Shown here: positions 1 to 33,372 of the stretch, piece after piece
Layout: each line of letters begins with the position of its first letter
Numbering within the stretch: the stretch's first letter is position 1
Source: Kofleriaceae bacterium
GTDB taxonomy: Bacteria; Myxococcota_A; Polyangia; Haliangiales; Haliangiaceae
NCBI GenBank assembly: GCA_022842285.1
Contig: JALHPV010000045.1
Coordinates: forward strand, 1 to 33,372
Length of the DNA stretch: 33,372 bases
Direction of reading: 5' to 3'
Made by a program: the position numbers and the translations under genes
Notes under the pieces: model-generated
Databases searched by the model: none
What the model saw: the letters and a program-made list of their open reading frames with translations, nothing else
What the model was told of the DNA's origin: nothing

Positions 1-950
1 CCGAGGCGCGGGCCACGGAACTCCGTGCGGGGGCCTCCGCCACCGCCGCCCGGGCCACGGCCGCCGGCGCGACCACGGCCACGGAACTCGCCGCCGCCAC
101 CCGGACCACGGCCTTCGCCGCGCGGACCGCCCGGACCACGACCGTCACGGCGATCGCCGCCCGGGCCACCCGGACCACGACCACGGCGCGGAACGCCCTT
201 ACCACCACGGCCACCTTCGCCACCGAAGTCACGAGGCGCGGCCGTCAGCTGCCAGCCGATACCCGCGCGCGGCATCTCGCCACGACCGGGACGGTCATCT
301 TCCTTGGGGGCTTCCTTCGCGACGCCCTTCATCAGGCTCGAGAGGCCACGGGGCTTGTCGCGGTCACCGCGACCCGCGCCACCGGCGCCACCGAAGCCAC
401 CACCACCACCGCCGCCGCCGCCGCCACCACCGCGGCGCTCGCCGCCACGCTCGCCCCCGCGGCCGCCACGATCACCGCCGGCGTCGTCGCGACGGGCGCG
501 CTGCTGGCCGGCGACGCGGTCGATGACGTAGTGGAACTCGCCCTTCGAAATGGCGCCGTGCGGGCCCTTCTCGCCCTGGAACACGCGGACCAGGCGGACC
601 TGGTCGATACGGCCACCGACGATGTCGAGCGCCTCGGCGAGGCGGGCCGCCTTGTCAGCCGCCACGCCCATGCCCTCGGCGATCGCCTTCACGCCCGGGT
701 CGTTCTCGTCGATATTGGCGCTCTTCGCGGGCGCGGCCTCGGCGGACTCGCCGCCCGCGGCGTCCGCAGACGCTTCGGCGTCACCCGCGCCATCGCCGTC
801 GGCGGCGCCGTCGGCGGCGCCCTCCGCAGCAGCCTCGACAACCTCGGCCGGCATCTCCGCCGGCGCGCTGGCGGGCGCGGAGCCTGCCTTGCCCCGGGCC
901 TCGGCGGCCTTGCGGAGGGTTAGGGTCGAGAACTCGGTGAGCGTCTTCAT
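1..950 (-). CDS. RGG/glycine-rich protein with conserved N-terminal region (C-terminus cut by window edge)
   Basis: An open minus-strand frame runs from an ATG at 950 to the window edge without a stop, so at least 316 residues are present. The first ~80 residues begin MKTLTEFSTLTLRKAAEA and continue Ala/Glu-rich and acidic. Residues ~82-148 look like a folded domain, with the segments VRLVRVFQGEKG and GEFHYVIDRV. From ~150 on the protein is almost entirely Gly/Arg/Pro with many RGG, GRG and GGP motifs, a run of 12 glycines (residues 174-185), and one less biased island near GIGWQLTAAP. RGG tracts commonly bind RNA or drive condensation, but a nucleic-acid role here is inference. The plus-strand proline-rich frames over this stretch are shadows, because the minus frame has a start and a sensible N-terminal domain. 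I do not recognise the family with certainty. Confidence 0.72.
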   Translation of the reverse strand, partial: MKTLTEFSTLTLRKAAEARGKAGSAPASAPAEMPAEVVEAAAEGAADGAADGDGAGDAEASADAAGGESAEAAPAKSANIDENDPGVKAIAEGMGVAADKAARLAEALDIVGGRIDQVRLVRVFQGEKGPHGAISKGEFHYVIDRVAGQQRARRDDAGGDRGGRGGERGGERRGGGGGGGGGGGGFGGAGGAGRGDRDKPRGLSSLMKGVAKEAPKEDDRPGRGEMPRAGIGWQLTAAPRDFGGEGGRGGKGVPRRGRGPGGPGGDRRDGRGPGGPRGEGRGPGGGGEFRGRGRAGGRGPGGGGGGPRTEFRGPRL

Positions 951-1011
951 GGGCGCTACCTACCTCGAAACCCCACGTATTGGCTAGGCGAGATGCGCGT
1001 CCGAAACCGCC

Positions 1012-1035
1012 GAACGGCCGCCGTAGCGACCGTTC
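1012..1035. other. weak inverted repeat between two minus-strand genes
   Basis: GAACGG (1012-1017) and CCGTTC (1030-1035) can form a 6-bp stem with a 12-nt loop. It lies about 30 nt past the stop of the cysteine-block lipoprotein in the direction of transcription. There is no T-tract after it, so a terminator role is only a possibility. Confidence 0.22.
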
Positions 1036-1065
1036 AGTGGGTGAAACGAGCTGGCTAGCGGGGGC

Positions 1066-2121
1066 TCAGCCGCCGCCGACCGTGCCGGACGCCTCGGCCG
1101 ACACCTCGACGGAGACCGAGACGTTCGCCTCGATCTTGGTCATCGAGTTGAAGACCGCGCTGATCTGGCCGGAGATGCAGAGCGCCTGGTCCTTGAAGGA
1201 GTTGACGAACTTCGGCCCCATGTCCTTCAGGTCCTTCGCCGTCTGCACCCAGACCGCGGTCGCCGCCTTGATCGGGCGGAGGCGCTTGTCGAGCGAGAGG
1301 AGCTCCGGGAGGCCCTTCTTCAGGGCGTTGATGGTCGCCTCGGCGCGCGACTTGTCGAGGACAGCCTTCGCCTCGAAGGAGATGTCGACCTGGGCCGGCT
1401 CGCACTGGACGTTCGCCGACGCCTGGACGTTCGCGTGCGCGCGGCACTCGGCCGACGCATCGACGTCTGCCGAACCCTCGCACGAGCCCTCGCAGGTGCC
1501 TTCGCACGTGCCGTTGCACTGACCGCTGTTACCGCCGGTGCCGGCCTTGCCCGAGCACTTGCCATTGCACGTGCCCGAGCACGTACCGTCGCAGCGCGCC
1601 TTGATGTCGGCGGACGCCTTGCCTTCGCACTGCGCGGCCGCGTCGGCCTGCGCGCGGATGTCGACCTTGCAGACGGCCGGCTTCACCTTGAACTTGAGCT
1701 TCGCCTTGGCGCCGACGGAGACCTTCAGGTTCTCCTTGATCTGGCCCCACACGCGCGCGCAGATGTCTTTGGTCTCGCCGGCCTCGAGGTCGGCCGGCAC
1801 CATGCCGATGTCCGTGCCGAGCATGATGCAGCTCTGGCGCACGACCATCGCGGTCTCCGTCGTGACCCTCTCGAGATCGAGGGTCGCCTGGAGGAACGCC
1901 TTCAGGCGGTTACCGCCCTCCATGGCGGCGTAGTTGCCGCAGGTGTTCGGATCCACCATGCCCGAATCGCCACCGAGGCCGCCGGGAACGTTGCCGCCGC
2001 CGGGAAGATCACCCTTACCGGGGATGGAGCTGCCGCCCGTACCGGGCAGACCCTTGCCACCAGGACAGGCAGCGATGAACGCCACGAGGAGTGGCGCGAG
2101 CAGGAATCGAGATGCGCGCAT
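1066..2121 (-). CDS. lipoprotein with two four-cysteine (Cx3Cx3Cx3C) blocks
   Basis: The start is set at the ATG at 2121 (351 aa) rather than 14 codons upstream, because MRASRFLLAPLLVAFIAAC is then a clean lipoprotein signal with lipobox IAAC and modified Cys19. A Gly/Pro-rich linker (20-55) follows, then a mostly helical, Ala/Lys-rich domain. The centre carries two blocks of four cysteines spaced exactly four apart: C177/181/185/189 and C202/206/210/214. Each step has the form [DSNE]-G-[TKS]-C, and a 12-residue Gly-rich linker separates the blocks. Further single cysteines lie at 61, 98, 121, 151, 165, 226 and 240. The C-terminus alternates Val/Ser/Ala (VSVSVEVSAEAS), suggesting beta structure. 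The protein is predicted to be periplasmic or outer-membrane anchored. Metal binding or disulfide cross-linking by the blocks is inference. It lies 111 bp after the peptidase gene on the same strand. Confidence 0.8.
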   Translation of the reverse strand: MRASRFLLAPLLVAFIAACPGGKGLPGTGGSSIPGKGDLPGGGNVPGGLGGDSGMVDPNTCGNYAAMEGGNRLKAFLQATLDLERVTTETAMVVRQSCIMLGTDIGMVPADLEAGETKDICARVWGQIKENLKVSVGAKAKLKFKVKPAVCKVDIRAQADAAAQCEGKASADIKARCDGTCSGTCNGKCSGKAGTGGNSGQCNGTCEGTCEGSCEGSADVDASAECRAHANVQASANVQCEPAQVDISFEAKAVLDKSRAEATINALKKGLPELLSLDKRLRPIKAATAVWVQTAKDLKDMGPKFVNSFKDQALCISGQISAVFNSMTKIEANVSVSVEVSAEASGTVGGG

Positions 2122-2232
2122 GTTGATGTCAGGCCCTTTCTTGAGACCCGCTATCGATACCAAAAAGGCGCCACCAACGTGGCGTTCGCGCTCGGGAAAA
2201 GCAGGAAGCTGAGCGTGAGAGGGCGCCGGAGA

Positions 2233-3966
2233 TCACGGACGGGGCAGGCTGCCCCAGGCGCGCGGCGATAGGTACGGCGGATGTGGGTCGCGGACCTCGT
2301 CGGCGGCGACGGTCGCCTGCAGGATCAGGCACTCGTCGTTCGGATCGAGCTCGGTGTCCACGACCTCGAAGCTCGGCGTCACGGGAATCATCTGGTCGGG
2401 GCCGTCGCGGAACGTATCGACCGGGACAAGCAGGCGCTCCCCATTCGCCCCCTCGAGCGCGACCGAGAACTTGCAGCGCAACGCCTGTCCTGCGGTGAGC
2501 TCGACGTGGAGTACGTCGTTCGCGAACGTGCGGCGCACGCGCGGACGCGGTGGAGGCCCCATGCCATAGACCCACGCGGCGGCGTACTCGGTCAGGTCGA
2601 GCCCGGTCCGCGTCTCGAGGGCGGTGATGATCTGAGCGACCGACAGCGTGCGCTCGCTGCCGAGCACATCGCGCAGCGCCGCCAGCACCTGGGCCCGCGA
2701 GGTCAGGACCTCGAGCTGGCGGAACAGGATGAGCGGCCCGGGGCCGTACACGTCGCCGTAGTAGCTGAGCAGCGGCGGCTGCTCGCCGGGCACGAGGAAG
2801 TAGCCCACGCCCACCGAGCCACGCTTCCAGTTGTTGAGCGTCGTGGCCGCGTACGCGGGCGTGGTCTCGCTCTCGAAGACGTAGGTCAGGTACTCGGCCA
2901 TCGACTCCTTCCAGACGAAGTCGTAGGTGCCCGCGAGCGTCGTCTGGTCACCGGCCCACTGATGGGCGATCTCGTGATTGACCGTGTGGGTGAGCGTGTA
3001 CAGCGAGGCCGCGAGCGCGTCGGAGAGCACGATGTTGCCGGGATGCTCGAAGCCCGACCAGTAGGTCGGCGCGACGACGATGCGGAGGTCGCTGCCGTAT
3101 GGGTACGGCCCGATCGTCGTCTCCATGAAGCGCACGAACGCATCGTGCGTCGCGTCGTTCAGCACGGCCGCCGTGCCCGAGCTGATGCGGTCGTACAGCG
3201 TGACGTTCGCCGAGCCCCACGTGCCGCGGGACGCCTCGGTCCAGCTCGCCGATGCGCCGAAGCCGAACGTCGAGTACGTCGGTCCGCCCTCGAGCTCGAA
3301 GCTGCAGCGGGTCTGCGTCGGTGAAAGCTCGGTGACCACGCCCGAGCACAGCACCGTCTCGGCCTCCGGGTGCGTGATGACAAAGACGTGGTGCGCGAAG
3401 GTGCCGGGCCGCGCGTCGCACGGTCCGAACTGGGCGCACCCGCCGACCCAGCTGACCATGTACGTGAACGGGTTGCCGTCCTCGTCGTCGGTGATCGAGT
3501 AGCCGACCTGGCTGGGGCCGAGGGTCGCGAGCGGCACGGTCAGCTGCGCCTCGAGCACGGCGGTGTCGCCCGCGGCGAAGGGGACCGCCGCGCATGCCGT
3601 GAGCGTGCCGTACGCCACCGTCGTTGCGGTGGCGGCGCCGTCGAGGAGAATCAGCGAGGGCTCCGGCCCGGTGTAGTCGAGCTCGATGCAGGTCCCGGGC
3701 TCCTCGATCTGCAGCGTGACGGCGGGACGCGCGACGCGCGTGGTGAGATCGAACTGGTACTCGTAGCGAGTCACGCTCGCGACGGCCAACGTCGGTGGGC
3801 CGTCGGGCTCGACGCATTCGCCGTCCGCACAATCGGAGTCGTCGAGGTCGGTCGAGCAATCGCCGTCCATGCACATGGGCGCGTCGCGGTCATCGCCATC
3901 GTCATCGCTGTCACCGCCACCGCAGGCGACCAGCACGAGCGAACCCAGGAGCGTGGCCGCGCGCAT
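2233..3966 (-). CDS. M1-family (gluzincin) metallopeptidase-like lipoprotein
   Basis: The protein has 577 residues. MRAATLLGSLVLVAC is a lipoprotein signal (Cys15), followed by an Asp/Cys-rich spacer (16-56). The zinc site is complete: H331-E-I-A-H335 with the third ligand E354 exactly 18 residues after H335, the M1 aminopeptidase spacing. SGFEHPGN (304-311) sits where M1 enzymes have the GAMEN exopeptidase loop. Y407 in VYGPGPLIL matches the usual Y-x-K-G-x-x-x-L transition-state tyrosine region. The N-terminal part would be the beta-rich domain of M1 enzymes. The protein is predicted to act on peptides at the outer membrane or in the periplasm. Its ATG overlaps the TGA of the Ppx/GppA gene (TGATG), so translation is probably coupled. 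With the GAMEN motif altered, aminopeptidase activity cannot be assumed; endopeptidase or altered specificity is possible. Confidence 0.87.
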   Translation of the reverse strand: MRAATLLGSLVLVACGGGDSDDDGDDRDAPMCMDGDCSTDLDDSDCADGECVEPDGPPTLAVASVTRYEYQFDLTTRVARPAVTLQIEEPGTCIELDYTGPEPSLILLDGAATATTVAYGTLTACAAVPFAAGDTAVLEAQLTVPLATLGPSQVGYSITDDEDGNPFTYMVSWVGGCAQFGPCDARPGTFAHHVFVITHPEAETVLCSGVVTELSPTQTRCSFELEGGPTYSTFGFGASASWTEASRGTWGSANVTLYDRISSGTAAVLNDATHDAFVRFMETTIGPYPYGSDLRIVVAPTYWSGFEHPGNIVLSDALAASLYTLTHTVNHEIAHQWAGDQTTLAGTYDFVWKESMAEYLTYVFESETTPAYAATTLNNWKRGSVGVGYFLVPGEQPPLLSYYGDVYGPGPLILFRQLEVLTSRAQVLAALRDVLGSERTLSVAQIITALETRTGLDLTEYAAAWVYGMGPPPRPRVRRTFANDVLHVELTAGQALRCKFSVALEGANGERLLVPVDTFRDGPDQMIPVTPSFEVVDTELDPNDECLILQATVAADEVRDPHPPYLSPRAWGSLPRP

Positions 3967-5531
3967 CAGTTAGGGGCGCTCTCCGTCGACACCGGACGCG
4001 CCACTGTCGCCTTGATGTCGAGCCCGAGCTCCTCCTTCAGGAGGTCGGCCTTGCGCAGGAGCTTGTCATCCGTTCGCGTCGGACCGTCCTTCACCACGAG
4101 ATCGAGCATGAGCGACTCACCCATGCGCGTCACCACGATCTGCTCGACGCGCGAGCGGTGGTCCGTGTCGAGGCCATCGGCGAGCCGAAGGAGGCCCGAC
4201 AGCTTGCGGAGCTGCGCGCGGTGCTCCTTGGATAGCGTCGACTGGGAGATGAGCTCCTTCGCGCGGGCCGCATCCTTGCGGTTCGTGCGCGCCATGAGGG
4301 CCACCATCTCGCGGCCCGTATCGTCGAGGCCGGGCAGGCGGGCCCAGCGGATCATGTACTCGCTGTGCTTGTGGTGGCCGCGCACGTTCACCACCTCGCC
4401 GATGTCGTGGAGCAGCGCCGCGACCTCCAGGAGCACCGACGTGTTCGGCGGCAAGCCGTGCACGTCCTGCAGCTGGTGGAAGAGCGTGCGGGCGAGCTGC
4501 CGCACGTGCTCGCCATGTGTGGTGTCGTGGTCGACGCGGTTCGCGAAGCTCCGCGCGGCGGTGAGCAGCGCCTTGTCGTGCGCGCCGACCTGGCGGGCCT
4601 GCTCGACCTTCGCCGTCTCCGCGAGCTCGAGCAGCACCGCCTCGCGGACGCCGACGCCGGGCGCCATCATGCGGCCCACGCCCAGCTGGCGCGCCGCGGT
4701 GGCGAAGACGAGCGCCGCGATGCCCATGACCTCGGCGCGGTCCTTCTTCACGTTGAACTGCGCCATGCGCTGCTCGACGGTCAGCCCGACGATCGAGGGC
4801 AGGGCTTTCTCGAGATCCGCGAGGTCCCAGGAGGGCGCGACCGCATCGCCATTGCCGACGATCTTGCCGAGCGCTTCCGCGTTGCCACCGGTGCAGGCCG
4901 CGATGGCCCCGTTCACCTGGGCGCCGCGGGCGATGGTCTGCATGAGGGTGGCCGTGTAGCGGCGCACCATGCCGGCCTCGGCATCGCCGATGACCCCGTC
5001 GAGGCCGAAGGTCTCCATGAGGCGGACCGTGCCGACGGGCAGGGAGAAGCCTTGCCACTGAGGGGAGCCGTTCGCCTGGAAGTTCACCTCGAGCGACCCG
5101 CCGCCGAGGTCGAGGATGGCGCGCGGGCGCATGGACGGGTTCTCGTAGGTAGCGGAGGTCACGGCCTTGCGGACGAGCCGCGCCTCCTCCTCGCCCTCGA
5201 TCACCTCCAGCTCGATCCCGGCCTCGTGATAGATGCGGTGCAGCAAGACGTCGCGGTTGGAGGCGCCGCGCACGGCCGAGGTCGCCACCGCCCGGTACAT
5301 CGTCACGCCGTTCGCGTCGAAGCGCTCGCGGAAGTGCACGAAGGCCGCGACGGCGGCGTCGATGGTCGGCGCATCCAGCTCGCCACGCGTGAAGGCGCCG
5401 TGCCCCAGGCGCACCGGCATGCGCTCGGCCTCGATCCGCGTCAGCCCATTCCCCGCGTTCATCTCAGCGATGACGACCCGGATCGCATTCGATCCAGCGT
5501 CGATGGCGCCGAGGCGCGTGGGGGTCAACAT
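3966..5531 (-). CDS. Ppx/GppA-family phosphatase with C-terminal HD domain
   Basis: This is an exopolyphosphatase / pppGpp phosphohydrolase family protein. The ASKHA phosphate-1 motif AIDAGSNAIR is at the N-terminus, followed by ATSAVRGASN and the EGEEEARL region. The phosphate-2 motif is LDLGGGSLEV, followed by CTGGNAEALG. The C-terminal half is an HD-type helical domain with THGEH, LLHDIG and GHHKHSEY (near residues 340-400), as in two-domain Ppx/GppA enzymes. Known family substrates are inorganic polyphosphate and pppGpp; which applies here is not decidable by eye. ATG codons at 5531 (521 aa) and 5549 (527 aa) are both possible. I use 5531 because it places the phosphate-1 strand near the N-terminus as is usual, but neither has a strong Shine-Dalgarno. 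It follows the exporter genes by about 87 bp and overlaps the peptidase gene by one base. Confidence 0.9.
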   Translation of the reverse strand: MLTPTRLGAIDAGSNAIRVVIAEMNAGNGLTRIEAERMPVRLGHGAFTRGELDAPTIDAAVAAFVHFRERFDANGVTMYRAVATSAVRGASNRDVLLHRIYHEAGIELEVIEGEEEARLVRKAVTSATYENPSMRPRAILDLGGGSLEVNFQANGSPQWQGFSLPVGTVRLMETFGLDGVIGDAEAGMVRRYTATLMQTIARGAQVNGAIAACTGGNAEALGKIVGNGDAVAPSWDLADLEKALPSIVGLTVEQRMAQFNVKKDRAEVMGIAALVFATAARQLGVGRMMAPGVGVREAVLLELAETAKVEQARQVGAHDKALLTAARSFANRVDHDTTHGEHVRQLARTLFHQLQDVHGLPPNTSVLLEVAALLHDIGEVVNVRGHHKHSEYMIRWARLPGLDDTGREMVALMARTNRKDAARAKELISQSTLSKEHRAQLRKLSGLLRLADGLDTDHRSRVEQIVVTRMGESLMLDLVVKDGPTRTDDKLLRKADLLKEELGLDIKATVARPVSTESAPN

Positions 5532-5588
5532 CGGGGGCGAAACTAGCATGCCCGCCGGGATCGTCAGGATGGGGCGGTCAGCCGGCGG

Positions 5589-5604
5589 CGCCGGTTTTCC
5601 GGCG
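5589..5604. other. perfect 6-bp hairpin between exporter and Ppx/GppA genes
   Basis: CGCCGG-TTTT-CCGGCG forms a perfect 6-bp GC stem with a 4-nt loop, 15 nt past the stop of the membrane fusion protein on the minus strand. No T-run follows. It may stabilise the 3' end of the exporter message or partly separate the phosphatase/peptidase genes from it; this is inference. Confidence 0.4.
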
Positions 5605-5618
5605 GCGTTTGGATGCTC

Positions 5619-6746
5619 TTACCGACGAGGCGGACCCTTCATCTTCTCGGGCGCGGCGGGTCCCGCGGTCTCGGGGACCTTGATCTTGTCGGCCGGCGTC
5701 ACGCCCGAGAGCACCTCGACCTTCAAGCCGTCGGACAGCCCGAGCTTCACATCCCGGCGCACGAACACCTGAGGAGTCGTCTCGACTTCGACGTACGGCT
5801 TGTCACCCTCGTACTGGACGAGCGCTTCGCGGATCGCGAGCACGCCCTTGCGCTCCTCGAGAACGATGTCGGCGTTCGCGCTGTAGTTCGCGCGGATCTC
5901 GATGCCCTCCCGCTTCGCGACGGCGGCCTTGATCTCGAACTGGATGGCGCCGTCGATGACCTTGCCCTTGGGCGAGATGTACTCGAGCTTGCCGTCGAGC
6001 TGCTCCTTCTCGAGAGCCCCCACCTTGATCGCGAGCTTCATGCCCGTCTTGATCTTCGCGACCTCCGCCTCGTCCACCCGGCCCTCGAAGATCATGTCGT
6101 CCATGTTGGCGATCGTGGCCACGGTGGTGCCGGCGTTGAAGTTGTTCGCCTGGATCACCGAGAAGCCGACCTTCACGGGCACGTCGATCACCATGCCGTC
6201 GACCGTCGCCGTGACCACCAGCGTCGACGACTTGCCGGCGCCCCGCGTGGCCCCTTCCTTCACGAGCTGACTCTGGCTCTGCGCGGCCGCGAGCTCCTGC
6301 TTGCGCAGCGCGAACTGCGTGCGGAACTGGGCGACCTCGGCTTCGGCCACGACGCCCTTCGCGAGGAGGTCTTCGTTGCGGGCCAGCTCGCGCTTCGCGT
6401 TGTCGAACGCGATCTTCGCGCTCTGCACCGTCGACTCGGCCTGGTTGACCTGCATCGCGTCGGCGATGATGGCGATCTTTCCGAGCGCGGCGCCTTGCTT
6501 CACCTTCGCGCCCGGCTGCACGTAGAGCTCGGACAGGACGCCCGAGACTTTCGGCTTCACCTCGACCTCCTCGCGCGGGACGATCGAACCGGTCGCGACG
6601 GTCTTCTTCACGATGTCCGTCGTCTCCGAGCCCTCCGTCTCGAACACCACCGGCTTCTTCTGGGATTGCCGGTAGAGGAACGTGAACGTGGCAAGGATCG
6701 CGGCGAGCGCGAGCAGTCCGAGGAGCCAGCCAACTATCTTCTTCAT
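5619..6746 (-). CDS. HlyD/MacA-type membrane fusion protein (periplasmic adaptor)
   Basis: The protein has 375 residues. The ATG at 6746 gives MKKIVGWLLGLLALAAILAT, a single N-terminal membrane anchor; the frame is open further upstream, but that stretch lies inside the permease gene. A lipoyl-like half motif (SGVLSELYVQPGAKVKQGAALGKI) is followed by a coiled-coil hairpin (about residues 95-165, rich in A/Q/E/K) and the second lipoyl half. A beta-barrel domain follows (MIFEGRVDEAEVAKIKTGM), then a C-terminal membrane-proximal domain. The protein would link the inner-membrane permeases to an outer-membrane channel. No TolC-like gene is in the window. The gene starts 5 nt after the permease stop, so it is part of the same operon. 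The C-terminus is Pro/Lys-rich (EKMKGPPRR). Confidence 0.9.
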   Translation of the reverse strand: MKKIVGWLLGLLALAAILATFTFLYRQSQKKPVVFETEGSETTDIVKKTVATGSIVPREEVEVKPKVSGVLSELYVQPGAKVKQGAALGKIAIIADAMQVNQAESTVQSAKIAFDNAKRELARNEDLLAKGVVAEAEVAQFRTQFALRKQELAAAQSQSQLVKEGATRGAGKSSTLVVTATVDGMVIDVPVKVGFSVIQANNFNAGTTVATIANMDDMIFEGRVDEAEVAKIKTGMKLAIKVGALEKEQLDGKLEYISPKGKVIDGAIQFEIKAAVAKREGIEIRANYSANADIVLEERKGVLAIREALVQYEGDKPYVEVETTPQVFVRRDVKLGLSDGLKVEVLSGVTPADKIKVPETAGPAAPEKMKGPPRR

Positions 6747-6751
6747 AATCG

Positions 6752-8005
6752 TTACTCGGCCCGCAGGGCCTCGATGGGCTTGATCGATGCAGCGTGGGCC
6801 GCCGGCATGATGCCGGCAAGTCCACCCGCACCCACGAGCACGGCGACGGCGACGAGCGCTGTCGACAGCGGGACCTCGGGCGGGCCGAACGGCACGTTCG
6901 TGGCGTGCTCGAGCACGACGCCCGCGAGCGCGAGCAGCCCCACACCAGCGGCCATGCCCATGAGCCCGGCCAGCGCCGTCAGGACCACCGCTTCCTTCAT
7001 CACCATCGCGACGATCGAAGCCGGCGTGGCGCCGAGGGCCTTGCGCACCCCGATCTCCTTCGTCCGTTCCTTCACCGTGATGAGCATGATGTTTGACACC
7101 CCGATGACGCCGGCGAGCAAGGTCAGCATGCCGACGACCCATCCGACCAGCGCGATGGCCGTGAAGATGCCGCCGATCTTCTCGAAGACCTGGAACATGT
7201 TGAACGAGCCGATCGCGAGCTCGTCGGTCGGGCTCACGCGATGGCGCTGCTTGAGGATCGACCGGACCTGCGTCTCGACCGCCGGCCCCGCGAAGCCGGG
7301 CTTGGCCGTGAGCGCGAAGAAGCCGACCCGGTTCCCCATGTTGAAGGAGGCGCGCATCGTCGTGAACGGGACGTACACCGTCAGGGCGTCGCGCTCGCCC
7401 TCGCGGCCGGTGCGCAGCGTCTTCATCACGCCGACCACCTGGAAGTAGACGCCGCTGATCTTGATGTACGTGCCCACGGGGTCGACGTCGGGCGGGTACA
7501 GCTCGTCGCGCACGAGGTTGCCGATGACCGCGACCTTGCGCTGCTCGAGGATGTCGCGCTGGTTGATGAAGCGCCCGGCCTCGTAGCCGAAGGCAATGAT
7601 GCGCGTGAGGTCGGGATAGTCGCCGTAGACCTGGAACGAGCCGCTCTTGCTCTCGTAGGCGACCGTGAACCCGCTCTGCCAGCCGCCGAGCTGGATGCGA
7701 GGCGCGACCGCGTCGACGGCCGGCAGGCGCCGGATCGGCTCGATGTCATCCATCGTGAACTGGATCTCGCGGCCGGTCGGAAGACCGTCGTAGCTCTCCG
7801 TCGTGGCCTGCCCCCAGACGAACAGCATGTTGGTCGCGAGGCCCTTCATCTGCCGGCGGCTACCGGTCTCGAGCGAGCTCGCAAAGCCGAGCATCGCCAT
7901 GAGCATCAAGATTCCCCAGAACACGCCGAACGCCGTCAGGAACGTGCGCAGCTTGTTCGAGCGCAGCGTCGCCCAGATCTCCTTCCACTTGTCGAGATCG
8001 AACAT
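6752..8005 (-). CDS. MacB/FtsX-type ABC transporter permease (second of two)
   Basis: The protein has 417 residues. It has the MacB layout: an N-terminal membrane segment (LRTFLTAFGVFWGILMLMAM), a ~200-residue periplasmic domain, and a C-terminal FtsX domain of three membrane segments. The FtsX core contains VSNIMLITVKERTKEIGVRK and KALGATPASIVAM, the typical cytoplasmic loop that contacts the ATPase. The gene abuts the upstream permease (stop at 8006) and is followed after 5 nt by the adaptor. With its paralogue it probably forms a heterodimer that converts ATP hydrolysis into periplasmic movement. In the family, substrates include lipoproteins, peptides and macrolides; the substrate here is unknown. 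Confidence 0.9.
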   Translation of the reverse strand: MFDLDKWKEIWATLRSNKLRTFLTAFGVFWGILMLMAMLGFASSLETGSRRQMKGLATNMLFVWGQATTESYDGLPTGREIQFTMDDIEPIRRLPAVDAVAPRIQLGGWQSGFTVAYESKSGSFQVYGDYPDLTRIIAFGYEAGRFINQRDILEQRKVAVIGNLVRDELYPPDVDPVGTYIKISGVYFQVVGVMKTLRTGREGERDALTVYVPFTTMRASFNMGNRVGFFALTAKPGFAGPAVETQVRSILKQRHRVSPTDELAIGSFNMFQVFEKIGGIFTAIALVGWVVGMLTLLAGVIGVSNIMLITVKERTKEIGVRKALGATPASIVAMVMKEAVVLTALAGLMGMAAGVGLLALAGVVLEHATNVPFGPPEVPLSTALVAVAVLVGAGGLAGIMPAAHAASIKPIEALRAE

Positions 8006-9358
8006 CTACTGATCCCGCAGCGAGTGGATGGGGTTGACGCGCGCCGCGGCACGGGCGGGGAAGTAGCCGGCGAGGGCGCCGCACACGATCAGAAACACCG
8101 TCGCCGAAACGCCGGTCGACAGCTCGATGCTCGGGTTCCGGATCGAGTCCGCGGCCACGACCTTCGAGAGCAGGGCGAGCGCGCCGACGCCGCCGGCGAG
8201 CCCGAGGAGGCCCGCGATACTCGTGAGGAATACGCTCTCTTGCACGATCATCGCGACGATCGAGCCGGGCGTCGCGCCGAGCGCCTTGCGCACGCCGATC
8301 TCCTTCGTGCGTTCCTTCACCGCGATCATCATGATGTTCGAGACGCCGACGACGCCGGCCGCGAGGGTGCCGAGGCCGATCACGCCGATGAACACGGCGA
8401 TCATCCAGAAGATCTGGCCGAAGCGCTGCGCGCCCTCGACGTTGTTGCGGACGCGCGCCGCCTGCTTGTCGGTCGGGTCGAAGTCGTGCCGCGCGGCGAG
8501 CTCGGCGACGATGCCGCCCAGGATGCGCTCGGTCTCGGCGACGTCCGTCGTCGTCAGCTCCATCTCCAGCTTCCCGAGCTTGTCCTCGCCGTTGTAGGCG
8601 AGCTGCGCGGTCGACGCGGGGATGTAGATGCGGCGCTCGCTGTCGGTGCCGTTCTGGTGGGTGAACACGCCGATGACCTGGTACGGCACGCCCGCGACCT
8701 CGATCCACTGGCCGATCGGATCCTCGTCGGGCTCGAACAGGAAGTCGATGGCCGTCTTGCCCACGACGGCGGACTTTCGCTTCTGGGCGATGTCGACCTC
8801 GTTCATGAACCGGCCGGCGACCATCGTGTGCGGCTCGAGGTAGTAGCGGTTCGGATACGTGGCCTCGATCTGGAACGGGTTTGCTTTCGTGCCCCGCTTG
8901 GTCAACCACGTGCTCGCCGACTCGATGAAGTGCTCCGCGCTCGGGTGCGAGATGCCATCCTGCGCGCGCAGGTACGTGTAGTCGGCGTTCGTGAACTCGA
9001 TGCGACGGCCCACGTCGTAGCCGCCGAATGGCACGGAAGTCTTTCCGATCCGGATGAAGGCCGCGTTCGCGGACTCGCGCGAGAAGTTGAAGCGCATCGC
9101 GTTCTGCAGCCCGTTGCCGAGGCCGAGCAGGAACACGAGCACGAAGATGCCCCAGCCGACGCTGAGCATCGTGAGCATGGTCCGCAGCTTGTTGCGGCCC
9201 ATCGTGATGAAGACCTCGGTCCAGCGGTCGATGGAGACGAGGTCGCGCCCGTTCGCGGCCAGCACGAACACCATGTGCGCCAGCGCGTAGAGCACCGGCG
9301 ACAGGAGCGCGAGCACGGCGAAGGTCGTCCATGGGTGTGCTGCAATCCACGCGAGCAT
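8006..9358 (-). CDS. MacB/FtsX-type ABC transporter permease (first of two)
   Basis: The protein has 450 residues. Compared with its downstream paralogue it has an extra N-terminal hydrophobic helix (residues ~10-35) before the standard first segment (LRTMLTMLSVGWGIFVLVFL). A periplasmic MacB core domain follows, then a C-terminal FtsX domain with VSNIMMIAVKERTKEIGVRK and KALGATPGSIVAM. The near-identical FtsX loop in both permeases indicates duplication. The gene lies directly between the ATPase stop (9359) and the next permease start (8005) with no intergenic bases, so strict co-expression is expected. The extra helix would put the N-terminus on the opposite membrane side or act as an anchor; this is inference. 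Confidence 0.9.
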   Translation of the reverse strand: MLAWIAAHPWTTFAVLALLSPVLYALAHMVFVLAANGRDLVSIDRWTEVFITMGRNKLRTMLTMLSVGWGIFVLVFLLGLGNGLQNAMRFNFSRESANAAFIRIGKTSVPFGGYDVGRRIEFTNADYTYLRAQDGISHPSAEHFIESASTWLTKRGTKANPFQIEATYPNRYYLEPHTMVAGRFMNEVDIAQKRKSAVVGKTAIDFLFEPDEDPIGQWIEVAGVPYQVIGVFTHQNGTDSERRIYIPASTAQLAYNGEDKLGKLEMELTTTDVAETERILGGIVAELAARHDFDPTDKQAARVRNNVEGAQRFGQIFWMIAVFIGVIGLGTLAAGVVGVSNIMMIAVKERTKEIGVRKALGATPGSIVAMIVQESVFLTSIAGLLGLAGGVGALALLSKVVAADSIRNPSIELSTGVSATVFLIVCGALAGYFPARAAARVNPIHSLRDQ

Positions 9359-10042
9359 CTAGGCCGCCGCTTCGCCCTCGTCGTCGACGACCTTGCCGTC
9401 GCGCAGGCGGATCGTCCGCTGCGTGCGCGCCGCGACCTCAGGATCGTGCGTGACGACGAGCACCGTGATGCCCGTAGCGTGAATCTCCGACAGCAGGTCC
9501 ATGATCTGCTTGCTCGTCGTGGTGTCGAGGGCGCCCGTCGGCTCGTCGGCGAGGATCAGCCGCGGCTTGCCGATGAGCGCGCGCGCGATGGCGACACGCT
9601 GCTTCTGACCACCCGACATCTCCGACGGGAGGTGCTCGGCCCAGTCCCGCAGTCCGACCCGCTCGAGGTACTGCAGGGCCACCTGGTTGCGCTTTCGCCG
9701 CGAGACGCCCTGGTAGTAGAGGGGGAGGGCGACGTTTTCGAGCGCCGTCTTGAACGGCAGCAAGTTGAAGGACTGGAAGACGAAGCCGATGAACTTGTTG
9801 CGGTACGCGGCGGCCTTGCTCTCGGAGAGGTCCTTGATGAGCGTGTCCCCGAGGCGGTACTCGCCGCTGTCGTAGTCGTCGAGGATGCCGAGGATGTTCA
9901 GCAGCGTGGACTTGCCCGATCCGGACGCGCCCATGATGGCCACGAACTCGCCGTCCTGGACCTCGAAGTCCACATCCCGAAGCACGTGCAGGCTGTGCGT
10001 CGCGATGCGGTAGTACTTGTTGATCTTCGAGAGCCTCAGCAC
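9359..10042 (-). CDS. LolD/MacB-type ABC transporter ATP-binding protein
   Basis: The protein has 227 residues, normal for this family. Walker A GASGSGKST (38-46), Q-loop VFQSFNL (Q90), signature MSGGQKQR (142-149), Walker B LILADEP (162-168) with the family-typical TGALD, and the switch histidine VTHD (H199) are all present, so it should be an active ATPase. It energises the two FtsX-type permeases that follow without a gap. The start is a GTG at 10042, 17 nt after the [2Fe-2S] gene stop. No strong ribosome binding site is visible, so the exact start is somewhat uncertain, but MLRLSKINKYYRI matches the usual N-terminus. Confidence 0.93.
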   Translation of the reverse strand: MLRLSKINKYYRIATHSLHVLRDVDFEVQDGEFVAIMGASGSGKSTLLNILGILDDYDSGEYRLGDTLIKDLSESKAAAYRNKFIGFVFQSFNLLPFKTALENVALPLYYQGVSRRKRNQVALQYLERVGLRDWAEHLPSEMSGGQKQRVAIARALIGKPRLILADEPTGALDTTTSKQIMDLLSEIHATGITVLVVTHDPEVAARTQRTIRLRDGKVVDDEGEAAA

Positions 10043-10059
10043 CCGGAGGCGAGCCTAGC

Positions 10060-10509
10060 TCAGGTCGCGAGCGAGTCGAGGGCCTCGTCCAGGGTCGCAG
10101 GTGTCGCGGGGGCCAGAACGAGGTTGCCGGCGGCCGCCTCGACCACGACGGCGGGCGCCTGATCGCACCGGTCAAGGCACTCGACGGGAGTGATGGTGAA
10201 GGACTGTGTACGGAGGTGCCGCTCGACCAGGTGGTCGAGGAGGTCGAGCGCCCCGTACCGCTGGCAGGTGCCGGCACAGACCCGGACGACCGGGCCCGTG
10301 CTGGGCGCGACCGCGAGCTCCGTCGCGAGCGGGATCGCCGCGAGGTAGTGGCTGGGCGGGCGACCGCGATCTTCGGCAAGCTCGGCGAGGGCGGGAATGG
10401 CGACGGTCTCGTCGACTGCGATCTCTTCGAGCTCGAGCCCCATCGACGCGAGGCGTCGCAGCTCGATGTCTTCGTGCGTCGGCGATCGTGTTGGTGTCTT
10501 GTTACCCAT
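10060..10509 (-). CDS. thioredoxin-fold [2Fe-2S] ferredoxin-like protein
   Basis: The protein has 149 residues, starting from the ATG at 10509. The C-terminal half carries VRVCAGTCQRYGA and PVECLDRCDQAP, giving four cysteines C78, C82, C111 and C115 arranged C-x3-C ... C-x3-C. This matches the NuoE/Shethna-type [2Fe-2S] thioredoxin-like fold, except that the first pair is usually spaced by four or more residues. The N-terminal ~65 residues include AIPALAELAEDRGRPPSHYLAAI, which resembles the helical N-terminal part of NuoE. No NADH-dehydrogenase partner genes are adjacent. It lies between a lipoprotein gene (2-nt gap) and the exporter ATPase (17 nt), so it is co-transcribed with envelope genes, which is unexpected. 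It is predicted cytoplasmic, and its redox partner is unknown. Confidence 0.8.
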   Translation of the reverse strand: MGNKTPTRSPTHEDIELRRLASMGLELEEIAVDETVAIPALAELAEDRGRPPSHYLAAIPLATELAVAPSTGPVVRVCAGTCQRYGALDLLDHLVERHLRTQSFTITPVECLDRCDQAPAVVVEAAAGNLVLAPATPATLDEALDSLAT

Positions 10510-10511
10510 GG

Positions 10512-10880
10512 CTAATTCGACGGGGCGAAGTTGAGCGGGTAGAGCACCTGCACGTTGCTGCTCGGCGCCTTCTCGAGCTTCTGCTTCTCGACCTCGGCGA
10601 TGATGCACTGGTTCAGCGGCGTGTCGTTCAGGTCGTTTCGCGCCGTGCGCACGTTCTTGAACTGCCCCGACGAGGCTTCGATGATGAAGTCGAGCATGAT
10701 CATGCCCTTGAGCTTGCGGTTCGCTTTCAGCGCCGTCTCGTAGCAGGCGCTGATCGGCGACTGCGTGGACTGCATCTTGGCGGAGATCGCGGTGCGGGTC
10801 TCCTCGCCCATGCCGGAGCTCTTGCACGCGCCGGCCGCGGCGACCGAGGCGAGGACGAAGAGAAGAGAGAGCTTAGTCAT
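10512..10880 (-). CDS. small lipoprotein with AgmX/PglI C-terminal-like domain
   Basis: The protein has 122 residues. MTKLSLLFVLASVAAAGAC is a lipoprotein signal (Cys19). The mature part has the features of the AgmX/PglI C-terminal domain known from myxobacterial gliding and TonB-like proteins. These are ISACYETALKANRKLKG, a central beta strand (MIMLDFIIEASSGQ), then NQCI and a C-terminal LYPLNF. The paired cysteines of CY and CI are typical. The start overlaps the end of the OmpA-like gene by 8 nt in a different frame, and the gene ends 2 nt before the [2Fe-2S] gene. A role at the cell wall or outer membrane with the OmpA-like lipoprotein is likely; a link to motility is not shown. Confidence 0.82.
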   Translation of the reverse strand: MTKLSLLFVLASVAAAGACKSSGMGEETRTAISAKMQSTQSPISACYETALKANRKLKGMIMLDFIIEASSGQFKNVRTARNDLNDTPLNQCIIAEVEKQKLEKAPSSNVQVLYPLNFAPSN

Positions 10881-11394
10881 CCTGCACCACCGTCTTCTTG
10901 GGGCCCTGCTTGGTGATGTTGAACTCGACGCGGCGATTGACCTCGCGGCCCACCTCGTCGTCGTTGCTGGCGAGAGGACGATCCGGGCCGAAGCCCTTCG
11001 CGACCATGCGCGACTTCTTCACGCCCTTCTTCTCCAGGTACTTCACCACCGAATCCGCGCGCCCCTGCGAGAGCTTGCGGTTGATGTTCGCGCTCCCGGT
11101 CGAGTCGGTGTGACCCTCGATCTGGATCTCCTCGATCTGCTCGTTCTGGAGCAGCACCGTGGCGACCTCGTCGAGGAGTCCGAACGACGCGGGCAGGATC
11201 TCGGTCTTGCCGACCTCGAACTGCACCTTGTCGGCGATCGTGATGCTCGACGCCGTCAACACCACGCGGGCCGGGCCCGGAGGCGGACGTGTCGCGGTGA
11301 TGTCGAGAGGGGGGAACGGATCCTGCTGGACCGTGAACAGCGAGCAGCCGGACGCCCCGGCCGCCAGGATCGCTGCGAGAAGAGCTCGTCGCAT
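10873..11394 (-). CDS. OmpA/Pal-family peptidoglycan-associated lipoprotein
   Basis: The protein has 173 residues. MRRALLAAILAAGASGC is a lipoprotein signal (Cys17). After a Pro-rich linker (27-42), the OmpA C-terminal domain spans ~50-165. It includes IEGHTDSTGSANINRKLSQG with D97 and R112, the residues that bind diaminopimelate in OmpA/Pal, and the closing NRRVEFNI strand. It would tether the outer membrane to peptidoglycan. It is the first gene of the long minus-strand series. The neighbouring plus-strand GST start is only 27 bp away, so the promoter must lie in or overlap the short divergent gap. Confidence 0.92.
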   Translation of the reverse strand: MRRALLAAILAAGASGCSLFTVQQDPFPPLDITATRPPPGPARVVLTASSITIADKVQFEVGKTEILPASFGLLDEVATVLLQNEQIEEIQIEGHTDSTGSANINRKLSQGRADSVVKYLEKKGVKKSRMVAKGFGPDRPLASNDDEVGREVNRRVEFNITKQGPKKTVVQDD

Positions 11395-11421
11395 GGGCGC
11401 ATCGTCGTGTTACGAGTGCGC

Positions 11422-12096
11422 GTGATCAAGGTCCACCACCTGGAAATGTCGCGCTCGACGCGTGTGCTCTGGATGCTCGAAGAGCTGGAGCTGCCCTACG
11501 AGATCGTGAAGTACGCTCGCGACCGAGAGACCAGTCTCGCGCCCAAGGAGCTCGAGGCGATCCATCCGCTGGGGAAGTCCCCTGTCATCGTCGATGGCAA
11601 TACGACCATCGCGGAGTCGGGGGCGATCCTCGAGTACCTCTCCGATACCTACGGCAAGGGCCGGTTCGTGCCCGAGGCCGGTACGCAGGCGTACCGCGAC
11701 TACCGCTACTTCATGCACTACGCGGAAGGGTCGCTGATGCCGTACCTGCTCCTGAAGCTCGTGTTCGTCCGCATCGCGAAGGCGCCGGCGCCATTCTTCG
11801 TGCGGCCCATCATGAAGCAGATCAGCAGCAAGCTGCAGCAGATCGTCGCGGACCCGAACATCCGCCGGCATCACGACTTCCTGGCCAAGCACCTCGAGAC
11901 GCACACGTGGTTCACCGGCGATCAGCTCACGACCGCTGATATCCACATGAGCTATCCGATCGAGGCGCTCGTCGAGCGAGGCGGACGCGACTTCACGAGC
12001 TCACCGCACCTGAAGCGGTGGCTCGATGCGGTCCGTGCCCGACCAGCGTTCCGGCGCGCTGTCGACCGCGGTGGCCCGATCATGCTCGAGGTCTAG
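11422..12096 (+). CDS. glutathione S-transferase family protein
   Basis: I start at the GTG at 11422 (224 aa), which gives MIKVHHLEMSRSTRVLWMLE, the usual first beta strand plus helix of bacterial GSTs. The next ATG (11446) would remove that strand, and the longer upstream frame runs through the divergent gene. The thioredoxin-fold N-terminal domain has HPLGKSPVI (cis-Pro) and the glutathione-contact ESGAILEYL. The C-terminal all-helical domain has TADIHMSYPIEAL, corresponding to the conserved N-cap/hydrophobic staple region. The protein probably acts in the cytoplasm on electrophilic substrates. It is transcribed alone, divergent from the OmpA-like gene. Its stop codon shares bases with the convergent kinase stop. 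Confidence 0.92.
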   Translation: MIKVHHLEMSRSTRVLWMLEELELPYEIVKYARDRETSLAPKELEAIHPLGKSPVIVDGNTTIAESGAILEYLSDTYGKGRFVPEAGTQAYRDYRYFMHYAEGSLMPYLLLKLVFVRIAKAPAPFFVRPIMKQISSKLQQIVADPNIRRHHDFLAKHLETHTWFTGDQLTTADIHMSYPIEALVERGGRDFTSSPHLKRWLDAVRARPAFRRAVDRGGPIMLEV

Positions 12097-14706
12097 CGAC
12101 TCACGTTCCACAGTGACGCGGAGCCGTCGAAGGCATCGACGAGCAGCGTCGAGCCGTCCGGCGAGAGTTGCACGGTCGCCACGCGGCGGCGGTGCGCATG
12201 CAGGACGTCGAGCTCTCGGCCGGTCTCGGTGTCCCACACCCGGGCCGACCCGTCAGTATGCCCGGTGAATATGAGAGCCCCATCCCGGGAGAGCTCGTAC
12301 GCGCCCTGTACCGCCGATGGCACCGACGCGCGAGGCTTCTGGGCAGGCCCGACGGAGAATAGCTCGATTGCGCCATCTTCGTTCTGGACGGCGAGCACGC
12401 GTCCATCCGCCGACAGCTCGACGCTCTCCTCGTACTCGCGGCTGGGCTGGGCCGCGCCGACCTCGGCGCCGGTCCGGCCGTCGTGCACCGTCACGCGTCC
12501 ACCTTGGCGCTCGAAGAGGACGAAGTGTCCGGAGGGCCCGGCGGAGATCTCCGACGCGACGGCTACAGGGTCGGTGGGCAACGTTCGAGCGGCGAGCGTC
12601 GCCGTCGACCAGGCGGCCCAGCCCCCCTTGGAGACGCCGGCGATGAACTCGCCAGCGCTGGGGCCGAACGTCGGGTCCAGCGGCGAGCCGAAGCTCGGAA
12701 ATGTGCGCTCGACCAGGACGGCGCCGGAGGTCCCGTCGAGGACGCGCACGACGTCCTCGTCGTCGCTGGCGATCAGCACGGCGCGGGTGCCGTCGGGCGA
12801 GATCGCCATCTCGTCCGCAGGGTGGGTGGTGAGCGTGCGTCCCGAGGGAAGCTCGACCAGCGCCACGCGGTTGTCCGCGCGGTCCGCCGACCTCGCCAGG
12901 AGCCGCCGGCCATCGGCGCTGGGTAGCCACGCACCCGTGGGGAACGAGAGGACGTCGCGGTCATCGTTCCCGCTTAGGTCGTGCGACCGGATCGAGCCAT
13001 CGTCGTTCGCGACGAGGACGCGGTCCCCGACCATGCGCACCACGTCCGAGCTCGAGAGGCGGCGCACGAAGTTCCCGAGGGGCAGATCGAAGGTCACGAC
13101 CTGGTGAGCCTCGACATCATCGCTCGCGAACTGCATGCCGAGCGCATCCCAGCGCACGTCGCCCCAGCCGCCGAGCACGCGGACCTGGCGCGTGAGCCCG
13201 GGGACCCGCCAGACGACCAGCTCCGTTCCGGTTGTCGCCGCGAGGTGCTCGCCAATCGGATCGAAGCGGAGCTCGAACGCTCGTCGCGGGAGACGCTGCG
13301 TTGCGAGCAACACCCCGTCCATCGACCATAGCCGTACGGTGCCGTCCCCGGTGGCAGTGGCCACGAGCCCGACGGGGGGCGCCACGTCGAGCCGGGTCAC
13401 CTCGGCGCCATGCCGTAGCTCCACGAGCGTGGGCGGGGCCGAGCTCATGTCGATGACCGCGGTGTGCTCCTTGGTCGTGAGCACGAGGTGGTCGGCGTCG
13501 AGAAACTTGATGTCCGTCGCGTCGGGCCAGGCCTGCCAGCGTGCACGCACGACGAGCGAGCGGGCGTCGAAGACGGTCACTTCACCGTCATCGCTCGCGA
13601 TGGCGAAACGCTCCCCCCGCGCATCGAAGTGCATCGCCGCCACGGGCCCGGATAGCGTCACCTCGCCGCGCCGATCGCCCGTTGCGGGATCGATGGCGAC
13701 GACGATCGAGGCACCGGGTGCCGACACCAGCAGCAGCTGGTCATCCGGCGCGAGCCGGAAGTTGATGCTCTCGTCGTCGACCGTGTTCGTATCGATGCGC
13801 CACTGCTCGGCACCGGTGCGCAGGTCCCGGCGCACGAGGTGCTCCGATGCGATGTACGCGACGAGCCAGGATTCGTCGGTCGAGACGGCCGCGGCGAACA
13901 CGCGTCGGCCAAAGGTCGTCACGACCTGGGGGCCACGGCGGACGGAGCCATCGTCACCGACCACGAGCGGTGGCCGGGCGGGCGAGGGTACGAAGTCCAC
14001 GGCGAGCTTCGAGGGCGTGGCCGCGCGTCGCACCAGCGTCGGGCCACGGCTGGCCGAGGCAAGCAGGTATCGCAGCGCGGGCGTGTCGTGTCCCCGATCG
14101 AGCGCCTGCTGGAGGAGCTGGCGCGCCCCGTCGCGATCACCGGCGAGGTAGGCCACGCGCCCTTGTTCCTCGAAAGCGGCCGCCTCGCCCGCGAGCGCCT
14201 CCGCCCGCGCGGCGCGACTCTCGTCGAGCGCGGCCTCCGCCGCTTCGCGAGCGGCCTGCTCCGTCGCTTGCGAGCGCGTGACGTTCACGATCGCGATCGC
14301 GCCGACGATCGCGATGGCCACGACCGCGACCGCGCTCGCCGTGACCACGGCGCGGTGCTTGCGGATCCAGCGCCCGACAAGCTCGCGCACCCCGTACGAC
14401 CGGGCGATGAGCTGACCCGATTCGAAGCGGCGAAGCTCCGCCGCCATCTCGCGAGCGTTCGGATAGCGATCCGCGGCCCGATGCGCCATCGCCCGCTCGC
14501 AGATCACGCACAGGTCCGCGGGAGCGTCCGGGGCGAGCATGGCGATCGGCCGCGGCGGCCCGGCCACCGTGCGGGCCATGATCGCATCCCCATCCTGGTT
14601 CGGGTCGTGGTACGGCGGGACGCTGGCGAGGAGGGTGTAGAGCATCGCGCCGAGGGCAAACACGTCGGCGCGCTCGTCGATCTCGTCGCCGCGGGCCTGC
14701 TCGGGG
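12093..14706 (-). CDS. C-terminal half of frameshifted Ser/Thr kinase: kinase C-lobe, membrane segment, WD40-like propeller
   Basis: This frame continues the kinase begun in the next entry, after a one-base shift near 14702-14706. It resumes with EQARGDEIDERADVFALGAM (kinase subdomains VIII-IX) and goes on through the C-lobe (CERAMAHRAADRYPNAREMA). A membrane helix follows (AVVTASAVAVVAIAIVGAIA), then an Ala/Glu-rich coiled coil with a possible TPR-like segment (GRVAYLAGDRDGARQLLQQA). About 600 residues of repeated beta motifs complete it, such as TGDGTVRLWSMDG, TGHTDGSARVWDTETG and FDGSASLWNVS, i.e. WD40/YVTN-like blades predicted on the far side of the membrane. The frame stays open to the natural TAG at 12093, so the tail is intact. 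Without frame restoration it has no start of its own at the right place. The frame is open up to 16178, but the part upstream of 14706 is a shadow. Confidence 0.83.
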
Positions 14707-15544
14707 ACATGAAGCCCGGCGTGCCCATCACCGAGCCGGCGCGGGTGAGGTCTGGGTTCGAGCGCGGGAGCCGTGGCTGGGACGTGGAGGCGTCGGCGGC
14801 GTCGTCGACGTACTTCGCGAGGCCCCAGTCGATCACGACGGTGTCGCCGAGCTCGCCGACGAGGACGTTCGTCGTCTTGAGATCGCGGTGCAGCACGCCG
14901 CGACCATGCGCGTAGGCGATGGCTTCGACGGTCGCGACGAGGTGGTGCAGGAGACCGAGCCGCTCGCGCAGGGAGGTCGTGGCGTCGATCGCGGCTTGCA
15001 GCGTCGCGCCCTCGACGAGGCGCATCGAGTAGAACGCGGTGCCATCCGGCCACGTGCCGGCGTCGTAGATGGGCACGATCGCGGGGTGCTGGAGGTGCGA
15101 GGTGATCAACGCTTCGCGCTCGAAGCGTTCGCGCAGGGTCGGGTCGAGGATCTCCTTCAGGGCGACGGTCCGCCCCAGCCGGCGGTCGATCGCGAGCGAG
15201 ACGCGCCCCATGCCCCCACGTGCGAGCTCCTGTTTGACGGAGAACACGGCCGGGTCCGTCACCGCAAGCTGAGGCTCGTCGAGGCTGGCGGCGGGGACCC
15301 GGACGAGCCAGCGCCAGCTGTCCAGGTCGTCGGTGGCTACCTCCGCGGCCTGCCGGCAGCGGGGGCACGTCCTCAGGTGCTGGGCGAGCTGCGCCAGCTC
15401 CCGTGGCTCCAGGCCCTGGGACTCGCGCATCGCGAGGTAGAGCTCGGCGACGTCGCATTCGATGGAGGGCGTGGGGGGACCCTCGTCCCGGGTGGCGAGC
15501 CCCGAGGTAGTATCCGTAGCGGATGTGGGACGGTCTCTTGGCAT
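14504..15544 (-). CDS. N-terminal half of frameshifted Ser/Thr kinase: HC2-type zinc finger and kinase N-lobe/catalytic loop
   Basis: This is a Hanks-type kinase. After a Ser/Thr-rich start comes ELAQLAQHLRTCPRCRQAAE, an H-x3-C-x2-C pattern as in anti-sigma HC2 zinc fingers. The kinase follows, with the Gly-loop ELARGGMGRVSLA, VALKEI (Lys), the catalytic loop HRDLKTTNVL, a DWG in place of DFG (VIDWGLAK) and GTPGFMSP. At that point the frame goes wrong: the expected SPEQARGDE reads SPSRPAATR, and about 66 out-of-frame residues follow until the stop at 14504. As sequenced, this gives a truncated 346-residue kinase without the C-lobe or sensor. The intended product, with one base restored, would be about 1150 residues (12093-15544). 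The start is 40 bp from the divergent ECF sigma gene, suggesting the kinase controls that sigma factor. Confidence 0.83.
   Translation of the reverse strand: MPRDRPTSATDTTSGLATRDEGPPTPSIECDVAELYLAMRESQGLEPRELAQLAQHLRTCPRCRQAAEVATDDLDSWRWLVRVPAASLDEPQLAVTDPAVFSVKQELARGGMGRVSLAIDRRLGRTVALKEILDPTLRERFEREALITSHLQHPAIVPIYDAGTWPDGTAFYSMRLVEGATLQAAIDATTSLRERLGLLHHLVATVEAIAYAHGRGVLHRDLKTTNVLVGELGDTVVIDWGLAKYVDDAADASTSQPRLPRSNPDLTRAGSVMGTPGFMSPSRPAATRSTSAPTCLPSARCSTPSSPASRRTTTRTRMGMRSWPARWPGRRGRSPCSPRTLPRTCA
14702..14706 (-). other. apparent one-base deletion (frameshift site) in kinase gene
   Basis: On the minus strand the codons ATG TCC CCG AGC AGG appear where the family requires M-S-P-E-Q-A. Adding one base in the C-run (GGGG at 14703-14706 on the plus strand) restores E-Q-A-R-G and joins the two kinase halves exactly. 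It may be a sequencing or assembly error in the short homopolymer, or a recent mutation. No slippery-sequence signal is evident. Confidence 0.75.
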
Positions 15545-15584
15545 GCGGGGGCTCGCTGGACGGTAGCCACGCGTTCGGCGCCCT

Positions 15585-16283
15585 ATGATCAGCTGGGACG
15601 AGGTCGCCCGTCAGCTTCGCACGGTGGCCGAGCAGGCGGGGGAAGGATGGCCCGCCGCGCAGGCGGTCCTGCATCCAGAGCTCGTGCGGCTCGCGCGGCG
15701 ACAGCCGATCGGGCGCCTGCGAGGCGATGTCGACGCCGCCCACGAGGTCGCAGCGCGGGTGCTCGAGCGGATCTGTGCCCACGACTTCCGGGCGTTGAAG
15801 CGCCTCTTCGAGACCGATCGCGAGCCCGTCGTGCAGGCGTGGATCCGGGTCCTGGTCCGGACGGCCGCCATCGACGTGATGCGCCAGCACAGCGAGTACC
15901 GGCGCGGCACCTCGCGCGAGGAGCCTGGCTGGGTCTCGCTCGCGAGCCTGGTCACCAGCCCCGGTTCTCCCCAGCCGAGCCTCGTCCAGAAGCAGCAGGA
16001 GCTCGAGCGCTTCCTCGCGAGTGCACTGCAGCAGGTGGCGGCCACGATCGAGACCCACGGTGACGATGCGACGACCGTGCTCGCGGCGCGCTGGCGCGTC
16101 GAGCCGCTGCACGTGCGGCGGGCGCAGACCAAGGGCGACCGCTACCTCCCCGTGCTCAAGCTCGTGCTCGCCGGTCACTCCTATCCGGAGGTCGCAAAGC
16201 AGCTCTCGCTGACCCGCCGCGAGGTGGAGCTGGTGATCCAGTACATCGAAGAGCTCGTGTCCGCGCGCGGGTTTCCCCAGTAG
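15585..16283 (+). CDS. ECF-like RNA polymerase sigma factor (kinase-linked)
   Basis: The protein has 232 residues, starting from an ATG at 15585. The region-2-like part spans ~45-108 (RGDVDAAHEVAARVLERICA, then WIRVLVRTAAIDVMRQHSEY). A long middle segment follows, then a region-4-like helix-turn-helix (HSYPEVAKQLSLTRREVELV). Region 2 is divergent from classical RpoE-type factors, which is common in sigma factors paired with Ser/Thr kinases. It is transcribed divergently from the zinc-finger kinase with only 40 bp between start codons. Phosphorylation or zinc-finger-mediated control by that kinase is therefore likely but inferred. No classical anti-sigma gene is adjacent. It ends immediately before the stop of a second ECF sigma gene on the other strand. 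Confidence 0.8.
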   Translation: MISWDEVARQLRTVAEQAGEGWPAAQAVLHPELVRLARRQPIGRLRGDVDAAHEVAARVLERICAHDFRALKRLFETDREPVVQAWIRVLVRTAAIDVMRQHSEYRRGTSREEPGWVSLASLVTSPGSPQPSLVQKQQELERFLASALQQVAATIETHGDDATTVLAARWRVEPLHVRRAQTKGDRYLPVLKLVLAGHSYPEVAKQLSLTRREVELVIQYIEELVSARGFPQ

Positions 16284-16940
16284 TCAGTTCTTCAGCGGAA
16301 CCCAGAGCCCGTATTCGCCGAGGGCACGGGCCAGCTCGGCGGAGACATCACGCTTGCGCTGGAGCTTCGCCGGCGCCATCGACTCCATCAGGCGGCGCCG
16401 CGCCTCGTGCATGCGCCACGCGATCGTGCCTTCCGAGACGTCCTGCACGACCGCGACCTCGCCGTGGGACATGCCCTGCAGCGACACGAGGATGACGGTG
16501 GTGCGCATCTCGGCGGGGAGGCCGTCGAGCGCCCGCAGGAGGCGCGCGTAGGTCTCGCGGAGCTCGGTCGCCTTCGCCGGATTGGTACGCGAGTCGACCT
16601 GCACGGCGAGCTCGACGATGTCCTCGATCGAATCCTCGCCGCGGCGCAGGCGGTCCCGCTTCGCATTGAGCGCGCGGTTCACGGTCATCCGGTAGACCCA
16701 CGTGAAGAACTGACTGCGGCCCTCGAACTGGGGCAGGGCGCGATACGCCTTCAGGAACACGTCCTGCGTGATGTCGTCGGCCTCCGACGCCGAGCCGCTG
16801 ATGTGCAGCGCGAGCGCAAAGATGCGCTTGCGATACCGCGTGACCAGCGCGTCGAATGCGCGCGGATCGCCCCCCCGGGCCGCGTCCACGAGGGCATTCG
16901 CGGTCGCCGCTTCGCGCTGGGCTGCGGTCAGATGGGACAC
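16284..16940 (-). CDS. ECF RNA polymerase sigma factor (RpoE-like)
   Basis: The protein has 218 residues. It has a canonical ECF architecture. Region 2 includes ALVTRYRKRIFALALHISGS, DDITQDVFLKAYRAL and FFTWVYRMTVNRALNAKRD. Region 4 includes LPAEMRTTVILVSLQGMSHG, and the recognition helix is within VSEGTIAWRMHEARRRL. The start is a GTG at 16940 preceded by AAGGGAAC; an ATG 15 nt upstream is in another frame. It lies 57 bp after the CAP-domain lipoprotein on the same strand. That gap contains a short AT-rich stretch (around 16970-16990) that could hold a promoter, but I see no convincing -35/-10 pair. No anti-sigma factor is encoded next to it in the window. Confidence 0.93.
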   Translation of the reverse strand: MSHLTAAQREAATANALVDAARGGDPRAFDALVTRYRKRIFALALHISGSASEADDITQDVFLKAYRALPQFEGRSQFFTWVYRMTVNRALNAKRDRLRRGEDSIEDIVELAVQVDSRTNPAKATELRETYARLLRALDGLPAEMRTTVILVSLQGMSHGEVAVVQDVSEGTIAWRMHEARRRLMESMAPAKLQRKRDVSAELARALGEYGLWVPLKN

Positions 16941-16997
16941 GTTCCCTTGGACGCATAGCCTACGCCGAAGCTTTGAGATTTGTGTAACTACATGGTC

Positions 16998-17612
16998 CTA
17001 CTGGCATCCGACGGGCTTCACGTTGGCCTGGAACTGGCCCTCGTAGTTCCCGGGCGGGTCGTAGTTGCAGACCCAGATGTCCATGGAACACGTGACCTTG
17101 GCGCAGCCCACGCGCTCGGTCGCCTGCCAGACAACCTGGGTGAAGTGGCCGGTCTCCATCGAGAAGCCGCCCTTGCCAAAGTTGTAGAGCGAGACCTCGT
17201 CGTACCACATGGCCGTCGTCGAGGCGCCGTCGCTGGTCCCAGGGGTCCCGCCGGCCAGGTTCTCGCCGTACTGCGTCTGCGAGTGCTCGAACGCGCAGTT
17301 GTTGTTCTTCAGCGTGTTGGCCCAGGTCTGCGCTGCCGCGGTGAGCTCGGCCGACCACACCAGCGGCTTCGCGCAGTGCTTGGCCCGGACCTGGTTGTGT
17401 GCGTTCAAGAGCGACACCATCTCCGCCGGCACGCCATCGCCGCCGCCGTTCGCCCCGGCCGTGGGCGGCTGCGCCACGGAGTCAGCGCCACCGGGGGGAC
17501 CCTGGACGTAGCCCTCCTGGGGGCCTCCCTGCGGCGGGGGGGCACCGGGGGCCTGCTGGTCGGGGTAGATGGGCCCACACGCGGCCAGTGCAAATAGAAC
17601 AGCGACTCTCAA
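16998..17612 (-). CDS. CAP/SCP (PR-1) domain lipoprotein
   Basis: The CAP domain is clear: LLNAHNQVRAKHCAKPLVWS, AAQTWANTL, YGENLAG, the CAP1 motif GHFTQVVWQATERVGCA and the CAP2 motif VCNYDPPGNYEG. These include the conserved His and Glu residues and six or more cysteines that fit the family's disulfides. A Pro/Gly/Gln-rich linker precedes it. The start is uncertain. A TTG at 17612 gives LRVAVLFALAAC, a short but plausible lipoprotein signal (204 aa), while the frame is open to 17846 through the apaG region. I prefer 17612 because residues upstream of it are not signal-like. Bacterial CAP proteins are secreted and some bind lipids; the function here is unknown. Confidence 0.85.
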   Translation of the reverse strand: MRVAVLFALAACGPIYPDQQAPGAPPPQGGPQEGYVQGPPGGADSVAQPPTAGANGGGDGVPAEMVSLLNAHNQVRAKHCAKPLVWSAELTAAAQTWANTLKNNNCAFEHSQTQYGENLAGGTPGTSDGASTTAMWYDEVSLYNFGKGGFSMETGHFTQVVWQATERVGCAKVTCSMDIWVCNYDPPGNYEGQFQANVKPVGCQ

Positions 17613-17666
17613 GCGGCAAGCATGCCATGGCTTGCAACGCTTACCCAGCGGCGGCAGAGTCCGCGC

Positions 17667-18092
17667 GTGCAGACCCTCAGCGTCGCCGAGCCGATTTCCA
17701 CCGCCCTCACCGATGGCATCCGCGTTCGCGTCCAGTCGCGCTACCTCGCGGATCAGTCCGAGCCCGAGGACGATCGCTACGTCTTCGCCTACACGATCAC
17801 GATCTCCAACGAGGGCACGCGCACGGCGCAGCTCCGCACCCGGCACTGGATCATCACCGATGGACGCGGTTCCATCGAGGAGGTCCGCGGTGATGGCGTC
17901 GTCGGCGAACAGCCCCGACTCACGCCCGGTCAGTCCTTCCAGTACACGTCAGGCTGCGTCCTCTCGACGGCTGTCGGCACGATGCACGGCACGTATCGCA
18001 TGTGGCGCGATGACGGCAGCTTCTTCGACGCGACCATCGCGCCGTTCTCGCTCGCCTCGCCAGTTCGGGCCGCGGACGATCAAGCGAACTGA
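17667..18092 (+). CDS. apaG: ApaG-domain protein
   Basis: The sequence follows E. coli ApaG throughout. Recognisable segments are IRVRVQSRYLADQSEPEDDR, YVFAYTITISNEG, TRHWIITDG, EVRGDGVVGEQPRLTPGQSF, QYTSGC, GTMHGTYRM and a C-terminal FSLASP. It is a fibronectin-III-like beta-sandwich protein that in E. coli is linked to cobalt/magnesium phenotypes and Ap4A metabolism; its biochemical role is unsettled. The GTG at 17667 (141 aa) gives a length close to the family's ~125; an ATG at 17622 would add 15 residues that do not match the family. It is divergent from the CAP lipoprotein and 12 bp upstream of the next lipoprotein gene. Confidence 0.93.
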   Translation: MQTLSVAEPISTALTDGIRVRVQSRYLADQSEPEDDRYVFAYTITISNEGTRTAQLRTRHWIITDGRGSIEEVRGDGVVGEQPRLTPGQSFQYTSGCVLSTAVGTMHGTYRMWRDDGSFFDATIAPFSLASPVRAADDQAN

Positions 18093-18104
18093 TACGCTCG
18101 CGCC

Positions 18105-18971
18105 GTGTGGCGAAGGCTCGGCTTGACGGCAGTCGCGCTCGGCGCCTGTTACGCGCCCCAGCCCGCCATTGGTGTGGCCTGCGACCCGAGTCTCGATAAC
18201 TGCCCCGTCGGGCAAGCGTGCCTTCTCGTCGGGCCGGACTATCGCTGCTCCGACGGCACGCTCCAGCCGACCGATGCCCTCGCGGACGATGCGAGCCCCG
18301 ATGCCTTGGCCGACGGTGAAGGCCAGCCGGTGCTCGACGCGGATGTCGACGCTCCCATGCCGATCGATGCGTCACCCGGCTGGCGGCTCGTGCAGACGCG
18401 GTCCCGCCAAGGCAATTCTCCGCTCGCCATCGACGCGACAGAGGCCAACAGCTTCCTCATCGTCGCAGTGCAGACCGAGCTCACGCCCGCGACCGCCGTC
18501 GTCGACGATGGCAACAACCTCTACCGCCGAATCCCGAACAGCTTCGCCACGGAGTCGATGAGAAACCTCGGCATCGAGCTCTTCTACGCGCAGGGGGGAA
18601 ACGCGGGCACCACCGAGATCCGGGCGCTCGGCAACGTGATCCGGGCGACGACGCTGTACGAGGTCGCCGGCCTTCGCGCCGCCAACCCCGTCGTCGAGGT
18701 CGAGATCTTCTCCAACCGTCCGAGCACCCAGGTCCCCAGCGCGCCCGAAGTCGACACGACGGAGGTCGGTCAGTTCGTCCTCTCGATCGTGATCGTGGAG
18801 ACGACGGTGGTGCCGTCCGTCCAGCCCGCGACCTTCACCTTCGACCACAACACCTTCGGCAACGGGTACGCGCACGTCACCAGCAATACGGCGGCGGCGG
18901 GCCCCTATGCCGCCGTCTTCCAGCAACCGATCGGCGGTCGCTACTGCGGCGTGTCCGCCGTCTTTCAGTAG
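18105..18971 (+). CDS. lipoprotein of unknown function (Asp-rich linker, beta-sandwich-like C-terminus)
   Basis: The protein has 288 residues, with a GTG start at 18105. MWRRLGLTAVALGAC is a lipoprotein signal (Cys15). The next part, CDPSLDNCPVGQACLLVG...YRC, is a short disulfide-rich motif frequent in myxobacterial surface lipoproteins. An Asp/Ala-rich linker follows (ADDASPDALADGEG and similar, ~60-90). The C-terminal ~190 residues alternate hydrophobic strands (SFLIVAVQTEL, QFVLSIVIVETTVV, YAAVFQQPIGG) and are likely a beta-sandwich. I do not recognise a named family. It is 12 bp downstream of apaG and convergent with citrate synthase (9 bp between stops). Confidence 0.75.
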   Translation: MWRRLGLTAVALGACYAPQPAIGVACDPSLDNCPVGQACLLVGPDYRCSDGTLQPTDALADDASPDALADGEGQPVLDADVDAPMPIDASPGWRLVQTRSRQGNSPLAIDATEANSFLIVAVQTELTPATAVVDDGNNLYRRIPNSFATESMRNLGIELFYAQGGNAGTTEIRALGNVIRATTLYEVAGLRAANPVVEVEIFSNRPSTQVPSAPEVDTTEVGQFVLSIVIVETTVVPSVQPATFTFDHNTFGNGYAHVTSNTAAAGPYAAVFQQPIGGRYCGVSAVFQ

Positions 18972-18980
18972 CCCGAGCGG

Positions 18981-20288
18981 CTAGCGCTGGTCGAGCGGGA
19001 CGTACTTCCGCTCGGTCGGACCCGTATAGATCTGGCGCGGACGGCCGATCTTCGTGTCCTTGTCCTCGACCATCTCCTTCCAGTGGGCGATCCAGCCGGG
19101 GAGGCGACCGAGGGCGAACATGACGGTGAACATGTTCGTCGGAATGCCGAGGGCCCGGTAGATGATGCCCGAGTAGAAGTCGACGTTCGGGTAGAGCTTC
19201 TTCGAGATGAAGTAGTCGTCCTTGAGCGCGACCTCTTCCATCGACTTCGCGATGTCGAGGAGCGGATCGGTCACGCCCATGTGGGTCAGGACCTCGTCGC
19301 ACATCTTCTTCAGGATCTTCGCGCGCGGGTCGAAGTTCTTGTAGACGCGGTGACCGAAGCCCATGAGGCGACGGTTGTCCTTCTTGTTCTTCACGTCCTC
19401 GATGAACTTCTTGCCGTCGATGCCGGAGGCCTTGACCTCTTCGAGCATCTCGATGACGGCCTGGTTCGCACCGCCGTGGAGCGGTCCCCAGAGGGCCAGG
19501 ACGCCGGCAGCGATGGAGGCGTAGAGGTTCGCGCCGGAGCTGCCGACCATGCGCACCGTCGACGTGGAGCAGTTCTGCTCGTGGTCGGCGTGGAGGATGA
19601 AGAGCTGGTTGACCGCCTTCTCGAAGATCGGGGAGACGACGTACTCCTCGCTCGGGACGGCGAACATCATGTGCAGGAAGTTCGCGCAGTACTTGAGCGA
19701 GTTCTTCGGGTACATGAGCGGCTGGCCGATGCTCTTCTTGTAGGCGAAGGCGGCCAGCGTGCGGACCTTCGAGAGGATCCGCGTGATGTGCAGGTCGATG
19801 TCCGAGTTCCGGTCCATCGTGTCCGGGTAGTACGTCGACATCGACGTCACCATCGAGGAGAGCACCGCCATCGGGTGCGCCGTCTGCGGGTACCCGTTGA
19901 AGAAGTGGTGCATGTCCTCGTGGATGAGGCTGTGCCGCGTGAGCTGCTGGCCGAACGCCTCGCGCTGCTGCTTGTTCGGCAGCTGGCCGTTGATCAGCAG
20001 GTAGCTGGTCTCGACGAAGTCGCTCTTCTCGGCGAGCTCTTCGATCGAGTAGCCGCGGTAGCGCAGGATGCCCTGCTCGCCATCGAGGTACGTGATCGCG
20101 CTCGTCGTCGAGCCCGTGTTCATGTAGCCCGTGTCGAGCGTGATGAACCCGGTCTCCGCGCGCAGGGCGCGGATGTCGACCGCGGATTCGTTCTCAGAGC
20201 CGACGATGACAGGGAGGTTGGACTCCTTGCCACTCGGCAGCGTCAACTTCGCGGTGCCTTTGGTCTCAGCGGCCATGTCGGAATTCAT
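18981..20288 (-). CDS. gltA: citrate synthase
   Basis: This enzyme condenses acetyl-CoA and oxaloacetate to citrate, the entry step of the TCA cycle. The protein has 435 residues, the usual length of the bacterial GltA type. The catalytic triad is visible: H271 in WGPLHGGANQ, H313 in GFGHRVYKNFDPRA and D370 in NVDFYSG. LHADHEQNCSTSTVR and the C-terminal GRPRQIYTG are also family signatures. ATG codons at 20288 and 20276 are both possible; I keep the first. The gene is transcribed leftward as a single unit, 77 bp after the stop of an outer-membrane-type protein, with a hairpin in between. It is convergent with the lipoprotein gene ending at 18971. Confidence 0.97.
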   Translation of the reverse strand: MNSDMAAETKGTAKLTLPSGKESNLPVIVGSENESAVDIRALRAETGFITLDTGYMNTGSTTSAITYLDGEQGILRYRGYSIEELAEKSDFVETSYLLINGQLPNKQQREAFGQQLTRHSLIHEDMHHFFNGYPQTAHPMAVLSSMVTSMSTYYPDTMDRNSDIDLHITRILSKVRTLAAFAYKKSIGQPLMYPKNSLKYCANFLHMMFAVPSEEYVVSPIFEKAVNQLFILHADHEQNCSTSTVRMVGSSGANLYASIAAGVLALWGPLHGGANQAVIEMLEEVKASGIDGKKFIEDVKNKKDNRRLMGFGHRVYKNFDPRAKILKKMCDEVLTHMGVTDPLLDIAKSMEEVALKDDYFISKKLYPNVDFYSGIIYRALGIPTNMFTVMFALGRLPGWIAHWKEMVEDKDTKIGRPRQIYTGPTERKYVPLDQR

Positions 20289-20340
20289 ACCCGATCTAGG
20301 ATGCTTCGACGCACCGCAGCGGCGCCCTTTTTTCCTCCCA

Positions 20341-20360
20341 CCGCTCGCGAATGTGAGCGG
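20341..20360 (-). terminator. hairpin after the outer-membrane-type gene (possible terminator)
   Basis: On the minus strand CCGCTC-ACATTCGC-GAGCGG forms a 6-bp stem with an 8-nt loop, beginning 5 nt past the stop at 20366. It is followed by a purine-rich tract with six A rather than a T-run, so intrinsic termination would be weak. It may separate this gene from gltA. Confidence 0.35.
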
Positions 20361-20365
20361 CGCGC

Positions 20366-21535
20366 TTACTCGAGGGAGACCACGGCTGCGCGACCGAACG
20401 GTGTGTTGAACCGATACGTGTAACCGATCGACACGTTGGCGGCGAACCCACCCGTCTCGGTCAGCGCCGCACCGGCGCCGCTCATGAACGACGGCGTCGC
20501 GAGCGCCTTGGAGTACACGTTCGCGCCGAGCGCGAGGCCGATGACGTGCTCGTTGCGAACGCCGAGCGCGAGGTCCGCGCGAATCTCTGCGCGGCCACCG
20601 ACGCCCATGTACTCGAAGGTCTCCGACGAGGTGCCATCGCCATTCGCGAACTCACCGTCGGGGTTGAACATCGCGAGATTGACACCGACGAGCGGCGTGA
20701 GGCAGAGGCGGCTCGTGTTCGGCGGACAGATGTGCTTGTAGAGCGCGGCGCCGATATCGACGATTGAGAGGTCGTTCTCGTTGCCAGAGTCATCCTCGCC
20801 GGGGGCGAGCTGGGTGTACGAGAGCCAGCCTTGCGCGCCGACGCGTGAGGCCTGGTTCAGCATGTAGTCGCTCTTCACACGGAAGCCGCCCGAGGCGGTG
20901 CCGAACGCACCCTCCTCACCCATCTGCCCGCCACCGGCGTAGAGATCGACGCCGAGCGACCACATGTACTTGCCGCGGTCGGGCTTCTGCGCCTGGTAGA
21001 GGTTCACCTGGGGGCGCGCGCCGACGACCTCGGGCTGCGGGCCAGGGCCGGGACCGGGGCCGGGGCCGGGGCCGGGACCAGGACCCGGGCCAGGGTTGCT
21101 CGGATCGATCCCGGGGCCGGGACCGGGGTTGTTGGGGTCGATCGACGGATCGCCACCACCACCGCCGGCGGGCTCGAGCGAGAGGCCTTGCTTGGCCGCC
21201 TCCTCTTTGATCTTCGCGATGAGCGTGTCGGCCTTCTCGGCCTGCTCGGGCGACGGGCTCGAGTTCTTCACGTTGTTGCAGGCGGTGAGCGCCTGCGAGA
21301 ACCGACCGCCCTGGAAGTAGGCGGTGCAGAGGTTCATGAAGTACTTGGGCTCGTTGGTGCGAGCAGCGGCATCGCGGAACTTCTCCGCGGCCTCGTCGTA
21401 CTTCTCGTCCATCATGAGTGCCTTGCCGTCGGCGTTCGCCTGGTCAGCGAGTGCGGCCTGGCTCTGCGCGAATGCAGGCGATGAGAGAGCAGCGACGGCG
21501 AGCAGCGACGCGGCTGCAACCTTGGTACGGATCAT
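20366..21535 (-). CDS. outer-membrane-type protein with helical N-domain, Pro-Gly linker and beta-barrel-like C-terminus
   Basis: The start is decided by the ribosome binding site: GGGGAGG sits 8 nt before the ATG at 21535 but only 2 nt before the ATG at 21541. The protein (389 aa) begins with a signal peptide ending AFA-QSQ. Residues ~22-120 are helical and TPR-like (ADGKALMMDEKYDEAAEKFR, YFMNLCTAYFQGGRFSQALT). A linker of repeated Pro-Gly units (about ten consecutive PG pairs) follows. The C-terminal ~200 residues alternate strands and end in an aromatic-rich motif (IGYTYRFNTPFGRAAVVSLE), consistent with a small outer-membrane barrel. The exact family is not recognised. TPR and linker would be periplasmic, with the barrel in the outer membrane; the topology is inference. 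Confidence 0.82.
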   Translation of the reverse strand: MIRTKVAAASLLAVAALSSPAFAQSQAALADQANADGKALMMDEKYDEAAEKFRDAAARTNEPKYFMNLCTAYFQGGRFSQALTACNNVKNSSPSPEQAEKADTLIAKIKEEAAKQGLSLEPAGGGGGDPSIDPNNPGPGPGIDPSNPGPGPGPGPGPGPGPGPGPQPEVVGARPQVNLYQAQKPDRGKYMWSLGVDLYAGGGQMGEEGAFGTASGGFRVKSDYMLNQASRVGAQGWLSYTQLAPGEDDSGNENDLSIVDIGAALYKHICPPNTSRLCLTPLVGVNLAMFNPDGEFANGDGTSSETFEYMGVGGRAEIRADLALGVRNEHVIGLALGANVYSKALATPSFMSGAGAALTETGGFAANVSIGYTYRFNTPFGRAAVVSLE

Positions 21536-21603
21536 GAGCATTTCCTCCCCGAGTGCGGGCTCCCGTTGACGGACGGAGAGCACGCGCAAAGATTCTAACA
21601 CTT

Positions 21604-22908
21604 CTACGGAGTCGCGAGCGCCAGCGTCCCCTCGCGATCCCCGTCACGCGACATGGCAGTCTGCGGACCGAGGGCGCGGTCGATCAACTTGCGGGCGGCC
21701 TCGTGGCCGCGCAGCCACCAGTCCTCGGGGTTGCCGAGGAGGACCGACACGATGATCTGGGGCTTGTCCGCCGGCGCAAAGCCGACGAACCACGAGTGCT
21801 CGATGTAGAACGGCGAATCCGTCGTGAGGGTCCCCGTCTTCCCGGCGACGCGGTAGCGGCCCTTGCCGCCCCGGAACGACCGGGATGCCGAGCCGTCGGC
21901 GCAGGTGCCGACCATCATCTTGGCGACGGCGTCCGCGGCCGACGCGTCGATCATGCGCCGACCGGGAGCGACGGGCACGGGCTGGCCGTCGATCTTGGCG
22001 ATGAGGCGAGGCGCCGGCTGCTGGCCAGCGTTGGCGAACGTGGCCGCCAGCAGCGCCCCGCCGAGGACCGACAGCTTCGCGCCATGAAAGCCGGCGGCCG
22101 CCTTGGCGAATTCGAGATCGTGCTGGTCGGGTAGGGCGAGCTCGCCGGCCGTGCCGTCGAGGCTCGGAATGCCCAGGATCGTCGGAGCCGACCACCCGAG
22201 CGCCTTCGCTTCGGCCTCGAGGGTCTGGGGGACGAGCTTCTGGTAGGCGAGCTTGCCGAGGATGGCGTTCTGCGAATGTCCGACGCCGAAGGCGAGGTTC
22301 TCGCAGCGGTTGTCCTTCTTGCTGTCGGCGAGGTTCGACTCCATCACGGAGCGAATGCCGCCGTGGTAGCAGACGCTCGCCTCGGGATCGACGCCAGCAT
22401 GGACGAGCGCGGCCGCCGTCACGAGCTTGAAGACCGAGGCCGACGGGGCCCACACGGAGGTCGCCAGGCGCGGGTCGGAGATGCCGTCCTTGCCGCCGGT
22501 GGTGGCCTCGGTGCGGCGACCCGCGAGGGCCAGGATGCGACCGTCGGGGGCCATCGCGACGATGGCGCCGCGGGGGACGCGGGACTGGTTCAGCAGCGAC
22601 TCGGCGAGCTCCTGGAGCTGCGGGTCGAGGGTGAGCTCCGCGAGCTTGCCGTTGGGCAGCTGCGCGAAGTAGCGGTCACCGTCGCGCAGGATTCCGTCAG
22701 GATCGGCCGCCTCCACCTTGGCGCTGCCAGCCGGCGCCACGCCGGGCACCGCGGGAGCCATGACGGCCGCGGTGGTGGTCTGGATGGCGGTCTCCGCCAG
22801 CGCCGCGCCATCGATCCGGACGGGCGGCGGCGCGTCGTTCGAGTCGAGCAGGGTGAGGCCGCCGGCGGCCGCAACCGCGCCGAGGAGGAGGACAACCGAG
22901 CGACGCAT
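21604..22908 (-). CDS. penicillin-binding protein, transpeptidase domain only
   Basis: The protein has 434 residues. MRRSVVLLLGAVAAAGGLTLL is an N-terminal membrane anchor, followed by an Ala/Thr/Pro-rich spacer. The serine transpeptidase motifs are complete: SxxK as S158-V-F-K161, SxN as S212-Q-N and KTG at 357-359 (AGKTGT). AIVAMAPDGRILALAG before SxxK is typical of this family. It lacks the large dimerisation domain of FtsI/PBP2 enzymes. It therefore looks like a short single-domain PBP acting on peptidoglycan in the periplasm, as a cross-linking or D,D-carboxypeptidase-like enzyme. The gene starts in a short AT-richer divergent gap shared with the lipoprotein at 22982. The outer-membrane-type gene follows on the same strand after 68 bp. 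Confidence 0.9.
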   Translation of the reverse strand: MRRSVVLLLGAVAAAGGLTLLDSNDAPPPVRIDGAALAETAIQTTTAAVMAPAVPGVAPAGSAKVEAADPDGILRDGDRYFAQLPNGKLAELTLDPQLQELAESLLNQSRVPRGAIVAMAPDGRILALAGRRTEATTGGKDGISDPRLATSVWAPSASVFKLVTAAALVHAGVDPEASVCYHGGIRSVMESNLADSKKDNRCENLAFGVGHSQNAILGKLAYQKLVPQTLEAEAKALGWSAPTILGIPSLDGTAGELALPDQHDLEFAKAAAGFHGAKLSVLGGALLAATFANAGQQPAPRLIAKIDGQPVPVAPGRRMIDASAADAVAKMMVGTCADGSASRSFRGGKGRYRVAGKTGTLTTDSPFYIEHSWFVGFAPADKPQIIVSVLLGNPEDWWLRGHEAARKLIDRALGPQTAMSRDGDREGTLALATP

Positions 22909-22981
22909 CCTGCCCGGATGTAGCCTTATCTAGGCGCCGGCACAAGATTCTTTCATTTGCATCGGGTAGCTTCGCCCAGGC
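22909..22981. promoter_or_regulatory. AT-richer divergent intergenic region, likely holding promoters
   Basis: These 73 bp separate the divergent PBP and lipoprotein starts. The stretch around 22940-22965 is clearly richer in A/T than the surroundings (AAGATTCTTTCATTTGCAT), as expected for promoter DNA in a high-GC genome. I could not fix -35/-10 elements with acceptable spacing for either direction. Confidence 0.4.
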
Positions 22982-23473
22982 ATGAGGTGGCCCCTCGCTC
23001 TCCTCTTCGTCGCGGCTTGCAGCAAGAGCAAGCCGCCCGAGGGCCCCCGCGTGATGCCCACGCCGACCATCCAGGTCGGGGCGTGCGGGGAGCCCGGCAA
23101 GGACGGCGTCACGAGCAGCAACCCCACGCTCGACCGCGCGGACCGCGACCTCGATGGCGATGGCTCGCTCGAGACGATCGTCGTGGACCGCTCGATGTGC
23201 ACATCCGAGGGCAACTGCTACTGGAACGTGTTCCTGCCGCCCAAGGCGGGCGTCTCCGAGTGTTCGCGCTACGCCGGGACCTTCGAGGCGGCCGCGCTCG
23301 AGCCGCTCGCGACCCAGGGCGAGGATCGCATGACGGATGTGCGGGGCTACTGGAACCTACACGGGGACCGGTTGCTGCTTCAGTCGTATCGCTTCATGCG
23401 TGGTGGCTACCTGCTGGTGGATGCGCTGCAGTGCCGGCGCGAGTCCGACGATCGCCTCGTCTGCGCCGAGTGA
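22982..23473 (+). CDS. small lipoprotein of unknown function
   Basis: The protein has 163 residues. MRWPLALLFVAAC is a short lipoprotein signal (Cys13). The mature part has ADRDLDGDGSLETIVVDR, a D-x-D-x-D-G-like acidic loop followed by a strand, as in FG-GAP/VCBS or EF-hand-type calcium loops. Several cysteines follow (MCTSEGNCYW, ECSRYAG, LQCRR, LVCAE) that could form disulfides. No family is recognised. It is divergent from the PBP. The next gene on the strand begins 75 bp later, after a hairpin and a direct repeat. Confidence 0.72.
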   Translation: MRWPLALLFVAACSKSKPPEGPRVMPTPTIQVGACGEPGKDGVTSSNPTLDRADRDLDGDGSLETIVVDRSMCTSEGNCYWNVFLPPKAGVSECSRYAGTFEAAALEPLATQGEDRMTDVRGYWNLHGDRLLLQSYRFMRGGYLLVDALQCRRESDDRLVCAE

Positions 23474-23522
23474 GCCCGGTCAAAAGCGCCGCTGAAGGGC
23501 GGCGCGGTTCGAGTGAGCCCGG
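23468..23522. repeat. 12-bp direct repeats flanking a perfect 7-bp hairpin
   Basis: GAGTGAGCCCGG occurs at 23468-23479 and again at 23511-23522. Between them GCGCCGC (23486-23492) and GCGGCGC (23499-23505) form a perfect 7-bp stem with a 6-nt loop. The left repeat overlaps the stop codon of the lipoprotein gene. The hairpin may stabilise or end that transcript, although no T-run follows. The repeat could also be the footprint of a small insertion. Confidence 0.5.
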
Positions 23523-23548
23523 CGTAATTGGGTTATGATTCTGGCTGG

Positions 23549-24433
23549 GTGAGCGATACGGGGCGCAACAAGACGGTCGTCACTGCGATCTCGAAGATCA
23601 GTGACCGGCCCGTCGCCAAAGAAGCCTGCCTGGTCGTCATCTACGGGCTCGAGCTGGGCAAGAAGTTCAACCTGAACCGCCCCCAGATCATCATCGGACG
23701 CTCGTCCAAGGCCGACATCCAGATCGATCAAGAGGCCGTCTCTCGCAACCACTGCAAGATCATCAACACCGGCAACGCGATCATGCTCCGCGACATGGGG
23801 TCCACGAACGGGACCTACGTCAACGACGAGATGATCGACGAGTACGTGCTGCGCGACGGCGACTTCATCAAGGTCGGGCGCTGCATCTTCAAGTTCCTCA
23901 GCGGCAACAACATCGAGAACGCCTACCACGAGGAGATCTATCGCCTCACCACGGTCGACGGACTCACACAGGTGTTCAACCGCCGGTACTTCGTGGAGAC
24001 CCTCGAGCGGGAGATCGGGCGTGCGCTGCGGTACCGGCGCGACCTCTCGCTGATCATGTTCGACATCGACCGGTTCAAGGGCATCAACGACAGCTTCGGC
24101 CACCTCGCGGGCGATCACGTACTGAAGCACCTGGCATCGGTGATCAAGACGCGCATCCGCCGCGAGGACGTGCTCGCGCGTTACGGCGGCGAGGAGTTCG
24201 CCATCGTCCTCCCCGAGATCGACCACTACAACGCGATGCAGTTTGCCGAGAAGATCCGCAAGCTCGTCGAGGTCGCCGAGTTCAAGTTCGAGGACGCGAT
24301 GATTCCGGTGACGGTGTCGATCGGCGTGTCGAGTCTGCGCGGTGAGATCGAGGATGCGCTCGAGTTCATCAAGCAGGCGGACACGCACTTGTTTGCGGCC
24401 AAAGAAGGCGGCCGTAACCGCGTGATGGGATAG
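23549..24433 (+). CDS. FHA-GGDEF diguanylate cyclase
   Basis: This protein would make cyclic di-GMP from two GTP, under control of an FHA phosphothreonine-binding domain. With the GTG at 23549 it has 294 residues; a TTG at 23528 is possible but adds a non-conserved stretch. The FHA domain (about 25-118) has [18 protein letters not shown] and [10 protein letters not shown]. The GGDEF domain (about 133-294) has the metal-binding FDIDRFK and the active motif GGEEF (213-217). It also has a canonical inhibitory I-site RRED (204-207) exactly five residues before GGEEF, so it is predicted to be active and feedback-inhibited. There is no membrane segment. The histidine-kinase gene starts 6 nt after its stop. 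FHA points to input from a Ser/Thr kinase. Confidence 0.93.
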
Positions 24434-24439
24434 CTCTCC

Positions 24440-25180
24440 GTGGCTGACGACGCCGCCGCACGTAGTGCGAGGGAGCTCCGCGAGAAGAAGCGGGTGCTCG
24501 CCGCGCTGGTCGTTCACGACCTCCGCAGCCCCCTGTCCGCCATTCACGGCTACCTGGGGCTCATGCGCGACGAGCTCGAGGGCGATCCGGAGCGGAAGCA
24601 CCTCGTCTCGTATCTCGACGACGCGACGACGCTCGTGAACAAGACGCTCGGCCTCGTGGCCACGATCCTCGACGTCGACGAGCTCGAGGACGGCATCCTG
24701 CGCGCCGATCCGGTCCCCGTCGTCGCCCGCGAGCTGATCGATCGCGCCTACGCCGGCAATCGCGCGAACTTCGAGGTGCGCACCCTCGTACTCGAGATCG
24801 ACTGCGAGCCGGACCTGGTCATCCGCATCGACCGCGACCTGATCGGGCGCGTGATCGAGAACCTCATCGATAACGGCAGCCGTTACGCGTCGCGCAACGG
24901 GCGGGTGGTCGTGTCCGTGAAGCGCGACGACTTCGGGACGGAGATCGCGGTGGGGAACAGCGGCCCGCCCGTGCCCGAAGCGGAACGCGCGCTCATCTTC
25001 GGCCGCTACTTCCAGGTCGAAGCCCGGCGCGCCGCGGCCCGTGCGAATCGCGGCCTCGGCCTCTACTTCTGCAAGCTCGCCGCGGAAGCGCACGGCGGCA
25101 CGATCCATGTCGAGGAGCGAGGCGACCTCGGCGCGGTGTTCGTCGTGCGCATCCCTCACTCGGCCCCCGCCGCGCGATGA
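24440..25180 (+). CDS. soluble sensor histidine kinase (HisKA + HATPase_c only)
   Basis: The protein has 246 residues, with a GTG start at 24440. The phospho-acceptor motif is ALVVHDLRSPLSAIHGYLGL (H26), close to the N-terminus. The N-box is VIENLIDNGSRYAS, and the lid/G2 region is RGLGLYFCKLAAEAHGG. The G1 region reads VGNSGPPVPEAE, an Asn-Ser variant of the usual D-x-G. There is no sensor or membrane domain, so input must come through partners. No response regulator is adjacent. The gene starts 6 nt after the FHA-GGDEF gene and overlaps modB by ATGA, so the signalling and transport genes are co-translated. The functional link between them is inference. Confidence 0.9.
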   Translation: MADDAAARSARELREKKRVLAALVVHDLRSPLSAIHGYLGLMRDELEGDPERKHLVSYLDDATTLVNKTLGLVATILDVDELEDGILRADPVPVVARELIDRAYAGNRANFEVRTLVLEIDCEPDLVIRIDRDLIGRVIENLIDNGSRYASRNGRVVVSVKRDDFGTEIAVGNSGPPVPEAERALIFGRYFQVEARRAAARANRGLGLYFCKLAAEAHGGTIHVEERGDLGAVFVVRIPHSAPAAR

Positions 25181-25848
25181 CCTGGGGGCCGCTGCTCCTC
25201 TCGCTCGAGGTCGCAGCCCTCGCGACGCTCATCACGCTGTTTGCCGGCACGGGCCTCGCGCTCCTGCTCCGCTGGGAGAAGCTGCCGGCGCGGAACTTCA
25301 TCGACGCGGTCATCTCGACGCCCCTCGTGTTGCCCCCGACGGTCCTCGGCTATTACCTGCTGGTCGTGTTCGGTCGCGACAGCGCGCTCGGACGGGCCTG
25401 GGAGGCGGTGACCGGGAGCCAGCTCGTGTTCTCCTTCGCGGCCGCCGTCATCGCCGCCGCCGTCGGCTCGATCCCGCTGGTCGTGCGGTCGACGAAGGTG
25501 GGGCTCGATGCCGTCGATCCGAACCTGATCGCGGCCGCGCGCACCCTCGGTGCTCGTCCGGTGCGCGTGCTGTTCACCGTCGTGCTCCCGCTCGCCGGCC
25601 CCGGCATCGTGGCGGGCGCGATGATGGGCTTCGCGCGCGCCCTTGGTGACTACGGCGCCACCGCGATGTTCGCGGGCGCCCGCATTGACGGCACGCCCAC
25701 GGCGTCGATCTACGTGATGGAGGAACTCTACAACCTCCACGACGACAACGTCGCCGCCACCGCGCTCGCGATGACGGCCGTCGGCATCCTCATGCTGTAC
25801 CTCGCCAATCTCCTGACCAAGCGCCTGCAGCCATGGCCGACGCGCTGA
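25177..25848 (+). CDS. modB: molybdate-type ABC transporter permease ModB
   Basis: The protein has 223 residues, near the length of E. coli ModB. It contains about five membrane segments. TPLVLPPTVLGYYLLVVFGR is a signature of molybdate permeases, and the cytoplasmic EAA loop reads AARTLGARPVRVLFTVVLPL. FARALGDYGATAMFAG is also family-typical. It imports molybdate, or perhaps tungstate, with ModC and a periplasmic ModA. The start codon overlaps the histidine-kinase stop (ATGA), and the end overlaps modC by 16 nt. No modA lies on either side in this window. Confidence 0.93.
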   Translation: MTWGPLLLSLEVAALATLITLFAGTGLALLLRWEKLPARNFIDAVISTPLVLPPTVLGYYLLVVFGRDSALGRAWEAVTGSQLVFSFAAAVIAAAVGSIPLVVRSTKVGLDAVDPNLIAAARTLGARPVRVLFTVVLPLAGPGIVAGAMMGFARALGDYGATAMFAGARIDGTPTASIYVMEELYNLHDDNVAATALAMTAVGILMLYLANLLTKRLQPWPTR

Positions 25849-26519
25849 CCGCGGCCTTCAAGCTCGCGCGCGGCGAGTTCGCCGTCGACATCGACGTCGC
25901 GTTCCCCCCCGGCATCACGTGCGTCATGGGGCCATCGGGCGGCGGCAAGTCGACGCTGCTCGGCGTGCTCGCCGGGCTCGTGATGCCCGACAGCGGGCGC
26001 GTGGCGCTCGGCGACGAGGTCTGGATCGATCGCAAGCTCGGCCTCGTGCGGCCGGTCCACGAGCGGCGGCTCTCGTTCGTGTTCCAGGGCCTCGCCCTGT
26101 TCCCCCACATGACGGCGCAGCGGAACGTCGAGTACGGCATCGCCGAGCTCCCGGCCGCCGATCGCGCCGAGAAGGCCAAGGCGCTCCTCGAGAAGCTCGG
26201 TGTCGCGCACCTCGCCCAGCGCCGGCCCCGTACCTTCTCGGGCGGCGAGGCGCAGCGGGTGGCTCTGGCGCGCGCCTTTGCCCGGTCCCCGCGGGTGCTC
26301 CTGCTCGACGAGCCCTACTCGGCCCTCGATCGCGATCTGCGGGCGCAGCTCGTGGCCCTGGAGCGCACGCTCGCGGCCGAGCTCGCCGTGCCCGTCATCC
26401 ACGTCACGCACTCCGTGGCCGAAGCGAAGCTGCTCGCGGATCGGGTCGTGCGCATCGAGCGCGGCGCGGTGGTGGAGCAGGGCGCCCCGAGTGCGGTGCT
26501 CGCCCACGTCGTCGACTAG
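25833..26519 (+). CDS. modC: molybdate-type ABC transporter ATP-binding protein ModC (short form)
   Basis: The protein has 228 residues. Walker A GPSGGGKST (33-41), the Q-loop in FVFQGLALFPHMTAQRNVEY, signature FSGGEAQR, Walker B VLLLDEPYSALD and the switch VTHS are present. It is shorter than E. coli ModC (about 350), because it stops after the nucleotide-binding domain. The C-terminal MOP/TOBE-type oxyanion-binding regulatory domain is therefore missing. Short forms exist in other bacteria. The gene overlaps modB by 16 nt. The tandem-repeat region begins immediately downstream. Confidence 0.92.
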   Translation: MADALTAAFKLARGEFAVDIDVAFPPGITCVMGPSGGGKSTLLGVLAGLVMPDSGRVALGDEVWIDRKLGLVRPVHERRLSFVFQGLALFPHMTAQRNVEYGIAELPAADRAEKAKALLEKLGVAHLAQRRPRTFSGGEAQRVALARAFARSPRVLLLDEPYSALDRDLRAQLVALERTLAAELAVPVIHVTHSVAEAKLLADRVVRIERGAVVEQGAPSAVLAHVVD

Positions 26520-26541
26520 CGTCGGGGGGGGCGCGTGCCTC

Positions 26542-27012
26542 GGATTCTGGAAGAGGGGTTCGGGCGCTTGGCGCACCGAGGGCTCGTGCGTGCGCGATGG
26601 TCGTGCCCCGGAGTCTGGAACGCCAAGCCGCCAGGGAACGCCAAGGTCAGAAGCGGGGTTCGGGCGCTTCGCACCAGGGCTCGTGGCCGAGGTGCGTGCG
26701 CGATGGTCGTGCCCCGGAGTCTGGAACGCCAAGCCGCCAGGGAACGCCAAGGTCAGAAGAGGGTGTCGGGCGCTTCGCGCACCGAGGGCTCGTGGCCGAT
26801 GTGCGTGGGCGATGGTCGTGGCTCGGAGTCTGGAACGCCAAGCCGCCAGGGAACGCCAAGGTCAGAAGAGGGTGTCGGGCGCTTCGCGCACCCAGGGCTC
26901 GTGGCCGATGTGCGTGCGCGATGGTCGTGGCCCGGAGTCTGGAACGCCAAGCCGCCAGGGAACGCCAAGGTCAGAAGCGGGGTTCGGGCGCTTCGCGCAC
27001 CGAGGGCTCGTG
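26542..27012. repeat. tandem array of ~4 units of 106-109 bp in a convergent intergenic gap
   Basis: Units begin with CGATGGTCGTG at 26595, 26701, 26810 and 26919, giving periods of 106, 109 and 109 bp. Each contains GGAGTCTGGAACGCCAAGC, then CGCCAGGGAACGCCAAGGTC, i.e. two copies of AACGCCAAG. A GGGCGCTTCGCGCACCGAGG segment (with small deletions in unit 1) and CTCGTGGCCGA follow. Units 1 and 4 read CGGGGTTCGGG where units 2 and 3 read AGGGTGTCGGG. A degenerate partial unit (26542-26594) lacks the AACGCCAAG core. The array fills most of the 531-bp gap 26520-27050 between the convergent modC and lipoprotein genes. The unit length is not a multiple of three and no start fits, so it is most likely non-coding. 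It lacks the unique spacers of a CRISPR array. Confidence 0.9.
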
Positions 27013-27050
27013 CGAGTGCACGGGCGGGTGTTCGCCGTCGACGGCAGCGA

Positions 27051-28370
27051 TCAGTCGTCGAGGATGCAGCTGCGCACGTTGTCGCGCTCGTCCTCGTCGG
27101 GGAGCGCGGGCTTTGCGGCGCAGCCCAGGCCCTCACCGGCACAGCGTGCGAGGACGCGATTGTGCGGGTAGTCGATGTCGAGCTCGATCGTCTGGAGGGC
27201 CTGCGTGCCGAAGACGGCGTCGATCTCGGGCTGATCGGGACGGAGCTCGGTGCGGAGCGCGGACAGCGTGACGTTGGTGTCGGGCACCACGAGCATCTCG
27301 ATGTTCGCCGGTGAGGTCAGCTCGACGATGGCGGGGACGCTACAGAAGCCGCCGTCCTCGACCTCCTGATCGCTGCACGGGCAGTCGCGCGTGGCGGCGC
27401 CGCAGTTGCGATAGGCCATGATGTTGTGGGCGTAGACCTGCCGGCAGGGCGCGCGGAAGGCCGCCGTGGAATCGGCGACGAGGGCCATGCGGTCGATGGA
27501 GACGCGCTTGCCGACGATGGGCCCCGAGGTGAAAAACACGGTCTCGTCGGTGAGCGCGGATAAGGGCGGCGCGCCGGGGACGACGAGGCGGTAGCGGTCG
27601 TAGGCCGACGAGCTGAGGAGCGACACCCCGATCCCCGTCGAGAGGACCGCATTGATGTCGGCGCCACGCGCGGTCTGCGGCAGCGCCGCGTTGGTATCGA
27701 AGCCCATGCAGGCCTGGAGGATGACGCGCCGGCCGGAGAAGCCGACCTCGGTCCCGGCCACGACGAGGGTGCCACCGCCGCGGAACGGCTCGGGGAACAC
27801 GGCGTCGCACTCGCGGCCGCGATCGAGCTCGTCGCCGCCGATGTCGGCGAGGAGGAAGAGCTGGTCGTCGCCGAGTCGCAGTCGGAGCGCATCGCCGGCC
27901 AGCGCCTCGCTACCCACGATCGCGCGAAACGGTTGCTGCGTGGCCTCGGGGCCGACCGTACACGGATCGCGAACGGGACCTCCCGGCATCAGGGGCCCGC
28001 ATGGGTGGAGCTGCATGACGGTCTTGCTGTCGAGCTGCGCGCGCGGGATGGCGAGGGCGGTGACATCGTCGCCCGCCGACGTGGCCGCGCGACCGCGCAG
28101 GGTGACGGTGGTGTTCGTGATGGAGGGGGGCAGCGCCTGCCCGGACTCATCGACGCCGGGGTCGATCACGGTGAAGGGCGACATGACGTCGAGGACGCCG
28201 ACGCGCGAGTCGAAGCCCGCGGGCTCGACGCCGATGAGCAGGGCGCCCGTGGCTGTCGAGGCGTAGGTCGGGAACGGGTCGCCGGAGAAGTCGTTCGTGA
28301 CGAAGCTGTCGGTGATGACCGAGCAGGCGCCCAGCGCGGCCAGGCCGAGCGCCACGAGGGCGCGCGTCAC
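27051..28370 (-). CDS. large lipoprotein of unknown function
   Basis: The GTG at 28370 overlaps the folate-binding-protein stop (GTGA) and starts a lipoprotein signal, [16 protein letters not shown] (Cys16), giving 439 residues. The open frame continues upstream only as a shadow of the neighbour gene. The mature part starts SVITDSFVTNDFSGDPFPTY. Later segments include ILQACMGFDTNAALPQ, CRQVYAHNIMAYRNCG and a cysteine-rich stretch CGAATRDCPCSDQE. It ends ELDIDYPHNRVLARC...VRSCILDD. About a dozen cysteines suggest disulfides. FDTNAALP and LDIDYPHNRVL are vaguely reminiscent of aspartyl-protease/retropepsin-like folds, but no catalytic motif is clear, so I assign no function. It is probably outer-membrane anchored. 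It is the last gene of its operon, before the repeat array. Confidence 0.78.
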   Translation of the reverse strand: MTRALVALGLAALGACSVITDSFVTNDFSGDPFPTYASTATGALLIGVEPAGFDSRVGVLDVMSPFTVIDPGVDESGQALPPSITNTTVTLRGRAATSAGDDVTALAIPRAQLDSKTVMQLHPCGPLMPGGPVRDPCTVGPEATQQPFRAIVGSEALAGDALRLRLGDDQLFLLADIGGDELDRGRECDAVFPEPFRGGGTLVVAGTEVGFSGRRVILQACMGFDTNAALPQTARGADINAVLSTGIGVSLLSSSAYDRYRLVVPGAPPLSALTDETVFFTSGPIVGKRVSIDRMALVADSTAAFRAPCRQVYAHNIMAYRNCGAATRDCPCSDQEVEDGGFCSVPAIVELTSPANIEMLVVPDTNVTLSALRTELRPDQPEIDAVFGTQALQTIELDIDYPHNRVLARCAGEGLGCAAKPALPDEDERDNVRSCILDD

Positions 28371-29185
28371 CACGGCAGCTCGGCGATGACGCCCGGTCGG
28401 CCCGCGACCTCGACGGTATCGCCGGCGGTCCACGCGGTCCGGTGCAGGTAGGCGAGAGCGCGGATGCTGGTGCCGTCGACAACCACCGAGGTGATCGTAC
28501 CCGCATTGTCCTTCGCGGGATGCTTCACCGCCGCGCCCGGCTCGATGACGGCGCCGCCTTCGATGGTGAGGCCGCGGAGGACCTTGGCCGAGTTGCCCTG
28601 CGCGTGGACCCGGAACACCGGCTCCTGGCCGACGTAGCAGCCCTTCTGATAGTCGAGGAACGTCGCGAGCGGCGTCTCGAACGGGAAGTTGCCGTCGTCG
28701 ACGTCGGCGCCGTAGCGCAGGAAGCCGGCGCGGATGCGCATGAGCTCGGCAGGATGATCGGTCTCGGCGATGGCCGCCGAGTGCTCGCCCTCGATGATGG
28801 GGGCCACCCACACGCTCGCGAGATCCTCCCAGACTTGATGGGCCGGGCCGGTGATGGGCTCGAACGCCACGTCGTCCATCACTGCATACTTCTCGAGGAG
28901 GGCGCGTGTGGACTCGGCCAGCACGGGCTCGCACGCGATGATGAACGCCTCGCCGATACGCGCGACGTCGATGACAGAGAGCACGCGGCCCTTCGGATTC
29001 AGGATCGCTCCCCAGCCGTGCGCGCCGTCGGCGAGCTGCTCGACGTTCACCGTCGTGAGCCCCTGAAGAAACCGCACGCGATCGGTGCCCGAGACGCGCA
29101 GGCGGCCCCACGCGGAACGATCGACCACCAGGGGACCCAGGCCAGCGCCGCCGACGGGCGCAGAGGGATCGACGACGATGCTCAT
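28367..29185 (-). CDS. ygfZ: YgfZ/GcvT-like folate-binding protein
   Basis: The protein has 272 residues. The family signature K-G-C-[FY]-x-G-Q-E is present as KGCYVGQE (181-188). [20 protein letters not shown] and [19 protein letters not shown] are the usual N-terminal folate-binding elements. YgfZ proteins bind tetrahydrofolate and support assembly or repair of some Fe-S enzymes. The start overlaps the thioesterase stop (ATGA) and its end overlaps the next lipoprotein start (GTGA), so the three genes form a tightly coupled unit. Confidence 0.92.
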
Positions 29186-29649
29186 GATGACCTCCCGGCC
29201 GCCTTCAGGCGTGATGTGCGGCGCTGGGCCGCCTCCTCGTGACGACGACGATCATCGTCGGTCGCGAGCTCGAGCGGCTGGATCGGCCGCGGTTTTCCGG
29301 CCGCATCCACGGCCACGAACGTCAGGTACGACTTGGTGACGTAGCGGCGAGTTTGCGTACGCATGTCCTCGGTCTCCACGCGGCAGCCGACCTCCATGGA
29401 GGTCCGCGAGCAGAAGTTCACCTGCGCCTGCAGGACCACGATCTCGCCGACCTGCACGGGTGACAGGAAGTCGAGCCGATCGATCGATGCCGTCAGCACG
29501 CTGCCAGCGGCATGACGCATCGCCGCCACACCGGCGCAGACGTCGATCCACTGCATCATGATCCCGCCGAACATCACGCCCGCGACGCCGTTCGTGTGCA
29601 TCGGCATCACGATCTGGGTCATCACGCAGCGAGTCTCGGCCGGCGTCAT
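29182..29649 (-). CDS. hotdog-fold acyl-CoA thioesterase (YciA/ACOT type)
   Basis: The protein has 155 residues. The hotdog signature is at residues ~18-45: [20 protein letters not shown], where the helix Asp follows the Gly-Gly turn, as in YciA-like thioesterases. [20 protein letters not shown] and a strand ending [14 protein letters not shown] are also typical. It hydrolyses acyl-CoA to free acid and CoA; chain-length preference is not predictable here. It is probably a cytoplasmic multimer. The last ~25 residues are basic and Arg-rich ([16 protein letters not shown]). It overlaps the YgfZ-like gene by 4 bp and lies 24 bp after the small basic protein gene. Confidence 0.92.
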
Positions 29650-29673
29650 CGCCGAGACCTTAGCACCAGGGGG

Positions 29674-29811
29674 CTACTTCTTCTTGGCGGGCGCGGCCGG
29701 CTTCTTCGCGGCCTTGCCGGCCTCGATCTTCTTCTTGATGCGGCCCTTGAGCTTGGCCTGGCTGCGCTTGCGCTTCATCTTCAACGTGCGGCGGTTGTCA
29801 TTGCGACCCAT
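29674..29811 (-). CDS. 45-residue highly basic protein
   Basis: The ATG at 29811 opens a 45-residue frame beginning MGRNDNRRTLKMKRKRSQAK and ending KKPAAPAKKK. About half the residues are Lys or Arg. The composition resembles a small ribosomal or nucleoid-type protein. I recall very similar starts (MGRNDNRRT) in other myxobacteria, but could not check this. It lies 16 nt after the Omp85-like gene stop and 24 nt before the thioesterase gene on the same strand, consistent with a real operon member. Nucleic-acid binding is inference. Confidence 0.75.
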   Translation of the reverse strand: MGRNDNRRTLKMKRKRSQAKLKGRIKKKIEAGKAAKKPAAPAKKK

Positions 29812-29827
29812 GAGGGGGCCGTGAATA

Positions 29828-32800
29828 TCAAAACTGGGCGCGCGCTGCAAAGCTCACGTGCCACCGACCGCGTGGGTCGTCCCCGAGCTGGGGCCGCAGG
29901 GGGATGGCGCGCTCGACATTCACGGTCCCGAACGGGAACACGAGGCGGGCGAGGGCGATCCCGACGGCCGGCCGGATGTCCCGTGTGGTGGTCGCGCCCC
30001 AGTCGTTCGTGATGATGCCCGCGTCGAAGAACGCGGCCGTGGCGAGCGGCCCGGCGATCCGGACCTGCCCATCGAGGGAGCCCAGGAGGCGGATGTTGCC
30101 GCCGGCCGGCAGGACGCGAATCTGCGTCACGTTGTCGAGGGGCGGCACCGGGACCTCGATGACCTCGGTCTTGAGCTGATCGTCCTCGAAGCCGCGCACG
30201 GTGGCGTCGCCGCCGCCGAAGAAGCGCTCGACCTCGGGGAGCAGGGACTCGCCGATCGGAAGGCCATGGTCGTAGCGAAGGTCGGCCCGCAGGAGCACCC
30301 GGGGCGCGGGCGAATAGAACTTCGACCCCACCAGGGAGACCTTCACGAAGTGGTTCTGGCCGAGGAAGTAGCGGTTGGCCCACGAGGCACGGGCGTCGAG
30401 GCGGAAGCCGGCCTCGGGCTGGAGCGGCTGCAGGATGCCCTGTCGGTCCACGCGCTGCTCCCAGGCGAAGGCGAGGAAGATGGCGCCGGTGCGGGTGGTG
30501 ACGGGCGCCTGCGACTCGTCGGCGTCGGCGCCGATCGGGCGGATCGTGTCGAGGTTGCGGCTGCGGCTGCGAAACTCGTACCCGCCGCTGTACGTCTGCG
30601 CGTTCGCTGGCTTCTTGCCGATGCGCGGATGGTCGATCGTGCGACTGAACGTGAGCGTTGCGCCGGTGGTGCGTAACAGACCGAATCGCGGCGTGTCCTG
30701 ACGCCGATGGAACGCGTTGACCTCGGTCTGCAGATCGAACGGCACGAGGTAGCGGGGGATGCGCAGCGTCGACTCGAGGGCGAGCTGGCGGAGCTCGAAC
30801 TGCCCGTCGAGGATCGCCTGGCTGGCATTCACGCCGATGGTGCCGGCCAGGTCGAGGGAGATGCCGCGGCCGTCGATGTTCTGCATCGAGGGGACGGCGC
30901 GCACGAACAGGCCGTTGAAGCTCGAGGCGCCGGCCTCGGCGGAGAACACGAGGGGCGCCTCGTAGCGTTCGGTGATCTCGATGATCGCGTTGACCGTGCC
31001 CCGGCTCGTCGTGTCGAGGTCGGGCATCGCGATGTTCACCGTCTCGAACAGGCCGAGGTTGCGGAGCCTGCGTGCGGCCTCGGCGAGCCGGTCCTGCGTG
31101 AGCGCGTCGCCCTCGTGGATGTTGAGCTGATCGAACACGATCGAGTCGCGCGTGCGGAAGTTGCCGCGGACGACGACCTTGCCGAACGTCAGCTCCTGGA
31201 GGTTCTCGAGCGTGTACCTCGCCACCACCTTATGGGGGGCGATGACCTCGGGCGTGTAGGCCACCGTCGCGCGCGGTCGGCCGGCGGTGAACATGCGATC
31301 GCGGAGCTGGTCGCGCGTGAGCGAGGCCTCCTCCTCGGCAAACAGGAGGTCCGTGGCGGCCGCGGTGCAGCGGTTCGGCGTGCTCGGCCGCGCGAGCTCC
31401 TTGTGCTTGTAGAGATCCGCCAGGTTCCCGAGCACCTCGCGACACAGGGCCTGCTCCTCGAGGGTCTTCACCTCGTCGCTCTCCTTGTTGATCGCGACCG
31501 AGACGGAGGAGATGCGCGTCGCGGGGCCTTCCTCGATCGTGTAGCGCACGTACAGACCGTCACCGCGATCGGCGGCGGCCAGGCCCGCCGAGAGCGCGGC
31601 GCTGTCGAGCCCCTCGGGATCCGGCGCGGCGCTCACCTTCACCCGAGCGGCGCGGTAGCCCTTGCGGCGATACAGATCCACCACACGGTCGACGTCGTCG
31701 GCGAGGACCTGCGAGGTGGTCGCGGCCGTCGAACCGAAGAGGCCCGCTCGCGAGACCTGGGCCCCGAGCACCGCGCGTACCTCGTCGTCCGACAGCGCGG
31801 CCGCCGACGGGTCGACGACGCCATCTCGGGTGCGCACGATCTCGACGCGCTTCACCAGGCGCGTCCGGCCTTGCTCGATACGGTAGACCACCCGGTCGAA
31901 CAGGTCGAAGCGCTCGCGCGACCAGCTGACCTTCGCCTCGAAGAAGCCGCGGCTCTGCAGGTACTGGGTCAAGGCTTCGGCGGAGTCGTTGGCCTCCAGA
32001 TCACCCGACGAGCTGGAGTCGTCGAAGGTGAGCTGCTTGCGGAGATTGTCGAGCTCGACGGCGGCGGGGTCGTAGCCCTCGAACACCACATCGAGGCGCC
32101 GGCGCTGATCGACGGTGAGCTTGAACCACACCGTCTTCGTACGTGGCTCCACCTGCACGACGCCGCCCTCGAGGCGGACGCGCGCCTCGGGATAGCCGCG
32201 GCTCTGGAACAGATCCGTGACGCGCTGCAGGTCGGTCTGGAACTGGCTGCGTCGAAAGCGCGGGCTGCCGATACAGCCGTAGTCGCCGAGGAGGCACGTG
32301 CCGCGATGCCGGAAGACGTCGCGGATCTCGGTGCCCGTCGCCGCGAGCTTGTCGCCTTCGATCACGACACTGCGATCGACGTCGAGCGTGTACTCGGGTC
32401 CGAGGTCGATGTCGATCTGCAGCGAGATGCCCGCGTCCACGAGCAGCTTGGGCGTGAGCGAAACGCGCGCTTCGTAGTAGCCCTCTTCGCGCAGGAGCTC
32501 GGTGATGAGCTGCGACTCGTCGAAGAGGCGACATGCGCGATCGAGGGGCGTCCAGGGGAGGTTCGCGCCCACGCGGATCGCGAGGCGTCGGCGGACATCG
32601 TCGGCGCGCAGCGACGAGAAAATTCCGGAGTCCATCTCGACCTTGATGACGCGTAGGCGCGGCATCGGGGCGAGATGCAAGATGGCATGCGTGCCGGTCT
32701 GGGTCTCGCGGGTGCCGAGCCCGACCACGTGGTAGCCGTACTGCGCCGCGCGCTCCGCGATAGCATCGCGCGACTCCGAGGTCAGGGCAGTGTGGCTGTT

Positions 32801-33076
32801 CATGATCGGCGCCATCAGCGCGTGCACCGTGTCGCGGGCCTCCACGAAGGTCCCCGCGACCTCGAACTCGGTCCACTTGATCGGCACCGCCGGCGGAGCG
32901 CTCGAATCAGGCTCGGCGTCGCCCGGGGAGGGCTGCTTCGTGCACTTCGAGGCGTCGAAGTCCTCGGGCATGATGGGCGGGTCCTCGACGCTCTCGTCGG
33001 CCCGTGCCGTCGGCGCCAGTGCGACGACCAGAACGGCGAGGGGGAGCCAGCCGAGTCTGCCCAGCCTACGGAACAA
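29828..33076 (-). CDS. Omp85/TamA-like outer-membrane assembly protein with multiple POTRA domains
   Basis: The protein has 1082 residues, longer than E. coli BamA (810) or TamA (577). The signal peptide is RLGWLPLAVLVVALAPTARA. A periplasmic region of about 680 residues shows repeated POTRA-like patterns ending in RGYPEARVRLEGG, RGFFEAKVSWS, KGYRAARVKVS, GRPRATVAYTP and LRNLGLFETVNIAM. The C-terminal ~380 residues form the barrel, starting near APLVFSAEAG. The L6 motif is VRGFEDD (near residue 960), and the last residue is an aromatic Phe (FAARAQF), the beta-signal. Start: a TTG at 33076 preceded by GGAG at 5 nt spacing; no other in-frame start precedes it. It overlaps the TamB-like gene end by 11 nt. 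Its likely role is insertion or translocation of outer-membrane proteins or lipids with that partner. Confidence 0.93.
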   Translation of the reverse strand: MFRRLGRLGWLPLAVLVVALAPTARADESVEDPPIMPEDFDASKCTKQPSPGDAEPDSSAPPAVPIKWTEFEVAGTFVEARDTVHALMAPIMNSHTALTSESRDAIAERAAQYGYHVVGLGTRETQTGTHAILHLAPMPRLRVIKVEMDSGIFSSLRADDVRRRLAIRVGANLPWTPLDRACRLFDESQLITELLREEGYYEARVSLTPKLLVDAGISLQIDIDLGPEYTLDVDRSVVIEGDKLAATGTEIRDVFRHRGTCLLGDYGCIGSPRFRRSQFQTDLQRVTDLFQSRGYPEARVRLEGGVVQVEPRTKTVWFKLTVDQRRRLDVVFEGYDPAAVELDNLRKQLTFDDSSSSGDLEANDSAEALTQYLQSRGFFEAKVSWSRERFDLFDRVVYRIEQGRTRLVKRVEIVRTRDGVVDPSAAALSDDEVRAVLGAQVSRAGLFGSTAATTSQVLADDVDRVVDLYRRKGYRAARVKVSAAPDPEGLDSAALSAGLAAADRGDGLYVRYTIEEGPATRISSVSVAINKESDEVKTLEEQALCREVLGNLADLYKHKELARPSTPNRCTAAATDLLFAEEEASLTRDQLRDRMFTAGRPRATVAYTPEVIAPHKVVARYTLENLQELTFGKVVVRGNFRTRDSIVFDQLNIHEGDALTQDRLAEAARRLRNLGLFETVNIAMPDLDTTSRGTVNAIIEITERYEAPLVFSAEAGASSFNGLFVRAVPSMQNIDGRGISLDLAGTIGVNASQAILDGQFELRQLALESTLRIPRYLVPFDLQTEVNAFHRRQDTPRFGLLRTTGATLTFSRTIDHPRIGKKPANAQTYSGGYEFRSRSRNLDTIRPIGADADESQAPVTTRTGAIFLAFAWEQRVDRQGILQPLQPEAGFRLDARASWANRYFLGQNHFVKVSLVGSKFYSPAPRVLLRADLRYDHGLPIGESLLPEVERFFGGGDATVRGFEDDQLKTEVIEVPVPPLDNVTQIRVLPAGGNIRLLGSLDGQVRIAGPLATAAFFDAGIITNDWGATTTRDIRPAVGIALARLVFPFGTVNVERAIPLRPQLGDDPRGRWHVSFAARAQF

Positions 33077-33372
33077 ACAGGCTCCACGTGGCGCGCGTCT
33101 TCACGCCGGAGTCCTGGATGTCCTGCTCGGCGGGTTCCGTGAAATCCTTGCTCAGGTAGCCACCCTCGAGCGTCCAGTTCTCGCCGAGCCGGACCTCGCC
33201 GCGCACGTTCACCGTCGTGCCGAGTGTGCCGCGCTCCGTGTCGCCGATGATCTTGATGTTGGTGAAGATGTTCTTCTCGAGGTGGACGCCGATCGAGTTC
33301 GTCGAGATCTGGACGCGGAACACGTCGAGGCCGGTGAGCTTGGTCACCGAGCTCGCGACGACGCCGGACAGC
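33066..33372 (-). CDS. TamB (DUF490)-like protein, C-terminal fragment cut by window edge
   Basis: Only the last ~102 residues are in the window; the frame is open to the edge and a GTG at 33347 is not a true start. The segments SIGVHLEKNIFTNIKIIGDT, GTTVNVRGEVRLGENWTLEG and the final TRATWSLFVP resemble the C-terminal beta strands of TamB/DUF490 proteins. It lies directly upstream of, and overlaps by 11 nt, an Omp85/TamA-like gene, the usual tamB partner, which supports the call. TamB-like proteins span the periplasm and are linked to lipid transport and outer-membrane protein assembly. The fragment is short, so the call relies partly on context. Confidence 0.68.
   Translation of the reverse strand, partial: LSGVVASSVTKLTGLDVFRVQISTNSIGVHLEKNIFTNIKIIGDTERGTLGTTVNVRGEVRLGENWTLEGGYLSKDFTEPAEQDIQDSGVKTRATWSLFVP

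Follow-up and report, generated by a model that had tools for sequence, protein, structure and literature searches.

The window, a 33,372-nucleotide stretch of DNA from a Kofleriaceae bacterium, carries a predicted ECF-type sigma factor gene beside a divergently oriented gene for a Hanks-type Ser/Thr kinase (Table 1), and on balance the two probably encode a sigma factor with its receptor in the membrane, and this receptor would be a zinc anti-sigma (ZAS)-type anti-sigma factor with a Hanks kinase domain. ECF sigma factors are controlled by two textbook routes: a zinc anti-sigma factor sequesters them, or a Hanks kinase phosphorylates them. Both appear to be combined here in one protein adjoining its sigma factor. 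The domains of the receptor, the ZAS character of its finger, the ECF character of its partner and the evolutionary linkage of the two genes are supported by the observations described below.

Table 1. Features of the sigma factor-kinase locus (positions in the window)
Feature	Position	Strand	Evidence or remark
Kinase gene overall	12093-15544	-	Hanks kinase, N-terminal finger, one membrane helix, WD40 blades
WD40/beta-propeller C-terminal region, predicted periplasmic	12096-13838	-	PF00400 E=9.7e-18; ANAPC4_WD40; PQQ_2
Single predicted transmembrane helix	14277-14351	-	Hydropathy peak 2.6 over 19 residues
Hanks-type Ser/Thr kinase domain, broken by frameshift at PE motif	14409-15241	-	Pfam PF00069 E=2.6e-22
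First kinase ORF as sequenced, 346 aa: finger, most of kinase domain, out-of-frame tail	14504-15544	-	Sequence
Frameshift site, CCCC run	14703-14706	-	Frame change relative to in-frame homologues
ZAS-type zinc finger C-x25-H-x3-C-x2-C (Cys30, His56, Cys60, Cys63)	15356-15457	-	Motif, zf-HC2, PDB profile search, fold
Intergenic stretch between the divergent starts, 40 bp	15545-15584	.	Sequence
Divergent ECF-type sigma factor, 232 aa	15585-16283	+	TIGR02937, family matches, AF2 fold; start backed by aligned homologues
Sigma2 of the sigma factor	about 15585-15914	+	Followed by linker
Linker motif W-x-S-L-A-[ST]-L (residues 116-122), invariant, joining sigma2 to sigma4	15930-15950	+	7/7 of the closest clade
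Sigma4-like HTH of the sigma factor	about 16104-16265	+	Follows linker

The initial annotation had placed a divergent ECF-like sigma gene 40 bp from the kinase gene, and the starts at 15585 (sigma factor) and 15544 (kinase) agree with this, the ECF-likeness coming from TIGR02937 and the fold. A second, ordinary ECF sigma factor gene, absent from that annotation, is located at 16284-16940 on the minus strand. It was considered as the partner of the kinase and rejected, since none of the 20 first-examined loci (0/20) holds a relative of it at E<=1e-4; the atypical sigma gene is retained adjoining the kinase in most of these loci.

The Hanks kinase, membrane helix and WD40-like tail previously read in this gene were all recovered by the domain searches and the hydropathy profile, and the kinase motifs GGMGRV (Gly loop), VALKE (Lys), HRDLKTTN and IDWG are all present. 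The PADLOC matches were generic kinase matches and gave no support for a role in defence. The finger, kinase, helix and WD40 region had also been described as a single polypeptide, which was not borne out in this contig: a one-base frameshift in the CCCC run splits the gene at the PE motif, between ...GTPGFMSP and EQARGDEIDERADVF..., and the remainder of the kinase lies in another frame, from 12093 to about 14717. Since the codon structure and the open frame continue intact past the break, and the kinase homologues L033, L040, L045 and L176 are uninterrupted with a single frame throughout, the frameshift is probably a sequencing or assembly error or a recent mutation. Programmed frameshifting at CCCC was considered and appears unlikely, as the homologues require no shift and nothing else supports it. 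The gene is nevertheless interrupted in this contig, so the function of this particular copy is uncertain.

The H-x3-C-x2-C motif (HLRTCPRC) reported earlier was found; it spans residues 56-63 in the kinase ORF, which correspond to 15356-15379 of the window on the minus strand, and Cys30, 25 residues upstream of it, provides a fourth possible ligand. Loss of the motif in homologues was looked for, and all four ligands were invariant across 15 of them. Against a gathering score of 22.2, zf-HC2 reached 22.7 bits with the N-terminus alone and 23.2 bits in the six-frame genome search, fell slightly short with the whole first ORF (18.9 bits), and was detected in 13 of the 15 homologues. When the finger profile was compared with PDB chains, the leading matches were RslA (5.6e-4), DdvA (7e-4) and RsiW (0.003), with ChrR also matched (0.018), as was an HC2-like stretch of a CHAT-domain protein. 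RsiW was likewise the best match of the AF2 finger model (TM 0.62-0.69, Z 7.0), followed by RslA (Z 4.8), with Z below 8 and weak E-values; for the finger and sigma models alike, no Foldseek E-value was <=0.001. Judged by profile and model together, the N-terminal finger of the kinase looks like a ZAS domain.

The partner was harder to classify. TIGR02937 matched the window sigma factor with E=1.7e-4 and 21.3 bits, below its curated cut-off of 42.9, and it matched all 14 members of the sigma family (best E 3.8e-6); TIGR02984 (Planctomycetaceae-specific subfamily 1) matched 7 of the 14 (best E 8.3e-8). A Pfam scan of the window protein returned no sigma-domain match, and some relatives weakly reached Sigma70_r2 or r4. 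A search of the genome contigs with the window protein found nothing, and a second search used the related clade B as query. Sequence profiles of the family yielded no significant full-length sigma match among PDB chains; fold comparison did better. In the AF2 model (pLDDT 80.6), sigma2 and sigma4 are the only domains and each has its fold; the best fold matches of the model in the PDB were ECF sigma factors, and residues 1-110 resembled the sigma2 of SigC, SigW and RpoE (Z about 10, rmsd 2.5-3.0). The best 30 rows of the comparison were sigma factors throughout, and the C-terminal HTH was present. In sigma factors, a Gln/acidic pair in region 2.2 usually contacts RNA polymerase. The window protein has Ala57-Arg58 in its place, and across the family Gln occurs in 0 of 14 members and an acidic residue in 1 of 14; we therefore use the term ECF-type rather than canonical ECF. 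It has also to be asked whether the protein is a decoy or adaptor of the PhyR kind instead of a working sigma factor, given the degenerate region 2.2 and the absent Pfam match. We regard this as very unlikely, since the protein retains sigma2, the conserved linker and an HTH where sigma4 belongs, and some relatives do reach the Pfam sigma models, if weakly. From profiles and fold, the product is thus a very divergent ECF-type sigma factor with a predicted role in transcription. In ECF43 factors, the phosphosite is a Ser/Thr that replaces the acidic region 2.2 motif; at this position, no Ser/Thr is conserved in the aligned family, and the linker motif offers candidate phosphosites.

A kinase adjoins the sigma gene in 27 of 42 relatives of the window sigma factor, and 20 of these 27 kinases carry the finger; for comparison, one 7.9-Mb genome has about 95 kinase-profile matches. 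The gene order varies (divergent, tandem or convergent), and, although loss of the pair was looked for, it is kept in many relatives notwithstanding these changes. The distances between sigma factors correlated with those between kinases (r 0.49-0.55, permutation p<0.002), with shared descent inflating both this correlation and the linkage count. The seven remaining sigma-linked kinases have no finger, and no separate finger ORF was found within 2.5 kb of them. Conversely, five loci (L196, L198, L206, L168 and L205) have no kinase and have a finger-bearing ORF beside the sigma gene. The double finger of kinases matched the kinase-less L196 protein with E=2e-10 among 2200 ORFs, and by sequence this double-finger version is homologous between the kinases and the kinase-less proteins. 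That pairs are often kept together in related genomes suggests that a kinase and an anti-sigma factor have merged into one receptor.

Finger kinases also occur without a sigma neighbour. In the genome of the window there are at least seven, the closest paralogue among them, and no sigma gene was seen in the examined flanks of C2, C142, C352, C251, C37, C79 and C156; the finger alone therefore does not predict a sigma partner. The frequency of such kinases and the HC2-like stretch of the CHAT-domain protein would fit a generic adaptor of myxobacterial kinases whose sigma neighbour is incidental, but a kinase stays adjacent in 27 of 42 relatives in spite of rearranged gene order, and kinase-less finger proteins occupy the same place, making this highly improbable. 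Of the one-protein, anti-sigma-like kinase receptor originally claimed, the anti-sigma-like finger and the conservation of motif and pair thus stand, while the split copy, the finger kinases without a sigma gene and the seven finger-less kinases qualify it.

The kinase-less proteins at L196, L198 and L206 suggest that the finger module is presumably able to work alone. The finger might then simply sequester the sigma factor, with another route of release and a kinase devoted to other substrates; we consider this improbable, because the divergence of kinase and sigma factor is correlated and finger-less kinases adjoin these sigma genes too. Somewhat unlikely, too, is a switch like that of ECF43, in which the kinase would purely activate an intrinsically inactive sigma factor, phosphorylation enabling RNA polymerase binding, and the finger would be a docking site or relic. 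The seven finger-less partner kinases agree with such a switch, as does region 2.2 of the family, ECF43 also being without the acidic DAED motif (PMC8999054). The invariance of the four finger ligands, the kinase-less finger proteins that take the place of the kinase beside related sigma genes, and the missing Ser/Thr at the ECF43 phosphosite position argue against it.

For the preferred reading, a receptor combining anti-sigma factor and kinase, we infer the binding, direction of control, phosphorylation target and signal to be as follows. At rest, the finger on the cytoplasmic side would hold the neighbouring ECF sigma factor, with the Hanks kinase domain placed between this sigma-binding finger and the membrane helix, and the WD40 region outside the membrane would be the sensor. 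A signal at the propeller would alter the kinase, which would then phosphorylate the bound sigma factor, its own finger and linker, or both, leading to release of active sigma factor. Against this reading stand the finger kinases that lack a sigma neighbour, the finger-less kinases, the frameshift and the loss of the Gln/acidic pair from region 2.2 in the sigma family. More tentatively, the fused receptor may both grip and chemically license the sigma factor, the finger presenting an intrinsically poor RNA polymerase binder to the kinase domain with which it is fused, and release and activation would occur in one step.

Finger proteins without a kinase, finger-kinase fusions and finger-less kinases form a natural series beside one sigma family, which could serve to test the evolution of kinase control over sigma factors. 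The series also bears on the control of kinase-linked sigma factors outside ECF43, an open question in a 2022 review (PMC8999054).

Class I zinc anti-sigma factors (RsiW, RslA, ChrR and the myxobacterial DdvA) share the C/H-x~25-H-x3-C-x2-C finger with the kinase described here, and in both the finger is N-terminal and predicted to be cytoplasmic, the membrane helix and outer domain follow, and an ECF gene is adjacent; unlike in these factors, a full Hanks kinase domain lies between finger and helix here. In the ECF43 pairs EcfP-PknT and EcfK-PknS, the genes for a sigma factor and a Hanks kinase are likewise neighbours, and in ECF43 and the window sigma factor alike, region 2.2 deviates from the core-binding motif normally seen. 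The family described here differs from ECF43 in the phosphosite position, and its kinase differs from that of EcfK-PknS, whose paper mentions neither zinc nor WD40, in having an anti-sigma-type finger and WD40 repeats. No finger-kinase fusion adjoining a sigma factor was described in the literature covered by our search, which extended to papers available without subscription. Kinases with WD40/TPR tails in myxobacteria and planctomycetes share the cytoplasmic kinase, single membrane helix and periplasmic WD40 repeats; unlike here, no zinc finger or linked sigma gene is mentioned in the parts of that report that were consulted (PMC11032199). A similar control by a neighbouring Ser/Thr kinase is predicted for ECF59, 61, 62, 217 and 283 (PMC8999054).

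The window corresponds to contig C45 of a 7.9-Mb draft genome in 550 contigs, and the named relatives of the sigma-kinase pair were found in Myxococcales/Deltaproteobacteria assemblies, Kofleriaceae among them. As the initial annotation had proposed, the kinase gene encodes a zinc finger, a Hanks kinase, a membrane helix and WD40 blades, and the sigma-like gene is divergent from it with starts 40 bp apart. The proposal that these kinase parts form a single polypeptide fails for this contig, in which the frame is broken at a CCCC run (14703-14706). The first ORF is in frame up to ...GTPGFMSP and then out of frame; coding resumes in a different frame from EQARGDEIDERADVF... and stays open up to the natural end of the gene, with a third-position GC of 0.82-0.94 in each 300-base block. 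Since the homologues L040 (1257 aa), L033, L045 and L176 are uninterrupted through this site, the break is best explained by an error in sequencing or assembly, or else by a recently acquired mutation. The ordinary ECF gene lies tail-to-tail with the atypical sigma gene and is not kept beside the pair in relatives.

Features of the sigma-kinase region and its surroundings
Feature	Positions	Strand	Remarks
Zinc finger, Hanks kinase, one membrane helix and WD40 blades	12093-15544	-	From sequence, Pfam and hydropathy
Sigma-like protein, 232 aa	15585-16283	+	Start 40 bp from kinase start
Ordinary ECF sigma factor, SigM/RpoE-like	16284-16940	-	Region 2.2 Gln-Asp intact
CAP/SCP-domain protein (PF00188)	17001-17846	-	Upstream of ordinary ECF gene
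OmpA-family protein	10876-11394	-	Near kinase gene end
Glutathione S-transferase homologue	11422-12093	+	Near kinase gene end
HlyD-like membrane fusion protein, MacB/FtsX-type permease and ABC ATPase	5622-10042	-	Likely an export operon

The Pfam scan of the sigma-like protein gave no sigma match, and TIGR02937 gave E=1.7e-4, under the model cut-off. Among its relatives, TIGR02937 matched 14 of 14 family members, and Pfam yielded weak matches to Sigma70_r4_2 in six and Sigma70_r2 in three. Profile-profile comparison of the family with ordinary ECF proteins of the same genome gave a probability of 85% (E=5.8e-6, 147 columns). The AlphaFold model (pLDDT 80.6) resembles ECF sigma factors: fold comparison matched sigma2 of SigC (Z 10.6) and SigW (Z 10.1) with an rmsd of 2.5-2.8, and the top Foldseek match was an ECF sigma factor, with weak E-values (0.015 at best). 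Canonical sigma factors use a Gln and an acidic residue of region 2.2 against RNA polymerase; in the register of the profile-profile alignment, the Gln was present in none of the 14 members and the acidic residue in one, the window protein having Ala-Arg at these positions. In the sigma2-sigma4 linker, W-x-S-L-A-[ST]-L is invariant within the window's clade.

Four kinase residues, Cys30, His56, Cys60 and Cys63, show no variation among 15 homologues. The N-terminus passed the zf-HC2 cut-off when scanned in isolation, and 13 of the 15 homologous N-termini match the family, in line with the anti-sigma-type finger initially annotated; a sister kinase of the same genome scored 38.7 bits (E=1.2e-8). 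When the N-terminus profile was searched against all PDB chains, the anti-sigma factors RslA, DdvA and RsiW came out on top, followed by a CHAT-domain protein and then ChrR. The finger model (pLDDT 79.8) best matched RsiW (TM 0.62-0.69; Z 7.0 across 67 residues), with RslA second in Z order; these fold matches are suggestive, neither being significant by E-value.

Several sigma family loci carry a finger and no kinase. In L196 and L198, a two-finger protein comes after the sigma gene; it continues with a hydrophobic helix and an outer region, in which Pfam recognises PEGA repeats in L196. The corresponding protein combines two fingers with a helix and a TPR-like region in L206, and one finger with a helix in L168, all helices being read off the sequence; in L205, a short one-finger ORF shares its strand with the sigma ORF and overlaps it. 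Two successive H-x3-C-x2-C modules also occur in the kinases L045, L046, L050 and L117, and in a search of 2200 ORFs this double-finger module matched the L196 protein over the whole module length (E=2e-10), as well as L205 (2.4e-7), L198 (1.1e-6) and L206 (0.0016). No other single finding argues as strongly for a common descent of the kinase N-terminus and anti-sigma modules.

The pair was kept together in many relatives: in 27 of 42 sigma family loci a kinase domain lies no more than 702 bp from the sigma domain, and 20 of these 27 kinases have the H-x3-C-x2-C finger before the kinase domain. Since the window's genome contains about 95 kinase-profile matches in its 7.9 Mb, adjacency by chance was estimated at a few per cent per locus. 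The gene order is divergent, tandem or convergent depending on the locus, which argues that the link was kept through rearrangement. In genome G008, the sigma N-terminus ends one contig, and another begins with a sigma C-terminus directly upstream of a double-finger kinase. Sigma and kinase distances were correlated (r=0.49 in 27 pairs; r=0.55 in the 20 finger pairs and in the 14 closest; permutation p<0.002 throughout), to which shared species history contributes. The sigma family was found mostly within the window's taxonomic family, to which 18 of the 23 positive genomes belong; a finger-kinase pair with sigma, L199, comes from another.

No sigma match was found in the retrieved flanks of seven finger kinases of the window's own genome (C2, the closest paralogue, C142, C352, C251, C37, C79 and C156), some of whose contigs end nearby. 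The finger is therefore a wider kinase feature and alone does not identify a sigma partner. The C142 kinase (L041) has a different tail and lies behind a HEAT-repeat-like gene, which suggests that several sensors occur joined to the finger-kinase core. Seven kinases beside sigma family members are fingerless (L043, L047, L162, L164, L170, L200 and L036), and a search out to 2.5 kb from their sigma genes revealed no separate finger ORF. The N-termini of L043 and L047 are hydrophobic. Taken with the kinase-less loci, either finger or kinase may thus be absent at a given locus, the two being joined in most.

The open-access literature searched did not describe any fusion of a ZAS domain with a Hanks kinase that is paired with a sigma factor; database annotation may well already show the combination of finger and kinase domain. 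The simplest model would be a receptor of anti-sigma type that has a kinase of its own, with the kinase on the inner side and the WD40 part on the outer side of the membrane, the topology predicted for comparable planctomycete kinases (PMC11032199). The finger would hold the sigma factor; when a signal reaches the receptor, the kinase would phosphorylate the sigma factor or the receptor, and the sigma factor would then be freed. One precedent is that ECF43 sigma factors are activated by an adjacent kinase (PMC8999054; PMC13147305); their chemistry is not reproduced in the window's sigma family because no Ser/Thr is conserved at the ECF43 phosphosite. Zinc anti-sigma factors provide a further precedent for the model, as does the freeing of some sigma factors via phosphorylation of their anti-sigma factor (PMC8999054).
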